DNA of 64,000 nucleotides from NCBI GenBank assembly GCA_021779935.1, contig JAJXZT010000016.1:186001-250000 (forward strand). Reading direction: 5' to 3'. The stretch comes from Acidobacteriota bacterium (GTDB lineage: Bacteria; Acidobacteriota; Terriglobia; Terriglobales; Acidobacteriaceae). A model generated the notes under the pieces. The model was given only the letters and a program-made list of their open reading frames with translations, did no database searches and was not told the DNA's origin. The position numbers and the translations under genes are program-made. Of this stretch, positions 1-64,000 are shown piece by piece. Numbering within the stretch: the first letter of the stretch is position 1; each line of letters begins with the position of its first letter.

Positions 1-931
1 GTCTCCTGAGCGCCGCCTGCCAACTCTCCGTGATGTGGTTGTTCTCGTAGATCGAAGGGTCGTTGCGGAAGAGAATGAATTCGTCGGTGTGTCGCCGGTA
101 TCCGAACGCAGCTTCGGTATTCTTGCCCAACTGCTGTGTCCCGGCCGCGAACCACCCCTTTGTGCGCTCCCACGAATTGAAGTTCCCATAGAATTGGTCG
201 GCGCCGAATGGCCGGTCGCTTGTGCCGAGCAGGACGGTGCTTGCTCCAAGCCCGGTCTCGAAGTGGGTTTCGGAAGCAATCGCGAGATTACGATAATCGC
301 GGTCGGGTTCAAACCCGCTGGAGAAGTCGCGCGTGAAGCTCAACTGTTGCGAAAACTTTTTCGAAACGTAAGCGGCAGAGCCATCCTGCTCGTTGGTTCC
401 GAAATTTCCCCCGGCAAACCCAAGCCTGAATTCGCTGGTTGCGGGCGGTCCCGTGATGAAGTTGACGGCACCGCCAACTGCGTCCGATCCGTAGAGAGTC
501 GAACCGCTGCCATGTAGTACTTCCACGCGCTGCATCGATGCGAAGGGAATCGGCAGGTCGAGATTATGATGCCCCGATTGCGCATCGTTGACGCGCAATC
601 CGTCCACCAGTACCAGCGTCTGGCCAAACGTGCTGCCGCGAATTGAAAGATCTGCCTGGACTCCCGGTGCCCGCTGGCGAAGATCGAGTGACGGGTCGGA
701 CTGCAACGCGTCAGCCCAGTTGCGATAGAGAACGGGCGACTGCTTGATTTGGATTACATCCACGGTGCGGTCCGATTCGTTCAGCGGTACTGGTTCGTAC
801 GTGCCGGTTACTACGATGGTTTCCTTGCGGGTCGGTGGCGCGGTCGCTTTCTTCTTCTCTTTCTTCGCCTGTTGACCATAAGCAAATGTGGCTAGAAGTA
901 AAATGGCGACACTTGTACGTCGAAAAAGCAT
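1..931 (-). CDS. TonB-dependent outer-membrane receptor, N-terminal part (cut by window edge)
   Basis: The frame is open from an ATG at 929-931 to the window edge, giving the first 310 residues of a BtuB-like receptor. It starts with a signal peptide (MLFRRTSVAILLLATFAYGQ), a Lys-rich linker, a TonB-box-like stretch (KETIVVTGTYEPVPL), and then a plug domain with the usual landmarks: QADLSIRGSTFGQTLVLVDG, then RVEVLHGSGSTLYGSDAVGG. Plug domains of this family gate a 22-strand beta-barrel and import scarce ligands such as cobalamin or metal chelates using TonB energy; the substrate cannot be told from this part. Unlike the two receptors at 43.8 and 46.5 kb it lacks an N-terminal carboxypeptidase-regulatory-like domain. 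The barrel lies outside the window. The NtrX-like gene ends 84 bases upstream on the same strand. Confidence 0.9.
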   Translation of the reverse strand, partial: MLFRRTSVAILLLATFAYGQQAKKEKKKATAPPTRKETIVVTGTYEPVPLNESDRTVDVIQIKQSPVLYRNWADALQSDPSLDLRQRAPGVQADLSIRGSTFGQTLVLVDGLRVNDAQSGHHNLDLPIPFASMQRVEVLHGSGSTLYGSDAVGGAVNFITGPPATSEFRLGFAGGNFGTNEQDGSAAYVSKKFSQQLSFTRDFSSGFEPDRDYRNLAIASETHFETGLGASTVLLGTSDRPFGADQFYGNFNSWERTKGWFAAGTQQLGKNTEAAFGYRRHTDEFILFRNDPSIYENNHITESWQAALRR

Positions 932-1015
932 GGCATCCTTTCGAGATTGACAGGTGGGCTTGCTTCAGGTTGGTGGTACGGCCGGGGCGAACCGCATCCA
1001 CAACAACAAAAAATA

Positions 1016-2368
1016 CTATTCCTTCACGGCGATTCCGAGTGCCTTCATCTTGCGGTACATGTGGCTGCGCTCCAGTCCCAGCACTTCGGCCGTGCGACTG
1101 ATATTGCCGTGGTTCTCGTCAAGCTTCTTGAGAATGTAATCGCGCTCATATGCCGCACGCGCCTGGTGCAGGCTTGAGAACTCGCCGGCTGTCCGTCGCG
1201 ATCCCTCGCGGTAGAGCAGAGGCGGCAGATGTTTTCTGTCGAGCTTATGCACCGTCGGATTCATGATGACGATGCGCTCGATTACGTTGCGGAGTTCTCG
1301 TATGTTGCCTGGCCATGAATAGCGGCTCAGTAGATCAATCGCATCATCCGATATTTCCTTGGCGCGCCGGCTGTATTGCCCGGAGAATTCCTTGAGAAAA
1401 TGCCGCGCCAGCAACGGAACGTCTTCTTTTCGTTCGCGCAGCGGCGGAACGAAGAACGGAATCACGTTCAGGCGATAGAAGAGATCTTCGCGGAAATTGC
1501 CCTTGGAAATTTCGTCTTCCAGATCTTTGTTCGTGGCTGCGATAACACGCGCGTCCACGCGAGTGGGCTCTTCGAGTCCGACCGGCACAAAGCGTCCTTC
1601 ATCCAGTGTGCGCAGTACCTTCGACTGAGTTTTGAGACTCATATCTCCGACTTCGTCAAGGAACAGCGTGCCTCCGTCAGCTTTCTGGAATTTGCCTTCC
1701 TTGTCGGCTGACGCACCGGGGAAAGCCCCACGGCGATGTCCGAAAAGTTCGCTTTCGATCATGTCTTCAGGAATAGCCGCGCAATTCACTTCCACGAACA
1801 TCGCGTCTTTTCGCTGGCTCTGCGCGTGGATGGCGCGCGCAACGAGTTCCTTGCCAGTGCCAGATTCGCCATAAATCAACACGCGCCCGTTCGTAGGAGC
1901 CATCAGATTGATTTGCTGACGCAGGGCCTTCATCGGAACGCTATCGCCGACAATCTCGCTGCGCGACAACGCCTGTCGCTTGAGCTCTGAGTTTTCACTG
2001 CGCAGACGGCGCGCCTCTGCTGCGTTCTTTACGACGATCAGCGTCTTCTCCAGCAGGAGCGGTTTTTCCAAGAAGTCGTAGGCGCCGAGCTTGGTCGCAC
2101 GCACGGCGGTCTCGATGTTGCCATGGCCGGAGATCATCACGACTTCAGGGCGGTCTGCTGCTTCCCTGATCTTCTCGAGCACCTCGAGGCCATCCATTCC
2201 AGGCAGCCAGATGTCGAGCAGCACAACGTCGAAGTGCTGATTACGAACCAGTTCAAGGCAAGCCTCGCCGTTTTCCGCAATGCTCGTGCGGTAGTTCTCA
2301 TCCTCCAGAATTCCCGTCAGGGATTCGCGGATGGCGGATTCATCGTCAACGACAAGAACGTGAGTCAT
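1016..2368 (-). CDS. NtrX-like sigma54-dependent response regulator
   Basis: This 450-residue protein has three domains. A receiver domain (about 3-118) carries phospho-acceptor Asp52 (VVLLDIWLPGMDG) and Lys102. The AAA+ domain (about 138-370) has Walker A GESGTGKE at 167-174 and Walker B GGTLFLDE ending at 239. The C-terminal Fis-type HTH (ISRTAEVLGLERSHMYRKM, about 424-445) resembles NtrX more than NtrC. Proteins of this family remodel sigma54-RNA polymerase at enhancer-dependent promoters. The sigma54-contact loop, normally GAFTGA, reads GAFPGA at 214-219, so the key Thr is a Pro; sigma54 activation may be altered or lost. The gene lies 48 bases downstream of the NtrY-like kinase and is presumably co-transcribed with it. 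Identity as an NtrX-like activator is firm; the target genes are unknown. Confidence 0.92.
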   Translation of the reverse strand: MTHVLVVDDESAIRESLTGILEDENYRTSIAENGEACLELVRNQHFDVVLLDIWLPGMDGLEVLEKIREAADRPEVVMISGHGNIETAVRATKLGAYDFLEKPLLLEKTLIVVKNAAEARRLRSENSELKRQALSRSEIVGDSVPMKALRQQINLMAPTNGRVLIYGESGTGKELVARAIHAQSQRKDAMFVEVNCAAIPEDMIESELFGHRRGAFPGASADKEGKFQKADGGTLFLDEVGDMSLKTQSKVLRTLDEGRFVPVGLEEPTRVDARVIAATNKDLEDEISKGNFREDLFYRLNVIPFFVPPLRERKEDVPLLARHFLKEFSGQYSRRAKEISDDAIDLLSRYSWPGNIRELRNVIERIVIMNPTVHKLDRKHLPPLLYREGSRRTAGEFSSLHQARAAYERDYILKKLDENHGNISRTAEVLGLERSHMYRKMKALGIAVKE

Positions 2369-2416
2369 GGGTTTCGTGGTACGAACGACCTAGTAGTAAT
2401 GATTGTAACGCGACAG

Positions 2417-4687
2417 CTACGAGTTGTGGTCAGAAGCGATGACACGAACAGAATCGCCGCCTGCTGGCGAACTGCGATCGGCGGTATCCGTGGCGAGCGG
2501 CAACTCAACGATAAAGCGCGCTCCAACCGGCGAGTTCTCCTCGACGCGAATGTTGCCATGGTGATCTTCGACGATGCGGCTGACGATTGCCAGTCCAAGG
2601 CCAGTGCCGCGCTGCTTGGTAGAGAAGTAGGGCAGGAACAACTTCTCCTTCAGTTCCGGCGTTATGCCGTGACCGGTGTCGGAGACGACGAGTTCTACAG
2701 CATCGCGTGAGCTGAGCACGGCCGTGGAGATGGTGATCTCGCGGACGAGTGCATCCTTCATGGCTTCGGCGGCGTTGTCCATCAGGTTGGCGACGACGCG
2801 GCGGACGGCTTCCGGATCAGCCATGACGGGCGGAAGATCGGGGGAGAGAGCGCGGCAGATGGTGATGCCTTCGAGCCTTCCGTCGAACATCGCCAGGGAG
2901 TTTTCCACGATGGCGTTCAGGTTCGCAGGTTGCAACTGCGATTGCGGGAAGCGGGCAAGGGTGGCGAACTCGTCGACGAGGGTGCGAACGGTTTCGGCAG
3001 CCTCGGCAATAGTGGCTGCGCAACTATTGAGGACCGCGACGGAAGCCTCGTCGGGGAAGCCGCGACCGAGGTGGCGACGGATTCGCTCGGCGGAGAGCGT
3101 GATGGGCGTGAGGGGATTCTTGATCTCGTGGGCGATGCGTCGCGCAACCTCTCGCCAGGCCGCTTGCTTCTGAGCCTTGAGCAGGTCGGAGAGGTCCTCG
3201 AAGACGATGACATAGCCGAAGCGCTGCGCGCGGTCGCGGTGCACGGAGTCCATTGAGGCGACGGTGACTCCGACGTTGAGCATCGCCGCGCCGGAAGGGA
3301 TCTCCATCTGCGCGATGGTTGTTCCCATGCGATCGGCCTTGCGCATCATGCGCTCCAACTCAGAGGCGACGTCGGCGGAGAAGAGGTCGCGGAGTCGAAC
3401 GCCTGACTGGAGGTTCGACTCGGAGAACGAGTGCGGATGGAACATGCGGAGGAGCGCGGCGTTGACGCGAGTGACAGTGCCTTCGGCCTCGACGGAGAGA
3501 ACGCCGGAAGGAATGCTCTCCAGGATGGTTTCCATGTATCGGCGACGCTGCTCGAGTTGTACGTTGGCGTCGGAGAGTTGCGCCTGACTGGATTCGATCT
3601 GGTGGCGATTCGACTCCAGTTCTCCGGCCATGGTGTTGAAGGAGGCGACGAGTTCGGCGAGTTCATCGCCAGCGGCGACTTCGACGCGATAGTCGAGGCG
3701 ACCGCGGGAGATTTCATGCGTGGCTTCGGCGAGCGCGGAAACCGGCCGCGTGACGAGTTTGGAGAGCGTGAGCGCGAACCAGGTGGAAGCGAAGAGAACG
3801 AGAAGCGTGATGAGAAGAAGGAACTGAACGTAATTGACGCGAATGATTTTGTTTTCGCTGCGCAACTGGAAGTAGCGGCGCTGGCTGGCGTCAAGGGCCT
3901 TGAGGGTTTCGGAGTACTTGGAGGGGAGGGGCATGGCGACGACGATGCGCCCGGTATCCCCCACCGGGGTGGCGGCGAGCATGTACTCGCGTCCGTCCAG
4001 CGCAAAAGGACTTGGATGTCCCGTAACGGCGGCCACGAGAGGCAACTTGCCGCGAAGCTGGTACCAGGGCTGCGGCGCGTGGAAGCTGGCCTGCGGCTCG
4101 CTGCCTTTCATGGCGAAGGCAAAGCCGTCCTGCATGGTGACTTCGCGGCGACGGAACTCCTCCATGACGGAGCCGAAGCTGCCGGTGACGAAGGCGCGTT
4201 GCGTGTCGGGCGAGGAGGCGATGGCGCGGGCCTCGGCGAGCGCGTTTTGCCCGGCGTAGTTGGAGAGCAGCGAAGTGACGGCCTGCGTGTGTTCGCTGAC
4301 TTCCTCGACGGGGCGCGAGAACCAGGTGTTGATGGAGCGGTTCATCAGCCCGTAAGAAAAAAGAAAGAGCGCAATCACCGGCCCGAAGGAAAGTACCAGC
4401 GCGCCGAGCACCATCTTGGTGCGGAACTTGTAACCGAGGACTCCTGCCTGTTTATCGAGGTAGAGCTTGACGATCGTGCGCAGGAGCACGAAGGTCAGGG
4501 CGAGCAAGCCGAGAAAAATAATTGCCGAGAGCGCAGCGAAAACGAATGTCTGTTGGAGCGTTTCCGGCCGCAGCGGCGCAAGGTTGAACGCCTGCTGCGA
4601 GGCGATGACGACGAAAAGCAGAAACGCGCCGATGGCGGATAAAACGATCCGTCTGCGGCGTACTCGAGTTGTGTCGCTGGAAGCCAA
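2417..4687 (-). CDS. NtrY-like membrane sensor histidine kinase
   Basis: This 756-residue kinase has the NtrY layout. Three N-terminal membrane helices (about 13-32, 47-72, 94-114) are followed by an extracytoplasmic region (about 115-285), a fourth helix (about 287-312), HAMP (about 312-365) and PAS (about 380-495). The HisKA H-box reads ARRIAHEIKNPLTPI with phospho-acceptor His520. The HATPase domain has an N-box (RRVVANLMDNAAEAM) and a G2 box (GTGLGLAIV, about 706-714). It should autophosphorylate and hand phosphate to the adjacent NtrX-like regulator. The only start in the open frame before the upstream in-frame stop at 4712-4714 is TTG at 4685-4687, with no clear ribosome binding site. 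The signal sensed is unknown; in other phyla NtrYX is tied to nitrogen, redox or envelope control. Confidence 0.92.
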   Translation of the reverse strand: MASSDTTRVRRRRIVLSAIGAFLLFVVIASQQAFNLAPLRPETLQQTFVFAALSAIIFLGLLALTFVLLRTIVKLYLDKQAGVLGYKFRTKMVLGALVLSFGPVIALFLFSYGLMNRSINTWFSRPVEEVSEHTQAVTSLLSNYAGQNALAEARAIASSPDTQRAFVTGSFGSVMEEFRRREVTMQDGFAFAMKGSEPQASFHAPQPWYQLRGKLPLVAAVTGHPSPFALDGREYMLAATPVGDTGRIVVAMPLPSKYSETLKALDASQRRYFQLRSENKIIRVNYVQFLLLITLLVLFASTWFALTLSKLVTRPVSALAEATHEISRGRLDYRVEVAAGDELAELVASFNTMAGELESNRHQIESSQAQLSDANVQLEQRRRYMETILESIPSGVLSVEAEGTVTRVNAALLRMFHPHSFSESNLQSGVRLRDLFSADVASELERMMRKADRMGTTIAQMEIPSGAAMLNVGVTVASMDSVHRDRAQRFGYVIVFEDLSDLLKAQKQAAWREVARRIAHEIKNPLTPITLSAERIRRHLGRGFPDEASVAVLNSCAATIAEAAETVRTLVDEFATLARFPQSQLQPANLNAIVENSLAMFDGRLEGITICRALSPDLPPVMADPEAVRRVVANLMDNAAEAMKDALVREITISTAVLSSRDAVELVVSDTGHGITPELKEKLFLPYFSTKQRGTGLGLAIVSRIVEDHHGNIRVEENSPVGARFIVELPLATDTADRSSPAGGDSVRVIASDHNS

Positions 4688-4792
4688 GAGTGGAAGCGCA
4701 GAGCGCCTGGCTCATTGTACCGATTGGCCGTTAGCAATGAATAGGTTGCGATTTACACGCCCGGATCGGGAGGCACCCCCTCCCCCTATTTT

Positions 4793-4869
4793 TAAATATT
4801 CTATTTTCAAACAGATACGAACTTCCTCCTCTAAATATTACAAAACAAAGGGGTTAGTGGTTAAATATT
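4793..4869. repeat. Three TAAATATT direct repeats in an AT-rich block upstream of the kinase
   Basis: The octamer TAAATATT occurs at 4793-4800, 4832-4839 and 4862-4869, always in the same orientation and each time followed by an A/C-rich tract (CTATTTTCAAA, ACAAAACAAAG, TCAAAAGAAAG). The block is far richer in A and T than anything around it. It sits 100-180 bases upstream of the divergent kinase gene and about 450 bases before the next plus-strand gene. It could be a regulator-binding array or promoter-upstream element; no function is shown. Confidence 0.45.
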
Positions 4870-4930
4870 TCAAAAGAAAGCACTTAGGGAAGGTCCCAGG
4901 TGCTGGGTATTAGGTACTAGAAGGAACAAG

Positions 4931-5013
4931 ACCCGCTCAGGGCGGGTGTAACGCTGTTGGCGGTTGGCTCTTAGCGTTTAGAAGGCAAAGCGGAACCCGC
5001 CCTGAGGCGGGTT
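4931..5013. repeat. Pair of inverted GC hairpins
   Basis: ACCCGCTCAGGGCGGGT (4931-4947) forms a small hairpin. A second, perfect 8-bp hairpin lies at 4994-5013 (AACCCGCC, loop CTGA, GGCGGGTT). The reverse complement of the first matches the second except for one inserted G, so the two are inverted copies about 48 bases apart. The second is followed by only three Ts and no plus-strand gene reads into it, so a terminator role is unlikely. The rest of the 4688-5321 intergenic stretch contains the TAAATATT block and otherwise nothing I can identify. Confidence 0.5.
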
Positions 5014-5321
5014 TCGTTGGTTTGTCTCTATATCTATTTTGACAGAGCGGAGGGGGAAAAGGTGACATCGAAATGGAAACTCTATTTGCTTTGTTTTGAA
5101 ATAGCTGGGAGAAATGTGTGACCGGCGTCCTATTGACAAGTGATGAGATGGTCGTCGACCGATGGTCGTTGGTAAGTAGTTTCGAGTTTCCAGTTTCAAG
5201 TTTCGAGAAAAGCAAAGAGAACAGCAAGGGAAAGAAAGATAGATGGCGACGGGTGGGAGCGGGCGGTAAAGTGGTCGGCGCGGGAGTGGTGTGTAGTGTC
5301 GCTGTGGAATGAGGAAACTCT

Positions 5322-5741
5322 ATGCTGCCCAACGCATTTATCGACAAAGCAAAACAACCTACCGAGAAAGAACTGACGCGGGAACTGGGCGAATCGAAGG
5401 CGCTGTGGGACGCACTGCTGGATGGTCTTGCGAAAGAACAGGGTATCGACGCGCGGGAGTGGAATTCGTATTCAAAGAAGGCGGGATGGTCGCTTAAGCT
5501 GAAGCGCGGCGAGCGAACCATTGTTTATCTTTCGCCGTGCAAGGGATCATTCCGGGCGTCGTTTGCACTGGGAGAGAAGGCCCTGAGCGCGGCCCGCAAG
5601 AGCGGATTGCCGGCGCCCGTGCTGAAGATTATGCGCGAAGCAAAACGCTACGCGGAGGGGACGGCGGTGCGCATCGAAGTCAGCACATCGGAAGATGTAG
5701 AAGTGGTGAAGAAGCTGGCGGTGGCGAAGGTGGGGAGGTGA
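5322..5741 (+). CDS. DUF3788-like small cytoplasmic protein
   Basis: The 139-residue product has no signal peptide or membrane segment. Its layout resembles the DUF3788 family: an N-terminal acidic helix (KQPTEKELTRELGESKALWDAL), then EWNSYSKKAGWSLKLKRGERTIVYLSP, a strand/helix segment (GSFRASFALGEKAL) and a C-terminal VEVVKKL helix. The biochemical role of the family is unknown; a YdhG/YdeI-like fold is likely. A GAGGAAA ribosome binding site lies a few bases before the ATG. It is a single gene with repeat-bearing intergenic DNA upstream and an unrelated gene downstream. The family assignment is from memory of the sequence pattern. Confidence 0.75.
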   Translation: MLPNAFIDKAKQPTEKELTRELGESKALWDALLDGLAKEQGIDAREWNSYSKKAGWSLKLKRGERTIVYLSPCKGSFRASFALGEKALSAARKSGLPAPVLKIMREAKRYAEGTAVRIEVSTSEDVEVVKKLAVAKVGR

Positions 5742-5887
5742 AGAGGTGGATGTGGGAGCCGGACTACTGAAATTGCAACTGATGCGAACAGCGCCGACAG
5801 ATGACCGCGAATAATCTGCTAGACAATGAAGTATGATCGCTTCGCACTAAACAACTCAATTTTGACTGGTTTTATTCGAATACGACC

Positions 5888-7093
5888 ATGTTCGGAATTC
5901 CCATAGACACGATTGACTACTCTGCCGTCGTCCGTTTCTTGGCAACGGGAGTTCGAGAAGGATTCGCTTTGGAGTTTAAGAGCGAGTTTCCTCCACGCTT
6001 CGAAAAGTTCCTGGCTGCATTTGCGAACACATACGGCGGCATCATTTTGATTGGTGTCAATGAGACATCGACAGGTGCTGCTCAGGTCCCTCTGAAAGGC
6101 ATAGAGTTGCGGCCCGGCCTGCGAGAGAGAGTGTTGCAAATAGGGCTCGATTCAGTTTATCCGCCAATTCTGCCCGAAGTTCGTGTAGTGGAATTCAAAA
6201 GTACGGCTGAGCTCGCCGAACCAGACAGAGCTGTAGTTGTGATCAGGGTGATTGAAAGTGATGTCGCTCCACACGCAGTGGATCAGCGCACGACGGTATA
6301 CTTGCGGGCCGACAATACTTCCAAAGGAATGGAACGGAAAGCGACTTTGGAAGAGTTGGAATGGTTCTTGAACAAGCGGCAACGTTCCAGAGAGGAAAAG
6401 TCAAGATTGATTCATGCGGCGACGGAGCGAGCAAAGGAACTTCGTCCACGGCGCCGGAGCCGCAAACAAACCGAACAATATCGAGACGAAGGCAGTATGA
6501 TGTCGCTGACTGTTCCAACATTTCCGCGCGGCCCGCTTCTCGATGCGAAAAAAATGGTTTGCGTGGTCCAGAACTCCAAACTAGATATTCCCACCACTCC
6601 CAATACTTTGCCTGTCGGCCGCTTGCAGCGGGTTGCCGGTGGCGTTGTTTTTGATGGGGACTACGGCTCGTCGGAATTTCAGAGTCAAGGCCTATTTCTG
6701 CACGAGTTTGATTACTGGTGGGACTACTACGGTCGTGCTGTCCAACCTGGTGGAAGGGTGGTCTATCCAAGCTTTACCGCAAGTGCGATTTTTGGAACTC
6801 TTGAACTCAGCAGACGGATTTACAGAGAGATGGGCTACGCGGGGGTGTTAGATTTTCGTTTTCAAGCTGATGGCCTGAAAAATGCGGCATTTGCAGAGCC
6901 GGGGCGCAAGTACACAGGTGAAGTACCCAGACTCCTCGAACCAGAGGTCGTCGTGCAGCGTCGGTTTTCTGTGGGGGAGCTCGAAGAAAATCTTCTCAAC
7001 ATTGCAAGGGACTGTCAGAGCGAATTGTATTGGGCATTTGGGATGGACGCGCCGGACCAATGGCTCGATCTCGATTTTCCGAACCTCCAATGA
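5888..7093 (+). CDS. Schlafen/AlbA_2-domain protein
   Basis: Residues about 8-110 of this 401-residue protein look like the AlbA_2 (Schlafen) module: FALEFKSEFPPRFEKFLAAF, then ANTYGGIILIGVNE, the E-x-K-x-E plus GG-x-hhhGV signature of the fold. It lacks the C-terminal helix-turn-helix and ATP-dependent helicase domains of longer homologues. The segment after about 140 is basic (RPRRRSRKQTEQ), followed by a roughly 230-residue C-terminal domain I do not recognise. Schlafen-type domains bind nucleic acid, some cleave RNA, and in bacteria they often sit in defence or regulatory genes; none of that is shown here. No Shine-Dalgarno is visible. The gene is isolated, with lower GC than its neighbours, which fits an accessory gene. 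Confidence 0.72.
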   Translation: MFGIPIDTIDYSAVVRFLATGVREGFALEFKSEFPPRFEKFLAAFANTYGGIILIGVNETSTGAAQVPLKGIELRPGLRERVLQIGLDSVYPPILPEVRVVEFKSTAELAEPDRAVVVIRVIESDVAPHAVDQRTTVYLRADNTSKGMERKATLEELEWFLNKRQRSREEKSRLIHAATERAKELRPRRRSRKQTEQYRDEGSMMSLTVPTFPRGPLLDAKKMVCVVQNSKLDIPTTPNTLPVGRLQRVAGGVVFDGDYGSSEFQSQGLFLHEFDYWWDYYGRAVQPGGRVVYPSFTASAIFGTLELSRRIYREMGYAGVLDFRFQADGLKNAAFAEPGRKYTGEVPRLLEPEVVVQRRFSVGELEENLLNIARDCQSELYWAFGMDAPDQWLDLDFPNLQ

Positions 7094-7109
7094 GCTGGTA
7101 GGTGTTGGG

Positions 7110-7211
7110 ATGCTTCGTCGCTGCGTGACGAAGCATGACATCCGAAGAAAGCTACTGAGCTACTGAGTAAAGGCAAATGCATAGATCCTGAGCCCAAAAG
7201 CGGCTCAGGAT
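7110..7211. repeat. Two-hairpin intergenic repeat, copy 1
   Basis: A perfect 10-bp inverted repeat (ATGCTTCGTC / GACGAAGCAT, 7-base loop, 7110-7136) is followed by TGACATCCGAAGAAAGCTAC, CTGAG repeats and a second perfect 10-bp hairpin (ATCCTGAGCC / GGCTCAGGAT, 7185-7211). The same order of blocks recurs in weaker form near 12.67 and 14.51 kb. There is no coding potential. It behaves like a non-autonomous REP- or MITE-like element. Confidence 0.6.
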
Positions 7212-7256
7212 GACGGCGTCAAAAATAACAGCAACGGCAACAACCAAAACGAACTA

Positions 7257-7455
7257 CCCCGCCCTAGCGGAGCTAGGACGGGGCACCCGCGTGGTCTCCG
7301 TCTGTATCGAATCCCACCCTTCGCGTTGCTCAGGATGGGGCACCCGCGTTCCATCAGCTTCCATCCAAAAACAAAATCGGCAAAGACAAAAGCGAATAAC
7401 CGCGGGCGAGGGCGATCCCACGTTATCGGCCAAAAGAGGGCCGCGAACGTGGGGC
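7257..7455. repeat. Cluster of GGGGCACCC-tailed hairpins
   Basis: Three units end in GGGGCACCCG: one at about 7257-7292 with an 11/12 stem (CCCCGCCCTAGC / GCTAGGACGGGG), one at about 7316-7345 with little stem left, and one at about 7418-7455 with a 13/15 stem (CCCACGTTATCGGCC / GGCCGCGAACGTGGG). Related degenerate units lie near 9180 and 11530. Together with the two-hairpin repeat these fill the 7094-7476 gap; no gene is visible there. Confidence 0.5.
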
Positions 7456-7476
7456 ACCCGAAGGTCATCGTTTGCG

Positions 7477-7785
7477 TTACTTCTTCTCCACTTTATTGAA
7501 GATTGCGGTCACTTCCGTAGCCCCCTGGTCGTAAAGCTTCATCTCTTCTGGGGCAAGGTAGTGCAGGAGCTTCAAAAACTCTCCCGCATGGATGCGCTCT
7601 TCGTCGGCAATATCCTTCAGCACTGCCATGGCTAACTTGTTGTCAGTGGATTCGGCAAGCTGCACGTACAGCTGCACAGCCTCGAACTCCGCGGCGACCA
7701 TGAAACGAATGGCACGCACCAATTCTTCATCAGTCAGTTTGCGATCATTGGCGAGACCGGAAAACGGTGCTCCAAAGCTTGGCAT
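7477..7785 (-). CDS. Short ferritin-like (rubrerythrin/encapsulated-ferritin type) protein
   Basis: This 102-residue protein is mostly two long helices with an iron-site pattern. Helix 1 has Glu33 in MVAAEFEAVQLYVQL, and helix 2 has E-x-x-H in DIADEERIHAGEFLKLL (Glu63, His66). Full ferritins have four helices and about 160 residues; half-size forms of this kind dimerise to build one di-iron site, as in encapsulin cargo ferritins and archaeal short rubrerythrin-like proteins. It probably oxidises or stores iron or scavenges peroxide in the cytoplasm. A strong GGAGGATT lies 8 bases before the ATG. It is the last gene of the minus-strand group at 7.4-9.9 kb. No encapsulin shell gene is present in the window, so encapsulation is only a possibility. 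Confidence 0.8.
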   Translation of the reverse strand: MPSFGAPFSGLANDRKLTDEELVRAIRFMVAAEFEAVQLYVQLAESTDNKLAMAVLKDIADEERIHAGEFLKLLHYLAPEEMKLYDQGATEVTAIFNKVEKK

Positions 7786-7824
7786 GACAGGAATCCTCCA
7801 TGAAAAAGTATTAGGGAAGAATGC

Positions 7825-8691
7825 TCATCCCTCTTTTGCAAAGGCCATCAGTTCGTGGTTGAACTTTTCTTTTTCCTCCAGGAACAGACCGTGCCCACTC
7901 TTTTCGAAGCGAATGATCTTTGAGTTCTTAATGCCGCGAGCCATTTCCTGGGCAAAAACAAACGGGCAGATTCTGTCACCGGCGGAGTGAAAAATCGCGG
8001 TGGGAACAGCAATCATTGCCAGTTCAGAGCGCAGATCGGTATCACGCAGAGCGGCGACACTCTCCGCGATGGCGTATGGCGACGCCTGCATTCCCATGGC
8101 GTGAAACCAGGCGGCAAGGCCGGGGTTGATAGACGTTTCCGTGAGGCCGAAGAGTTTGCCAAAATCGGCAAGCAACTTAGGCCGGTCAATATCGACGGCT
8201 TCCATGAGCGCGTCTGCCTCCGACTTCGGCAGGCCGTAGGGGTAATCGTCCCGCTTTGTCCAGATCGGCGCCGCAGCACCAAAGAGAGCAAGCCTGGAAA
8301 CGCGGCTTCCCTTGTGACGGGCCATGTAGTGGATGACGATTGCGCCGCCCATCGAGTGGCCGCCCAGGGTCACGCCGTTCACATCGAGACGATCCAGAAC
8401 AGCCTTCAGGTCGTCGGCATAGACGTCGTAGTTATATGGCCCCCAAGGCTTACTAGATTTACCGAAACCCCGCATGGAAATGCTGATGACCCGAAAACCT
8501 TTCCGGGCCAACTCCGTCATCTGGTAGTCATACATATCGTTCGAGAGGGGCCATCCGGGAATGAGAACGATGGGCCGGCCCTTTCCCCAATCGCGGATAT
8601 GCAGACGGACGCCTGGAGCCACTTCAACGTACTCAAGACAAGCTGGTTCCACTGCGTTGTCGCGATCGGACCCATGCCGTGTGACAGTCAT
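7825..8691 (-). CDS. Alpha/beta hydrolase (non-haem chloroperoxidase/perhydrolase-like)
   Basis: The 288-residue product has the alpha/beta-hydrolase marks: an oxyanion-side HG-like motif (VLIPGWPLSNDMYDYQ), the nucleophile elbow GGHSMGGA with a Ser nucleophile, an acid residue in FHSAGDRICPF, and the catalytic His in EKSGHGLFLEE. The GWP...SMRGFGKSSKPW pattern is typical of cofactor-free haloperoxidases/perhydrolases and related esterases; the substrate is unknown. The ATG at 8689-8691 is preceded by AAAGGTGG at good distance, so I prefer it to the GTG three codons upstream. It starts 25 bases after the decayed Met-rich gene and is followed by the ferritin-like gene, suggesting one transcript linked to oxidative or metal stress. 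Confidence 0.85.
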   Translation of the reverse strand: MTVTRHGSDRDNAVEPACLEYVEVAPGVRLHIRDWGKGRPIVLIPGWPLSNDMYDYQMTELARKGFRVISISMRGFGKSSKPWGPYNYDVYADDLKAVLDRLDVNGVTLGGHSMGGAIVIHYMARHKGSRVSRLALFGAAAPIWTKRDDYPYGLPKSEADALMEAVDIDRPKLLADFGKLFGLTETSINPGLAAWFHAMGMQASPYAIAESVAALRDTDLRSELAMIAVPTAIFHSAGDRICPFVFAQEMARGIKNSKIIRFEKSGHGLFLEEKEKFNHELMAFAKEG

Positions 8692-8716
8692 GGTTTCCAC
8701 CTTTCTTAATACGAAA

Positions 8717-8956
8717 CTATTTTTCGACGCAGCCGGCCATCTTCTGCATGCGATCCGTCATGATTTGTAAGTGGGCGAGCACCGCCGGCGGCAGTTCCAT
8801 CGGACGGTTCAGGCTGGCTTGTCGCGTTGTCATGGCGTTCTTCATGGCGGCATCAGCGGCAGCCATTTTTGCCATGATGTGATTGATCATGGTTTGTATA
8901 CGTTCCATCTGCGCACGCCTCTGCTCGATTTGGGATTTCATATTCCTCGTGTCCAT
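8717..8956 (-). pseudogene. Decayed duplicate of the Met-rich coiled-coil gene, signal peptide lost
   Basis: The 79-codon frame (MDTRNMKSQIEQRRAQMERI at its start) aligns to the C-terminal two thirds of the exported Met-rich protein at 9437-9895: SSGMDTRNMKSQIE matches SSGMEAKGMNSQME, and KMAAADAAMKNAM matches TMATADAAMKNHM. Upstream codons S-S-G are still present, but a TAG stops the frame five codons before this ATG and the signal-peptide region is missing. The DNA further upstream (to about 9058) again matches the parent's upstream region, so about 120 bases were lost from the middle of the copy. The remaining frame has fewer heptads and a shortened tail. It could still be expressed as a cytoplasmic peptide using a GGAG at 8 bases, but decay is the simpler reading. 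Confidence 0.65.
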
Positions 8957-9033
8957 GCCAGAACTCCGCTACAACGGCCACATCTGGTTCCAAATCCGCC
9001 GGAGCGAAGCCAAGTTACCAAGCGGATTAGTGG

Positions 9034-9058
9034 CTGATCTGTTCACAATTGCTCATAT
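9034..9058. promoter_or_regulatory. Conserved palindrome-like element upstream of the decayed Met-rich copy
   Basis: The 17-mer CTGTTCACAATTGCTCA is shared with the region upstream of the intact gene (about 9995-10018), both preceded by CTGAT. It is an imperfect dyad around CAATTG with TGT/ACA outer arms. Conservation beyond the coding region points to an operator or promoter element copied along with the gene. Confidence 0.45.
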
Positions 9059-9263
9059 CCCCACTGGCGAATAGGAAAAAAGGGGAGCGGATGGAAGCGG
9101 AGAATTGATTGGCGGTTGCGATGGGAGAAGCGGCCAGGGCGCGGGATTAGGTCGATCAGCCGACGCCGGAAAACCCCATATCTGCTGACTGCGGCAGACG
9201 TGGAGCACCCTCAGCAAATTAAATCCGGCGAGATGCCGAGCGTCAGGCCTGAGCGCGCAGGTG

Positions 9264-9383
9264 TCACCCGCGTCCGCGCCGCCGGAATATCAGAGCGAGC
9301 GCGATGATCACGACTGCCGTCAGCACCCACATCCAAACCATGTTCGAACCCATGTTCCAACCGCCCATACCATATCCGTTCAT
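9264..9383 (-). CDS. One-helix small membrane peptide (39 residues)
   Basis: The frame encodes a 39-residue peptide that starts MNGYGMGGWNMGSNMVWMWV, continues with the hydrophobic helix LTAVVIIALALIF and ends with RRRGRG, the positive-inside signature of a cytoplasmic C-terminus. The N-terminus is rich in Gly, Asn, Met and Trp. An AGGGGAG ribosome binding site lies 6 bases before the ATG. Similar short peptides with a hydrophobic helix and basic tail occur widely in acidobacteria and proteobacteria without known function. It lies between the Met-rich gene and its decayed copy on the same strand and is probably co-transcribed with the former. Confidence 0.7.
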   Translation of the reverse strand: MNGYGMGGWNMGSNMVWMWVLTAVVIIALALIFRRRGRG

Positions 9384-9436
9384 AAAAGCTCCCCTGGAAT
9401 TATCGGATGGAGACACGGACACTATCAGAATCAGAC

Positions 9437-9895
9437 TTATTTCTTCTGATCGTCCGGCATCCCGTTATTCTTTTGCATCATGGCGCCGCTTTTCTTTCGC
9501 ATGTTCATTGCGTTCGGCATCATGGCCATGTGTCCGGCCATGGCCTGCATGTGATCGGTCATGGATTGCAAGAGACTGATGATCGACTGCTGCAATTCCA
9601 TCTGGCTTTTCATGCTGGCCTTCGCCGTTTCCATGTGATTCTTCATGGCAGCATCGGCGGTGGCCATTGTGGCCATGGTGTCCTTCATCTGGGTCTGTAT
9701 CTGTTCCATCTGTGTGCGCATCTGCTCCATCTGCGCACGCATCTGTTCGCGCTGGGCTCGCATCTGCTCCATCTGCGAGTTCATGCCCTTGGCTTCCATG
9801 CCGGAACTTTGCGTGGCGTTCTGGGCATGGAGTGGAGCCATTAGCAAGAATCCAAGGATCGATACGAACAACAGTTTTGGCGTCGTCATTTTCAT
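9437..9895 (-). CDS. Exported methionine-rich heptad-repeat protein
   Basis: The product is 152 residues when read from the ATG at 9893-9895, which has GGGAG 8 bases upstream; an in-frame start at 9919 would include that ribosome binding site in the coding region. A signal peptide (MTTPKLLFVSILGFLLMAPLHAQ) is followed by about five 7-residue units of the type MEQMRAQ, REQMRAQ, MEQMRTQ, MEQIQTQ, encoded by 21-base DNA repeats at roughly 9690-9785. A second helical part is also Met-rich (HMQAMAGHMAMMPNAMNM). The periodic Met/Gln pattern predicts a coiled coil in the periplasm. Dense methionine could bind copper(I) or silver(I), or act as a sacrificial oxidant sink; both are inferences. No named family is recognised. 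A decayed copy lies downstream at 8717-8956. Confidence 0.8.
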   Translation of the reverse strand: MKMTTPKLLFVSILGFLLMAPLHAQNATQSSGMEAKGMNSQMEQMRAQREQMRAQMEQMRTQMEQIQTQMKDTMATMATADAAMKNHMETAKASMKSQMELQQSIISLLQSMTDHMQAMAGHMAMMPNAMNMRKKSGAMMQKNNGMPDDQKK

Positions 9896-9994
9896 TGCTG
9901 TATCTCCCATGTGTTCCAAAGTCGATTGCTGATAGAAACTGGATTGGCACTACTCCTGCAATACGCCGAACCAAATTAGCAAGCTGCCGGATGA

Positions 9995-10018
9995 CTGATC
10001 TGTTCACAATTGCTCACA
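9995..10018. promoter_or_regulatory. Conserved palindrome-like element upstream of the Met-rich gene
   Basis: CTGTTCACAATTGCTCA with a preceding CTGAT is nearly identical to the element at 9034-9058 and lies about 100 bases upstream of the Met-rich gene's start. A related but perfect palindrome occurs at 12613-12628 upstream of the other small genes. A shared regulator is inferred, not shown. The remaining bases between 10019 and 10149 show no gene. Confidence 0.45.
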
Positions 10019-10149
10019 TCGCGATTTGCGAATACAAACAGCGAGGGAAGATGTTCGAAGTGGAATGACGAAGGGCTGGATGGGGGCAGCAGTTGGGGCC
10101 GAACCGGCTTACATCGGCAAACCGCGTTAGCTGTTGAGCACCAGGCAAT

Positions 10150-11415
10150 CTACACCACGAACATGGCTACTCCGGCGGCGAACATTGCCAGGGTGGTGAT
10201 CACCACGACGGACAATCCCAAGCGTGAACTTGGTTGGCCCTGCATGAGTTTCCTGTCCGAGGCGATGACGAGAATTGCGACGAGAAGGAAGGGAGCCAGC
10301 AATCCGTTGATGATGGCTGTCCAATAGAGTGCCTTCACTGGGTTGATGCCGACGAAGTCGAGTCCGACGGCTACGGCGGTTGAAAGCAGAATGAGCGCAT
10401 AAAACGCGCGTGCCTGTTTCAATTTCTTGTCCAGTCCCTGGCGCCAGCCCAGCGTTTCCGCGAATGCGTATGCCGCCGATCCGGCGAGGGTCGGAATGGC
10501 AAGAAATCCGACACCGACAATGCCGGCGGTAAAGAGGGCCGTGGCAAACCTGCCCGCGAGTGGCCGCAGGGCTTCGGCGGCCTGGCGAGTAGTTTCGATG
10601 TGCGTGATGCCGTGGCTGTTGAGGGTAATGGCGGTAGTCAGGATGATAAAGAACATGACCATATTCGAGAAAAACGTGCCGACGCCGACATCCATACGCC
10701 TCATCTGAAGTTCCTTGTCGGTTGCTCCTCGCCGTTGCGCGAGCGTAGTGAGACCGGCCTCCTTATTCTCTTCAACCTCTTCACTCGCCTGCCAAAAGAA
10801 CAAATACGGACTGATCGTGGTGCCGAAAATTGCGACGAGCATCGACCATTCATCCCTGGAATGCGGAATCGACGGCAAGAGGGTGTCGCGCAGGACCCGG
10901 CCCCAGGGAGCGCCCACGACAAACGCGGTGATGGGGTATGCGAAAAGGACGAGAACCAGCCATTTGAGCACGTTCGCTATCTGGTGATAACGGAGACGAA
11001 CCGTTGCCCACGAAATCACAAGTGCGAACGCCGCTACCAACAGGCGCGAATTGATCCCGGACAGCATTTCAGCCGCATCAGCCATGCCGGCAAGATCTGC
11101 CGCGATGTTAATGGTGTTTACCACGAGAAGGGCCAAGACGAAGCCGCGCAACAGCCAAGCTGGAAATCGCCGCTTGAAATTTCCGGCCAAGCCCTGCCCT
11201 GTCACCATTCCGATGCGGGCACACATGACTTGAACGGCGGCCATCAGCGGCCACGTCAGAAGTGCAGTCCAGAGAAGCTTGGTTCCAAGCTGTGCGCCGA
11301 CAACGGAATATGTGGCAATGCCAGATGGGTCATCGTCGGCAGCGCCGGTGATAACGCCGGGACCAAGCGACTTCAACAGCGATCGCGTCCATCGAATTGG
11401 GTTGGATGTGGGCAC
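10150..11415 (-). CDS. Nramp-superfamily transporter with non-canonical metal-site residues
   Basis: The 421-residue protein has about 11 hydrophobic segments and clear Nramp homology (SLGPGVITGAADDDPSG at the start of helix 1; the TM6 region near 195-215). Canonical Mn/Fe transporters carry DPGN in TM1 and MPH in TM6. Here TM1 has DPSG (29-32) and the TM6 position reads TTISPYLFFW, so the metal-coordinating Met is Ser202 and the His is Tyr204. Nramp relatives lacking that Met are known to move other ions such as Mg2+, so calling this MntH would be unsafe. The start is GTG at 11413-11415 without an evident ribosome binding site. It lies on the same strand as the stress-type genes downstream but 254 bases from them. 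Confidence 0.88.
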   Translation of the reverse strand: MPTSNPIRWTRSLLKSLGPGVITGAADDDPSGIATYSVVGAQLGTKLLWTALLTWPLMAAVQVMCARIGMVTGQGLAGNFKRRFPAWLLRGFVLALLVVNTINIAADLAGMADAAEMLSGINSRLLVAAFALVISWATVRLRYHQIANVLKWLVLVLFAYPITAFVVGAPWGRVLRDTLLPSIPHSRDEWSMLVAIFGTTISPYLFFWQASEEVEENKEAGLTTLAQRRGATDKELQMRRMDVGVGTFFSNMVMFFIILTTAITLNSHGITHIETTRQAAEALRPLAGRFATALFTAGIVGVGFLAIPTLAGSAAYAFAETLGWRQGLDKKLKQARAFYALILLSTAVAVGLDFVGINPVKALYWTAIINGLLAPFLLVAILVIASDRKLMQGQPSSRLGLSVVVITTLAMFAAGVAMFVV

Positions 11416-11527
11416 GAAAAGCCGGAGCGGAAACTCAGTACCAGTTTTGTCGCGGGTTTCGCATGCATCCCTGAGTTTTGCCTGCGCAGGACGCCCGGCC
11501 AGTAGGTCTGGATGTCCAGACGACCAG

Positions 11528-11566
11528 CCTCACATCCGCTGGCTACGGCAGATGTGAGGCACAGTT
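11528..11566. repeat. Degenerate GGCAC-tailed hairpin
   Basis: CCTCACATC and GATGTGAGG form a 9-bp stem around a 14-base loop, followed by CAC, the decayed form of the GGGGCACCC tail seen at 7.26-7.45 kb. It lies in the gap upstream of the Nramp gene; no riboswitch was recognised there. Confidence 0.4.
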
Positions 11567-11647
11567 AGCAAGTTGCATCCAGGGCAGGCCTCTATATCAA
11601 TCGAACAGCCTAAGTCCTGCATTTCACGGTTCTAAGTCCACCGCAAC

Positions 11648-11830
11648 CTAAGCCTGCTTTTTCGTCTCGTGCTCGTGTTTCTGGTGCTCCGGTTGGGGAT
11701 TCTTGGGCTGTCCGATCGGAACCGGCGGTTTCTGCTGCACTGGCTGGTTCGGCTTGTTTTCATGTTTCTGCTCAGAATTGGGCTTCTGCGGATCGCTATG
11801 TTGCGGGTTGTGACTTTCCTGATGTGACAT
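11648..11830 (-). CDS. His/Pro/Gln/Lys-rich low-complexity peptide (60 residues)
   Basis: The start MSHQESHNPQHSDPQKPNSE is preceded by AAGGAGAAG at ideal distance, which rules out the longer frame beginning 16 codons upstream. The peptide contains no hydrophobic segment and is almost all His, Pro, Gln, Lys, Glu and Asn, so it should be disordered and soluble. Eight His residues could bind divalent metal. No family is recognised. It is one of three short genes with strong ribosome binding sites between 11.6 and 12.5 kb on the same strand (with the CsbD-like and the one-helix peptide), suggesting a stress-response set. Confidence 0.7.
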   Translation of the reverse strand: MSHQESHNPQHSDPQKPNSEQKHENKPNQPVQQKPPVPIGQPKNPQPEHQKHEHETKKQA

Positions 11831-12095
11831 TTTACTTCTCCTTTTGCAGATATTTCGGCTGTTGGTAAGTTGCTGCAATCGCGTTAACCGTATTCAGACG
11901 TTTAGCGAAAAAAGCAGCGCGGATTCGTGCAAGAAAAAGTGCCTGGTCCGTGGGCATGACATGCGTGGCCTGCTTCAACACGCAACCACGAGGCCAAACT
12001 GATGTCCGCAGGGCCTGCTTGCAGCACTGAGCAGGTAATAGCAGCACATCAGCTATTCCGAACGCAGAAGAACTTTTGCGACAGAGCCGCCTACA

Positions 12096-12275
12096 TTACT
12101 TTCCGAAAATTTTCTGAACCTGCCCAAGCTTTTTTTCAACTTTGCCGGCGTTGTGTTCGAGTTTGCCTTTGGCGGTCAAAGTAGGATTGTTCGTGATTTG
12201 GCCTGCCTTCTCTTTGACTTTGCCTTTCGCTGCGTGGAAATTGCCCTGCACCTCATGCTTCGTGCTTGGTTTCAT
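12096..12275 (-). CDS. CsbD-like stress protein (59 residues)
   Basis: The 59-residue product has the CsbD pattern: an N-terminal GNFHAAKGKVKEKAGQIT unit and a second AKGKLEHNAGKVEKKLGQV unit, highly charged and free of hydrophobic helices. CsbD-family proteins are small, abundant and induced by general stress (sigmaB in Bacillus, RpoS in enterics; YjbJ in E. coli); their molecular job is unknown. An AAGGAGAG ribosome binding site lies 6 bases before the ATG. It lies between the His/Pro-rich peptide and the one-helix peptide on the same strand. Its presence is the strongest sign that this small-gene cluster is a stress regulon. Confidence 0.85.
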   Translation of the reverse strand: MKPSTKHEVQGNFHAAKGKVKEKAGQITNNPTLTAKGKLEHNAGKVEKKLGQVQKIFGK

Positions 12276-12371
12276 ATGTACTCTCCTTAATCATTGCGTT
12301 GTGTCTGATTCAGGAACGAGACTTCCGTTACCAACCCCGGGACGGCTATTTCCAAACCCGAAGAGACCGCG

Positions 12372-12458
12372 TTAACGGCGTCCGCGTCCCCAGTACCAAC
12401 CGCCTCCACCGAGCAAGAACACGATCAGGAGGATGATCAAAATGGTTTGCAGACTCAT
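12372..12458 (-). CDS. 28-residue one-helix membrane peptide
   Basis: The peptide begins MSLQTILIILLIVFLLGGGG and ends WYWGRGRR: a single transmembrane helix, a Gly hinge and an aromatic/basic tail. The pattern resembles the DUF3309-type peptides found in many soil bacteria. AGGAGAG precedes the ATG. Its GGGGWYWGRGRR tail recalls the RRRGRG end of the peptide at 9264-9383. The perfect palindrome at 12613-12628 lies about 155 bases upstream. Function is unknown; such peptides are often general-stress induced. Confidence 0.72.
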   Translation of the reverse strand: MSLQTILIILLIVFLLGGGGWYWGRGRR

Positions 12459-12612
12459 TGAAGCTCTCCTAAACGCTGACTTATGAACTTGGCGGCAGCC
12501 TGCACGGAACGCCGTGACAAGTTGCCGCCATCCACGCCATTTTATGGAGTGGCACTGGATCTACGTAAATCCACGTCTTGGGAGAGATTGACAGGCCAAG
12601 GTTTGAGCAGTC

Positions 12613-12628
12613 TGTTCAATAGTGAACA
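12613..12628. promoter_or_regulatory. Perfect palindrome TGTTCA-N4-TGAACA
   Basis: TGTTCAATAGTGAACA is a perfect 6+6 inverted repeat with a 4-base spacer, typical of a dimeric regulator site. It lies upstream of the minus-strand small-gene run (start 12458) and shares TGTTCA with the elements at 9034 and 9995. The rest of 12459-13177 holds a degenerate intergenic repeat and no other recognisable gene. Confidence 0.45.
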
Positions 12629-12666
12629 CATCTGGACATAACGGGCGGCTGACGCGGTTCATCGTT

Positions 12667-12842
12667 AGGATGCTTCGTGGCTGCGCGAGTCAGCATGACA
12701 TCCGAAGAAGGCTACTGAGCAAGATAGTCGCGAGACACGAGTCGCGAGTCGCGATTTCGAGCCGCAAGCTACAAGGTGCAAGCAAACCAAAAGCAGAACC
12801 AAAATGCATGGATACTGAGCCAAAAAGCGACTCAGGATGACG
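12667..12842. repeat. Two-hairpin intergenic repeat, copy 2 (degenerate)
   Basis: GATGCTTCGTGGCTGCG followed by GCATGACATCCGAAGAAGGC and CTACTGAG repeats the order of copy 1 (7110). The second hairpin is decayed to ATACTGAGCC ... GACTCAGGAT at about 12812-12838. A 60-base insertion between the halves contains CGAGTCGCGAGTCGCGA short repeats. Confidence 0.5.
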
Positions 12843-13177
12843 ACTTCAAAAACAAAACTCAGAGCAAGAGCACGGGCAACTGCAACGGTACCGCCTTGGC
12901 AGAAATGGCCTGAACGTGGAACACAGGGAGGCTCATTTGCCAGTCAATATCCCATCAAAGTGCTAGTTTTGCCTTCGATTTGAGCCGGAAATGGCGTTCT
13001 CACAAAACGACGTGAGCCAGCGCACGGAATGAAACGGGCGCATACCGCACTCTTCATGACCGTGCTGCTCACTGTTACAGGATGTCTCTGCACACAAGCT
13101 ACATTCCCCAGTCGTTTACCTATTGGTCACGGGCCAGTTTCCACAACAACTATTTTGCGCTTTTCGGAGAAGACTTC

Positions 13178-14434
13178 ATGCTGCACCTCGATACCGGCAA
13201 CACTGCGTTCATGCTTCTATGCACAAGCCTGGTGATGTTAATGACGCCCGGGTTGGCATTCTTCTACGGCGGACTCGTCGGCCGCAAAAACGTCCTGGCC
13301 ATCATGATTCAGAGCTTCGTCTCAATGGGCTGGACCACCGTGATCTGGTACCTGTACGGGTACTCGCTGTGTTTCAGCGGAGATTGGCACGGCATCATCG
13401 GCAATTTTCATGCCGCGTGTCTCAATGGCGTGAACCTGACGAGCGCGTCGCCAAACAACACGATTCCGCTGCTTGTGTTCATCGCGTACCAGATGATGTT
13501 CGCGATCATTACTCCAGCGTTGATCAGCGGAGCATTCACGAATCGGGTGACGTTCAAGGCATACATGCTGTTCCTGACGGGATGGCTGACATTCGTGTAT
13601 TTCCCGTTCGTCCACATGGTGTGGGGAGGCGGAATTCTACAGCGACACGGAGTTCTGGACTACGCCGGCGGAATCGTGGTGCACAACATTGCCGGAATGG
13701 CAGCGCTGGCTTCGGTGCTGTATGTTGGACGCCGCAAAGTCCTGGATCGCGGTCCGCACAGCATTCCCCTGGTGGCGCTTGGAACCGGCCTGCTTTGGTT
13801 TGGATGGTATGGATTCAATGCAGGAAGCGAATTCCGCGTGGATTCGGTTACGGCGAGCGCATTCCTGAACACGGATATTGCAGCTTCGTTCGCGGCGTGT
13901 GCATGGATGCTGGTTGGATGGATGAATGAGAAGCGGCCGAAGTTTCTTGGCTTGCTGACGGGTGCAGTTGCGGGACTGGCAACGATCACGCCGGCGGCCG
14001 GATATGTTTCTCCCAGCACGGCAGCGCTGATAGGCATTATTGCGGGCGTGGTGTGCTATTACGCGGTGGAACTGAAGAACAAGCTCCATTGGGACGACGC
14101 ACTGGATGTGTGGGGAGTGCACGGAGTCGGCGGAGCGCTGGGGATCGTGTTGTTAGGAGTGTTTGCCGACAAGGCGTTCAATCCAACGTCAGGAACTAAT
14201 GGGCTGCTCTTGGGAAACACACACTTCTTCATGATTCAGCTTGCCGCGGTAGCGTTCTCGTCGGTGTGGGCGTTCGCGTTCACGTACGGCATGTTGTACC
14301 TGATCAACCTGGTGACGCCGGTGAAGGTGGAGGACGGCGTGGAGGAAATAGGGCTCGACGAGGGACTGCATGGCGAACGTGCGTACGAGGACTTCGTGCG
14401 TGACGAAAAAGTGACGGCGGCCGACAGTATTTAA
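13178..14434 (+). CDS. amt: Ammonium transporter (Amt/MEP family)
   Basis: The 418-residue product starts MLHLDTGNTAFMLLCTSLVM and carries the family pattern: MTPGLAFFYGGLVGRKN in TM1-2, the FVYFPFVHMVWGGG segment with a pore His, a second pore His in DVWGVHGVGGALG, and about 11 membrane helices. The C-terminal tail (EEIGLDEGLHGERAYEDF) is the usual Amt gating tail. It moves ammonium/ammonia into the cell as a trimer. I chose the ATG at 13178 because GGAGAAG lies 6 bases upstream and the family's mature N-terminus begins here. The same frame is open 96 bases further upstream, and a signal-peptide-like sequence lies in another frame at 13029, which may be the remains of a longer N-terminus. 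No PII gene is adjacent. Confidence 0.93.
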   Translation: MLHLDTGNTAFMLLCTSLVMLMTPGLAFFYGGLVGRKNVLAIMIQSFVSMGWTTVIWYLYGYSLCFSGDWHGIIGNFHAACLNGVNLTSASPNNTIPLLVFIAYQMMFAIITPALISGAFTNRVTFKAYMLFLTGWLTFVYFPFVHMVWGGGILQRHGVLDYAGGIVVHNIAGMAALASVLYVGRRKVLDRGPHSIPLVALGTGLLWFGWYGFNAGSEFRVDSVTASAFLNTDIAASFAACAWMLVGWMNEKRPKFLGLLTGAVAGLATITPAAGYVSPSTAALIGIIAGVVCYYAVELKNKLHWDDALDVWGVHGVGGALGIVLLGVFADKAFNPTSGTNGLLLGNTHFFMIQLAAVAFSSVWAFAFTYGMLYLINLVTPVKVEDGVEEIGLDEGLHGERAYEDFVRDEKVTAADSI

Positions 14435-14514
14435 CGATGGCCTGTCAGCGCGCCAGGGGCGCGATCTTCACGCGGGCAATCGCGGGGGCGTTCTGTTTCA
14501 CGTCCCCGCTGTCC

Positions 14515-14720
14515 GGCATGACATCAATGGGAAGCTACTGAGCAGCTAAGCTACTAAGCAAAAGCAAATACACAGATACGGAATCGCAGAAGGCTCGATT
14601 CAGGATGGCGACTTCAAAAACAACGGCGACAGCAACCGCAAAACAAAAGCGAACAACCGCAGTCGAGGGCACCTCCACCCCGGCCAGACGACCAAAAGCA
14701 ACGGCAAAGGCGGCTTGAGG
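14515..14720. repeat. Two-hairpin intergenic repeat, copy 3 (strongly decayed)
   Basis: GGCATGACATCAATGGGAAG and CTACTGAGCAGCTAAGCTAC recall the first half of copies 1 and 2. AGATACGG ... GATTCAGGATGGCGACTTCA recalls the second hairpin and tail. An A/C-rich tract (CAACGGCGACAGCAACCGC, then AAAACAAAAGCGAACAACCG) follows, as in copy 1. It occupies most of the 14435-14848 gap; nothing else is visible there except the leader of the next gene. Confidence 0.45.
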
Positions 14721-14848
14721 TAGAATTCTCAAGGAACCTTTGTCACTGTTGGGGGTTCATACCCTCGCAATAGTGTGCACATTCCAACCTTATTCGTCCC
14801 GGGAAACGCCCGGCAGGGCTCGATGGGCGACAAAGCTAAGGCAGGCGC

Positions 14849-15940
14849 ATGTCATACGTAAGATCAGGAGTGTCTCTTTTTGCCGCAGTTCTGCTAACCG
14901 TCGCAATGACGGCATGCGGAGGAGGGGGCAGCAGTTCAAGCTCCAGCGGAACGAACGGCGGGCACTTTGCCTATGTGGCCGATAGCGGCGGCGGGCAGTT
15001 CTCGATTTACTCGGTGAACAGCGACGGAAGTTTGAAGGCCGCGTCGTTTTCTCCATACGCGGGGGGAATCAACCCGCGAGCGATGGTGATCTCGTCGGAC
15101 GGCAGCCATCTGTTCGCGATTGATACGGGTGGAGCGCGAGTTGCGACGTTTACGCGGGATGCGTCGACGGGTGCGTTGACGGCGGGAAATGTGTACGTTC
15201 CGGGCGGCGTGGGGCCGTCAGCGCTGGTGCTGGACACGGCGGGGAAATACCTGTACGTGGCCAACAGCGTGAGCAACGACATCACAACGTTCAGCGTGGA
15301 CAGCAGCGGAAATCTGACGCAGGTTGGGTCGCCGATGGCATCCGGCTCGGGAATCTCGAGCATGGTGATGACGTCGTCGGGCAATTTTATTTATGCAGCG
15401 TCGGCGAATGACGGCGCGATTGATGCATACCAGCAGAACACGAGCACGGGCGCACTGACGCCGGTGCCAGGTTCGCCATTTGCGGCTCCGGGGCGGCCAA
15501 ACGCATTGGCGCTCTCACCAAACGGGGCCTACCTGGTGGCGACTGATCCACAGGGCGGGCAGATCTACCGCTTCCTGGTCGACGCGAACACGGGCGCGCT
15601 GACGGCAGCAACGGGGTCTCCGCTGAACGTGGGCGGACAGCCGAATGCGGCGGTGGTGGATTCATCGAACAACTACATTTACTGGGCCGACCTGGAAAAT
15701 GCCCAGATCAACGTGGTCACACTGGATTCGACCGGGAAGATGACCAACGGAGTGACACCGATTACGGTGGGCAACGCACCGGTATACCTGGCGCTGTCTT
15801 CTTCGGGCGGGAACCTGTACGTGGTGAACAAGATGGACGCCACGGTGTCGCAGTTTACGCTGGCGAACGGGGCGCCAACGGCGATGACCACGGCGACGGT
15901 GTCCACGGGCACATCTCCGACGTCAATGTTGATCAAGTAA
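14849..15940 (+). CDS. Lipoprotein with lactonase-like beta-propeller
   Basis: The 363-residue product starts with a lipoprotein signal peptide; the lipobox is LTVAMTAC with the acylated Cys at 23, followed by a GGGG/Ser-rich tether. The rest consists of about 7 repeats of 40-45 residues of the type DSSGNLTQVGSP, TGALTPVPGSPF and ALSPNGAYLVATDP, the blade pattern of the 6-phosphogluconolactonase/YVTN propeller superfamily. Such exported propellers are abundant in acidobacteria; few have a known activity and binding or scaffolding is as likely as lactonase activity. AAGGCAGG precedes the ATG. A strong terminator follows at 15968, so it is monocistronic. Confidence 0.85.
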   Translation: MSYVRSGVSLFAAVLLTVAMTACGGGGSSSSSSGTNGGHFAYVADSGGGQFSIYSVNSDGSLKAASFSPYAGGINPRAMVISSDGSHLFAIDTGGARVATFTRDASTGALTAGNVYVPGGVGPSALVLDTAGKYLYVANSVSNDITTFSVDSSGNLTQVGSPMASGSGISSMVMTSSGNFIYAASANDGAIDAYQQNTSTGALTPVPGSPFAAPGRPNALALSPNGAYLVATDPQGGQIYRFLVDANTGALTAATGSPLNVGGQPNAAVVDSSNNYIYWADLENAQINVVTLDSTGKMTNGVTPITVGNAPVYLALSSSGGNLYVVNKMDATVSQFTLANGAPTAMTTATVSTGTSPTSMLIK

Positions 15941-15967
15941 AAGGAAAACGAGAAGTACGCAAGCGAG

Positions 15968-15987
15968 GGGGGCGCAAGCCCCCTTTT
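15968..15987 (+). terminator. Intrinsic terminator after the propeller lipoprotein
   Basis: GGGGGC, loop GCAA, GCCCCC, then TTTT; it lies 28 bases after the stop codon. Confidence 0.8.
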
Positions 15988-16159
15988 CCATTGGGCGCGA
16001 CGAACGGGGAAAGTGGTTGCCGGTCACTGCGGAGAGCGAGGGAGTTCCAGACAATGGAACGAACATCTCGCCGGGGCAAGACCTTAGTAACTGGCGAGAT
16101 ACGAAGTTTGCCATTGTAATGTGCGTGGCGGCATGGCCCGGCACGCAGGGAAGGTCGAG

Positions 16160-16663
16160 ATGGAATTCCAGGAAGCGGTGCGGGCCAGGCAGTCGGTGCG
16201 GGTGTATGCGGACCGCATGGTGGAAGAAGCAAAGCTGACGGCGATTCTGGAGGCGGCGAACCGTGCGCCTTCGGCGGGAAACTTCCAGGCATACGAGATT
16301 TACGTTGTCCGTGGGCAAGCGAAGCGGCAGGCGCTGATGGAGTCGACGTTCGACCAGAAATTCGTCGGGCAGGCGCCAGTGTCGCTGGTGTTCTGCACAC
16401 ACGCCGGGCGGTGCGAGTATCCGAGTCCGGAGACATGGGCCCTGGAGGATGCGACGATTGCCTGCACGTTTGCGATGCTGGCGGCGACCGACCTGGGGTT
16501 GGCAACGTGCTGGGTTGGAGCGTTTAGTCCGGATCTGGCGACGAAGGTGATTGGCGCGCCCGAGGGAGTGACGCCGATGGCGATTCTGCCGATTGGATAT
16601 GCAGGAGAAACGCCGGAACGGACATCGAGACGGGCACTGCGGGAACTGGTACATGAAGGGTAA
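16160..16663 (+). CDS. Nitroreductase-family flavoprotein
   Basis: The 167-residue product has the nitroreductase layout: N-terminal FQEAVRARQSVRVYADRMV (FMN phosphate-binding Arg cluster), ANRAPSAGNFQAYEIYVV, the central ALEDATIACTFAMLAATDLGLATCWVGAF helix and the C-terminal AILPIGYAGETPE motif. Homologues reduce nitro, quinone or flavin-like substrates with NAD(P)H; the physiological substrate is unknown. I chose the ATG at 16160 because AAGG lies upstream at suitable distance; 13 more codons are open upstream. It is an isolated gene between the lipoprotein and the pilus operon. Confidence 0.87.
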   Translation: MEFQEAVRARQSVRVYADRMVEEAKLTAILEAANRAPSAGNFQAYEIYVVRGQAKRQALMESTFDQKFVGQAPVSLVFCTHAGRCEYPSPETWALEDATIACTFAMLAATDLGLATCWVGAFSPDLATKVIGAPEGVTPMAILPIGYAGETPERTSRRALRELVHEG

Positions 16664-16730
16664 ACGGCAGACGGTTCCCAGATAACAGAAAAGCAGTCAC
16701 TTAGGTAACGACTCCTGTGACGGTTCTGGA

Positions 16731-16759
16731 TTGACAATATTTGTCACTCCTAATACGAT
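16731..16759 (+). promoter_or_regulatory. Putative sigma70 promoter of the pil operon with overlapping dyad
   Basis: TTGACA (16731-16736), a 17-base spacer and TACGAT (16754-16759) form a good housekeeping promoter about 50 bases before pilB. TGACAA-TAT-TTGTCA (16732-16746) is a perfect 6-bp dyad covering the -35 box and could be a repressor site. Confidence 0.5.
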
Positions 16760-16810
16760 TCGCGCTGAACTCCAGTCATTTCTTTTTGTTAGGCAAGGTA
16801 CCTGCGGGAT

Positions 16811-18577
16811 ATGAGTGCGGGACGAACAAGCAATCTGACAGGTGTGGAAAGTCGGGCGATGTCGCAACGGCTTGGAGACCTGCTTGTCCGGGAGAAAGTG
16901 ATCTCGGCGGAGCAGCTTGAGCAGGCCCTGGCGACACAACGTCAAGGCGGCGGACGGCTCGGATCCGTACTGGTAAGGCTCGGGTTCCTGACCGACGAAG
17001 ATGTAACGAATTTTCTTTCGCGGCAATATGGCGTACCAGCCATCAACCTCCAGTATTTCGAGATAGATCCCCAAGTCGTAAAGCTGATTCCATACGAGAC
17101 GGCGAAGCGATACCAGATTCTGCCGCTGAGCAGGGTGGGCGCGTCGCTGACGATCGCGATGGTTGATCCGACGAACGTGTTTGCCATCGACGACATTAAG
17201 TTCATGACCGGCTTCAATATTGAGCCGGTAGTGGCATCGGAGACGACGATCCTGGACGGGATCGAGCGGGCGTATAACTCGGCGCCGCCGGAAGAGAGCC
17301 TTGAGTCGGTGGTGGCGCAGTTCAGCGAGGACGAGTCTGCCGTCGAACTGCAAGAAGAAGATGACGATTTATCGCTTGGCGACCTGGAGAAGGCAGCGGA
17401 CGAAGCGCCGGTGGTGAAACTGGTAAACATGATCCTTCGAGAAGCGGTGAAGCGCAAGGCAAGCGACATCCACATAGAACCCTATGAAAAGGAATATCGG
17501 GTGCGCTACCGCGTGGACGGCATGCTGGCGTCAGTCATGTCACCGCCAATGAAGATGAAAGACGCGATCACGTCGCGCGTGAAGATCATGGCGAAGCTGG
17601 ATATCAGCGAGAAGCGGTTACCGCAGGACGGCCGCATCATGCTGAGGATGGTGATCGACGGGAAGAAGAAGCAGCTTGATTACCGCGTGAGCAGCCTGCC
17701 GACGCTGTGGGGCGAAAAGATCGTACTGCGGTTGCTGGACAAGGAAAACCTTCGTCTGGACATGACGCAGCTGGGATTTGAAGCGGAGTCGCTGGAGAAA
17801 TTCCAGAAGGCGATTCTGAAACCGTACGGGATGGTGCTGGTGACGGGGCCAACGGGATCGGGCAAGACGAACACGCTGTATTCGGCGATTTCGCTGCTGA
17901 ACAAGCCGGACACAAACATCATGACGGCGGAAGACCCGGTGGAGTTCCAGTTGGCGGGCGTCAACCAGGTACAGATGAAAGAACAGATCGGGTTGAACTT
18001 TGCGGCGGCACTGCGGTCGTTTTTGCGGCAGGACCCGAACATCATCCTGGTGGGCGAGATCCGCGACTTTGAGACGGCGGAAATCGCGATCAAGGCGGCG
18101 TTGACGGGACACCTTGTGCTTTCGACTTTGCACACGAACGGCGCGCCGGAGACGATCAGCCGGTTGATGAACATGGGCATTGAACCATTCCTGGTGGCGA
18201 CATCGGTGCACATGATCGTGGCGCAACGACTGGTGCGGAGAATCTGCAAAGATTGTCGCGAGGAAGTTCCGCTGCCACCGCAGGCGATGCTGGAGGCCGG
18301 GTTTACACCGCAGGAAGTGAAAAACGGAGCGAAGGTTTTCAAAGGCAGAGGCTGCTCGACGTGCAACGGTGGCGGATACAAGGGACGCGCCGGACTCTAC
18401 GAAGTGATGGAAGTGGATGACGAAATCCGGGAGCTGATCCTGGTGGGCGCGTCGGTAGTGGAGTTGAAGAAGAAGGCGATTGAGCGCGGGATGATCACGC
18501 TGCGGAGAAGCGGGCTGATCAAAGCGATGGACGGCGTGACAACGCTGGAAGAAGTGGCCAGAGAGACGGTTCACTAG
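16811..18577 (+). CDS. pilB: Type IV pilus extension ATPase PilB
   Basis: The 588-residue protein has an N-terminal MshEN domain (about 17-155; RLGDLLVREKVISAEQLEQAL and GRLGSVLVRLGFL), which in homologues binds c-di-GMP. A GspE/PilB ATPase core follows: SDIHIEPYEKEYRVRYRVDG, Walker A GPTGSGKT at 346-353, Asp box AEDPVEFQ, Walker B ILVGEIRDFETAEIA, His box TGHLVLSTLHTN, and the zinc tetra-cysteine (CKDC ... CSTC, about 478-515). It powers pilin polymerisation at the inner-membrane platform. The start could be 16811 or the in-frame ATG at 16859 (GGAAAG upstream). It is the first gene of pilB-pilT-pilC-pilS-pilR. Confidence 0.95.
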   Translation: MSAGRTSNLTGVESRAMSQRLGDLLVREKVISAEQLEQALATQRQGGGRLGSVLVRLGFLTDEDVTNFLSRQYGVPAINLQYFEIDPQVVKLIPYETAKRYQILPLSRVGASLTIAMVDPTNVFAIDDIKFMTGFNIEPVVASETTILDGIERAYNSAPPEESLESVVAQFSEDESAVELQEEDDDLSLGDLEKAADEAPVVKLVNMILREAVKRKASDIHIEPYEKEYRVRYRVDGMLASVMSPPMKMKDAITSRVKIMAKLDISEKRLPQDGRIMLRMVIDGKKKQLDYRVSSLPTLWGEKIVLRLLDKENLRLDMTQLGFEAESLEKFQKAILKPYGMVLVTGPTGSGKTNTLYSAISLLNKPDTNIMTAEDPVEFQLAGVNQVQMKEQIGLNFAAALRSFLRQDPNIILVGEIRDFETAEIAIKAALTGHLVLSTLHTNGAPETISRLMNMGIEPFLVATSVHMIVAQRLVRRICKDCREEVPLPPQAMLEAGFTPQEVKNGAKVFKGRGCSTCNGGGYKGRAGLYEVMEVDDEIRELILVGASVVELKKKAIERGMITLRRSGLIKAMDGVTTLEEVARETVH

Positions 18578-18664
18578 CGCGCGAGGATCTGGCGCGGCAA
18601 TACAAATGAAGATTTGGACGAAGCGGCCGGAATAACGGGCGGCTAGAACGGGTAAGATGCGCAG

Positions 18665-19774
18665 ATGCAAGTCACACTGAGCGATTTGTTGAAGAAGATG
18701 CTGGAGTTAGGCGGAAGCGATCTTCACATCACGACGAACTCGCCGCCGCAGGTTCGCGTGCACGGGCACCTGCACCCGCTGGAACTGCCTCCGCTGACGC
18801 CGGCGGAGACCAAGCAACTGGCGTACAGCGTGATGACCGACGCGCAGAAACATCACTTCGAGGAAGACCTGGAGCTGGATTTTTCGTTTGGTCTGAAGGG
18901 ACTGGCACGCTTCCGCGCGAACTGCTACAACCAGCGCGGCGCGACCGGCGCGGTCTTCCGCGTGATTCCGTATGAAATCAAGGGCTTCAACCAGTTAAAC
19001 CTGCCTCCAGTGGTGGCCAAGCTGTGCGAGAAACCGCGCGGACTGGTGCTGGTGACGGGACCGACAGGATCGGGCAAGTCAACGACACTGGCGGCGATGA
19101 TCGACAAGATCAACAACGACCGTCATGACCACATCCTGACGATTGAGGACCCGATTGAATTTGTTCATCCGCACAAGAACTGCCTGGTGAATCAGCGTGA
19201 AGTGCACTCGGACACGAAGAGCTTTGCGGCGGCACTGAGAGCGGCACTGCGCGAAGACCCGGACGTTGTGCTGATCGGCGAAATGCGCGACCTGGAGACG
19301 GTGGAAGCGGCGCTGCGAATTGCCGAGACGGGCCACCTGACGTTCGGCACGCTGCACACGAACTCGGCGGCATCGACGATCAACCGCATCATCGACGTAT
19401 TTCCGTCACACCAGCAACCGCAGATACGGGCGCAGCTCTCGCTGGTGATGGAGGGAATTCTTTGCCAATCGCTGCTGCCGAAAATCGGCGGGCAAGGACG
19501 CGTGATGGCGATGGAAATCCTGGTGCCGAACCCGGCCATTCGCAACCTGATCCGTGAAGACAAGATTCACCAGATTTATTCGTCGATGCAGTCAGGCCAG
19601 GACAAGTACGGAATGCAGACCTTCAACCAGGCGCTGGCATCGCTTTATCTGCAAAAGCAAATCTCACTGGAGACGGCGATGGCGCGGTCATCGATGCCGG
19701 ATGAATTGCAGGAAATGATCAATCGTGGTGCACAGTTTACCCGAGGTTCTTCCGCGCCGCCGGCTCGCAAATAG
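18665..19774 (+). CDS. pilT: Type IV pilus retraction ATPase PilT
   Basis: The 369-residue protein is a hexameric secretion-type ATPase: N-terminal GGSDLHITTNSPPQVRVHGH, Walker A GPTGSGKST (132-140), Asp box EDPIEFVHPH, Walker B VLIGEMRDLETVE and His box TGHLTFGTLHTN. The retraction-specific signature AIRNLIREDKIHQIYSSM near the C-terminus separates PilT from PilB. It depolymerises the pilus to drive twitching and DNA uptake. It lies 87 bases after pilB and 40 before pilC. Confidence 0.96.
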   Translation: MQVTLSDLLKKMLELGGSDLHITTNSPPQVRVHGHLHPLELPPLTPAETKQLAYSVMTDAQKHHFEEDLELDFSFGLKGLARFRANCYNQRGATGAVFRVIPYEIKGFNQLNLPPVVAKLCEKPRGLVLVTGPTGSGKSTTLAAMIDKINNDRHDHILTIEDPIEFVHPHKNCLVNQREVHSDTKSFAAALRAALREDPDVVLIGEMRDLETVEAALRIAETGHLTFGTLHTNSAASTINRIIDVFPSHQQPQIRAQLSLVMEGILCQSLLPKIGGQGRVMAMEILVPNPAIRNLIREDKIHQIYSSMQSGQDKYGMQTFNQALASLYLQKQISLETAMARSSMPDELQEMINRGAQFTRGSSAPPARK

Positions 19775-19814
19775 GCGAAAGGCGCGGCAGGCAGGGCTCT
19801 AAGGAGGCAGCAAG

Positions 19815-21032
19815 ATGCCCATATTTACATACAGTGGCACGAACGCAGCGGGCGAGAAGGTACAGGGCGAGCGCGCAGCATCGAACAAACAGGTGCTGAA
19901 AGCGACGCTGACTCGCGAACGCATCACCGCGACGGCAATCAAGGAGAAAGGCAAAGAGTTTGCAATGCCAACCTTCGGCTCGGGGCGGGTTCCGACGAAG
20001 GACATTGCAATTTTCTTCCGCCAGTTTTCGGTGATGATCGACGCCGGCTTGCCACTGGTGCAGTGCCTGGAGATCCTTGGAGGAAACCAGGAGCACCCGG
20101 GATTCCAGAAGACGCTGAACGGCGTAAGGCAGTCGGTGGAGGGCGGCTCCACACTGGCGAACGCGATGCGGCTCTATCCGAAGGTGTTCGACGACCTGAC
20201 GACGAACATGATCGACGCGGGCGAAGCGGGCGGCATCCTGGATACGATTCTGCAGCGCATTTCGACGTATGTGGAAAAGAACGTAAAGCTGAAGTCGGCG
20301 ATCAAGTCGGCATTGATCTACCCGGTATCGGTGGTCAGTATTGCGGTACTGGTGGTGGGAGTGCTGCTGAAATTCGTGGTGCCGATTTTCGCAAACATGT
20401 TCGTGGGGTTGGGCGTGGCGCTGCCAATGCCGACGCAGATCGTGATCAACCTGTCGAACTTTGTAGGACGGTTCTGGTGGGTGATGATCGGCGGCGTGGT
20501 GGCATTCTTTGTCGGGATCGGGCAGATCCGTAAGAATCCCAAGGGCAAGTTCATGGTGGACAAGGTGATGCTGAACCTGCCGGTCTTCGGCATGTTGCTG
20601 CGGAAAATTGCCGTGGCGCGCTTCACGCGAACACTGGGAACGCTGATTACGTCGGGCGTTCCGATCCTGGAAGGGTTATCGATCACGGCGCGCACGGCTG
20701 GAAATGCAGTGATCGAACAGGCATTGATGAAGGCGCGCAAGGGGATCGAAGAGGGCCGCACGATCGTGGATCCGTTGAAGGAAAGCGGCGTGTTCCCGAA
20801 CATGGTGACCCAGATGATCGGCGTGGGCGAAGCAACGGGCGCGATGGACGCGATGCTTTCGAAGATTGCCGACTTCTACGAAGACGAAGTGGACGAGGCG
20901 ACGAAGAACATGCTGACGCTGATGGAGCCGCTGTTGATCGGATTCCTGGGCGTGGCGGTCGGCGGCATCGTGATCTCACTGTACATGCCGCTGTTCTCGA
21001 TGATCAGCAAGCTGTCTGGCGGCGGCGGTTAA
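19815..21032 (+). CDS. pilC: Type IV pilus inner-membrane platform protein PilC
   Basis: The 405-residue protein has the N-terminal MPIFTYSGTNAAGEKVQGE signature and two T2SSF/GspF domains (about 70-195 and 275-395), each with FTRTLG- or FFRQFS-type starts and LxxSGVPxL-like helices. Three membrane helices (about 168-192, 212-235 and 375-398) are predicted. It joins the PilB/PilT motors to the pilus fibre. AAGGAGG lies 8 bases before the ATG, the strongest ribosome binding site in the operon. Confidence 0.95.
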   Translation: MPIFTYSGTNAAGEKVQGERAASNKQVLKATLTRERITATAIKEKGKEFAMPTFGSGRVPTKDIAIFFRQFSVMIDAGLPLVQCLEILGGNQEHPGFQKTLNGVRQSVEGGSTLANAMRLYPKVFDDLTTNMIDAGEAGGILDTILQRISTYVEKNVKLKSAIKSALIYPVSVVSIAVLVVGVLLKFVVPIFANMFVGLGVALPMPTQIVINLSNFVGRFWWVMIGGVVAFFVGIGQIRKNPKGKFMVDKVMLNLPVFGMLLRKIAVARFTRTLGTLITSGVPILEGLSITARTAGNAVIEQALMKARKGIEEGRTIVDPLKESGVFPNMVTQMIGVGEATGAMDAMLSKIADFYEDEVDEATKNMLTLMEPLLIGFLGVAVGGIVISLYMPLFSMISKLSGGGG

Positions 21033-21190
21033 AGACTTCCGAGAAGTGAGCGGGTAAGGCACATCCGGGAGCGGGGCAAGAAGTTCCCGGCAAGAATCTC
21101 TTCGCCAGCGGCATGGGGCCGCGGGCAGACGTGCGCCGCGCCGCGGGACGGAAGTTCCGCGCTACGCGTTGCGCCGCGAACGGTATCCCG

Positions 21191-22837
21191 GTGAATACAG
21201 GATTCAACGAACGGACGTGGCTGGAGTGGCTGGTCAAAGTCCGCGTCATCGTCGTCACGTTCCTGCTGGCGATCGAAGTGGCGATCACGACGCTGACGTC
21301 GACGAACGTCAACAAGCGACTGTTCGTGGCGGTGATCCTGCTGTGGTACGTTGCGTCGGGCCTGCATATCTGGATGCTGAGCTGGTCCGAGAGGCTGCGG
21401 TCGCAGGCCAAGACACAGGTGCTCACGGACCTTGTGTTCACCACGCTGGTGATCTTCGTTACCGGCGGCATCGACACTTCGTTCAACTTCCTCTATCCGC
21501 TGATCATCATCATCGCCAGCATTCTGCTGTCGCAGGCGTGGGCGTACCTGACGGCAGCGCTGTCGTTCATCCTGCTGGGCGGCACGCTGGAACTTTCGTT
21601 CTTCGACCTGATCCACACGTACCAGACGACGCGTCCGGACCTGAAGTCGTTGCAGACGGTGATTTTGATCAACGGCTTCGCGTTCCTGACGATTGCGTAC
21701 CTGGCCGGCAGGTTGAGCAACCGGTTACGGCAGGCGGACGTTGAGCTGCAGGACAAAACCGGCGCACTGGAAAACCTGCAGGCACTGCACGAGAACATTG
21801 TGAACTCAATCTCCGGCGGGTTGATCACCACTGACCTTCATCGACAAATACGGCTGGTGAACTTTGCCGGACAACGACTGCTGGAGCGCGACGAGGAGGA
21901 ATTCACGGGGCGCCGTGTAGAAGACTTCTTTCTCGACCCGCTGCCGCAAGTGGGAGTTCTGCCGACACAACTGGAAGTGAGAGCAAAGACGCCGAGCGGA
22001 GTGGAACGGACCTTTCGCGTGACGGTGACGGCGCTGTTCGTGCCGGAGCGCGGCGTCACTGGCCACGTTTACACGCTGGATGACCTGACGGAGCTGAGGA
22101 GGCTGGAGCGCGAGGTGCGAATGCGCGACCGATTGGCGGCGATCGGACGGTTAGCTTCAGGCATCGCGCACGAAATCCGAAACCCGCTGTCGTCGATTGC
22201 GGGCTCAGTGAAAGTGTTGTCGGGAATTTCGGCACTGACAGACGATCAGCGTCTGCTGGTGGAGATCGTGACGCGGGAGTCGGAGAGGCTGAACGCAATC
22301 ATCACGGACTTTCTGGCGTATTCGCGCGAAAAGAAATACCAGATGGCCCAGGTGGACCTGTGCAGACTGCTGGACGACACGCTGACGCTGCTGGCAAATC
22401 GCTCGGAAAAGATAAGCATTGAACGCCGGTTTGCAGAAGAGCCAGCCTGGGCGATAGGCGACGGCAACCGCTTGCGGCAGGTGTTCTGGAACCTCTGCGA
22501 AAATGCGGTGCGCGCGATGCCCGACGGCGGAACTCTGACGGTGACGCTGGAACCGGCGGAACAGGACTGGAAGATTACGATCCGCGATACGGGGATGGGA
22601 ATTAAACCGAGCCAGTTGGAAAAAATCTTCGAGCCATTCCAGTCGGACTTCGAAGGCGGTACGGGGCTGGGGCTGGCAATTGTCTACCAGATCGTGCAAG
22701 CGCACCAGGGGAAGATCGTCGCGCACTCGGGGCCAGGGAAGGGCGCGGAGTTCTGCCTGAGCTTCCGCAGGTCAGAACCGGCGACGGAGAGAGCCGGAGC
22801 AACGACAGCCTCGCACGCGGGCAATATTCCGCTGTAG
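21191..22837 (+). CDS. PilS-like sensor histidine kinase
   Basis: From GTG at 21191 the product has 548 residues. Six hydrophobic segments at the N-terminus (about 10-170) match the PilS membrane sensor, followed by PAS (about 195-300), HisKA (GRLASGIAHEIRNPLSSIAG, His327) and HATPase (VFWNLCENAVRAMPDG, GTGLGLAIVYQIVQ). In other phyla PilS represses PilR when pilin is abundant in the membrane. The open frame extends to an ATG at 21113, but those 26 codons are Arg-rich and resemble intergenic sequence (GGGACGGAAGTTCCGCGCTA); neither start has a good ribosome binding site. The kinase lies directly between pilC and its partner regulator. Confidence 0.9.
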   Translation: MNTGFNERTWLEWLVKVRVIVVTFLLAIEVAITTLTSTNVNKRLFVAVILLWYVASGLHIWMLSWSERLRSQAKTQVLTDLVFTTLVIFVTGGIDTSFNFLYPLIIIIASILLSQAWAYLTAALSFILLGGTLELSFFDLIHTYQTTRPDLKSLQTVILINGFAFLTIAYLAGRLSNRLRQADVELQDKTGALENLQALHENIVNSISGGLITTDLHRQIRLVNFAGQRLLERDEEEFTGRRVEDFFLDPLPQVGVLPTQLEVRAKTPSGVERTFRVTVTALFVPERGVTGHVYTLDDLTELRRLEREVRMRDRLAAIGRLASGIAHEIRNPLSSIAGSVKVLSGISALTDDQRLLVEIVTRESERLNAIITDFLAYSREKKYQMAQVDLCRLLDDTLTLLANRSEKISIERRFAEEPAWAIGDGNRLRQVFWNLCENAVRAMPDGGTLTVTLEPAEQDWKITIRDTGMGIKPSQLEKIFEPFQSDFEGGTGLGLAIVYQIVQAHQGKIVAHSGPGKGAEFCLSFRRSEPATERAGATTASHAGNIPL

Positions 22838-22874
22838 CAGCAGAGAGACGAACATAAGGGTTCTGAGGTGAACG

Positions 22875-24254
22875 ATGGGAAACATCCTGGTATGCGATGA
22901 CGAACGCTCGATCTGCCAGATGCTGGAGATAGCGTTCCACAACCAGGGACACCGCGTGGAAACGGTGACCGGCGGCGATCAGGCGAAAAAGAAAATCGAC
23001 GCGGCACTGTACGACGTGGTGATTACGGACGTGCGCATGCCGCATACGAACGGCATGGAGGTGCTGCAGCACGCACGCAAGGTGTCGCCGGATTCGCTGG
23101 TAATGATCATTACGGCGGTGGACGATTCGGAGACGCCGATCGAGGCGCTGAACGCGGGCGCGTTCCACTACATCCGCAAAGGCCCGAAGCTACTGGAAGA
23201 CGTGATGAGCGCGGTGCAACTGGCAATGGACAAGCAGGCACTGCGGCAGCAGAACGCGGCGCTGAAACGTGACGCGGCAGCGCGGAACTCGCTGGACAAC
23301 ATCATCGGCGAAAGCACGGTGATGCAGGAACTGAAGAAGACGATCCGCACGGTGGCCCCGACGAGCAGCACGGTGGTGGTGTCAGGCGAGAGCGGGACGG
23401 GCAAGGAACTGGTGGCACGCGCGATTCATGCGCTGTCGCCACGCATGAATGAGCCATTCCTTTCGGTGAATTGCGGGGCGTTCCCGGAGACGCTGCTGGA
23501 GAGCGAACTGTTCGGCTACGTGAAGGGTGCATTCACTGGCGCAACACAGAACCGGCGGGGGCTGTTCGAGATGGCGAACCAGGGCACGCTCTTCCTGGAC
23601 GAGATCAGCGAGATGCCGCTCTCGATGCAGGTGAAGTTGCTGCGCGCACTGCAGGAACGGTGCGTGCGGCCGGTGGGCGGAGGGCAAGAGATCCCGGTCG
23701 ACGTAAGACTGATTGCGGCGACGAACAAAGACCTGTTGAAACTGGTGGGCGAAGGAGAATTCCGCGAAGACCTCTACTACAGGTTGAGCGTGATCCCCAT
23801 CGAAGTTCCGCCGCTGCGCGACCGCGGCGATGACGTGGTGCTGCTGGCGAACTACTTTCTGAAGAAGTATGCGGTGGAGATGGGGAAGAGCATCATGCAT
23901 ATCGTGCCGGATTCGATGGAGATGCTGAAAGGGTACGACTGGCCGGGGAACGTGCGCGTGCTGGAAAACACGATTGAACGCGCGGTGGCCATGGAACAGG
24001 GCGACGAACTGAAAGTGGAGTTGCCGAACTCCGTGTCAAAGCCGAGAACGATGGTAATGGCAGGCGCCGGAGGCGCGCCAGGAGTGGCGCTGCCGGCTGA
24101 CGGCATCGACATGGAACGATATATTGCGGAAGTGGAAAAGTCGTTGCTGCAATCGGCGTTACGGCGGTCAAATGGCGTGCAGACAAAAGCCGCGGAAGTG
24201 CTGAAATTGAGTTACAGGAGCTTCCGCCATTTGATGAAAAAGTACGAATTGTAG
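22875..24254 (+). CDS. PilR-like sigma54-dependent response regulator
   Basis: The 459-residue protein has a receiver domain (1-118, phospho-acceptor Asp52 in VVITDVRMPHTNG), a AAA+ domain with Walker A GESGTGKE (171-178), an intact GAFTGA loop at 218-223 and Walker B GTLFLDEISE, and a C-terminal Fis HTH (NGVQTKAAEVLKLSYRSFRHLM). It should activate sigma54 promoters, classically pilA. The receiver has RKGPK where most have a KP pair. It starts 37 bases after the kinase. No pilA is found in the window, so the target lies elsewhere. Confidence 0.93.
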   Translation: MGNILVCDDERSICQMLEIAFHNQGHRVETVTGGDQAKKKIDAALYDVVITDVRMPHTNGMEVLQHARKVSPDSLVMIITAVDDSETPIEALNAGAFHYIRKGPKLLEDVMSAVQLAMDKQALRQQNAALKRDAAARNSLDNIIGESTVMQELKKTIRTVAPTSSTVVVSGESGTGKELVARAIHALSPRMNEPFLSVNCGAFPETLLESELFGYVKGAFTGATQNRRGLFEMANQGTLFLDEISEMPLSMQVKLLRALQERCVRPVGGGQEIPVDVRLIAATNKDLLKLVGEGEFREDLYYRLSVIPIEVPPLRDRGDDVVLLANYFLKKYAVEMGKSIMHIVPDSMEMLKGYDWPGNVRVLENTIERAVAMEQGDELKVELPNSVSKPRTMVMAGAGGAPGVALPADGIDMERYIAEVEKSLLQSALRRSNGVQTKAAEVLKLSYRSFRHLMKKYEL

Positions 24255-24287
24255 GATAGACGCGAACGGCGGATATACTGGAATGGC

Positions 24288-24521
24288 ATGCGCTATATTC
24301 TTCGATTCTTATGGAACGCAACACGAGGCCATCACGTGACTCCATGGAGGAGTCCGTACCTGAAATGGCGGCTGGAGACCTATACCGGCGTGAAGGTGCA
24401 GGCGATCGGGTTCTTTGAGTTCTGGGGAATCATGTGGCGCGAACGGCGCGAGATGGCGCACTTCCTGGGCTGGACGGCGGAGATGGAAAATTACGCCAGA
24501 GTGAAGCCGAAAAATCCGTAA
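24288..24521 (+). CDS. Conserved small hypothetical protein (77 residues)
   Basis: The frame starts MRYILRFLWNATRGHHVTPW and contains WRLETYTGVKVQAIGFFEFW and IMWRERREMAHFLGW. It is rich in Trp and Arg and has no clear membrane helix or family motif. It follows pilR by 33 bases and is closed by a terminator at 24543, so it may be the last gene of the pil transcript. Function is unknown. Confidence 0.7.
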   Translation: MRYILRFLWNATRGHHVTPWRSPYLKWRLETYTGVKVQAIGFFEFWGIMWRERREMAHFLGWTAEMENYARVKPKNP

Positions 24522-24542
24522 TAGAAAAAATGAAGGCTGAAG

Positions 24543-24571
24543 AAAGGGCGCGCCGAGACGCGCCCTTTGCA
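24543..24571. terminator. Bidirectional terminator between convergent genes
   Basis: A perfect 10-bp stem AAAGGGCGCG / CGCGCCCTTT with a 6-base loop. It separates the pil region from the minus-strand gene at 24586. Confidence 0.75.
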
Positions 24572-24585
24572 TTTACAGAGAGTCC

Positions 24586-25422
24586 CTATTGCGCCGCGGG
24601 CGTGGCGGAGAACTGCGGCTGGGCGAAGATGAGCTGGACTTCCGCACCGCGGTTGGCTTGCACGATCTGCGCGGCGTAGGCGCGGTTGGCGGAGAGTTCG
24701 AGGAAGCCCGTGCTTCCGAGGATGCCGAAGACTTCGCCGGGAGCGGCGAGCCCGTACGCTTCCCGGATGCTCTTGATCTCGGCCTTGCCGACGGTGAGCG
24801 TGAATTCCGGCGGAGTGGGTTCGAAGAGTGCGGGAGCATCGAGAGGAGTGATGTTGGTGATGAGGTTGCCGAACTTATCCATCTTGAGCACGACGCCCTT
24901 GAGCGTGGTGGGACTGAGTACCTTTGGCTTCGGCATGGCGAAGCGAACGAAGTCGGTAATCTCGTCACCGAACTTGGCGGGCTCCACACCCTTGGAGAGC
25001 CAGCCGGCGACGGGGGAGAAGATGTCGCGTCCGTGGAAGGTGCGGCTGACGGGCTGAAGGAAGTAGTGCTCGGAAGTAATGTGGCGGACGCTGAGCCGCT
25101 CCTCGCGTTCGTAGACGAGCGAGAGCACGCCATTGTCCGGCGCCACGAAGATGTGCTTCTCCGTGGTTGCGATGATGGGGCGTCGCGCGGTGCCTACACC
25201 GGGATCGACCACGACGAGATGAACGGTGTCCGAGGGGAAATACCGATAAGCCTGTGCGATGGTGAGCGCGCCGTCGAGGACGTCAAAGGATTGCACGGCA
25301 TTGCAGATGTCGGCGACCTGCACGGTGGGATTGATGTTGAGAATGACGCCGCGCATGGTGCCGATAAAGTGATCGTTCAAGCCGAAATCGGTGGTGAGCG
25401 TGACAATTCGCGGTTCTGGCAC
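24586..25422 (-). CDS. SAM hydroxide adenosyltransferase (SAM hydrolase, DUF62 family)
   Basis: The 278-residue protein begins RIVTLTTDFGLNDHFIGTMR, the hallmark of the fluorinase/DUF62 family, and has HLVVVDPGVGTARRPI, FVAPDNGVL and the RTFHGRDIFSPVAGWL motif with the catalytic Arg and His. The Asp of VDPGVG completes the Asp-Arg-His set used to activate water. Members split S-adenosylmethionine into adenosine and methionine; why cells do this is not settled. Halogenases of this fold lack that water-activating set, so hydrolase is preferred. The start is GTG at 25420-25422 with GCGGAGA upstream. It is the last gene of a possible three-gene minus-strand group. Confidence 0.9.
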   Translation of the reverse strand: MPEPRIVTLTTDFGLNDHFIGTMRGVILNINPTVQVADICNAVQSFDVLDGALTIAQAYRYFPSDTVHLVVVDPGVGTARRPIIATTEKHIFVAPDNGVLSLVYEREERLSVRHITSEHYFLQPVSRTFHGRDIFSPVAGWLSKGVEPAKFGDEITDFVRFAMPKPKVLSPTTLKGVVLKMDKFGNLITNITPLDAPALFEPTPPEFTLTVGKAEIKSIREAYGLAAPGEVFGILGSTGFLELSANRAYAAQIVQANRGAEVQLIFAQPQFSATPAAQ

Positions 25423-25560
25423 GGTAGTCTCCGCGCTGAGGTAGCGCTGCTGGGAAGGTAACGCGCTGCATCGGCATAGTCAAGGCGATGGAGCCGTGAC
25501 AGAGACAGGAAAACGGAACGGCGGGGAAACGAAAGGGAATGTACCAGCGCAAAAAGAAAG

Positions 25561-25587
25561 GCTCCCAGCCCACGAGAGGCCAGGAGC
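25561..25587 (-). terminator. Terminator after the DUF4097-like gene
   Basis: On the minus strand GCTCCTGGCC and GGGCTGGGAGC form an imperfect stem followed by CCTTTCTTTTT. It would end transcription before the SAM hydrolase gene, which argues for a separate promoter there. Confidence 0.55.
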
Positions 25588-25617
25588 TTGTGACGGTGAA
25601 CAGGCACCAGAAAAAAG

Positions 25618-26532
25618 CTATTGCACGCGGATATCTCCAGAGGCGGTGTGGAGCATGAGCGTGGGGCCACCACCGCCGACCTTGCCTTGGACGTGATGAC
25701 GATTGATTTCGCCCTGCATGGTGACTTCGCGCTCGACCTTGATGGTTCCCGAGCCGGACCTGGCGTCGATATCGAAGCCTGAGCCGGGGGCGAGGTTGAC
25801 GACGATGCCGCCGGAGCCGCTGCTGGCCTCCCAGGCGGAAGTGATGGCGCCACTGGCGCGAATGTCGCCGCTGCCGGTATGAGCGCGGAATCCGCCGCGA
25901 ACACTATCGATGCGGATGCCGCCAGAGCCGGTGGATACATCGGCATTTGTCAATTGACTTCCGACGACCTCAATGCTGCCGCTGCCGGTGCCGGCGTGCA
26001 GGCGTCCGGAGGCGCCGGTGATGGAGATGTCCCCACTGCCGGTTTCGGCGCGCAAATCGCCGCCGCTGCGGGCGATGCGAATGGAGCCTGAACCAGTGCG
26101 GGCCTTCAGCGAAGCGCTGACTCCATCCACGGTGAGGTCACCGGAACCACTGGTGGAACGCACGGTGGAGTTGGCGGGCAAAGTGATCTCGTAGCTGATG
26201 GAGATGTTGCGCTGCAGGCTGGGGTCGTCAAAGTGGCCGATGCGAATGGCGTTGCCGACCTGAACGATGGGCGGATGCTGCTCAATGCGAGTGACGCGGT
26301 CCGAGGCATCGCCGCCGAACCAGTTGCTGCTGCGAATGTGGCCGACGATGTGGATGCTGCTGGAATCTCCCGCACGAACGGTGATGCTTCCGGAACCGGT
26401 GGAGACCTCGACATCGGGCGCGCCGGTAACCTTCAACGTGCGTTCGAACCGGCCTTCCGCGGCGAATGCGACGGAAGGAAGAGCGGCAAGAAGCAGCAGC
26501 AGAGAAGCAAATCCGAAAAACTTTTTGTACAT
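25618..26532 (-). CDS. Exported DUF4097-type beta-repeat protein
   Basis: From the ATG at 26530-26532 (GGAGG 4 bases upstream) the 304-residue product starts with a signal peptide (MYKKFFGFASLLLLLAALPS, cut after VAFAA). The body is a regular repeat of about 21-23 residues: [46 protein letters not shown] and TGSGGIRIDSVRGG. This is the right-handed parallel beta-helix pattern of the DUF4097/DUF2807 families. Such proteins are exported and thought to be adhesin- or envelope-related; no activity is known. It lies downstream of the membrane-fusion protein on the same strand. Confidence 0.85.
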   Translation of the reverse strand: MYKKFFGFASLLLLLAALPSVAFAAEGRFERTLKVTGAPDVEVSTGSGSITVRAGDSSSIHIVGHIRSSNWFGGDASDRVTRIEQHPPIVQVGNAIRIGHFDDPSLQRNISISYEITLPANSTVRSTSGSGDLTVDGVSASLKARTGSGSIRIARSGGDLRAETGSGDISITGASGRLHAGTGSGSIEVVGSQLTNADVSTGSGGIRIDSVRGGFRAHTGSGDIRASGAITSAWEASSGSGGIVVNLAPGSGFDIDARSGSGTIKVEREVTMQGEINRHHVQGKVGGGGPTLMLHTASGDIRVQ

Positions 26533-26607
26533 GGATCCTCCGAGAGAAGTTTGCGCGGGAATGCAGGGGGAGATAACCCGCGAACCAAGCAATATCAAGA
26601 TGCCAGC

Positions 26608-26629
26608 GGACCTCCCGTGAGGGAGGTCC
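26608..26629. other. Perfect hairpin between adaptor and DUF4097-like genes
   Basis: GGACCTCCC, loop GTGA, GGGAGGTCC, without a T-run on either strand. It lies between two same-strand genes and may attenuate or protect the mRNA. Confidence 0.4.
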
Positions 26630-26654
26630 GGTTGTGCGTGAGCCGTTGATCCCG

Positions 26655-27869
26655 TTACTGCAGGACGACCTGCTGGCCTTCGTTCAAACCGCTCAACAAC
26701 TCCGTCTTGGCGCCGTTGGAGATACCGATCTGGACGGAAACTTTTCGCATGCCGGTCTTGCTCTTCGGATCGGGAACGTCGACGGAGGCCTTCTTGTCCT
26801 TATCGTAGATGATGGCGCTCTCGGGAATCATCAGGACGTTCTTGTGTTCGTCGAGAATGATCTCCGCGTTGGCGGTCATCATGGCCTTGAGTTCGCCGCC
26901 TGGGTTGTTGATGGAAACGCGGACCTCGAAGGTCGTGACATTGTCCTTCTCAACGCCCATGGGCGAAATCTTGGTGACCTTGCCGTAGAAGGTCTTGTCC
27001 TTGAAGGACTCAACCTTGATGCGAGCAGGCTGTCCGAGGTAAACCTTGCCGATGTCGCTCTCATCGACCTTGCCCTTGACGTAAACCTCGTTGGTATCGC
27101 CGATGGTCATGACGAGCGTGGCGGCGGAACCCATGACGAGGATGGAGCTGACGGCATCACCCATTTCGACATCGCGCGAGAGAACAATTCCGTCGATGGG
27201 GGAAGTGATAGTGGTGTAACTGAGCTGTTCCTTCTGCTGGGCGAGCGTGGCGCGCGCACGCTGCACATCGGCTTCCGCCTGCGCGACCTTGGCGCGATTG
27301 ACGACAACCTGCGCCTGGGCGACATTCTGCTTGTTAGTACCGAGATCGTAAGCCTTCTGCGCATCGTCGAGCGCGGCCTGGGAGACAACGCCGTCCTTGG
27401 CCATCTGCTTCGCGCGATCATAGGCGCGCTTGAGCATGGGGACATCGACACCCTCGGCATCGACCTTGGAACGGATGAGATCGGCCTGCGCGGAGCGGAG
27501 ATTGGCCTCGCTGGATTGCAGGTTGGCTTCGCCCTGACGAACCTGGGCGAGCATTTCGTCGCGATCAAGCTCGGCGAGAAGCTGGCCGGGTTTGACGTGG
27601 TCGCCGGCTTCGACGTAGAGCTTCTTGACGATGCCGCTAGCCTTGGATTTGATTTCGACCTTGGTGATGGGTTCGATCTTGCCGGTGGCAACAACACTCT
27701 TGGCGAGATCGCCGCGCTCCACCTTGGCGAGCTTGCTGGGATCGATTTTTGGGGCGCCGCTGTTGGCGATCACAATGCCAACGCTGGCGACGAGTACGAT
27801 TGCGATGACTCCAAAGATGATCCAGCGCCGAGTGCGCTTGCGTTTTCCGTTTCCATTTCCGTTGGCCAC
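26655..27869 (-). CDS. Membrane-fusion (HlyD/MacA-type) efflux adaptor
   Basis: From the GTG at 27867-27869 (GAGGAGAA 8 bases upstream) the product has 404 residues; the frame is open 21 codons further. A single N-terminal helix (WIIFGVIAIVLVASVGIVIA) follows a basic tail. The lipoyl half-motifs (KIEPITKVEIKSKASGIVKK, then DHVKPGQLLAELD), a long alpha-helical hairpin (about 90-200) and the beta-barrel region (SPIDGIVLSRDVEMGD) are typical of ABC-linked MacA-type adaptors. They bridge an inner-membrane exporter and an outer-membrane channel. No MacB or TolC-like gene is adjacent, so the partner lies outside the window. Confidence 0.9.
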   Translation of the reverse strand: MANGNGNGKRKRTRRWIIFGVIAIVLVASVGIVIANSGAPKIDPSKLAKVERGDLAKSVVATGKIEPITKVEIKSKASGIVKKLYVEAGDHVKPGQLLAELDRDEMLAQVRQGEANLQSSEANLRSAQADLIRSKVDAEGVDVPMLKRAYDRAKQMAKDGVVSQAALDDAQKAYDLGTNKQNVAQAQVVVNRAKVAQAEADVQRARATLAQQKEQLSYTTITSPIDGIVLSRDVEMGDAVSSILVMGSAATLVMTIGDTNEVYVKGKVDESDIGKVYLGQPARIKVESFKDKTFYGKVTKISPMGVEKDNVTTFEVRVSINNPGGELKAMMTANAEIILDEHKNVLMIPESAIIYDKDKKASVDVPDPKSKTGMRKVSVQIGISNGAKTELLSGLNEGQQVVLQ

Positions 27870-28167
27870 TGACGTTCTCCTCACTCGGGTGAAAATGCGC
27901 GGGCCCAGTTGCAGTCCCCTTCTACCCTTCACGGATAGATACGAAGAGGGCGTGCCGAGGGTTCCATAAAAAGCGGGAAAAGTACCGGGTGATCCCAGAA
28001 CCTACATTCATCGATTTAGACACCGGAGCCGGTGATTCGTGAGCCACGGAAAATGGAAATGGTTGATGACGGGCGGTGCGTGTGCCGAAACGAACCTCAG
28101 AGGAAATCGAGGAGAAGAATTCCACGTGGGGCCTGCCCGGCGGCCTGAATGCTAAAATTCTGGCTGC

Positions 28168-29526
28168 ATGTTTACCTTCGTGGCGCTGCGGATCATCGCG
28201 GTGGTGCTTCTGGTGGCCGCCAACGCCTTCTTTGTGGCAGCCGAATTTTCGCTGGTCAGTATACGGGACACGCGGATTGCTCAACTGATTGAGCAGCGGC
28301 GAGTTGGTGCGCGCACGGTCCGGAAGCTGCATGAGCGGCTGGACGAAGTCCTGAACGCCGTACAGTTCGGCATTACGATGGCAAGCCTGGCGCTGGGCTG
28401 GATTGGCGAGGCAGCGCTGGCGCATCTGCTGACACCGGCATTCGGAGCCATCCCCTATGCGAAGATTTATGCCCACTCAATAGCGGTGGCGGTGGCGTTC
28501 ACGCTGATTACCTACCTGCACGTGATCCTCGGCGAGGTGGTGCCGAAATCAGTGGCGTTGCAGCAGGTGGAGCGCGTGGCGCTGGCGGTGGCCGGACCGA
28601 TGGACGCGTTCATGGCCGTGGCAAAGCCGTTCCTGGTGGTCATGAGCCGGTCGTCGCGAATGGTGCTGCGGCTGTTCGGGGCGCACGCGGTTCGCGCGGG
28701 CGGCGTACATTCGCCGGAAGAGCTGAAGTTGATTGTGACAGCGAGCCGCAGGCTGGGCGTGATTCCTCCGCTGCAGGAAGAGATGATTCATCGCGCGCTG
28801 GACCTGGAGACGGTGACGGTGCGCGAGGTGATGGTGCCGCGCCCGGATATTTTTTCGCTGCCGGGAAACATGCCCGTGGAGGAAGCGGCGCAGAAAGTGG
28901 TGGAAGAGCAGCACTCGCGGGTGCCGGTGTACGATGCATTGCGCGGGCCAGAGGCGATCATTGGAGTGCTCTACGCCAAGGACATGATGCGCTGGATGCA
29001 GGCGCAACTGGTGGGGCACGAACGAGACGAAGCGGTGCGGCGTCCGGTGACGCCGCTGGTGCGCCACGTGATGCGCGAAGTGCTGGTGGTGCCGGAGACG
29101 AAGCTGTTGCCCGACCTGCTGGTGGACTTCAAGCAGCACAAGAAACACCTGGCGGTGGTGGTTGACGAGTTCGGTTCCACGAGCGGAGTGGTGACGGTGG
29201 AAGACGTGCTGGAACAACTGGTGGGCGAGATTGAAGACGAGTACGACGTGCCGCAGCAGATCGCAATCCTCGGCGCCAGGTCGTTCACGCTGGACGGGGC
29301 GACGAATATCCGCGACATGGAATCGCAATTCCACATCCACCTGCCACGCGACGAAGGATACGAGACGCTGGCGGGATTCGTCATTACGCGATTGCAGCGC
29401 ATCCCGGCGGTGGGAGATTCGCTGATGCACGAGGGACGGCGCTACACGGTGGAACAAATGGATCGTTACCGGGTTGAGAGCGTAAGGATCGAACTGCTGG
29501 AGACTTCGACCGAGGACAACGCATGA
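28168..29526 (+). CDS. CNNM/CorC-type membrane protein with CBS pair
   Basis: The 452-residue protein has the HlyC/CorC architecture. A DUF21 (CNNM) membrane domain (about 1-190) starts LVAANAFFVAAEFSLVSIRDTRI and contains GITMASLALGWIGE and HVILGEVVPKSVALQ. Two CBS modules follow (about 205-330; VREVMVPRPDIFSLPGNMPVEEA and FKQHKKHLAVVVDEFGSTSGVVTVEDVLEQLVGEI), then the CorC/HlyC C-terminal domain. Related proteins export Mg2+/Co2+ or control them; hemolysin naming is historical. Its last codons overlap the next gene as ATGA, indicating coupled translation. Confidence 0.92.
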   Translation: MFTFVALRIIAVVLLVAANAFFVAAEFSLVSIRDTRIAQLIEQRRVGARTVRKLHERLDEVLNAVQFGITMASLALGWIGEAALAHLLTPAFGAIPYAKIYAHSIAVAVAFTLITYLHVILGEVVPKSVALQQVERVALAVAGPMDAFMAVAKPFLVVMSRSSRMVLRLFGAHAVRAGGVHSPEELKLIVTASRRLGVIPPLQEEMIHRALDLETVTVREVMVPRPDIFSLPGNMPVEEAAQKVVEEQHSRVPVYDALRGPEAIIGVLYAKDMMRWMQAQLVGHERDEAVRRPVTPLVRHVMREVLVVPETKLLPDLLVDFKQHKKHLAVVVDEFGSTSGVVTVEDVLEQLVGEIEDEYDVPQQIAILGARSFTLDGATNIRDMESQFHIHLPRDEGYETLAGFVITRLQRIPAVGDSLMHEGRRYTVEQMDRYRVESVRIELLETSTEDNA

Positions 29527-29951
29527 AGCGAAACTGGGGACGCGGCGCATGGATCACGGCGACGAACGGAATCGTGATCTGGCGATTTCTGAATGGCCTG
29601 TTGAACTCGGCCTACAAACAACTGCGGCTGGCGATTGATCCCTCGTATAACCCGACCTTGTGGGAACAACTGCGCGGACAGCCGGTGGTGATGGCGATAG
29701 TGGCCGTGCTGATCGTGGGGATTGTGCTGGAATGGGTGCGGCCAAAGTGGGCGATGTGGGTGAACTGTGGCATATGGGTAATGATTTCGGCTGACATGGT
29801 CGGGTCGATCATCTACGGATTGCGCACCGGTTATCCGCGAGAACACCTGATGCAGGCGGGGATCTATATCCTGCTGCCTGCGCTCATATTTATGATCGTG
29901 AATGTAATCCTGTATCGAAACTACTGGAAACCTTCCGCCGGGGCGCAATGA
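29523..29951 (+). CDS. Four-helix membrane protein of unknown function
   Basis: The 142-residue product has about four hydrophobic stretches (VVMAIVAVLIVGIVLEW, MWVNCGIWVMISADMVG, IYILLPALIFMIVNVIL and a weaker one near residue 20). No family motif is recognised. Its start overlaps the stop of the CNNM gene (ATGA) and its stop overlaps the start of the permease gene (ATGA), so all three appear translationally coupled. It may be an accessory part of the CNNM transporter or the ABC permease. Confidence 0.72.
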   Translation: MKRNWGRGAWITATNGIVIWRFLNGLLNSAYKQLRLAIDPSYNPTLWEQLRGQPVVMAIVAVLIVGIVLEWVRPKWAMWVNCGIWVMISADMVGSIIYGLRTGYPREHLMQAGIYILLPALIFMIVNVILYRNYWKPSAGAQ

Positions 29952-30865
29952 TCCGTTACCTTGCAACCCGGCTTGCGTACATGCTGCCCGTGCTGTGGCT
30001 GGTGGTGAGCGTGGTGTTTCTGCTCATACACCTGGTGCCGGGCGACCCGATCCAGCAGATGCTGGGCGAGGGCGCGGCGGCCACGGACATACAGGCGGCA
30101 CGGCACGCGTACGGGCTGGATGTGCCAATCGGCACGCAATACGTGAACTACTGGAAAGGCGTGCTGCACGGCGATCTCGGCAAGTCAATCCGGCTGAACG
30201 AACCGGTGACGAGAGTGATTGCACGGGCGTATCCGGCGACAGTGGAATTGACGCTGGCGGCATTGTTCGTGGCGATCCTGCTGTCGATTCCGGCGGGCGT
30301 GCGATCAGCGCTGCGACGAAATCAGTGGGACGACCGCGTGCTGAGTTTCGTGAGCCTGCTGGGATTGTCATTCCCGAACTTCGCACTGGGGCCGATCCTC
30401 ATCTTATTTTTCTCGATCAAACTTGGCTGGCTGCCGGTATCGGGCGCGGGCGGACTGTCGCACCTGGTGCTGCCGGCGATCACAATGGGCGGATCGCTGG
30501 CGGCCATCCTGACGCGCATGGTACGGACGTCGATGCTGGAAGAGCTGGGGCAGGATTACGTGCGCACGGCGCGCGCCAAGGGGCTGCCGGAGCGGACGGT
30601 AGTCTACAAGCACGCGCTGCGCAATGCGATGATTCCGATCATCACGGTGATTGGATTGCAGTTCGGCGCGCTGCTGGCGGGCGCAATCGTGACAGAGACG
30701 ATTTTCTCGTGGCCGGGGATCGGGAGGCTGACGATCACGGCGATTTCCAATCGCGACTACTACCTGGTGCAGGGATGCATCCTGTGCATCGGGCTGACGT
30801 ACGTAGCGGTGAACTTTTTGACGGACCTGATGTACACGGCGCTGAATCCGAGGATTCGGCAGTAG
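29948..30865 (+). CDS. Dpp/Opp-type ABC transporter permease B
   Basis: The 305-residue protein starts MIRYLATRLAYMLPVLWLVV, has six membrane helices and the BPD permease EAA loop (GQDYVRTARAKGLPERTVVYKHALRNAMIPI). It matches DppB/OppB, one half of a peptide- or nickel-type importer. The adjacent gene supplies the C-type permease; no substrate-binding protein or ATPase gene is present between 28 and 32 kb. It is coupled to the upstream membrane protein by ATGA. Confidence 0.93.
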   Translation: MIRYLATRLAYMLPVLWLVVSVVFLLIHLVPGDPIQQMLGEGAAATDIQAARHAYGLDVPIGTQYVNYWKGVLHGDLGKSIRLNEPVTRVIARAYPATVELTLAALFVAILLSIPAGVRSALRRNQWDDRVLSFVSLLGLSFPNFALGPILILFFSIKLGWLPVSGAGGLSHLVLPAITMGGSLAAILTRMVRTSMLEELGQDYVRTARAKGLPERTVVYKHALRNAMIPIITVIGLQFGALLAGAIVTETIFSWPGIGRLTITAISNRDYYLVQGCILCIGLTYVAVNFLTDLMYTALNPRIRQ

Positions 30866-30876
30866 AAGATTTACAT

Positions 30877-30895
30877 ATGCAAATTAAATTTGCAT
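30877..30895. other. Near-perfect palindrome between the two permease genes
   Basis: ATGCAAATTAAATTTGCAT has 8-bp arms (ATGCAAAT / ATTTGCAT) and a TAA spacer. It lies in the 51-base gap before the second permease and could be an mRNA hairpin or an operator. Confidence 0.4.
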
Positions 30896-30916
30896 GAGGC
30901 GGAGCAGGAAACGGCG

Positions 30917-31777
30917 ATGGCGAATGGCAACGAGGTAACGTTCGGCAAGGCGATACGGCAGAACCCGCTGGCGACGGCGGGAGTCGTGCTGGTGGTTATC
31001 TTCGCCGTGTTCGCCATCTTCGCGCCGTGGATTGCGCCGCAGGACCCGTCGTACATCGATCTTTCGGCGCGGCTGGCTTCGCCATCGTGGCACCACTGGC
31101 TGGGCACGGATGAACTCGGACGCGACATGCTCTCGCGAGTTATCTATGGCGCGCGCATCTCGATGCTGGTGGGCGTGAGCGTGGTGACGGGATCGCTGCT
31201 GCTGGGAACAATCGTCGGAGCGATTGCCGGGTATTACGGCGGAATGGTAGACCGGTTTGTGAACGTGATCGTAATGAACGCGTTCATGTCATTCCCGGGA
31301 ATCCTGCTGGCGATTGCGTTCGTGGCGTTCCTCGGGCCGGGACTGTTCAACCTGATTTTCGCGCTGGTGATTGGCGGATGGGTGGGCTATGCGCGACTGG
31401 TGCGAGCACAGGTGCTGGCGGCGCGAGAAAAAGAATACGTGGAAGCGGCACGGGCGCTGGGCGCGAGCGACCTGAGAGTGATCGTGCGCCATATTCTGCC
31501 GAACATCATGCAGCCGGTGATTGTACAGGCGGCGATTGGAATGGCCGGGGCAGTGCTGGCCGAGGCGACGATGAGCTTCCTGGGGCTGGGCGTTCCGCCA
31601 CCGGTGCCGAGTTGGGGGTCGATGCTGAACGACGGTCGCGTGCACCTGTTCGATTCGCCACACCTGGTAATTGTTCCGGCAATCGCGGTGATGCTAGCGG
31701 TGCTCTCGTTCAACTTCATTGGCGACGCGCTGCGCGACTATCTTGATCCGCGTTCGCGGATGGAAGCTGGGCTGTAA
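30917..31777 (+). CDS. Dpp/Opp-type ABC transporter permease C
   Basis: The 286-residue protein has the N-terminal oligopeptide-permease-C segment (GKAIRQNPLATAGVVLVVIF, PWIAPQDPSYIDL), the HWLGTDELGRDMLSRVIYGAR motif common to all DppC/OppC, and the EAA loop (EKEYVEAARALGASDLRVIVRHILPNIM). It pairs with the upstream permease. I use the ATG at 30917, which has AGGAAAC upstream, rather than the TTG at 30890 that falls inside the palindrome. A strong terminator closes the unit at 31795. Confidence 0.93.
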   Translation: MANGNEVTFGKAIRQNPLATAGVVLVVIFAVFAIFAPWIAPQDPSYIDLSARLASPSWHHWLGTDELGRDMLSRVIYGARISMLVGVSVVTGSLLLGTIVGAIAGYYGGMVDRFVNVIVMNAFMSFPGILLAIAFVAFLGPGLFNLIFALVIGGWVGYARLVRAQVLAAREKEYVEAARALGASDLRVIVRHILPNIMQPVIVQAAIGMAGAVLAEATMSFLGLGVPPPVPSWGSMLNDGRVHLFDSPHLVIVPAIAVMLAVLSFNFIGDALRDYLDPRSRMEAGL

Positions 31778-31794
31778 CGGAAGATTGCACGAAG

Positions 31795-31819
31795 AAGCCC
31801 CCGTGAGGCGGGGGCTTTT
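31795..31819 (+). terminator. Intrinsic terminator after the permease pair
   Basis: AAGCCCCCG, loop TGAGG, CGGGGGCTT, then TT; 17 bases after the stop. It also faces the minus-strand rmuC end. Confidence 0.8.
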
Positions 31820-31834
31820 GTGTGCGCGAAATTA

Positions 31835-33232
31835 TCAGGCTTTGTCGCTGTTGTCGCTGTCGGCGCCATCGCCGCCGGACCAGTCGGGCGCTTGCAGGAT
31901 GCGTGCTGTTTCGTTGCGCTGCTCGAGTTCATCGATGGTCTCTGAGGCGCTGACACCGAGAGATGGCATGCGGCGCGCGGCGGGCAGCACACTGCGTTCG
32001 AGCGATCCGACAGTCTTGTTATAAGACTTGAGAGCTTTTTCGAGGTGGTCGCCGACATCCTCGAAGTGGCTGGACATGACGCGGATGGCTTCGTAGATGC
32101 GCTTGCCGAGATCGCTGATGCGCTGCGCATTTTCCGCCAGTTGCGTCTGCTGCCAACCGTAAAAAGCGGCGCGCAGCAGAGCGATGAGCGTGGTGGGCGA
32201 GGCGACAATGACTTTCTGCTGCACTCCCTGCTCGATGATGCCGGGGTCCTGCTCCAGAGCGGCGCTGAAGAAGACCTCGCCGGGCAGGAACATGACGACG
32301 AATTCGGGCGTCGCGGAGAACTGGTCCCAATAACCCTTGGCGCTGAGCTTGTTGATGTGGTCGCGAATCTGGCTGGCATGGGCTGCCATGCGCGCGCGGC
32401 GCGTATTTTCGTCGGGAGCCTCAATGGCGTCGAGATAGGCGGAGAGCGGCGCCTTGGCGTCGACGATGATGGTCTTGCCGCCGGGAAGCCGAACAATGAG
32501 ATCGGGACGCAGGCGGCCGTCGGAGGTGGTGACGCTGGCCTGCTCCTGGAAGTCGCAGTAGTTGACCATGCCAGCCATCTCGACGACACGGCGAAGCTGG
32601 AACTCACCCCAGCGGCCACGGACGTGGGGAGCACGAAGGGCCTGGACGAGCTTACCGGTTTCCGACTTGAGCAGCTCCTGCGTGCCGACGACGGACTTGA
32701 GCTGTTCGTGTAATGCGGTGTAGGCGCCGACACGCTCCTTCTCAATGATTTTCACTTGGTTGTCGACGGCTTTGAGCGATTCTTCAATCGGTTTTACCAG
32801 CTCAGCAATGGCCTGCTGTCTCGCCTGTAACTCCTTCTCGGCAAGCTCCTGGTAAGTGCCAAGGCGGGTTTTTGCAAGGTCGAGGAAGGACTGGTTGTTG
32901 CCGGAGAGGGCATCAGAGGCGAGCTTCTGGAAGGCGTTCTTCAGCTCTTCCGAGGCGCTGGCGAGCAGGGCGAGCTTTTCGTCGGAGCTCTTGCGCTCCT
33001 GGGTAACGCGCTCCTGTAGTCGGGCGTTTTCCGCATCGGAAGCGGCCTTTTGAGCGGATAGGGCTTCCCGTTCGGAGCGCAAGGTTGTAAGCTCTTGAAC
33101 ACGGATAGCGAGCTCTGCTTCGGTGGCGGTGAGCTTTTTCATCAGTCCGGACGAATGGGTGCGTCCGGCAAGCCAACCGCAGAAAAGTCCAACTGCAAGA
33201 GATATCAAGGCGACAGTAAGAATCGTAATCAT
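31835..33232 (-). CDS. rmuC: DNA recombination protein RmuC family
   Basis: The 465-residue protein has an N-terminal membrane helix (VALISLAVGLFCGWLAG), a long coiled coil (about 30-190) and the RmuC core: GRWGEFQLRRVVEMAGM, DLIVRLPGGKTIIVDAKAPL, then DHINKLSAKGYWD and EFVVMFLPGEVFFSAAL. The core has a restriction-endonuclease-like fold (the DAK motif). In E. coli it limits inversion recombination at short repeats; recent work links it to restricting foreign DNA. It is convergent with the permeases and divergent from the CAP gene. Confidence 0.93.
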   Translation of the reverse strand: MITILTVALISLAVGLFCGWLAGRTHSSGLMKKLTATEAELAIRVQELTTLRSEREALSAQKAASDAENARLQERVTQERKSSDEKLALLASASEELKNAFQKLASDALSGNNQSFLDLAKTRLGTYQELAEKELQARQQAIAELVKPIEESLKAVDNQVKIIEKERVGAYTALHEQLKSVVGTQELLKSETGKLVQALRAPHVRGRWGEFQLRRVVEMAGMVNYCDFQEQASVTTSDGRLRPDLIVRLPGGKTIIVDAKAPLSAYLDAIEAPDENTRRARMAAHASQIRDHINKLSAKGYWDQFSATPEFVVMFLPGEVFFSAALEQDPGIIEQGVQQKVIVASPTTLIALLRAAFYGWQQTQLAENAQRISDLGKRIYEAIRVMSSHFEDVGDHLEKALKSYNKTVGSLERSVLPAARRMPSLGVSASETIDELEQRNETARILQAPDWSGGDGADSDNSDKA

Positions 33233-33401
33233 GATGTGACCGATTTGGGGGCAAGCGGATTGTATCCCAAGCGGCGCAGCTTGCGTTCCGAATCGCCCGG
33301 GGAAATGTTAGAGGATGGCACGACTGAATCGGAAACCCAGCCTGGAAATTTTCAACAAGATTGAAGAAACACTCAAGATGGCGTTAGCATCTGAGTCAAC
33401 T

Positions 33402-34271
33402 ATGCGTCGAGCATTGATGCTTTGTTGTGCGCTTGTTCTGAGCGCGGGGATAGCCGCGCACGCGCAGGACGGCCCTGCGCCGTCGGGCGATCCCGGTGCA
33501 GCGGTCGCACAGGCACTGCGTCCGGTTCCCCAGCAGGATGCGGCGGCCATCGCGGAGGCGGAAGACAGGATCTTCCAACTGGTCAACATAGACAGGATCA
33601 GGCTGGGGCTGAAGCCGCTGAAGCGCAATCCGAATCTGGACAAGACAGCGACGGCACACTCGGTGCTGCTGGCCGAGCACCAGGACCTCTCCCACCAATT
33701 CGCGGGCGAACCGGAACTGGTGGACCGCATGGTCGCAACCGGGATGCGATTCCTAAACGCGGGCGAAAACGTTGTAAGCGCGCGGGATGCAGTGAGCGCA
33801 CACGATGCACTGATGGGCTCCTCGGAACACCGGGCAAACATCATGAATCCGGCGTTCAACTCGATTGGCCTGGGGATTATCAAGAGCAATGACCTGCTGT
33901 GGGTGACGGAAGATTTCGCGAAGGTGATGCCGAAGGTTTCAGACGGCAGCGCGGAAACCGAGCTGGTGAAGGAGTACAACCAGCTCCGGGCGGCGGCGGG
34001 CATGCCTCCGCTGGAGGAAATCCCGTTGCCTGCACTGCACCAGGAAGCATGCGGGATGGCGCAGCGGGACAAGCTGGACGCCAGCCGGATTCACGTGGAT
34101 GACGCTAAATACGTGGTGGCATTCGCAACCCTGGATTTGCATAAGCTTCCGGCTGGAGCGCAGAAGCTGGCGACGCAAAAGATAAGGGGGATGTCGGTTG
34201 GGGTGTGCTTTACGACCTCGGCCACCTACACGTTCCCGATGTACTGGGTAATTGTCGCGGCGTATTTCTAA
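33402..34271 (+). CDS. Secreted CAP (SCP/PR1)-domain protein
   Basis: From the ATG at 33402 the 289-residue product begins with a signal peptide (MRRALMLCCALVLSAGIAAH). The CAP domain (about 45-175) contains the classic pattern: NLDKTATAHSVLLAEHQDLSH, GENVVSARDAVSAHDALMGS and SSEHRANIMNPAFNSIGLGI. A second, shorter conserved half (ETELVKEYNQLRAAAGMPPL) follows. Bacterial CAP proteins are secreted; their function is largely unknown, with sterol binding or protease-like roles reported in eukaryotic relatives. Two earlier in-frame ATGs (33315, 33378) lack convincing ribosome binding sites and would spoil the signal peptide. Confidence 0.85.
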   Translation: MRRALMLCCALVLSAGIAAHAQDGPAPSGDPGAAVAQALRPVPQQDAAAIAEAEDRIFQLVNIDRIRLGLKPLKRNPNLDKTATAHSVLLAEHQDLSHQFAGEPELVDRMVATGMRFLNAGENVVSARDAVSAHDALMGSSEHRANIMNPAFNSIGLGIIKSNDLLWVTEDFAKVMPKVSDGSAETELVKEYNQLRAAAGMPPLEEIPLPALHQEACGMAQRDKLDASRIHVDDAKYVVAFATLDLHKLPAGAQKLATQKIRGMSVGVCFTTSATYTFPMYWVIVAAYF

Positions 34272-34311
34272 GAGACACATTGCAAAACAAATTTGTGCTA
34301 ACCTCGGCTCG

Positions 34312-35256
34312 ATGGGCGAAGGAACGAACATCAGGATTGGACCAGCGGGCTGGGCTTACAAAGACTGGGAAGGCGTGGTGTACCCGGGCTCGCTGAAACG
34401 CGAGCAGCACCCGGTGGAATACCTGGCGCGATACTTCGACACGATCGAGATCAACAGTTCGTTCTATGGCCACATCAAGCCGGAACACGGGCTGCTATGG
34501 TGCCGCAAGGCGCGCAACGTCAACCGGAATTTTATCTTCACCGCAAAATTGAACCGCGCATTCACGCATTCGCCGATGGCGGTGGTGGAGTCGACGTCAG
34601 CGTCCACGATTCGCCCGCACGACGATGACGAGCAACTGGCAAAGCAGGGGCTGGATGCGATTGCCGGAGAAGAAATGCTGGGCGCGCTGCTGGTGCAGTT
34701 TCCCATCTCATTCAAGAATTCAAATGAAAACCGCGATTATCTCGACACGCTGGTGCAGCGGTTCCGCGCGTATCCGCTGGTGGTGGAAGTGCGCCACGCG
34801 AGCTGGAACAACGAAGGGACGCTGAAGTATTTTGCCAGGCAGGACGTGGCCTTCTGCAACATCGACCAGCCGCTGCTGGGCAATGCAATTGGACCAACCG
34901 AGCACGTGACGTCGGGCATCGGGTATGTCCGCCTGCATGGCCGCAATTACAACGAATGGTTTGCGGAACGCACGTCGGAAGACGGGCTGAAGACCGAACG
35001 GCGCGACGCGCGCTACAACTACCTTTATTCCGCCAGCGAGTTGCAGGACTGGAAACGGCACATCGACCGGATTGCCGCAAAGTCGCAGGTGACTTTCGTC
35101 GTCACGAACAATCACTTCGAAGGCAAGGCGGCGGTCAACGGGTTGCAACTCAAGCACATGATCGACAGCATCCCGGTGAAAGCGCCGGAGACGCTGATCA
35201 AACGCTATCCCGACCTGGAATTGATTGCGGAAGCGGCAGTCGATCGCCTGTTCTAA
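34312..35256 (+). CDS. DUF72-family protein
   Basis: From the ATG at 34312 the 314-residue product begins NIRIGPAGWAYKDWEGVVYP, the unmistakable DUF72 (YecE) N-terminus, followed by DTIEINSSFYG, EVRHASWNNEG, YVRLHGRNYNEWF and FVVTNNHFEGKAAVNG. The family has a TIM-barrel fold; its function is unknown, although some members sit with DNA-repair or Fe-S genes. The frame is open to 34252, but that would overlap the CAP gene and precede the conserved N-terminus. Confidence 0.9.
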   Translation: MGEGTNIRIGPAGWAYKDWEGVVYPGSLKREQHPVEYLARYFDTIEINSSFYGHIKPEHGLLWCRKARNVNRNFIFTAKLNRAFTHSPMAVVESTSASTIRPHDDDEQLAKQGLDAIAGEEMLGALLVQFPISFKNSNENRDYLDTLVQRFRAYPLVVEVRHASWNNEGTLKYFARQDVAFCNIDQPLLGNAIGPTEHVTSGIGYVRLHGRNYNEWFAERTSEDGLKTERRDARYNYLYSASELQDWKRHIDRIAAKSQVTFVVTNNHFEGKAAVNGLQLKHMIDSIPVKAPETLIKRYPDLELIAEAAVDRLF

Positions 35257-35337
35257 AATTCCCGCCTGTCTGAACCTGTAACTCCAATTTTCTAAACAAT
35301 CCTGGAAATAATGGAACCGCTGCCGCGGGAGATTCGT

Positions 35338-35451
35338 ATGAGTGATTGTGGGACGAACCGAGCTAACGAAATGACGAGTGGCTCGTCCGATACCTACGAG
35401 GGCAGAGAAGGAGTTCAGTATGGACAGCAAGTACAACTGGTTGATCGATAA
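35338..35451 (+). CDS. Possible 37-codon leader peptide overlapping the next small gene
   Basis: ATG at 35338 is preceded by GGGAG at 6 bases and opens a 37-codon frame that ends inside the next gene in another frame (stop 35449-35451). The composition (MSDCGTNRANEMTSGSSDTY at its start) is unremarkable. The overlap would couple its translation to that of the membrane peptide at 35420. It may be spurious. Confidence 0.25.
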   Translation: MSDCGTNRANEMTSGSSDTYEGREGVQYGQQVQLVDR

Positions 35452-35539
35452 CGTGTCCTTCCGGGTGGCGGTGAACACGCTCGTATTCGGGCTGTGGCTG
35501 GCGACGGCAGTGGGACTGCTCGCGCTCGCAAATGTCTGA
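35420..35539 (+). CDS. 39-residue one-helix membrane peptide
   Basis: The peptide begins MDSKYNWLIDNVSFRVAVNT and ends with the hydrophobic helix LVFGLWLATAVGLLALANV. An AAGGAG ribosome binding site lies 7 bases before the ATG. There is no recognisable family. A strong terminator follows at 35774 after about 235 bases without further genes, so it seems to be transcribed alone or with the overlapping leader frame. Confidence 0.6.
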   Translation: MDSKYNWLIDNVSFRVAVNTLVFGLWLATAVGLLALANV

Positions 35540-35773
35540 TTCTTGATATTTCGGGACAATTGCAGGAGGCTGAGTCGCGACACGTATCTCCGCGACACAG
35601 CGATCAGGCAAGACTTCCGCTGGGGCAACGCGGAAGACTCCAGTCCCGAACAGGTTGAGCGACGGGAGATGCCACCTTCAGAAAGTCCTGATGGACTCGA
35701 GAAGGAAACCGGGAGCAGGCATCGCCTGTCGCTCAGCGGTTCTGGTGCCCGGCGAGAAACGTGCACAAGAACG

Positions 35774-35800
35774 AACGCCGCGCGAAATGCGCGGCGTTTT
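35774..35800. terminator. Terminator between the small membrane peptide and ispG
   Basis: AACGCCGCGC, loop GAAAT, GCGCGGCGTT then TT. It serves the plus-strand transcript and lies 21 bases past the end of the convergent ispG. Confidence 0.75.
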
Positions 35801-35820
35801 CAATTGCGTGAAGGTGCGTT

Positions 35821-37065
35821 CTACGCTTTGACCGCGGCCTCGACAGGCTTGCGGCTGTAACGGTTCTCGACGTAGTCGTTGAGGATATGGGTGAACTCCT
35901 CGACGATGTGGTCGCCCTTGAGCGTGGTCACGAGGCGGCCGTCGATGAAGACCGGCGCTTTCGGCTCCTCGAACGTACCCGGCAGGGAAATTCCAATATT
36001 TGCATGTTTCGATTCACCGGGGCCGTTGACGATGCAGCCCATGACGGCGAGCTTCAACTCCTCCACACCGTCGTATTTCGTGCGCCACTCCGGCATCATT
36101 TCGCGAAGGTAGCCCTGTATCTGCTGGGCCAGCTCCTGGAAGTAGGTGGAGGTGGTGCGGCCGCAGCCGGGGCAGGCGGTGACCTGCGGGGAGAAGCTGC
36201 GGATTCCCATGGATTGCAGAATCTGCTGGGCGACGAAAACCTCTTCAGTGCGGTCGCCATTGGGCGCAGGCGTGAGCGAGACGCGAATCGTGTCGCCGAT
36301 GCCTTCCTGAATGAGCACGGCAAGTCCGGCGGTGCTGCCCACGATGCCTTTTGCTCCCATGCCGGCCTCGGTGAGGCCGAGGTGCAGCGCATACTGGCAG
36401 CGGGCAGCGAGATTGCGGTAAACGTCGATGAGGTCCTGCACGCCACTGACCTTGGCGCTGAGAATGATGTGATCGGCGGGAAGGCCGTACTCTTCGGCGA
36501 GTTCCGCGGAACGAAGCGCGCTGACGACCATGGCTTCCATCATCACGTCGCGGGCTTCCAGCGGATGGGCCAGCCGCGAATTCTCGTCCATCATGCGGGT
36601 GAGCAATTGCTGGTCGAGTGACCCCCAGTTGACGCCGATGCGTACCGGGCGGTCGTTCTCGATGGCAACCTCGATCATGGTACGGAAATTGTCGTCGTCC
36701 TTACGTCCGATGGAGACGTTGCCGGGGTTAATGCGGTATTTGGCGAGCGCACGCGCGCAATCCGGATACTTCCTGAGCAGCAGATGTCCGTTGTAATGGA
36801 AGTCGCCGATGATGGGGACATGCACACCCTGGGCGGCGAGTTCGTCGACGATGGGACGGACGGCCTGGGCAGCGGCGTCATTGTTGACGGTAACGCGAAC
36901 GACCTCCGACCCGGCGCGCGCCAGGGCCGCGACCTGCTGCACGGTGGAGGCGATGTCGGCGGTGTCGGTGTTGGTCATGGACTGCACCATCACTGGAGCT
37001 CCGGAGCCGACAAGCACGTTGCCAATGCGGGTTGTGTAGGTCTTTCTGCGTTGAATCGTTGCCAT
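35821..37065 (-). CDS. ispG: 4-hydroxy-3-methylbut-2-en-1-yl diphosphate synthase IspG (GcpE)
   Basis: The 414-residue protein is the penultimate MEP-pathway enzyme, which reduces MEcPP to HMBPP using a [4Fe-4S] cluster. It shows the N-terminal TIM-barrel signature ([36 protein letters not shown]-like GDFHYNG) and the C-terminal cluster-binding domain with CPGCGRTT and the third Cys in [18 protein letters not shown]. Length and domain set fit the two-domain bacterial form. It lies 1.5 kb from the uppS-cdsA-dxr-rseP run on the same strand, separated by the plus-strand Sel1 gene. Confidence 0.96.
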
Positions 37066-37544
37066 GGCTATGCCTTCAGTTTAGCACGATGAGGCCCCCG
37101 GAATGGCATCACAATGGCCTGTGACGTAAGTGGCGCAAGCCCGCGCGAACAGCGAACGAGAAGCATATTTTTTCCTAAATCGGGGCTTGCATCGGACAGC
37201 AATTGTACATAGACTCTGCGGCAAAACCAGCAACACATTCACTTTCCCAAATTGCACCCGGCCCGCAGGGAGGGTACCGCTGTCCTTATAACGAAATAAC
37301 GAATGCCGCAGTGAGCTGCAGCAGGGTTTACGGGGAGCCGCGAGAAGCGGCACTTCGGTGGGGCCAGCGAAGCCGGTTACTGGCAGGGCTTTTGCGTGTG
37401 AGCAAATAATATTCATCGGATTCGCAACCAGCGCATCTGAGCGAAACATTTACATATGTATTTGTATTGCACCGCTTCACGGGGATGAACGGCGCAGGGC
37501 CAACGAAGGCAAGCCGCGGCAGGGGATGGTTGCGGCAGGAGGGT
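37066..37544. other. Divergent intergenic region between ispG and the Sel1-repeat gene
   Basis: About 480 bases with no credible gene. It should contain the promoters of both flanking genes. A perfect 10-bp palindrome, TACATATGTA, lies at 37451-37460. GGAGG at the 3' end belongs to the Sel1 gene. No riboswitch is recognised. Confidence 0.5.
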
Positions 37545-38486
37545 ATGAGGTTGATGCGAACCTTGGGTCTTCGTGCAGCATGTCTAGGTGGCATGATCCT
37601 CTTCGGAGCTTCATGCGTGGCGCAGGTTGGCGCAGTACGCGTGCTGAACCTGCTGAAGCTTTCTCCGGAAGAAGCGCGTGGTATCGAATTATCGGCGCGA
37701 CGAGGCAATCCGCGGTCGCAGGCAATCCTGGGCATCATGTATTCGGATGGCCTGGGAAAACCGCAGGATGAAAGCGAAGGATTACGCTGGCTGCGAAAGG
37801 CCGCCAGCAAGAAGGACGACGTGGCAGCGGACCGCCTGGGGGTTGCGTACCAGCAAGGTCTCGGCGTGGAGAAGAACGGGGCCGAGGCGCGCGTTTGGTA
37901 CCGGCGTTCGGCACACGATGGCAACCTGCACGCGCAGTACAGCCTGGCCACAATGTATTTCAACGGACAAGGTGGAGCGCAGGACCTGTCGAAGGCGGCA
38001 AAGTGGTTTCAAATCGCCGCGCAGCAGGGTGATCCCATGTCCCAGGAAATCCTCGGCCGCATGTATCAGAACGGCAAGGGCGTGGTGCGCGATCCGAAGC
38101 AGGCGCTGTATTGGTTCCAACGCGCCGCGGAACAGGGATATTCACCCGCGGAGCTGAGCCTGGCGATGCTGTATCTTGGCGGACAGGGTGTGGAAAGGCA
38201 TCCGGAGCAGGCGTTGGAGTTGCTGCAACGCGTGGCGGAAGGGGGCGTGCTGGGAGCGCAGTACACGCTGGGGCTTGTCTACTGGCGCGGCGAGGTTGTT
38301 CCGCGCGATCCGACGCAGGCATGGAAGTGGCTGAAAATCGCCGCGATGAATGGGAGTTACGATGCTCCACAGCTGTTGAACAAAATCAGCAAGGCGATGG
38401 ATGAAGGGCAACGCACGGAGGCGTTGAAAGCGACGAACGAGTGGCTACAGGAACATGCGCAAGCGGTAAACGTCGCGCTGAAGTAA
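37545..38486 (+). CDS. Secreted Sel1-repeat (SLR) protein
   Basis: From the ATG at 37545 the product has 313 residues; an ATG three codons later is equally possible because AGGAGG lies only 3 bases before the first. A signal peptide (RTLGLRAACLGGMILFGASC, ending VAQ) is followed by about seven repeats of 36 residues of the type A-x-x-x-LG-x-MY-x-x-G-x-G-V-x-x-D-x-x-x-A: AILGIMYSDGLGKPQDESEG, EILGRMYQNGKGVVRDPKQA and ELSLAMLYLGGQGVERHPEQA. Sel1 repeats form alpha-solenoids for protein-protein contact, often in envelope signalling. A Cys near the cleavage site could make it a lipoprotein. Confidence 0.88.
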   Translation: MRLMRTLGLRAACLGGMILFGASCVAQVGAVRVLNLLKLSPEEARGIELSARRGNPRSQAILGIMYSDGLGKPQDESEGLRWLRKAASKKDDVAADRLGVAYQQGLGVEKNGAEARVWYRRSAHDGNLHAQYSLATMYFNGQGGAQDLSKAAKWFQIAAQQGDPMSQEILGRMYQNGKGVVRDPKQALYWFQRAAEQGYSPAELSLAMLYLGGQGVERHPEQALELLQRVAEGGVLGAQYTLGLVYWRGEVVPRDPTQAWKWLKIAAMNGSYDAPQLLNKISKAMDEGQRTEALKATNEWLQEHAQAVNVALK

Positions 38487-38522
38487 GCCGAAAGCGGGCA
38501 AGAGGTTCGCGACTAATGAAAA

Positions 38523-38551
38523 CGGGGCGCATGAAGCGCCCCGAATCTTTT
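38523..38551. terminator. Bidirectional terminator between Sel1 gene and rseP
   Basis: CGGGGCGC, loop ATGAA, GCGCCCCG then AATCTTTT; the genes are convergent. Confidence 0.75.
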
Positions 38552-38578
38552 GCGCGCTTTCCAGCCGCGCGGAATGTC

Positions 38579-40024
38579 TTACTGAATATGGTGCGTGATT
38601 CCCGGCAGCACCTTCATCACGTCGTTGAAAATCACCAATCCGGCGAAGAGCACCAGGCAGACAAAGGCGGCCTGGTAGATACGCTCCTTGAAAGTCTGGC
38701 TTATATCGCGCCGGATCAACGACTCGATGAGCAGGAGAAGAATCAGTCCGCCATCGAGAATGGGGATGGGGAAGAGGTTAAAGATGCCGAGGTTGAGACT
38801 GATGTTGGAGATGAGAGCGAGCAACGGAGTCCAGCCCTGCTGTTGCGCTACTTCCCCGGAAACTCGCGCGATGCCAATGGGGCCTTCCATCTGCTTGATG
38901 GAAACCTTGTGCTCGACCATGCGCTTTACGAGCTCAAGGATGAGCATCGAGTTCTTTTCATTCTGATCGATGGAACGGCTGAGCGCCTTGCCGAACGGCA
39001 ACTTGTCGACCTGCGTGGGTTCGGAGGCGAAGCCGATGCGATATTCCTTTTGGTCGCTGTCGAAAGCTGGAGCCACTTTCAGCTTGATCTGGTGTCCATC
39101 ACGCAAGATGGTGAGTTCGACGGGCGCGCTCTTCGTTTCCTGCAACAGGCGCTTGAGAGAGGATGTTGATTGGACGCGCGTGCCGTTGACGGCGAGGATC
39201 TCGTCGTCAAGCTTGAGGCCGGCCTTAATGCCCGGCATATCGCTTTCCAATGCGGTGACGATGAGCGGTTGTTCAGGGATCCATCCGGCGGAACCGATCT
39301 CGTCGCGTCCCACGGTGTCCGGGGTTACCGTCGTGTGAAGGACTTGCGCGCCGCGCTGGACGGTGAGCCGCAGAGGTTGTCCGGGACTGATGACGGTGCG
39401 TGCGATCAGGTCTTCCCAAGTGGGGTTGTTGATGCTCCCAACGGCAGTGATGTGGTCGCCGACTTCAAGCCCGGCCTTGGCCGCGGGACTGTTCTCCATG
39501 ACCCATCCGATGACGGCGGGCTTATTGAGAAAGATGGGATGCTCGTAGTGCACCATGAAGACGGCGGTCAGCAGTACCACGGCGAGCAGGATGTTCATCG
39601 CGGGGCCGGCGAAGGCGATGATGAGCCGCTGCCAGCGCGGATGCGACACGAACTCGTCGGGCGACCCGGTACGCGTATCGACGATATTTTCACCGGCCAT
39701 CTTGACGTAACCGCCAAGCGGCAGCGCGGAGATGCGGTAATCGGTACTACCGACTTTACGAATCGGGAAGGCGCGTGCGGCCGGCGTGGCGAAGTCCGAT
39801 TGGCTCGCGATGGGGCGCTGCGGCTGGCCCTGCTCTTCGAGCAGTGGGCCAGTGGAAAACTTGCCTTCGTAAACGCCGAAAAGACGCTTGCCGAATCCGA
39901 TGGAGAAAACTTCGACGCGAACGCCGAAAAACTTGGCGGCAGCAAAGTGTCCAAACTCGTGGACGAGGATCATGATCCCGAGAACCACGACGACGGATAC
40001 GATGCTGTACAGAAATGTGACCAT
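38579..40024 (-). CDS. rseP: Site-2 (RseP-like) M50 membrane metalloprotease with two PDZ domains
   Basis: The 481-residue protein has the M50 zinc site HEFGH at 22-26 in the first helix and the second metal/LDG motif (NLFPIPILDGGLILLL) near the C-terminus. Two PDZ domains lie between (about 160-235 and 240-315; AVIGWVMENSPAAKAGLEVGD and PGIKAGLKLDDEILAVNG). A G-x-G loop (RISALPLGGYVKMAGE) precedes them, after an insertion of about 35 residues. Homologues cut anti-sigma factors and signal-peptide remnants in the membrane. It is the last gene of uppS-cdsA-dxr-rseP, 20 bases after dxr. Confidence 0.95.
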   Translation of the reverse strand: MVTFLYSIVSVVVVLGIMILVHEFGHFAAAKFFGVRVEVFSIGFGKRLFGVYEGKFSTGPLLEEQGQPQRPIASQSDFATPAARAFPIRKVGSTDYRISALPLGGYVKMAGENIVDTRTGSPDEFVSHPRWQRLIIAFAGPAMNILLAVVLLTAVFMVHYEHPIFLNKPAVIGWVMENSPAAKAGLEVGDHITAVGSINNPTWEDLIARTVISPGQPLRLTVQRGAQVLHTTVTPDTVGRDEIGSAGWIPEQPLIVTALESDMPGIKAGLKLDDEILAVNGTRVQSTSSLKRLLQETKSAPVELTILRDGHQIKLKVAPAFDSDQKEYRIGFASEPTQVDKLPFGKALSRSIDQNEKNSMLILELVKRMVEHKVSIKQMEGPIGIARVSGEVAQQQGWTPLLALISNISLNLGIFNLFPIPILDGGLILLLLIESLIRRDISQTFKERIYQAAFVCLVLFAGLVIFNDVMKVLPGITHHIQ

Positions 40025-40044
40025 AAACCTCTTCGACGCTTCCG

Positions 40045-41232
40045 CTACGTATTCGTAACGGATCTTTTCGTGACGTGTGTGCGAATTACATCGCTTGCCA
40101 GGGCACGCGCCTCGGCATCCTGAGAAAGAACCTGCTCAATAGATTCCGCGTGCAGGGCAGGCGTTTCTTTTAAAACTGCCTGAATTGTAGACGCAATGCC
40201 CAAAAAAGGGATACTTCCTTCGAGGAATGCGGCCACGGCGACCTCATCGGCGGCGTTTAAGGCTACCGTTTTGGCACCGCCTTCCGCCACCGCTTCATAG
40301 GCCAACTGCAAACATTGAAACTTATCCATGTCCGGAGGACAGAAATCGAGCTGGCGCAAGCCATTGACGGAGAAGCGCAAGTCGGACTCGACGCGGTCGG
40401 GATAGGTGAGAGCGTAAAGAATAGGCAGGCGCATGTCAGTTACAGAAATTTGCGCCAGGAGACTGCCGTCCACGAATTCAACCATGGAATGCACGGTGGA
40501 CTGCGGGTGGACGACCACTTTCACCTGCTCGGGAGGAAGATTGAACAATCTACATGCTTCGATGACTTCGAAGCCCTTGTTCATCAGCGTCGCTGAGTCA
40601 ATTGTGATGCGACGTCCCATCTTCCAGGTTGGATGGTTCAACGCCTGCTCGACGGTGATGGACCCGAATTGCGACTTAGGTGTATGCAAAAAAGGACCGC
40701 CCGAAGCGGTGAGCCATACGCGCTCAACTTCGTGGAGGCGGCCGCCGCGCATACATTGATGAATGGCATTATGTTCGCTGTCGATGGGCAGGAGCGGTTT
40801 ACCCTGGCGGCGCGATTCGGCAGTGATGAGCTCTCCGGCGGCAACAAGACACTCCTTGTTCGCCAGGCCGATGGTCTTGCCGGCCTTCACCGCTTCATAC
40901 GTTGCTTCGAGTCCGGCGACGCCAACAATGGCGCTGACCACGAAATCGACATCAGGATGGGTGGCGACCTTCACGGTTCCGGCGGCGCCATGCGTGACCT
41001 CGACGCCCTCCACGCCCGCGCGCTCCAATCTTGCACGGAGTTGGGCGGCGGATTCCTCGGAGGCGATGGAGACGAGGCGAGGGCGCCAGCGCACCACCTG
41101 TTCAAAGACAAGATCCGCGTTATTGCCCGCAGCCAGAGTGGCCACGGCAAAGCGATCGGGATACGACTCTACGATCTTCAAAGTGCTCTGGCCGATGGAG
41201 CCGGTCGAGCCAAGAATGGCAATTCTCTTCAT
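40045..41232 (-). CDS. dxr: 1-deoxy-D-xylulose 5-phosphate reductoisomerase Dxr (IspC)
   Basis: The 395-residue enzyme makes MEP from DXP with NADPH. It shows the N-terminal nucleotide-binding loop (RIAILGSTGSIGQSTLKIV), the metal/substrate motif PIDSEHNAIHQC and the flexible-loop region TASGGPF followed by NHPTWKMGRRITIDSATLMN. The C-terminal domain ends VLSQDAEARALASD. It starts at ATG 41230-41232, one codon after a TTG. It lies 36 bases after cdsA and 20 before rseP. Confidence 0.96.
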   Translation of the reverse strand: MKRIAILGSTGSIGQSTLKIVESYPDRFAVATLAAGNNADLVFEQVVRWRPRLVSIASEESAAQLRARLERAGVEGVEVTHGAAGTVKVATHPDVDFVVSAIVGVAGLEATYEAVKAGKTIGLANKECLVAAGELITAESRRQGKPLLPIDSEHNAIHQCMRGGRLHEVERVWLTASGGPFLHTPKSQFGSITVEQALNHPTWKMGRRITIDSATLMNKGFEVIEACRLFNLPPEQVKVVVHPQSTVHSMVEFVDGSLLAQISVTDMRLPILYALTYPDRVESDLRFSVNGLRQLDFCPPDMDKFQCLQLAYEAVAEGGAKTVALNAADEVAVAAFLEGSIPFLGIASTIQAVLKETPALHAESIEQVLSQDAEARALASDVIRTHVTKRSVTNT

Positions 41233-41268
41233 CAAGAAACCTATCTTGATCTAGGATACAGAACCCGC

Positions 41269-42195
41269 TCAGGGGAGTTGAAGGAATTTATCGGAAAAGA
41301 ACATAAAGAGAACGAGCGCAACCGGGGCGGCGAAAAGCAACGCATCGATGCGATCAAGAATTCCTCCGTGTCCCGGAAGTATGGTGCCGGAATCCTTGAC
41401 GCCGCCACCACGCTTAATGAGCGACTCAAAGAGATCTCCCAATTGTGCGGCGACATTGATAATTGCCGCGAGCAACGCCGGAATCCAGATGGGAGGTGCA
41501 ATCAGCAATTCACGGGTCGCGCCCGAATCCATCGAAAGATAAACGGAGCTTCCGGCAAGCACGTGGATGTCGACCAGGAAACGCCCGATGGGCTGGATGT
41601 ACTGGCTGAAGAGAACTCCGACGACGACCGCGCCAGCGATGCTGGCAATGGCGCCCTCCCAGGTTTTCTTGGGACTGATGCGCGGGGCGAACTTGATTCG
41701 ACCGATGGAGCGCCCGACATAGTAAGCCGCGGTATCACCGGCCCAGACGGTGAAGAACGTGAAGAGTACCTGGAACCATCCGAAGGGGCCAAAGTGCAAG
41801 AGCGCAAGGCAGGCTAGCGCCATGCCGATGTAGGGAATTCCGAAGTAAGAGACCGCGACGCCCGGAAGAACGGTCCGCAGATCCTCGGCGCGCATTCCGA
41901 TGGCGAGATAGATGGAAGCGCCGAAGAGCAGCACAACCAGCGGCGCCAGCAGCAGGGTGATGACCTCGGCGCCGGTGTACACGGTTACGGCAAGCACGGC
42001 GTAGATCAACGCGTTCAGGCCGAAAGTCAGCGGACGATAAGACGTAAGGCCGTAACTCTCGACGATGGTCAGGTACTCGGCGAGTGCGAAGGTGGCGACC
42101 AGGCCGACGAGCACGGCGAAGAGCCAGTCCGGTGCGCGAAAGACGGCGAGCAACACGAGCGGTATCAGGACAAGAGCGGTAGCGAGACGTTTCAT
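41269..42195 (-). CDS. cdsA: Phosphatidate cytidylyltransferase CdsA
   Basis: From the ATG at 42193-42195 the 308-residue membrane enzyme has eight hydrophobic segments and the CdsA signature near the C-terminus: KFAPRISPKKTWEGAIASIA ... QLGDLFESLIKRGGGVKDSG, then LPGHGGILDRIDALLFAAP. It makes CDP-diacylglycerol, the branch-point for phospholipids. The frame extends 14 codons upstream without a ribosome binding site. It lies between uppS and dxr. Confidence 0.94.
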   Translation of the reverse strand: MKRLATALVLIPLVLLAVFRAPDWLFAVLVGLVATFALAEYLTIVESYGLTSYRPLTFGLNALIYAVLAVTVYTGAEVITLLLAPLVVLLFGASIYLAIGMRAEDLRTVLPGVAVSYFGIPYIGMALACLALLHFGPFGWFQVLFTFFTVWAGDTAAYYVGRSIGRIKFAPRISPKKTWEGAIASIAGAVVVGVLFSQYIQPIGRFLVDIHVLAGSSVYLSMDSGATRELLIAPPIWIPALLAAIINVAAQLGDLFESLIKRGGGVKDSGTILPGHGGILDRIDALLFAAPVALVLFMFFSDKFLQLP

Positions 42196-42323
42196 CTGTA
42201 GTTGTGAGTTTCCAGTCGCGCACGGCCGGGCCACCACGTTGTTACTCGCGCGACGGAACGATCATGGGACATGTAAGTGTAACGCAGGGAGCCGGATGGC
42301 GGGGAAAAACGGCAAGACGAGCG

Positions 42324-43118
<795 letters not shown>

Positions 43119-43363
43119 GTTCAGTCCTCTAAGGCAATGAAATTAACATAAGAGACTACTTTGTGCAATAAAGTACGTTGGCGCGCGAGGTTCAGATGGG
43201 GTGATATGGGATGGGTTGGAGATTCCCATTGAATTTTCTTCTAAACTTCCGGCAACTTTTGCCGCACCAGCCTGTCAAAGTATAAAGGAGAAGTGTCTTC
43301 CGGTGCAGAAAGCGCCGGGAGCGGTTCCTTGATCCCAAACGAAATCCTGAAACTGACTTCTGT

Positions 43364-43696
43364 ATGAAACGACCACACCAATACCGCACAGGACTGCGCT
43401 ATCCACGATGGCTGGTGATCGCGCTGATCGTGGCAGTGTTCGTCATCACCGGGGTGAAGGTCGCTCACATCCACAAGAGCTACATTCTTGAGGCCGGCAA
43501 AACGGTGCATGCGCAGTTCGGTCCAGACACGATATGCGTGCTCTGCGCGATCTCGCTGCATTCGATTCCGTCCATGCTGGTCACGGAAGCCCCCGTGGCT
43601 CCGCTGGAGAGTGAAGCGACCGTTAACACCCTCCCGTCCTTCCATCCGGTACTTACCTCGTTCAGCTACTTCATCCGTCCCCCGCCCGTCGCGTAA
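43364..43696 (+). CDS. Small membrane-anchored CxxC protein preceding a TonB receptor
   Basis: The 110-residue protein has one N-terminal helix (WLVIALIVAVFVITGVKVAHI) and a periplasmic tail with the motif DTICVLCAISLHS and a Pro-rich C-terminus (FIRPPPVA). The single-helix, Cys-x-x-Cys, TonB-adjacent layout recalls DUF2946 proteins linked to copper uptake or handling. The CxxC could bind a metal ion. It is followed after 56 bases by the TonB receptor at 43753, whose ribosome binding site is GGAGGGCCT. Similarity to DUF2946 is a layout resemblance, not proved. Confidence 0.7.
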   Translation: MKRPHQYRTGLRYPRWLVIALIVAVFVITGVKVAHIHKSYILEAGKTVHAQFGPDTICVLCAISLHSIPSMLVTEAPVAPLESEATVNTLPSFHPVLTSFSYFIRPPPVA

Positions 43697-43752
43697 CTGT
43701 TTTTCCTTAAAAATCGATCCACAAAAAACAGACTCAACGCGACGGAGGGCCT

Positions 43753-46359
43753 ATGTATCGCGGATTGAGAACGCTTGCCGTTCTTCTATTTCTCTGTGTC
43801 TTCAGCCTGATGAGTTTTGCTGCCGGAGACCCGGCGCAGACTCTTGGCGGAGGCGTGTTGTTTGGCGTAATCACCGATCCAACGGGAGCAGTGGTACCCG
43901 GTGCAACGGTTTCAGTAAAGAATCCGATTACGGGATTCCATGCCGAGGCGGTATCCGACAAGGCAGGGAACTATCGCATTATCAATATTCCCTTCAATCA
44001 CTACCATGTCACCGCAACGGCCAAGGGGTTTGCGATCTACGAAGGCGACGTGGAGGTGAGAACAGCGCTTCCCATCGACCAGGCAATTGGGTTGCAAGTA
44101 GCCTCCAGTTCCACGCAGATGACGGTGGAAGGCGGTGGCGAGGATCTGGTGGAAGTCAACCCGATTGCGCATACGGACGTTGACCAGTCGCTGATGAGTC
44201 GTCTGCCGGTGCAGAGCGTCTCGTCGCCGCTGAGTTCGGCGATTACGATGGCGACTCCGGGGGTTGCCGCCGATTCGAACGGGTTATTCCATCCGTTGGG
44301 CGAACACGCGGACACATCATTCTCCGTGGATGGGCAGCCGATCACCGATCAACAGAGCAAAGTATTCTCCAACCAGATCCCAGAGGACGCGATCCAGTCG
44401 ATGGAAGTCATTTCCGGCGTTCCCCCGGCGGAGTACGGCGACAAGACAAGCCTGGTGATTCAGATCAACACGAAGAACGGACTGGGTGTGAAGAAACCGA
44501 CTGGCAGCGTCATCACCAGCTATGGATCGTTCGGCACAACGAATACGGCGCTGACCCTGGCCAATGGCGGAGACAAATGGGGAAACTACGTGGCGCTCTC
44601 CGGCCTGAACACGGGGCGATTCCTCGACTCGCCGGAGTTCGTGGCGCTGCATGACAAGGGCAACTCGCAGAACTACTTTGATCGGATCGACTTTCAGCCG
44701 GACGCGAACGATCAATTGCACCTGAACCTGCTGTACTCGCGTTCGTGGTTCCAGATACCAAACCAGTACGACCAGCAGGCCGCGGGACAGGACCAGAGGC
44801 AGTTGATGAACACGTTCAACATCTCGCCGGCATGGACGCACGTCTTCAACAGCCACATGCTGCTGAACACGAATGTCTTTGTGCGACAGGATCGCGTGCA
44901 CTACTACCCGAGCGCGGACCCATTCTCGGATCAACCGGCGACGCTTGCGCAGAGCCGGCGGCTGACGAATGCCGGTTTGAAGCTGGACCTTTCATATGCC
45001 AGGGGGCATCACAACGCGAAGTTCGGGTTCGACATCATTCACACGTTTCTGTCGGAGAACTTTCGGCTTGGACTGACCGATCCGGCGTTCAACCCGGTGT
45101 GTCTCGACGCGAGCGGAAACCCGGTTTCCGGCGGGGCGATCACCGATCCGAATGCGTGTACGGGAGCGGGCTACACGGCAAACCCCGGCTTCCTGCCTGG
45201 ACTGCTGCCCTTCGACCTGACACGCGGCGGACAGCTCTTCCAGTTCAACGGGCATACGGATATCAAGCAGGAGGCATTCTACGCGCAAGACTCGATCACG
45301 CTGGGCAATTGGAACATCAACGCCGGAGTGCGAGGCGACAACTACAACGGATTGAGCAGCGGTTCGGCGATACAGCCGCGCGTAGGGCTGGCTTACAACA
45401 TCAAACGCACGAACACGGTGCTGCGCGCGTCATACGGACGGATGTTTGAAACGCCATACAACGAGAACCTGGTGCTTTCGAGCGCAACCGGATCGGGAGG
45501 TCTGGCTTCGTCGGGAACGGGATCGTTTGGCGATCAGCCGCTGAAGCCGGGCACTCGCAACCAGTTCAACGTGGGCTTCCAGCAGAGCCTCGGACGCTTT
45601 GCGGCGATCGATGCCGAGTACTTCTGGAAGTTCACGAAGAACGACTACGACTTCGACACGCTGTTCAACACGCCGCTGGCATTCCCGATCCAGTGGCGGA
45701 AATCGAAGATCGACGGACTCTCGGTGCGGGTGAACCTGCCGGCATGGAAGGGGCTTACGGCGTTCACCGTGATGGGACACTCGCGGGCGCGCTTCTTCGG
45801 TCCGGAGAGTGGCGGGCTATTGTTCAATTCGCCGCTCGAACAGTCGGTCTTCCGCATCGATCACGACCAGGCTTTCGAACAGACGACAAACCTGCAATAC
45901 CAGCCGTGGAAGCGCGGACCGTGGTTCGGATTCGCTTGGCGCTATGACAGCGGACTGGTGGCGGGAGCGGTGCCGGACCTGGCTTCGCTGCTGGCGCTGA
46001 CGCCGGATCAGCAGGCGCAGGTAGGATTTTTCTGCGGCAACACGTACGCCACACCGACGCAGGGTATTTCAAACTGCACGCTGCCGTTTGGACAGTGGGG
46101 AGCGACGCGCGCGGTGATTCCGGCTCCGGGGACGGAGAACGCCGACACAAACCCGCCGCGCATTGCGCCGCGACACCTGTTCGACGCCTCGGTCGGGGAC
46201 GACAACCTCTTCCGTGGCGACCGATACAAGTGGAGCCTGCGGCTGACGGCGACGAACCTGACGAACGAGTCGGTGCTCTACAACTTCCTCTCGACCTTCA
46301 GCGGAACGCACTTCGTTCCTCCGAGGGCGTACACGGCGGAGGTTGGGTTCCACTTCTAA
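43753..46359 (+). CDS. TonB-dependent receptor with carboxypeptidase-regulatory-like domain
   Basis: The 868-residue protein has a signal peptide (ends SFAAG), then an N-terminal carboxypeptidase-regulatory-like domain (about 35-110; LFGVITDPTGAVVPGATVSV ... DKAGNYRIINIPFNHYHVT). A plug domain (about 130-245; DTSFSVDGQPITDQ, IQSMEVISGVPPAEYGDK) precedes a beta-barrel that ends in YTAEVGFHF with the C-terminal Phe. Such receptors import scarce ligands through TonB. The plug lacks a clear TonB box. The upstream small CxxC gene may be functionally linked. It is shorter than the Oar-type receptor at 46.5 kb and unlike it in the barrel. Confidence 0.92.
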   Translation: MYRGLRTLAVLLFLCVFSLMSFAAGDPAQTLGGGVLFGVITDPTGAVVPGATVSVKNPITGFHAEAVSDKAGNYRIINIPFNHYHVTATAKGFAIYEGDVEVRTALPIDQAIGLQVASSSTQMTVEGGGEDLVEVNPIAHTDVDQSLMSRLPVQSVSSPLSSAITMATPGVAADSNGLFHPLGEHADTSFSVDGQPITDQQSKVFSNQIPEDAIQSMEVISGVPPAEYGDKTSLVIQINTKNGLGVKKPTGSVITSYGSFGTTNTALTLANGGDKWGNYVALSGLNTGRFLDSPEFVALHDKGNSQNYFDRIDFQPDANDQLHLNLLYSRSWFQIPNQYDQQAAGQDQRQLMNTFNISPAWTHVFNSHMLLNTNVFVRQDRVHYYPSADPFSDQPATLAQSRRLTNAGLKLDLSYARGHHNAKFGFDIIHTFLSENFRLGLTDPAFNPVCLDASGNPVSGGAITDPNACTGAGYTANPGFLPGLLPFDLTRGGQLFQFNGHTDIKQEAFYAQDSITLGNWNINAGVRGDNYNGLSSGSAIQPRVGLAYNIKRTNTVLRASYGRMFETPYNENLVLSSATGSGGLASSGTGSFGDQPLKPGTRNQFNVGFQQSLGRFAAIDAEYFWKFTKNDYDFDTLFNTPLAFPIQWRKSKIDGLSVRVNLPAWKGLTAFTVMGHSRARFFGPESGGLLFNSPLEQSVFRIDHDQAFEQTTNLQYQPWKRGPWFGFAWRYDSGLVAGAVPDLASLLALTPDQQAQVGFFCGNTYATPTQGISNCTLPFGQWGATRAVIPAPGTENADTNPPRIAPRHLFDASVGDDNLFRGDRYKWSLRLTATNLTNESVLYNFLSTFSGTHFVPPRAYTAEVGFHF

Positions 46360-46473
46360 AACCAGTTTTGAAGGTTTCGGACGTTTCGAAAGGCAAAAGC
46401 AAAACAGAGACTCTACCCTGTCGCGAACGGAACAAGATAAGGGCAGGGCAGTGGCGAGTCACCGGCAAAAAAG

Positions 46474-46502
46474 AGGGCCAGCCCGAGGGCTGGCCCTTAA
46501 CG
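46474..46502. terminator. Strong terminator between the two TonB receptor genes
   Basis: AGGGCCAGCCC and GGGCTGGCCCT form an 11-bp stem with a 2-base gap. On the minus strand it is followed by a run of T (CTTTTTTGCC), so it ends the Oar-type gene. Confidence 0.8.
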
Positions 46503-46521
46503 TAAGGCTTCACGCAAATGG

Positions 46522-49500
46522 CTAGAAGGAGTACTTCAACCACATGCGGATGCTGCGGTAGCCGCTCAGCGAGTAGTTATAGTCGCCGAAAGTCGGGGTG
46601 ATACCCGGCTGTATGCCGCTCTGCAACGTGAGGTTCGGTATGCCAGTGTTCGCGTGATTGAACGGATTGAACATTTCCATGCGGTATTCAATCTTCTGGT
46701 GTTCGGTAACGTTCACGGTCTTGGCCAGGGCAAAGGTCCAGTCCTGGCGTCCGCGGGTAAGGAAGGAGTTGCGTCCCACCATGCCCTTGGGTGCGCCGGC
46801 GGCAAAGAGTTCACCGGCGATCCAGTGCACGGAGTTGGGATCAACCGGGACGCAGACTCCCGCGTTGCTTCCTGTCGTATACGCCGGTCCGTTGCAGACC
46901 TGGTTGCCCTCTCTCACGCCAAAGGTCGTGATGGGAGCATTGGGGTTGCCAAGGGCCGGACGATCGTTGCCGATGCTGTCCCAGTTCCAGTCGTAGCTGC
47001 CCAGCCAGTATCCGGTTTCCACGTTCGCCGGCGCGCCGCTCTGGAAGGAGGTGGTGCCGGAGATCTGCCAGCCGTTGTAAACGTTCCCGAGGAACCCAAG
47101 GGCCTTATTGTCCTTGAAGGCGACGGCGCGCAGTTTTGGAATGGTGTACACGTAGCTGATGGCGACACGGTGACGACGATCCATCGTGGATGGACCGCGA
47201 TCATATTGGCCACGCGACGCCGGATACTGAACGACCGGGTAGGTGGAGTAGTTGCCGCTGGTGAAGACTTCCGACACGTCATCAATGGCGTGCGACCAGG
47301 TATAGTTCGCGCGCAGTTCGAGGCCGTGCGACAGTCTGCGGTGCACTTCCGCCTGCATGGCGTGGTAGATGGAGTCGCCAGTATTGTCGCGGATACCGAT
47401 GGAGCCGCGATTGGAGTACTGACGGCAATAGGTTGCGCCACCGCAAACCGCCTGGAAGAGCGGATTGTTCGGGTCGTTGATGTAGGGGTTCAGGAGATCC
47501 GTGCCGTAAAGACGCACGCCACGGGTACCCACATAGCCGACCGACGCGAGGAACGAACCAGGCAGCTCACGCTCCATGGTGACGTTCCACTGGTAGATCG
47601 TCGGGTCCTTGAGGTTGGCGTTGATGCTGGTCACGCTGGAGTAGGGGTTGAGCACCGGCGAGAGCCGCGGCTTGGCGTATGTCCAGGACCATCCCGCAAC
47701 ACCGCGCGGATTGGCTGCGCTGGGCCGGTTGGTCAGAGTGGCCGGAACATCGTTCGGCGCACCAGCCAGGTTGTTGTCGAGGATGTTGGTGAAACCATGG
47801 TCGTAGAAGATGCCTGCGCCGCCACGGATCACGGTCTTGTTCTCACCGAACACCTTGGTCCAGAACTTCGGAGTATAGGCGAAGCCGGCACGCGGACCCC
47901 AATCGTTGTAATTCGCTTTCTGCGTGATTCGGGTCGGATAGCTGGACGGCGCCGGATCCGAGATGTTCATGGCCGGGTACGGAATTTCGTTGGCAAACGG
48001 GCTGTTGTATTCGTAGCGGAGACCCAGGTTGATAGTCAGATCCGGACGGAGCTTCCAGGTGTCCTGCACGAAGTAGTTCTGCGACTTAATAGGCGCACGA
48101 GCCTTGTTGCTGCCGAAGGTCTGGCTGGCAGAACCGCTGCCCGAGTAGCCGTCGATGAAGTTGGCAAGGCCGCTGTAGGTGACACCACCGACACTGCTGT
48201 CGCTGTATCCGATGGCGCCGTAGTAGTTGCTGAACGGAATGGTGTCTACAACGCGGATGTCCGCCATGTCGAACCCGAACTTAAGGGTATGACGGCCGAC
48301 CGTCCAGCTCACCGAGTCCTGCAACTGGTAGGTGTTGTGGAAACGGCCCTGGGGCGTTCCGCTCGGAGGTCCATAACCGGTGAGGGCATAGGAACCGCCG
48401 ATGCTAACGGCCGGCATCGTGCCATTGGCCACGTACGGATTGGCGTACGTATCCGGGCGCCAATCGAAGGTGAAGCCGATGCGTCCGTAGGAGAGGCGTA
48501 ATTCGTTGAGCAGGTTCTGATTGAAGACGTGGGTGTAGGTGATGCCCGCATTGTAGGCGGGGCCGTTCTGCATGGTGTCAAAGCCAGGCAGTTGGCTGCC
48601 GAAGTTTCCGAGATCGTACGGGCTGGTGTAGGAGGTCCTGATGAGGCGCAGGCCGAGGGTATCGTTCTGCGTAATCAGGTAATCGCCCTTGAGATCCAGT
48701 TCCGGCGAGTCGGAGTTGGCCGCAATGCCGGACCGCATCATGGTACCGATTTCGACGTTGCCGCGGTTCAGGCCGGAAACGGGATCGATGCCGAGCGGAA
48801 CGTTCTTGATGTTCGTGAACGGCCCCTGGAGGCCGGGGTTGTTGTAAACACCCAGCAGATTCTTGATCTGTGCCTTCTGGGCGGCAGTGGCTGTTCCCTG
48901 CAGAGCCTGCAGAGCGGCGATGCCGTTGGGAGTAATAACGGTGATGGGCGAACCGTTGCTGGAGGAGCGGTACTTATCCCACTGGTACGAGGCGAAGAAG
49001 AAAGCCTTGTCCTTCACGATCGGGCCGCCGAGGGAGAAGCCGTAAGTGTTCTCGCGGTACTTGCCCTTTTCCGTGCCATAGAAGTTATTCAGGTGGCTGT
49101 TGGCGTCGAGGGCGGAGTTGGCGTGGATCTCCCAGAGGGAGCCGTGGAACTGGTTGGTGCCGCTCTTGTAGATCAGGTTGTTGACGGAGCCGCCGCCATG
49201 ACCGAATTCGGCCGAGTAGGCGTTGGTCATGATGCTGACTTCCTGGACGGCTTCGAGGTTCGCAGGCTGCATGCCCTGACCGCCGATGCCGGCGTCGTTG
49301 TTGTCCTGACCTTCAATGAGGAAGTTGTTGGAACGCGAACGATTGCCGTTGACCGAGAAGTTCTGGCCGTTGCTGAAGTTGTTGCCGGCGCCAGTGACGA
49401 CACCGGGCAGCGTGGTTGCCAGAGCGTAGGCGCTGAAGCTGGCGATGGGCAGATTCTGGATGGCGGTGGTGCTGATGGTGCTGCTGACTTCGCCGCTCTC

Positions 49501-49887
49501 CGTCTGAAGGGTTTCGGCCTGGGCAGAGACCTCAACAGTCTCCGAGGCCTGACCCACCTTCAACTTGATGTTGAGAGAAGTGACCAACGAGCCGACTACC
49601 TGCACGTTGGACAACTTGGTTGAAGAAAAACCCGCGGCAGTGGCACTGACGACGTAAGCGCCAGGCAGCACGGACTCAAACCGATAGGCGCCCACGGAGT
49701 TCGTTGTGGATTCGCGCACATCGCCGGTTTGAAGGGAGGTAAGTGTCACCTTTGCCGTGACAATCGCCGCGCCGCTGGGGTCGGTAACGACGCCAGCGAT
49801 GGTGCCGTTACTGGTTTGTGCGAATGCAGCGAACGCACTGAAAAGCATCAGTGCGACGAGGGCAGTCGCCAGAAATGTTCGCTTCAT
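46522..49887 (-). CDS. Oar-type TonB-dependent receptor (1121 residues)
   Basis: The protein has a signal peptide (ending AFAQT), an N-terminal carboxypeptidase-regulatory-like domain (TIAGVVTDPSGAAIVTAKVT ... VGAYRFESVLPGAYVVSATA), a plug (QNFSVNGNRSRSNNFLIEGQ, QEVSIMTNAYSAEFGHGGGS) and a large barrel with repeated DTWKLRPDLTINLGLRYEY and TMDRRHRVAISYVYTIP elements; it ends with a C-terminal Phe (WLKYSF). This is the acidobacterial Oar/OmpA-related family, present in many copies per genome and thought to import plant-derived or peptide ligands. GGAGG lies 4 bases before the ATG. Confidence 0.95.
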   Translation of the reverse strand: MKRTFLATALVALMLFSAFAAFAQTSNGTIAGVVTDPSGAAIVTAKVTLTSLQTGDVRESTTNSVGAYRFESVLPGAYVVSATAAGFSSTKLSNVQVVGSLVTSLNIKLKVGQASETVEVSAQAETLQTESGEVSSTISTTAIQNLPIASFSAYALATTLPGVVTGAGNNFSNGQNFSVNGNRSRSNNFLIEGQDNNDAGIGGQGMQPANLEAVQEVSIMTNAYSAEFGHGGGSVNNLIYKSGTNQFHGSLWEIHANSALDANSHLNNFYGTEKGKYRENTYGFSLGGPIVKDKAFFFASYQWDKYRSSSNGSPITVITPNGIAALQALQGTATAAQKAQIKNLLGVYNNPGLQGPFTNIKNVPLGIDPVSGLNRGNVEIGTMMRSGIAANSDSPELDLKGDYLITQNDTLGLRLIRTSYTSPYDLGNFGSQLPGFDTMQNGPAYNAGITYTHVFNQNLLNELRLSYGRIGFTFDWRPDTYANPYVANGTMPAVSIGGSYALTGYGPPSGTPQGRFHNTYQLQDSVSWTVGRHTLKFGFDMADIRVVDTIPFSNYYGAIGYSDSSVGGVTYSGLANFIDGYSGSGSASQTFGSNKARAPIKSQNYFVQDTWKLRPDLTINLGLRYEYNSPFANEIPYPAMNISDPAPSSYPTRITQKANYNDWGPRAGFAYTPKFWTKVFGENKTVIRGGAGIFYDHGFTNILDNNLAGAPNDVPATLTNRPSAANPRGVAGWSWTYAKPRLSPVLNPYSSVTSINANLKDPTIYQWNVTMERELPGSFLASVGYVGTRGVRLYGTDLLNPYINDPNNPLFQAVCGGATYCRQYSNRGSIGIRDNTGDSIYHAMQAEVHRRLSHGLELRANYTWSHAIDDVSEVFTSGNYSTYPVVQYPASRGQYDRGPSTMDRRHRVAISYVYTIPKLRAVAFKDNKALGFLGNVYNGWQISGTTSFQSGAPANVETGYWLGSYDWNWDSIGNDRPALGNPNAPITTFGVREGNQVCNGPAYTTGSNAGVCVPVDPNSVHWIAGELFAAGAPKGMVGRNSFLTRGRQDWTFALAKTVNVTEHQKIEYRMEMFNPFNHANTGIPNLTLQSGIQPGITPTFGDYNYSLSGYRSIRMWLKYSF

Positions 49888-50343
49888 GAAGCCTCCAAAG
49901 TAACGCGCATGTTACAGAGTTCCGAATTGCGCGAAGTCCCGTTTTGAAATCAATGGCGTGGGGAACGGGGCAACCACTAAAGTGCAATTTTGTGGCCACT
50001 TTGGTGTCACTTGATGGCACCTTTAGGATCAATTACTTAAAACTAAAGTTGAATTTTTGAATCCATAACTTGGAAGATAAGTCGTATCCAAGCTTCCGAA
50101 AACAGTAGTGATGTGCCTCACAAAGGCGCACGAGATGGGGGCGGACTATGCTTTCGGTGAAGGGATCTAACTGGAATCTGGAGGGGTTTTCAGGGGGTGG
50201 TAACGCGCGATACGGATGGGGTGTTTGCCGGAGGTATGGACGCAGAGACATGAAAGCCGAAGCGGAAATGCCTCGGCTTGTTTTTCGGTGGATGTAAGGG
50301 CCGCGTGGGGGAATGAAACGCAGCCCGCCTGTCGAGCGTGAAC
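49888..50343. other. Intergenic region upstream of the Oar gene with dyads and a hairpin
   Basis: No gene is visible. CACTAAAGTG at about 49975-49984, GTGGCCAC near 49994-50001 and GGTGTCACTTGATGGCACC at about 50004-50022 are closely spaced dyads about 100 bases upstream of the Oar start and could bind regulators. The stretch 49975-50110 is richer in A and T than its flanks. The 3' part holds a terminator for the next gene. Confidence 0.4.
50254..50285 (-). terminator. Terminator after the zinc-ribbon XRE gene
   Basis: AAGCCGAAGC and GCCTCGGCTT pair in 9 of 10 positions around a 6-base loop; T-runs flank it on both strands (TTTTT on the plus side). Confidence 0.6.
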
Positions 50344-50880
50344 TTACGCGGTACGGCGCGGCATCACCGTCATCTCGCGGACCTGGTTCAGGACACTGGT
50401 CCACTGCATGGGGTTGAGCTTGCGCAGAAACGGAATAAGCTCGCTGATGAACTCGTCGTGCTGCAACTCACGGATGTCGTCTTCCAGCGTTGGGCCGTTG
50501 GTGGTAAGCAGGTCAGGTACACGGACATTGAGTGCATCCGCAAGGCGCTCCAGCGAAGAGAGCGTGGGGCACGCCTTCTCGTTCTCAATCTTGGAGACGT
50601 ATGTGCGCGGTACGTGCATGCGTTGCGCAAGCTGGCGCTGGCTGAGACCGGCGCGGGTGCGGAGCATGCGAATGGCGGTTGCCACGGGCAACTGGTGGTT
50701 GCTATGTTGCACCGGCATGGGAACTTGTAAAACCGGAGGTGCAGCCACGGGCTCGGGCTCGTCATCAAGAGAAGTCTTGCAGCGACGGCACAGATTGTTA
50801 TTCGTCCGGAACTGGACGAGGTGGCAATGGTCGCAACGTACCACTTCCCGGGAGTCAACTGGGGTAAGAGTCGTGGCCAT
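50344..50880 (-). CDS. Zinc-ribbon/XRE-family DNA-binding protein
   Basis: From the ATG at 50878-50880 the 178-residue protein has an N-terminal zinc-ribbon-like segment (CDHCHLVQFRTNNNLCRRCK, two CxxC pairs), a linker and a lambda-repressor-type HTH (ATAIRMLRTRAGLSQRQLAQ, then HVPRTYVSKIENEKACPTLSSLERLADALNV), and a helical C-terminal third. It probably regulates transcription; targets are unknown. It is divergent from the HD gene 211 bases away. Confidence 0.85.
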   Translation of the reverse strand: MATTLTPVDSREVVRCDHCHLVQFRTNNNLCRRCKTSLDDEPEPVAAPPVLQVPMPVQHSNHQLPVATAIRMLRTRAGLSQRQLAQRMHVPRTYVSKIENEKACPTLSSLERLADALNVRVPDLLTTNGPTLEDDIRELQHDEFISELIPFLRKLNPMQWTSVLNQVREMTVMPRRTA

Positions 50881-51091
50881 TCGATTTAACGGAGCTGCCA
50901 GAGCGGGCACTCCGCCTCGGTGTCAAGCAGGTCTGCACCAACTTGGTAACCCAGGCTGGGCGTACTTTGCGGCATGGATGGATTGGGTGTCAATAGGAAA
51001 ATGCGGGTAAAGCCGGGTAAAAGACTCATGATTTCCACAATGAATCAGATAATATCAGAAGAAACACGGCGAAAGTCAGGAGAAAACACGG

Positions 51092-51664
51092 ATGGATCGA
51101 GAACAGGCGTGGTGTTTACTAACTGAGTTCACCCAGTCGGAGAGTTTGCGAAAACATGCACTTGCAGTGGAGGCGTGCATGCGTGCCTATGCGCGGAAAT
51201 TTGGCGAGGACGAAAATAAATGGGCCGTCACCGGCCTGCTGCACGACTTTGACTACGAGAAATTTCCGACTGCCGAGGAACATCCGTACAAGGGCAACGA
51301 GATCCTGCGCGAGCGCGGTTATCCGGAAGACGTGCTACGGGCGATCATGAGCCACGCCGAATACACCGGCGTCACCCGCGAGACGCCGATGGAGAAGACC
51401 CTGTTTGGCTGCGACGAACTGGCAGGGTTTATTACCGCCACGGCGCTGGTGAAGCCCAGCAAGTCGCTGGCGGAAGTGGATGCGAAGAGCGTGCGCAAGC
51501 GGATGAAGGACAAAGCATTCGCCCGCTCGGTGAGCCGCGACGACATCATCAACGGAGCGGCGGCCATGGGCGTGGACCTCGACGAGCACATCGTGTTCTG
51601 TGTGGAGGCGATGAAGACCGTGGCGGACAAGCTGGGGCTGGCAGGCGTGCAGCAAAACGGGTAG
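51092..51664 (+). CDS. HD-domain phosphohydrolase
   Basis: The 190-residue protein has the HD metal site GLLHDFDYEKFP and the surrounding helices (LTEFTQSESLRKHALAVEAC, HPYKGNEILRERGYPEDVLR, MSHAEYTGVTRE), matching the metal-dependent HD hydrolase group often annotated as HDIG. Substrates of such single-domain members are usually nucleotides but unknown here. AGGAGAAAA precedes the ATG. A perfect terminator follows. Confidence 0.85.
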   Translation: MDREQAWCLLTEFTQSESLRKHALAVEACMRAYARKFGEDENKWAVTGLLHDFDYEKFPTAEEHPYKGNEILRERGYPEDVLRAIMSHAEYTGVTRETPMEKTLFGCDELAGFITATALVKPSKSLAEVDAKSVRKRMKDKAFARSVSRDDIINGAAAMGVDLDEHIVFCVEAMKTVADKLGLAGVQQNG

Positions 51665-51686
51665 CCGATTTTGCGAAGCGACAAAC

Positions 51687-51710
51687 ATGGCCAGCCTTTC
51701 GGCTGGCCAT
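51687..51710. terminator. Bidirectional terminator between HD gene and hutH
   Basis: ATGGCCAGCC, loop TTTC, GGCTGGCCAT: a perfect 10-bp stem between convergent genes. Confidence 0.75.
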
Positions 51711-51721
51711 TGTGTTTCTGC

Positions 51722-53278
<1,557 letters not shown>

Positions 53279-53406
53279 AAGAAGACAGTTTCCAATTCCC
53301 AGTCCAAGGTTCCGGCGATGGGCTTCAGCCGTCTGGACTGTGTCAATTCGAATGAATATGCAAACTGGCTATTGTAGCCGCTGGGCGTACGGCCGGAAAA
53401 CTTTCG

Positions 53407-53844
53407 CTACGGCGTGCCCATGGCGCGCTGGAACGGTCCCATGTATTTATCCGAGAGATTGATGGGCCGCATGTCGGGACCGACAACGACGTGCGTCGAA
53501 GATCCCTCGGCCAGCAGCGAACGATCCTCTTCGCGCAATACCTCGTAGGTGAACTGAATGTACGAACTGCGCAGGCCGGACATATAGGTGCGAATCAGGA
53601 TGGCGTCGTCATAGCGCGCGGGTTGCTTGTAACGGCATTTGACCTCGACGACCGGCAGGTGATAACCGTCGGCTTCCATTTCGCGATAGGTGAAGCCGAG
53701 GGTACGCAGCAATTCGACGCGTCCAACTTCAAACCAGATGATGAAGTTGGAGTGATAGACCACGCCCATCTGGTCCGTCTCGGCATAACGGACGCGCAAA
53801 CGCGCTTCGCCGACAGTTCCGTTGGGTTCGAAATGAGGGGACAA
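53407..53844 (-). CDS. YbgC/4HBT-family acyl-CoA thioesterase
   Basis: From TTG at 53842-53844 (AAGGAG 6 bases upstream) the 145-residue hotdog-fold protein begins SPHFEPNGTVGEARLRVRYA. The 4HBT signature is RYAETDQMGVVYHSNFIIWFEVGRVEL with the catalytic Asp, followed by EVKCRYKQPARYDDAILI and SYIQFTYEVLREED. Members hydrolyse acyl-CoA thioesters. A frame extends 29 codons upstream into the REP-like element, which argues against an earlier start. It lies at the edge of the acyl-CoA gene region. Confidence 0.88.
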   Translation of the reverse strand: MSPHFEPNGTVGEARLRVRYAETDQMGVVYHSNFIIWFEVGRVELLRTLGFTYREMEADGYHLPVVEVKCRYKQPARYDDAILIRTYMSGLRSSYIQFTYEVLREEDRSLLAEGSSTHVVVGPDMRPINLSDKYMGPFQRAMGTP

Positions 53845-53889
53845 TGTGTGCTCCTTGGAGGTACGAGGCGTTAGGTAATGGATATTAAG

Positions 53890-53960
53890 TCTGAGACATA
53901 CCTCAGGGGTTGAAGCCCCGTTTTGATGCACCCGGCAACGCCGGGCTAAAGCCCGGCTCT
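53890..53960. repeat. REP-like element with two GC hairpins
   Basis: GGGGTTGAAGCCCC and GCCGGGCTAAAGCCCGGC lie 15 bases apart and each folds back on itself; the second has a perfect 8-bp stem. TTAGGTAATGGATATTAAGT on the left and ACCTAATACTTAATACCC on the right share inverted blocks. A GGTATTAGGTA motif also occurs near 4907. It lies between same-strand genes and is noncoding. Confidence 0.6.
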
Positions 53961-53969
53961 ACCTAATAC

Positions 53970-54752
53970 TTAATACCCACCCCACTTCGGCTTCCTCTTT
54001 TCGAGAAATGCCGTGATGCCTTCGCGGAAGTCTTCCGTCTGGCGAATGCGCGAGTTCGAATCGACGGCGGCCTCGATCTGCGAATCCAGCTCTTCGCGCA
54101 CGTAGCTGTTGAGCAGTTGCTTGGTGGCGGCCAGCGACATTGGCGAGTTTTCCATCAACTGTGCCGCGATTGCCCGCGCACGCTGCATAAGGTAGTCGGG
54201 CGCAACGATCTCGGTGACGATGCCGATGCGGTACGCCTCTTCGGCATCGATAATGCGGCCCGTGAGCAGCAGATCGCGCGCCTGCTTCTCTCCCACCTGC
54301 CGAAGCAGGAACCACGAGACAATTGCCGGAACGAATCCGATGCGGACCTCGGTGTATCCGAACTTTGCCTCGTGCGAAGCCAGTGTGAAGTCGCAAAGCG
54401 TGGCGATACCCGTGCCGCCCGCGACGGCCGCTCCGTTGACGGCGGCGATCGTCGGTTTGGGGAACTCGTAGATCGAGCGGAAAAGTCGACCCATGGTTTC
54501 CGAGTCCGCGCGGTTCTGCTCGGGAGTGCGTCCAATCAGCGACTTCAGGTTCTCCAGGTCCATGCCGGAGCAGAACGCCTTGCCCGCCCCGGTCAGGATA
54601 AGCACCTGCGCGCTGGAGTGTTCGACCTCATCGAGTGCGCGCGTCAGGTCGTCGATCAGTTCGTAGCTGATGGCGTTGCGCTTCTCGGGACGGTTGAACG
54701 TGATGAGCGCGACGTTGTCCTGCTGCGTGAGTGTGAGCGTGTTATATGCCAT
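53970..54752 (-). CDS. Enoyl-CoA hydratase/isomerase family protein
   Basis: The 260-residue crotonase-fold protein contains NVALITFNRPEKRNAISYEL, VLILTGAGKAFCSGMDLENL (first oxyanion-hole region), PTIAAVNGAAVAGGTGIATL with the GG oxyanion motif, and the catalytic-region TEVRIGFVPAIVSWFLLR. The residue usually acting as Glu1 is in VRIGFVPA; the motif differs from typical hydratases (no E at the first position), so isomerase or another crotonase reaction is possible. Context (HMG-CoA lyase next door, carboxyltransferase at 58 kb) suggests methylglutaconyl-CoA hydratase in leucine breakdown. Confidence 0.87.
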   Translation of the reverse strand: MAYNTLTLTQQDNVALITFNRPEKRNAISYELIDDLTRALDEVEHSSAQVLILTGAGKAFCSGMDLENLKSLIGRTPEQNRADSETMGRLFRSIYEFPKPTIAAVNGAAVAGGTGIATLCDFTLASHEAKFGYTEVRIGFVPAIVSWFLLRQVGEKQARDLLLTGRIIDAEEAYRIGIVTEIVAPDYLMQRARAIAAQLMENSPMSLAATKQLLNSYVREELDSQIEAAVDSNSRIRQTEDFREGITAFLEKRKPKWGGY

Positions 54753-54833
54753 GTCGTCAACCTGCGTGCGAGAGCAACCTGTGAGTGTAATCGCAGCCGC
54801 CGGACGGGGGAAGTCCCACCGTGCGCGGGGCCA

Positions 54834-55697
54834 TCAGTCTCCGTAGTGCGCGGCAATGCCTGCGTTGGCGGAGATGACGGCGCCCAGGTCGCCGCGAATC
54901 GGCAGTTCCGCACCGCGCTGTTTCAGAGCCTCAAGGACACTCTCGGTTGGAATGTTGCCGATGAGCGTGTCCTGCGCGAAGGGGCATCCGCCGAGGCCGC
55001 CAATGGCGGAGTCAAAGCGGCGGCATCCGGCATCGTAGGCGGCGAGGACTTTTGACAGGGCCAGGTCGGCACGGCTGTGCATGTGCGCGCCAAGCTCGAA
55101 TCCGCTGAAGCGCGAGGTCGCGGCGGCCATTACTTCTCCGATGTGCAATGGAGTGGAGACGCCGACGGTATCGGCCAGGGAGATTTGCACGACACCGCTG
55201 TCGGCGATGTTTTCGATGGCGAGCAGGACTTCTTCGATGCTCCATGGATCGCCGTAAGGGTTGCCGAAGGCCATCGAAATATAAACGACCATGTCGAGTC
55301 CGGCCTCGTCTGCCTTCTTCTTGATGGCCTCCATGGCCTCGAAGTTTTCTTCCGGCGTCTGGTTCTGGTTGTTCTTCAGGAACGTCTCGGAGATGGAGTA
55401 AGGGAAGCCGAGAGTACGCACGACGCCGGTGCCGATCGCTCGATCCGCGCCTTTTTCATTTACCACGATGCCGATGATCTCGACGTCTTCCGGCAGTTCC
55501 AGTCGCTTGAGCACGTCTTCGCTGTCGGCCATTTGCGGCACGGTGCGCGGCGAAACGAACGACACCGCATCGATGTGGCGGAAACCGGCGGCGATCAACG
55601 CACGCAGGTATTCAGCCTTGGTTTCGCTGGGGATCTGGCCCTTCAGGCCTTGCCATGCGTCGCGGGGACACTCAATCAGTTTCACGGTCTCGGACAC
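54834..55697 (-). CDS. Hydroxymethylglutaryl-CoA lyase
   Basis: From GTG at 55695-55697 (GGAGGGAAG upstream) the 287-residue protein begins ETVKLIECPRDAWQGLKGQI, has FRHIDAVSFVSPRTVPQMAD, the metal-site HMHSRADLALSK and the lyase signature GLGGCPFAQDTLIGNIPTE with the active-site Cys. It splits HMG-CoA into acetyl-CoA and acetoacetate, the last step of leucine degradation. The PRD-x-W-Q at the N-terminus replaces PRDGLQ of classical members but keeps the catalytic Arg-Asp. It is co-oriented with the enoyl-CoA hydratase 81 bases downstream. Confidence 0.9.
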   Translation of the reverse strand: MSETVKLIECPRDAWQGLKGQIPSETKAEYLRALIAAGFRHIDAVSFVSPRTVPQMADSEDVLKRLELPEDVEIIGIVVNEKGADRAIGTGVVRTLGFPYSISETFLKNNQNQTPEENFEAMEAIKKKADEAGLDMVVYISMAFGNPYGDPWSIEEVLLAIENIADSGVVQISLADTVGVSTPLHIGEVMAAATSRFSGFELGAHMHSRADLALSKVLAAYDAGCRRFDSAIGGLGGCPFAQDTLIGNIPTESVLEALKQRGAELPIRGDLGAVISANAGIAAHYGD

Positions 55698-55784
55698 GAT
55701 TCCACTTCCCTCCGTGGTCAGTGCGGCGAACACACCATTAAACACGAAGGGACAGCGATTCGTCCGGTGGGGTTAGGGATTCGC

Positions 55785-56636
55785 CTACCGTTTTTCCAGG
55801 CGCGCCAAGCCTCGGACCGCCATCGACTGGCCCACCAGATCGTTCGATTTCTTTAGATACTCGCGATATTCCTTCGCCGACTGGGGGTAGTCGCCCTTCT
55901 TTTCCAGTACCATGGCGAGTATCAGATGAACGAACGGGTATTTTTTAATATCCGATTTGCTGAAGCGCTTTGCAGTGGCCAGGGCCGCGTCGTAGTGCTT
56001 CATCTGGAGCTCGGCATAGCCGAGCAGCGCCTGGCTTTCCAGGTCGAGCGGATCGAGCGCCGCGGCCTTGCGCAACAACTGCTCGGCATCCTCCGTCTTG
56101 CCTTCGCTCATCACCAGGTACGCCAGGTTGCGCAACGCCATGATGTTGTTCGGATTCAGCGAAAGTGCCTGTGAAAAGGCACCGTGAGCGCCCTCATTGT
56201 CATGTTCCTTCAAATAAGTGGTCCCGAGCATGGCGAAAGCTGAACTGAATGGCGGATAAAGCTCGGCAGCCATGGCAAAGTGCTCCTCTGCCGCCTTGTA
56301 CTTATCCTTCCCGATGGCATGCATGCCGGCCACATACTCCTTCCGGGCCGCGTCGGGAATCTTCAGTTCCGGCGCATACAGTGTCCCGACTCCCGGTGGC
56401 GCATTCGGCTTCCTCTGCGCGTCGGACGTGGTCATGTTGCTCCACGTGTAGGGATTGATCGTGTACTGCGGAGCATTGGGTTGTTGATTGGGAGAGCCCG
56501 GCCATTGATTGGGTGGAGGAGTTGGGCGACCTAGCGGAGGCTTTGTTCCCCGCTGCGCCAATCCAGGTTGGAACCCCAGTAAAACAGCGACCAGGGTAAA
56601 GATCGCCCGGCGGAATGCAGCTCTGTCATGCAACAT
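55785..56636 (-). CDS. Exported TPR-repeat protein
   Basis: From the ATG at 56634-56636 (GAGGAGA 8 bases upstream) the 283-residue product has a signal peptide (RRAIFTLVAVLLGFQPGLAQ), a Pro/Asn-rich linker and about four TPR units (GKDKYKAAEEHFAMAAELYP, NEGAHGAFSQALSLNPNNIM, KTEDAEQLLRKAAALDPLDL, HYDAALATAKRFS). TPRs mediate protein contacts in the envelope; partners are unknown. It follows the HMG-CoA lyase gene on the same strand but the link is probably accidental. Confidence 0.85.
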   Translation of the reverse strand: MLHDRAAFRRAIFTLVAVLLGFQPGLAQRGTKPPLGRPTPPPNQWPGSPNQQPNAPQYTINPYTWSNMTTSDAQRKPNAPPGVGTLYAPELKIPDAARKEYVAGMHAIGKDKYKAAEEHFAMAAELYPPFSSAFAMLGTTYLKEHDNEGAHGAFSQALSLNPNNIMALRNLAYLVMSEGKTEDAEQLLRKAAALDPLDLESQALLGYAELQMKHYDAALATAKRFSKSDIKKYPFVHLILAMVLEKKGDYPQSAKEYREYLKKSNDLVGQSMAVRGLARLEKR

Positions 56637-56816
56637 GGCGGGATCTCCTCTCGCGTACAAGCTCGAGACGGCCCGATGGAGGAACGCATCATCGCACAGT
56701 TTCCGCACAAAAGAGCCATAAATTGCGATGAGCGCGGTCCCCCGTCCGCGCTACAACCGAGGGAATTCGTGGTTCCAGAATCGCGACGAGATATCCGAAC
56801 CTGTTGACGAAAGTAT

Positions 56817-56846
56817 TTGACATAATATTGTACTAGTACAACAATT
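56817..56846 (+). promoter_or_regulatory. Promoter with perfect 14-bp operator of the small HTH gene
   Basis: TTGACA at 56817-56822 is a consensus -35 box. The perfect palindrome TTGTACTAGTACAA at 56828-56841 lies in the spacer, and A/T-rich ACAATT at 56841-56846 can act as -10. Transcription would begin next to the GTG start at 56853, giving a leaderless mRNA, and the palindrome is placed for autorepression. Confidence 0.6.
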
Positions 56847-56852
56847 TGTCTC

Positions 56853-57146
56853 GTGAGCCCGAAAGACCAAGACGCCCGCAACGGATCGCAGCTCTATAAC
56901 CGTATCGCCGTTTTGCGGGCGGAGCGCGGTTTGAGTCGGCAGGAGCTGGCCGATGCCGTCGGCGTGAACTACCAGACGGTGGGCTACCTGGAGCGAGGCG
57001 ATTACAACCCGAGCCTTGAACTGGCTTTCCGTATCAGCGAATTTTTCAAGCTGCCGGTCGAGGTGATCTTTTCGCGCGAGCCATTCAAGCCGCTGAGCGA
57101 AGAGGTCTACGGGCACACGAATGAAGCTTTAAAAAAGGATCGGTAG
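56853..57146 (+). CDS. Small HTH (XRE-type) regulator
   Basis: The 97-residue protein has one HTH (about 17-72): LYNRIAVLRAERGLSRQELA, DAVGVNYQTVGYLERGDYNP, SLELAFRISEFFKLPVEVIF. It belongs to the short YgzD/YozG-like XRE regulators that usually sit before a membrane protein. Start is GTG without a ribosome binding site. The palindrome at 56828-56841 likely is its own site. Two paralogous membrane-protein genes follow 20 bases downstream. Confidence 0.88.
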   Translation: MSPKDQDARNGSQLYNRIAVLRAERGLSRQELADAVGVNYQTVGYLERGDYNPSLELAFRISEFFKLPVEVIFSREPFKPLSEEVYGHTNEALKKDR

Positions 57147-57166
57147 AGACGGAGGGAGAAGTAGCC

Positions 57167-57730
57167 ATGTTTCGCAGCACCAAATTTTGGCATTTTTCCA
57201 TGGCGCCGCGGCGTAACCGTCGCGTGATGGTCGTCGCAGTATATCTCGCCATTGCGGCAATGCCCCTGGCGCAGGCGCTGACTCATCCGACGGAACTCTA
57301 TCGCAATGTCGGCTTCATGGTTCCGCTGATACTTCTTCTGGTTGCGCGCAACGTTTTCGGCGCCATCGTACCGGCTCATACCTGGGACGACCGGCGGTTC
57401 GAAATGGCGGACACTCGGGGTGTCGATATCGTCAGCGTCACCAATCCGGAACGAAACCAGAAGATCAAGCAGATCCCCATCGATCCCGAGCCAGACGAAC
57501 GCGACATCGCGGTGCGCAACAGCATCTTCTTTACGGCATTCAAGGGGATCGCCGCCTACAGTGTGCTTCTCTGGTTGGCGACAACGGCGTTTCTCAATCC
57601 GCACATGCCTTATGGAATCTACGGCATGGTCATCATCCAGTACGCCATGTTTCCGCTGATGGTGATGGCCTGCACGCTGCCGCAGGCGATGATCCTGTGG
57701 GATGAACCGGACCTGCCGGAGGAGGCGTAG
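57167..57730 (+). CDS. Four-helix membrane protein A ('DPEPDERD' family)
   Basis: The 187-residue protein has four hydrophobic segments: VMVVAVYLAIAAMPLAQAL, VGFMVPLILLLVARNVFGAI, GIAAYSVLLWLATTAFL and YGMVIIQYAMFPLMVMACTL. Between helices 2 and 3 lies a cytoplasmic loop with IPIDPEPDERDIAVRNS, and the end has TLPQAMILWDEPDLPEE. A GGAGGGAGAAG ribosome binding site precedes the ATG. It is a tandem paralogue of the next gene. The PDERD loop resembles that of DUF2178-like membrane proteins also paired with short XRE regulators; the family is unconfirmed. Confidence 0.75.
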   Translation: MFRSTKFWHFSMAPRRNRRVMVVAVYLAIAAMPLAQALTHPTELYRNVGFMVPLILLLVARNVFGAIVPAHTWDDRRFEMADTRGVDIVSVTNPERNQKIKQIPIDPEPDERDIAVRNSIFFTAFKGIAAYSVLLWLATTAFLNPHMPYGIYGMVIIQYAMFPLMVMACTLPQAMILWDEPDLPEEA

Positions 57731-57732
57731 CC

Positions 57733-58272
57733 ATGTTTTACAGCGAACCGAAGATCCTTGGCATCTCGATGGCCTCCGGGAGAAATCGGAGAAGACTGGT
57801 GGTGGCGACCTACGCTTTCCTCACCATCGTGGTCGCCGCACTCGTGTGGAAGCCCTGGGGCAGCGTACTGCAGGGACCAGTGTACTTCCTGGTGATTATC
57901 TTCTCGGGTGTCAGCAACGGCACGTTTGGCGCAATCGTGCGCCAGTTTACGTTTCCGGTGCGGCGCAACGTTATCGATCCCGGACTCGAACTAGAAGGGC
58001 ACAACCCCACGGTAGACCTTGACCCCGAGCCGGACGAACGAGACACGAAGATCCGCGACCATGCCTATTTCATCGCCTTCCGCGTGATTGCCGCCGGATT
58101 GATTATGTCTTTCCTCATTCTCGTGATTGTTGCCCGGCCCGATTTTCCCGCACACTCACTATTCACCGTAGCGCGCTGCATCGACGGTTTGCTTATGCCA
58201 CTGGCCATCTTGGCCCTGACGTTGCCGCAGGCGATCATCCTCTGGCAGCAGCCGGACTTGATCACAGACTGA
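57733..58272 (+). CDS. Four-helix membrane protein B, paralogue of A
   Basis: The 179-residue protein shares with A the N-terminal RNRRRLVVATYAFLTIVVAA, VDLDPEPDERDTKIRDHAYF and C-terminal LTLPQAIILWQQPDLI. Four membrane segments are at matching positions. It begins 2 bases after the stop of A, with GGAGG inside A's last codons, so translation is coupled. No function is known; a heteromeric pair controlled by the upstream regulator is inferred. Confidence 0.75.
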   Translation: MFYSEPKILGISMASGRNRRRLVVATYAFLTIVVAALVWKPWGSVLQGPVYFLVIIFSGVSNGTFGAIVRQFTFPVRRNVIDPGLELEGHNPTVDLDPEPDERDTKIRDHAYFIAFRVIAAGLIMSFLILVIVARPDFPAHSLFTVARCIDGLLMPLAILALTLPQAIILWQQPDLITD

Positions 58273-58288
58273 TTTTCGGCAATAAAAA

Positions 58289-58313
58289 TGGCGCGCCGCA
58301 GCGCGCCAGACTT
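58289..58313. terminator. Bidirectional terminator between convergent genes
   Basis: TGGCGCGC, loop CGCA, GCGCGCCA, then GACTTTT; it ends the membrane-protein operon and faces the carboxyltransferase gene. Confidence 0.75.
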
Positions 58314-58331
58314 TTACTTCGCAACCGATCT

Positions 58332-60032
58332 CTACGTCTGCAAGATCCCCACGGTGAACTTCGGCACGTCGGGGTTGTGCGAGACGGCTTCGAGTGCCTG
58401 GATGAGCGCGTCGCGTGTTTCCATCGGGTCGATGATCTTGTCGATCCACAGGCGGGCGGCGCCGTAGCGCGGGTCCATCTGCTCGTTGTAGGTATCGCGC
58501 ACGCTGTCGAAGAGTTTTTTCTTGTCCTCTTCGGTCAGCTTCTGGCCCTGGCGTTCTAGCTGCTTGATCTTGATTTCGACCAGCGTGCCGGCGGCGGATT
58601 CGCCGCTCATGACGGAGTAGCGCGCCGTGGGCCATGCGAAGACGAAGCGCGGGTCGAAGGCCTTGCCGCACATGGCGTAGTGTCCCGCGCCGAACGAACC
58701 GCCGACGATTACAGAAATCTTCGGGACGACCGAGTTCGAAACGGCGTTGACCATCTTTGCCCCGGCACGGATGATGCCGCTCCACTCGGCGTCGCGTCCC
58801 ACCATGAAGCCGTTAACGTCGTGGAGGAAGATGAGCGGGATGAGGTTCTGGTTGCAGTCCATGATGAAGCGCGCGGCCTTCTCGGCGGACTCGGTGTAGA
58901 TGACACCGCCGAACTCGATGCGACGGTCGCCGTTGTGATCCACCTGCTGCACGTGCGTCTTCTGGTTGGCCACGATGCCGACGGCGAAGCCGCCGATGCG
59001 GGCGTATCCGCAGAGCAGCGTTTCGCCATACTCCGGCTTGTACTCGTCGAACTTCGAGCCGTCGACGATGCGCCCGATGATCTCCTTCATGTCGTACTGG
59101 TGCGAAGGGTCGGCGTCGTAAATGCCATAGAGCTCTTCCACCGCATGTTTCGGCGCTTCGGGCTCGGCACGATGGAACGGGGCTGACGGCCGGTAGCCCA
59201 TCTTCTCCACCAGCGAACGCACGCGCTTGATGCAAGCCTCGTCGTTCGGCTCGCGGAAGTCGACAGTGCCGCTGATGGCCGAGTGCATCTTCGCCCCGCC
59301 GAGGTCTTCGGCGCTGACCTTCTGTCCAATGGCGGCCTGCACCAGCGCGGGTCCGGCGAGAAAGAGTCCGCTGCCGTCGGTCATCAGGATGTGGTCGCAC
59401 ATGACGGGCAAATACGCGCCTCCGGCGACACACATGCCCATGATGGCCGTGATCTGCGGGATGCCCATGGCGGACATGACGGCATTGTTGCGGAAGACGC
59501 GCCCGAAGTCGTCCTGATCGGGGAAGACATCTTCCTGCAAGGGTAGAAATACTCCGGCGGAGTCTACGAGGTAGATCGTCGGGATGTGATTGTCGATGGC
59601 GATGTTCTGCGCGCGGATGACCTTCTTGGCCGTCATCGGGAAGAACGCGCCGGCCTTCACCGTGGCGTCGTTGACGATGAGCATGAAAAGGCGGTCGTGG
59701 ACGCGACCCAGTCCGGTGACGACACCTGCCGCCGGAGCTCCTCCCCACTCCTCATACATGGCGTAGGCGGTGTAGATGCCAAGCTCGAAGAACTCCGTGC
59801 CCGGGTCGATGAGCTGCGCGATGCGCTCACGGGCTGTCATGCGTCCCTTCTTGTGCTGCGACTCAATGGCGCGCTCGCCGCCACCCTGGGAGATCTGCTC
59901 TTCCTGGTTGCGAATCTCGGCGACAAGATGCGCCAGCTCGCGCGTGTTCTTTTCGAAGCGCGGATGCGAGGTCTGAACTTTGGTAGGCAGTACGTTCGAA
60001 GAAGCTTCTACGGTAGTTTTGCGATCAGCCAT
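58332..60032 (-). CDS. Acyl-CoA carboxylase beta (carboxyltransferase) subunit
   Basis: The 566-residue protein has two crotonase-like halves: N-terminal KGRMTARERIAQLIDPGTEF, VNDATVKAGAFFPMTAKKVI and VDSAGVFLPLQEDVFP with the AGG oxyanion motif (CVAGGAYLPVMCD), and C-terminal DVNGFMVGRDAEWSGIIRAG and GGSFGAGHYAMCGKAFDPRF. This is the carboxyltransferase of methylcrotonyl-, propionyl- or geranyl-CoA carboxylases. Residue features and the nearby hydratase and HMG-CoA lyase genes favour methylcrotonyl-CoA carboxylase in leucine breakdown. The biotin carboxylase/BCCP alpha subunit is not in the window. Confidence 0.92.
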   Translation of the reverse strand: MADRKTTVEASSNVLPTKVQTSHPRFEKNTRELAHLVAEIRNQEEQISQGGGERAIESQHKKGRMTARERIAQLIDPGTEFFELGIYTAYAMYEEWGGAPAAGVVTGLGRVHDRLFMLIVNDATVKAGAFFPMTAKKVIRAQNIAIDNHIPTIYLVDSAGVFLPLQEDVFPDQDDFGRVFRNNAVMSAMGIPQITAIMGMCVAGGAYLPVMCDHILMTDGSGLFLAGPALVQAAIGQKVSAEDLGGAKMHSAISGTVDFREPNDEACIKRVRSLVEKMGYRPSAPFHRAEPEAPKHAVEELYGIYDADPSHQYDMKEIIGRIVDGSKFDEYKPEYGETLLCGYARIGGFAVGIVANQKTHVQQVDHNGDRRIEFGGVIYTESAEKAARFIMDCNQNLIPLIFLHDVNGFMVGRDAEWSGIIRAGAKMVNAVSNSVVPKISVIVGGSFGAGHYAMCGKAFDPRFVFAWPTARYSVMSGESAAGTLVEIKIKQLERQGQKLTEEDKKKLFDSVRDTYNEQMDPRYGAARLWIDKIIDPMETRDALIQALEAVSHNPDVPKFTVGILQT

Positions 60033-60296
60033 GGATCACCTATAGGCGCACCAATCGTGGGCGGCGGGTATCAAGAAGCAAACACCCAAGCCTAAACGAC
60101 TCGGCGCGGCGAAGCAACGGAACATAAACGGAGAATCGGAAGATCGGAGAATCGGAAAACGAAAAGCAGCCGCGAATTACGCGGATGAACGCGGATCTTG
60201 ATTGGGTGAAAGCAAGACCGAATTGCCACGGATGGGCACGGATTTACACGGATCAAGGCAGGGCATGAAAAAAGACTGCCAAAGCAGGTGCGTGCG
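60033..60296. repeat. 10-bp-period CACGGAT/GCGGAT repeat region
   Basis: CACGGAT occurs at 60227-60233, 60237-60243 and 60247-60253, exactly 10 bases apart. GCGGAT occurs at 60181 and 60191, also 10 apart, with a related CGCGAATTAC unit just before. ATCGGA repeats lie at about 60134-60156. The whole gap is noncoding and resembles the 'cacggat' intergenic repeats common in acidobacteria. Confidence 0.6.
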
Positions 60297-60878
60297 TTAG
60301 CGAGCCACGCAGCGCGCGAGCGCGGCCGCGAGCGGGTCGCCGGCGATTTCGTCGATGAGGCCGATTTCGAGAGCCTTGGGAGCGTGGAGTTTTTCGGCGG
60401 CGAGGAACATTTCCAGCGCGCGAGCCTTGCCCACCAGTCGCGGCAGGCGCTGTGTGCCGCCCCAGCCGGTGATGAGGCCGAGTGCTGCGCCGCGATGTCC
60501 GAAGACGGCGTGTGGCGCGGCGATGCGCACGCGGCAGGCCAGCGCCAGGTCGAGCCCGCCTCCCATGCAGTAGCCTTGCACGGCGGCGATGGTCAGGGCA
60601 GGGAACCCGGCAACGGCGTTCATCAGCGCCTGTCCCATGGCGGAGAAGGCATACGCTTCCGGGCCGGTGAGGACGGCGATCTCGTTGAGGTCGGCCCCGG
60701 CGGAGAAGAATTTTTCGTTGCCGGTGAGGATGAGCGGTCTGGGATTCGATTCGTGTGCGAGCGAGCGAACGGCTTCGGTCAGGGCCAGGACGCGGGCGCG
60801 CGACAGGGTATTTGTCGGCTCTCCGCCGCAGAGGCGGAGCACTGTTGCCGTTTCACGAGGGTCGATTTCGAAGTACAC
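60297..60878 (-). CDS. Enoyl-CoA hydratase-like protein lacking the C-terminal domain
   Basis: The 193-residue protein matches the crotonase core: ETATVLRLCGGEPTNTLSRA, RPLILTGNEKFFSAGADLNE, LTIAAVQGYCMGGGLDLALACRVRI, HAVFGHRGAALGLITGWGGT. It ends at about the point where full crotonases (260 residues) begin their C-terminal trimerisation/helical domain. Either it is a natural short form or a truncation. The active-site pair at G-L-I-T-G-W-G-G keeps the second Glu position as Leu, so hydratase activity is doubtful. Start is GTG at 60876-60878. Confidence 0.8.
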   Translation of the reverse strand: MYFEIDPRETATVLRLCGGEPTNTLSRARVLALTEAVRSLAHESNPRPLILTGNEKFFSAGADLNEIAVLTGPEAYAFSAMGQALMNAVAGFPALTIAAVQGYCMGGGLDLALACRVRIAAPHAVFGHRGAALGLITGWGGTQRLPRLVGKARALEMFLAAEKLHAPKALEIGLIDEIAGDPLAAALARCVAR

Positions 60879-60922
60879 GCAAAGAGATTATGGCAGAGCC
60901 CGCCGGACTTTCGCGTCGCCCG

Positions 60923-61633
60923 CTACAGCCAGCGCAGGAAGTCGCGTCCGTTGTCGGCCAGTTCGAAGGTGCCGACCTTGGCCATTTTGCCCACGATGCG
61001 GTGCGACTGCGGATCGCGTGTCACGCGCGTGATCCAGTTGTTGCCAATGTCGTGGGTGGCTTGGGTAATCCAGTTCTGTGGTAGCACTTCCACCAGTCCC
61101 GCCTGCATATAAACCACGAAGATAGCGAACGCCGGATCGTTCTTGCCAAGCGCCTTGTAGCTGGTGGGCACCAGCAACTCGTCCACCTCGCGGAATTCCT
61201 GCGGCACGGTGATCGGGTGCATGCCGGCCTTGTTGGTGGCGTCGATGGTGAACTCCATCAGCGGTTCGGTGGCCGAATAAATGCGCTCGCTCGAATTCTT
61301 GAACCAGCCGACGACTTCAATGAAGTCGAACGCCTTCAGCGTGTCCGGATCAAAGGCGACAAAGCGCAGGTTTTTGCCCTCCGGACACCAGATGCCGAAG
61401 TGGTGATTGCCGATGAGGAACGGACGGCAATAGGTATTGAGGGCGAGGCGCGGCTGATTTGGTTCGCCCGGAAGATGCAGCGTCACCAGGTAGGCGAGCT
61501 CTCCCTGTTGTCCGTGGAATTGCCACTCGAAGGTTTTCCCGCTGGCGCCGCGAACGGAAGGGAAGGTCTCCCAGAACCACGGCGCGGGGCCGGTGGCTTT
61601 CGAAACAAGTTCATGCAGAGGCTGTTCGGTCAT
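60923..61633 (-). CDS. Hypothetical soluble protein (236 residues)
   Basis: From ATG at 61631-61633 the product has no signal peptide or membrane helix and is rich in Trp, Phe and Pro. Conserved-looking parts are LALNTYCRPFLIGNHHFGIW and WITRVTRDPQSHRIVGKM. No family is recognised. It lies between a B12-binding gene and the short enoyl-CoA hydratase, on the same strand, but whether it takes part in that pathway is unknown. Confidence 0.7.
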   Translation of the reverse strand: MTEQPLHELVSKATGPAPWFWETFPSVRGASGKTFEWQFHGQQGELAYLVTLHLPGEPNQPRLALNTYCRPFLIGNHHFGIWCPEGKNLRFVAFDPDTLKAFDFIEVVGWFKNSSERIYSATEPLMEFTIDATNKAGMHPITVPQEFREVDELLVPTSYKALGKNDPAFAIFVVYMQAGLVEVLPQNWITQATHDIGNNWITRVTRDPQSHRIVGKMAKVGTFELADNGRDFLRWL

Positions 61634-61706
61634 GGGAAACACTTCTCACTGCAAACGGCGGAACCCGCTTGCAAGGCTGGCTTACTGCTGGTGACTGGCC
61701 AATCGT

Positions 61707-62123
61707 TTACGCTGCCACGCCGCGCGGCTTCACGTGCTCGCGGATGAACTGGACAATATCGTCCATCGGCGTGCCGGGCTGGAAGATGCCGGAGACGCCC
61801 GACTTCTTCAACCCCTCGACGTCCTGGTCGGGAATGATGCCGCCGACCAGCAGCAGCACGTCGTCCATCTTGTTCTGCTTCAGCAGGTCCACCACGCGTG
61901 GAACAATCGCGTTGTGCGCGCCGGAAAGAATGGAGAGGCCAATCACGTCGACGTCTTCCTGCAATGCGGCGTTGACGATCATCTCGGGCGTTTGGCGCAG
62001 GCCCGTGTAGATCACTTCCATGCCGGCATCGCGCAGCGCGCGCGCAATGACCTTGGCGCCGCGGTCGTGTCCGTCGAGACCGGGCTTGGCAACAAGTACG
62101 CGGATTTTCTGTTCAGTGGCCAT
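61707..62123 (-). CDS. B12-binding subunit of methylmalonyl-CoA mutase type
   Basis: From ATG at 62121-62123 the 138-residue protein begins [20 protein letters not shown], the DxHxxG cobalamin-binding motif, followed by [20 protein letters not shown] and [20 protein letters not shown]. It is the separate small subunit (C-terminal domain) of methylmalonyl-CoA mutase or a related mutase, which isomerises (R)-methylmalonyl- to succinyl-CoA. The large-subunit C-terminus lies at 63878-64000, so the two subunits are split genes. The ATG has no strong ribosome binding site. Confidence 0.92.
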
Positions 62124-62205
62124 AAGTTGGACAATCGTTACGCAACCGTTATTACCGCACGGCGCAACTGAACATGATACCTCAGGCGGGTTTCGGGAGG
62201 AAGAA

Positions 62206-62230
62206 AAGGCCCGGAGCGCGTCCGGGCCTT
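62206..62230 (-). terminator. Terminator after the MerR-type regulator
   Basis: AAGGCCCGGA, loop GCGCG, TCCGGGCCTT (perfect 10-bp stem); on the minus strand it is followed by TTTTC. Confidence 0.75.
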
Positions 62231-62250
62231 CCCGCATTCGCAGGGTATGT

Positions 62251-63030
62251 CTACGTGTTCTTCGTCTTCCACGCCGCCCACGCCTTCTCCATGAAGGCGC
62301 GGACCTCGACGCTGAAGGGACGCTGGGGGTTAAATGACGCGGGCCAGTTGGCCCGGTCCTTGTACATGCGCATCAGGCTCTCCAGCACGCCGGGATCGCC
62401 GCCGGTGAATTCCAGGACTAGCGCTCTCCACCGGCGCACGAACTCCGCGCCCTTCGGTCCGGCAGGGTCTTCGTGAAGGTTGGTTTCAATTTCGGCAAAC
62501 AACTCCAGCCACGCCTGCTGGCCTTTTTCGCGGCGCTCGGGGGTGTCGCGTTGGCGGATGATTTCGCGTTGTTCCGGCGTGTAGTAGCGCTCCATCCAGC
62601 TATTGTCCTGTTGCTGTGACGCCTTGTTTTGTTCCTGCATCTTCATCACCTCGATCAGTTTCCTCAGGTCCTGCCAATCGGGCGTTTGTCCCGCGACGGC
62701 CACTTGTTCCGCCTTCTCCAGCGCGGCCAGGGCGAACTTCAGCTCCCCCTGCCGCTCCTGCAGGATCTTTCTCTGCAGGCGAAGTGTAGCCGTCAAGTCG
62801 AACGCCGATTGATCGAGCAGTTCCTTGATTTGCTTCAGCGGGAAGCCGAGGAACTTGAGCGTGGTGATCTGCTGCAAGCGTCCGAGATCGCGGCTGCCGT
62901 AGAGACGATACCCTGCGTCTGTACGCCCGCTCGGCGTTAATAGCCCGAGCTGGTCGTAGTGATGCAGCGTGCGCACCGTCACTCCGGTAAGCTTTGCGAA
63001 CTCCTGGACGCGATAGAGCCTGTCACTCAT
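62251..63030 (-). CDS. MerR-family regulator with TipAS domain
   Basis: From ATG at 63028-63030 (GAGGAA upstream) the 259-residue protein has an N-terminal MerR HTH ([40 protein letters not shown]), a coiled-coil dimerisation region and a C-terminal TipAS-like domain ([54 protein letters not shown]). TipA-type regulators sense thiopeptide antibiotics or similar ligands and activate resistance genes; the ligand is unknown here. It is followed by a terminator, so it is monocistronic. Confidence 0.9.
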
Positions 63031-63167
63031 GCTGCCGTTCCTCATTCCCATCGGGATGATCGAGGCTGACGCAACGTAAGGGTCAAGAAGATATTACGAA
63101 AAATTACGGGAAGACGCGGAAGTGCTTTCAGGGATGCCCTTCCGTGAAATTGATTTTGCGGATGTGT

Positions 63168-63680
63168 TCAGCTTGCGTCGCGAGCTGCCGTCACGATCTT
63201 CGTCGTCGTGATTGCCTGTCCCACGTGGCGCTGTGCGTGGTCGGCCACATGGACCAGCAGTCCCCCGATGGTGGTGGGCAGTTGTTTTTTTCCAACGCCG
63301 CGTTTCTTGTCGAACAGCGTGGGATACAGCGCGCGCACGCGCACTGCACTCTTCTCCAGTGCAGCCTTGAATTCGGCAAACACTTCCTCGCGCGAGGCTC
63401 CCTCGTCCAACTCCGTCTTCATCGTCGCGATCTGCTCGTCGGTGAGATGGTTGCCCTCGGCGTAGCTCAGCAGGCGGTCCGTGCTGCGCGCAATATGGCG
63501 CAGATGGAACGCTACCGGCGCGAGCCCATGCGGACGCGCATTGAATTCTTCGTCGCTCAGTTCGCCGCACCAGCGCTCAATATCTTCGTTGGCAAGTTCA
63601 AGCGCGTGCAGCACCGCTCGCTGGATGGGGTGGACTTCCGTATGAGTTCCACGGAGCCAGGGTTCTGGGAGATTGCTCAT
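63168..63680 (-). CDS. DinB-like (DUF664/YfiT type) protein
   Basis: The 170-residue four-helix-bundle protein has the DinB-family metal-site pattern: PHGLAPVAFHLRHIARSTDR with His residues and TIGGLLVHVADHAQRHVGQA near the C-terminus. Members are probably metal-dependent enzymes, some thiol-dependent (bacillithiol or mycothiol S-transferases), but function is usually unknown. It is separated from the neighbouring genes by short gaps on the same strand. Confidence 0.87.
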   Translation of the reverse strand: MSNLPEPWLRGTHTEVHPIQRAVLHALELANEDIERWCGELSDEEFNARPHGLAPVAFHLRHIARSTDRLLSYAEGNHLTDEQIATMKTELDEGASREEVFAEFKAALEKSAVRVRALYPTLFDKKRGVGKKQLPTTIGGLLVHVADHAQRHVGQAITTTKIVTAARDAS

Positions 63681-63701
63681 GCAATGAGTTTACGACAAAA
63701 C

Positions 63702-63881
63702 TCACGCACTTCGCCTTGCTCTCACGAACATCACGATTCCGAGTACGAGAAAAACGGTTCCGATCGCAAACATGGATTTGCGATGCGGCGAAGTCCCCGC
63801 GAGAGCGAAGTCCGCTGCCGCGACGCCGAAAAACGCCACCGCCGCTCCACCGCTTTTTCTTTTCCTGTTTTCCACGATCAT
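63702..63881 (-). CDS. 59-residue small membrane protein coupled to the mutase gene
   Basis: The frame encodes MIVENRKRKSGGAAVAFFGV and ends with a hydrophobic helix (FAIGTVFLVLGIVMFV) and RARRSA. Another hydrophobic segment (AAVAFFGVAAADFALA) gives two possible helices. Its ATG overlaps the stop of the methylmalonyl-CoA mutase large-subunit gene as ATGA, so its translation is probably coupled to that gene. No family is recognised. Confidence 0.6.
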   Translation of the reverse strand: MIVENRKRKSGGAAVAFFGVAAADFALAGTSPHRKSMFAIGTVFLVLGIVMFVRARRSA

Positions 63882-64000
63882 GCGAATGCGTTCTCCTCGT
63901 AGGTTCCGTAGACTTCGCGCAGCGCGCTGCAGATTTCGCCCACCGTGGCGTAGGCGCGCACGGCGTCGATGATGAATGGCATGGTGTTTGCCGGGGAGAT
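63878..64000 (-). CDS. C-terminus of methylmalonyl-CoA mutase large subunit (cut by window edge)
   Basis: The last 40 codons of a gene entering from the right encode NTMPFIIDAVRAYATVGEIC and LREVYGTYEENAF, which match the end of the catalytic subunit of methylmalonyl-CoA mutases. With the separate B12-binding protein at 61707-62123 it makes a split mutase. The product converts methylmalonyl-CoA from propionyl-CoA breakdown to succinyl-CoA. Only 123 bases are visible, so the subtype (methylmalonyl- versus isobutyryl- or hydroxyisobutyryl-CoA mutase) cannot be told. Confidence 0.88.
   Translation of the reverse strand: MSPANTMPFIIDAVRAYATVGEICSALREVYGTYEENAFA

Follow-up and report, generated by a model that had tools for sequence, protein, structure and literature searches.

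An exported methionine-rich helical protein of Acidobacteriota with a mini-protein partner, a candidate periplasmic copper/silver sponge

Described soft-metal binders and the helix protein

In the excerpts of the literature cited here, SilE peptides bind Ag+ through MX2H/HX2M motifs (PMC10080550), SilE turns helical upon Ag+ binding (PMC10080550, PMC5008109), and the His count is ten for both SilE and PcoE (PMC5008109). PcoE has been proposed to be an early copper sponge (PMC7558416), the cores of Csp proteins are lined with Cys (PMC5171941, PMC7558416), and CopM of Synechocystis is a periplasmic, Met-rich protein encoded beside copper efflux genes (PMC4335983). In the open PMC literature, SilE alone turned up as a Met-rich periplasmic copper coiled-coil case, and we found nothing there on Met-rich copper-resistance proteins in Acidobacteria.

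In the window (the whole 64,000-nt stretch of an Acidobacteriota genome that was analysed), we found a gene for an exported, Met-rich helix protein (P0001) on the minus strand at 9437..9895, defined by its ORF, homologues, alignment, Ka/Ks and AlphaFold2 (AF2) prediction. The ORF runs from an ATG at 9895 to a stop at 9437 and codes for 152 aa, including 29 Met and 19 Gln; the 127 residues after residue 25 hold 26 Met and 3 His. An N-terminal signal peptide, called by eye, is followed by five heptads at residues 38-72 (MNSQMEQ, MRAQREQ, MRAQMEQ, MRTQMEQ and IQTQMKD) and then by a Met/His-bearing stretch. Hence, the about five Met/Gln heptads and the signal peptide described in an earlier note on this DNA are both present. 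The periodicity goes beyond chance: residue i equals residue i+7 at 19 of 29 positions over residues 38-73 (0 of 20,000 shuffles as high), and the 3.5-residue Met period over residues 38-124 was equalled in 0 of 20,000 shuffles. The heptads are coded by 21-base repeats, as had been claimed, in a minus-strand tandem array at 9686-9775 (4.3 copies, 73% matches) whose unit number differs among relatives. The protein also proved to be of no known family, in that no Pfam or NCBIfam model scored above its curated cut-off and the weak hits were to assorted coiled-coil families; NCBIfam matches to HpsJ, SMC and the like were far under cut-off and were rejected. An Rfam scan of 7000-13100 gave no hit at gathering score, and promoter and terminator scans gave signals no higher than shuffles.

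AF2, run on a single chain with a 16-member alignment, predicted one 92-residue helix (residues 34-125) with block pLDDT of 91-96 for residues 41-110, mean pLDDT of 73 and pTM of 0.31; AF2 is unreliable for disorder in a metal-free state. After the leader, Leu, Ile, Val and Phe together number 6 vs. 26 Met, and the gaps between Met alternate between 3 and 4, so the Met side chains line up as the helix's only hydrophobic stripe and would form an interface, not a free surface. Since the core has hardly any hydrophobic residue other than Met, Met-mediated helix pairing is the natural inference. Hence, the regular Met spacing described in the earlier note stands, whereas its 'surface' is doubtful.

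The helix protein resembles SilE and PcoE in being small, exported, Met-rich and helical, in having MX2H-type motifs (MxxHM in 16/16 members of its family) and in its genes lying near Cu/Ag exporters. Where those proteins have about ten His, according to the excerpted source, and 10-15 Met, the mature window protein reaches 26 Met but only 3 His (2 to 8 among the 16 members). Furthermore, SilE is disordered without metal and helical with Ag+ or Cu+, whereas the window protein is predicted to be a preformed long heptad helix; the likeness drawn here is one of features, and the helix family, with no Pfam or NCBIfam match above cut-off, has a mini-protein partner of its own. Csp1 and Csp3 are also helical with many soft-metal side chains along their helices, but they form a Cys-lined four-helix bundle, whereas the window protein has no Cys (one Cys in 2/16 members) and one predicted helix. 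CopM, as far as its excerpted description goes, shares the periplasmic location, the Met richness and the copper-gene neighbours, but it has two DUF305 domains and an HH motif, and DUF305 matched 0/16 helix-family members at E 0.001. Without the ten His typical of SilE/PcoE, Csp-like Cys or the CopM domain DUF305, the helix family is not claimed as a member of any of these groups. Spy, CpxP and ZraP are likewise small, exported and all-helical, but the helix family has no LTXXQ-type Pfam match and its phmmer similarity to Spy in the PDB is sub-threshold (E 0.12). CusF and SilF handle Cu(I)/Ag(I) through Met/His in the periplasm beside RND pumps; the CusF fold is a beta-barrel, whereas the helix protein is predicted to be all-helical.

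Family, upstream element and mini-protein partner

The homologue search proposed in the earlier note gave 18 loci, all from Acidobacteriota, and the helix protein belongs to a sparse, unnamed family of soil Acidobacteriota under purifying selection (Ka/Ks of 0.08-0.35 across 12 pairs, with Ks saturated in the 0.08 pair). Within the window's taxonomic family, 200 genomes were searched; 17 matched, 7 of them strongly (best E <1e-23, own genome included). The other 10 had weak hits (best E 2.3e-5 to 9.6e-4), and G037 gave a second such hit; these were set aside as reflecting coiled-coil similarity. In a scan of named genomes, 14 helix-gene loci came up, in records titled Acidobacteria, Acidobacteriia, Acidobacteriaceae, Terriglobia, Granulicella or Candidatus Sulfotelmatobacter. 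With loci that duplicate other contigs left out (L033, L034, L039 and L042), the set comprises the window, L021-L027, L032, L035-L038, L040, L041, L043, L044 and L045; the helix gene of L027 is truncated and locus L044 is cut by a contig end. Profile searches were positive in 7 of 399 genomes drawn from the class and in 1 of 396 from the phylum (the window's own), and no match was found in plasmids.

Alignment of 16 members revealed that, compared with most relatives, there are two extra Met/Gln heptads in the window protein and one extra each in L040 and L041. Hence, heptad number shifts in 21-nt steps. Methionine is invariant (16/16 members) in columns 56, 70, 74, 77, 84, 88, 95 and 99, as are M84-K85-x-H87-M88, D114 and Q117; H115 is present in 15/16 members, M116 and M119 are nearly invariant, and columns 66 and 105 are looser, with Met giving way to Ile, Val or Leu. 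Mean conservation is 86% over 25 Met columns vs. 73% over the other 88 columns. Each protein carries 1 to 3 MxxHM motifs, and most of the invariant Met/His lie at residues 56-99, downstream of the variable heptad part. Apart from these members, three proteins among the dropped weak hits (L028 8413-8841, L030 8353-8874 and L031 6782-7186) are also exported and rich in Met and His, and each has a GHM/DHM-type stretch; weakly similar to the window protein (~1e-6), they may form a distant cousin family.

The window also holds a decayed tandem copy of the helix gene on the minus strand (8717..8956), which lacks the signal-peptide part and is 52% identical over residues 49-123; the duplication spans 200 nt of coding DNA (73% identical) and 64 nt upstream (78% identical). 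By pattern search, a conserved upstream element, TGAGCAATTGTGAACAGA, was found before the helix gene (9999..10016, minus strand) and again before the decayed copy (9038..9055, minus strand), inside the duplicated 64 nt. Copies with one mismatch also precede the module in L021, where the MDPYF gene (described below) comes next, and in L024 and L025. Searching for the 18-nt element as TGAGCANTTNTGAACAGA, with at most one mismatch and two free positions, gave 53 sites in 8 genomes vs. 2 for the reversed control. We read 30 of these sites (L071-L100), and the clear downstream genes, named by eye, include Crp/Fnr-type regulators, BON-type proteins, an alpha/beta hydrolase and response regulators; the HMBD/YHS ORF pair of the window genome (contigs C23 and C43) has no site. 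Since the element is common to regulatory and stress-type genes, it speaks against strictly copper-specific control. The element likely marks a wider, uncharacterised regulon, which is possibly one of general stress.

Downstream of the helix gene, we found a conserved mini-protein ORF (9264..9383, minus strand; 39 aa) with a Met/Trp-rich N-terminus and, by eye, one membrane helix. Its relatives are 33-39 aa long with the consensus MHGYGMxGWNMGWMWMLGVVLIIALALIFRxRx, and eight members matched no Pfam or NCBIfam family above cut-off. Nine of the 17 loci examined have the mini-ORF 3' of the helix gene (window, L021-L025, L035, L037 and L043), and it is disrupted in L036. Among the 200 family-level genomes, the mini-protein was found (E <1e-13) in exactly the 7 with the helix gene, an overlap with odds of 1 in 2.3e12 assuming independent genomes; eight further hits (E 0.002-0.008) were taken as chance. 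In G005 the mini-protein gene lies beyond the MDPYF gene. Of 398 class genomes, 5 have the mini-protein and all are helix-gene carriers (7 carry the helix gene). Ten additional carrier genomes divide into 6 with the mini-protein and 4 without; in G205 it adjoins a YHS ORF and an 804-aa YHS/HMBD ORF, away from the helix gene. The profile came from ORFs adjacent to helix genes, so it may overlook remote relatives that stand alone.

Copper-handling genes near the helix gene

The helix gene is linked to copper-handling genes. Taking copper P-type ATPase, YHS, HMBD and multicopper oxidase as markers, we found the nearest one within 2.2 kb of the helix gene in 11/18 loci. In addition, unbiased clustering of neighbours within 9 kb ranked two clusters at the top, the helix family and its antisense frame aside: a metal P-type ATPase cluster in 7/18 loci and a YHS-containing cluster in 7/18 (joined via a fused ORF in L026 and counting L025, which has no YHS gene). 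Copper ATPases score above the TIGR01511 cut-off in L022, L023, L024 and L035; that of L043 is cut by a contig end (361 of 397 bits), that of L027 is split over two ORFs, and that of L021 is a C-terminal fragment near a contig end. Standalone YHS proteins occur in L022, L023, L024, L027, L035 and L040, with a frame-disrupted copy in L026, so that the markers of L021, L026 and L027 are fragments or disrupted. An HMBD protein is encoded in L038, L036 has a multicopper oxidase by Pfam (its best NCBIfam hit, of the CopA type, is under its cut-off), and CusA/CzcA-type RND genes lie ~4 kb off in L024 and, as a homologue, in L027. One island type is common to L023, L024 and L027; the arrangements differ in L022, L035, L038, L040 and L043.

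Genome-wide searches for HMBD and YHS, with other copper genes assessed by eye and clustering only, gave an HMBD gene within 10 kb in 6/17 genomes vs. 0.13 expected (P 5e-9) and a YHS match near the helix gene in 7/17 vs. 0.20 expected (P 2.5e-9), genomes being treated as independent; G114 supplies one case of each, and its HMBD lies near its truncated copy. No copper marker was found at 7/18 loci; one flank is under 1.5 kb in L025, L037, L041 and L044, and at least 4.7 kb is available on each side in the window, L032 and L045. No HMBD or YHS match lies on the contig of the window itself; the HMBD/YHS ORF pair of its genome is on C23 and C43. The earlier note had suggested checking for co-occurrence with copper or peroxide genes: the copper part is borne out at 11/18 loci, and no recurrent peroxide or Met-sulfoxide-reductase gene was recognised, by eye and clustering only, in the neighbour clusters.

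Other genes were seen near helix genes. Those around the window gene (NRAMP, a hydrolase and an EncFtn-like ferritin) were not common to other loci in clustering, and we do not count them as part of the module. The ferritin-like gene (7477-7785, minus strand) is a lone encapsulin-cargo gene of the EncB family (91.3 bits vs. a cut-off of 90), and no encapsulin gene was noticed adjoining it. The MDPYF gene, which adjoins the helix gene in 5/18 loci (L021, L026, L032, L037 and L044), encodes a conserved, exported protein of ~300 aa (AQMDPYF...HPVPQDT; 78-88% identical), whose L021 copy has no Pfam match and an AF2 mean pLDDT of 28. DUF302-type proteins are near the helix gene in four loci (L021, L022, L025 and L037; Pfam-confirmed in L025), and ABC1-type kinases adjoin it in two (L023 2804-4468 and L040 10726-12354).

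Alternative roles and the sponge reading

There is a modest chance that the helix protein is instead a general envelope-stress protein, a Spy/CpxP-like holdase or a spacer in the periplasm that moves with metal islands and uses Met, as a flexible hydrophobic residue, to clamp unfolded proteins. The upstream element shared with regulators, BON-type proteins and a hydrolase would fit such a role, as would the all-helical prediction and the weak phmmer similarity to Spy; however, members have no LTXXQ-type or other recurring Pfam match at E <=0.001, Spy was absent from the hits of a PDB profile search, and the helix gene is linked to copper genes. Moreover, eight columns are strictly Met where Leu or Ile would do for hydrophobic clamping. 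The copper linkage, together with the conserved partner ORF, the purifying selection and the invariant columns outside the expanding heptads, makes it improbable that the protein is a low-complexity coiled coil without a metal role that grows by 21-nt slippage and hitchhikes, even though heptad number varies in 7-residue steps, the window contains a decayed tandem copy and the L027 gene is truncated.

A sacrificial Met sink for periplasmic oxidants (HOCl, peroxide), recycled by Met-sulfoxide reductase, would agree with the high Met content, and the NRAMP and EncFtn-like neighbours in the window fit metal or oxidative stress. In L043 the helix gene adjoins a molybdopterin oxidoreductase with a Mo-co dimerisation domain, presumably of the sulfite-oxidase type, which would also suit a sink. 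For E. coli, the excerpted source (PMC9302797) connects Met repair with copper stress, in keeping with the same idea. However, a sink needs neither position-specific Met nor the invariance seen at H87 and H115, and with no recurrent peroxide or Msr gene recognised by eye in the neighbour clusters we regard this role as very improbable. Hence, for the Cu(I)/Ag(I)-or-oxidant idea of the earlier note, the metal half gains support from the copper genes at 11/18 loci, the HMBD/YHS enrichment and the invariant Met/His with MxxHM motifs, and the oxidant half does not.

By analogy, we consider it fairly probable that the helix protein is a periplasmic Met/His sponge that buffers Cu(I)/Ag(I) and works like SilE and PcoE; the copper genes nearby and the invariant Met/His with MxxHM motifs support this metal reading. 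Against it count the window contig with no HMBD or YHS match, the seven loci without a marker, the few His and the stress-shared upstream element. From sequence, the helix proteins are most likely a new family that, with its mini-protein partner, acts as a periplasmic soft-metal sponge. In this sponge, the signal peptide would export the mature chain of ~127 residues to the periplasm, where it would form the predicted long helix and pair as a coiled coil via its Met stripe. Cu(I) or Ag(I) would then bind to the stripe's thioethers and to the MxxHM sites, and would stay there until exporters or oxidases handle it. The Met/Trp-rich mini-protein, with its single predicted span, probably tethers the sponge to the inner membrane or hands the metal on. 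More tentatively, the pair may be an undescribed two-protein module for Cu(I)/Ag(I) storage, with a coiled coil cored by Met thioethers, a capacity tuned in 21-nt units and docking to copper exporters by the mini-protein.

If true, the sponge reading would place a helical architecture without Cys and with a Met core among the known periplasmic copper/silver buffers, here in Acidobacteriota, and would give a testable role to two genes without a family model, one of which has only ~40 codons. The natural series of heptad numbers would then allow a direct test of how thioether sites relate to metal capacity on a coiled coil.
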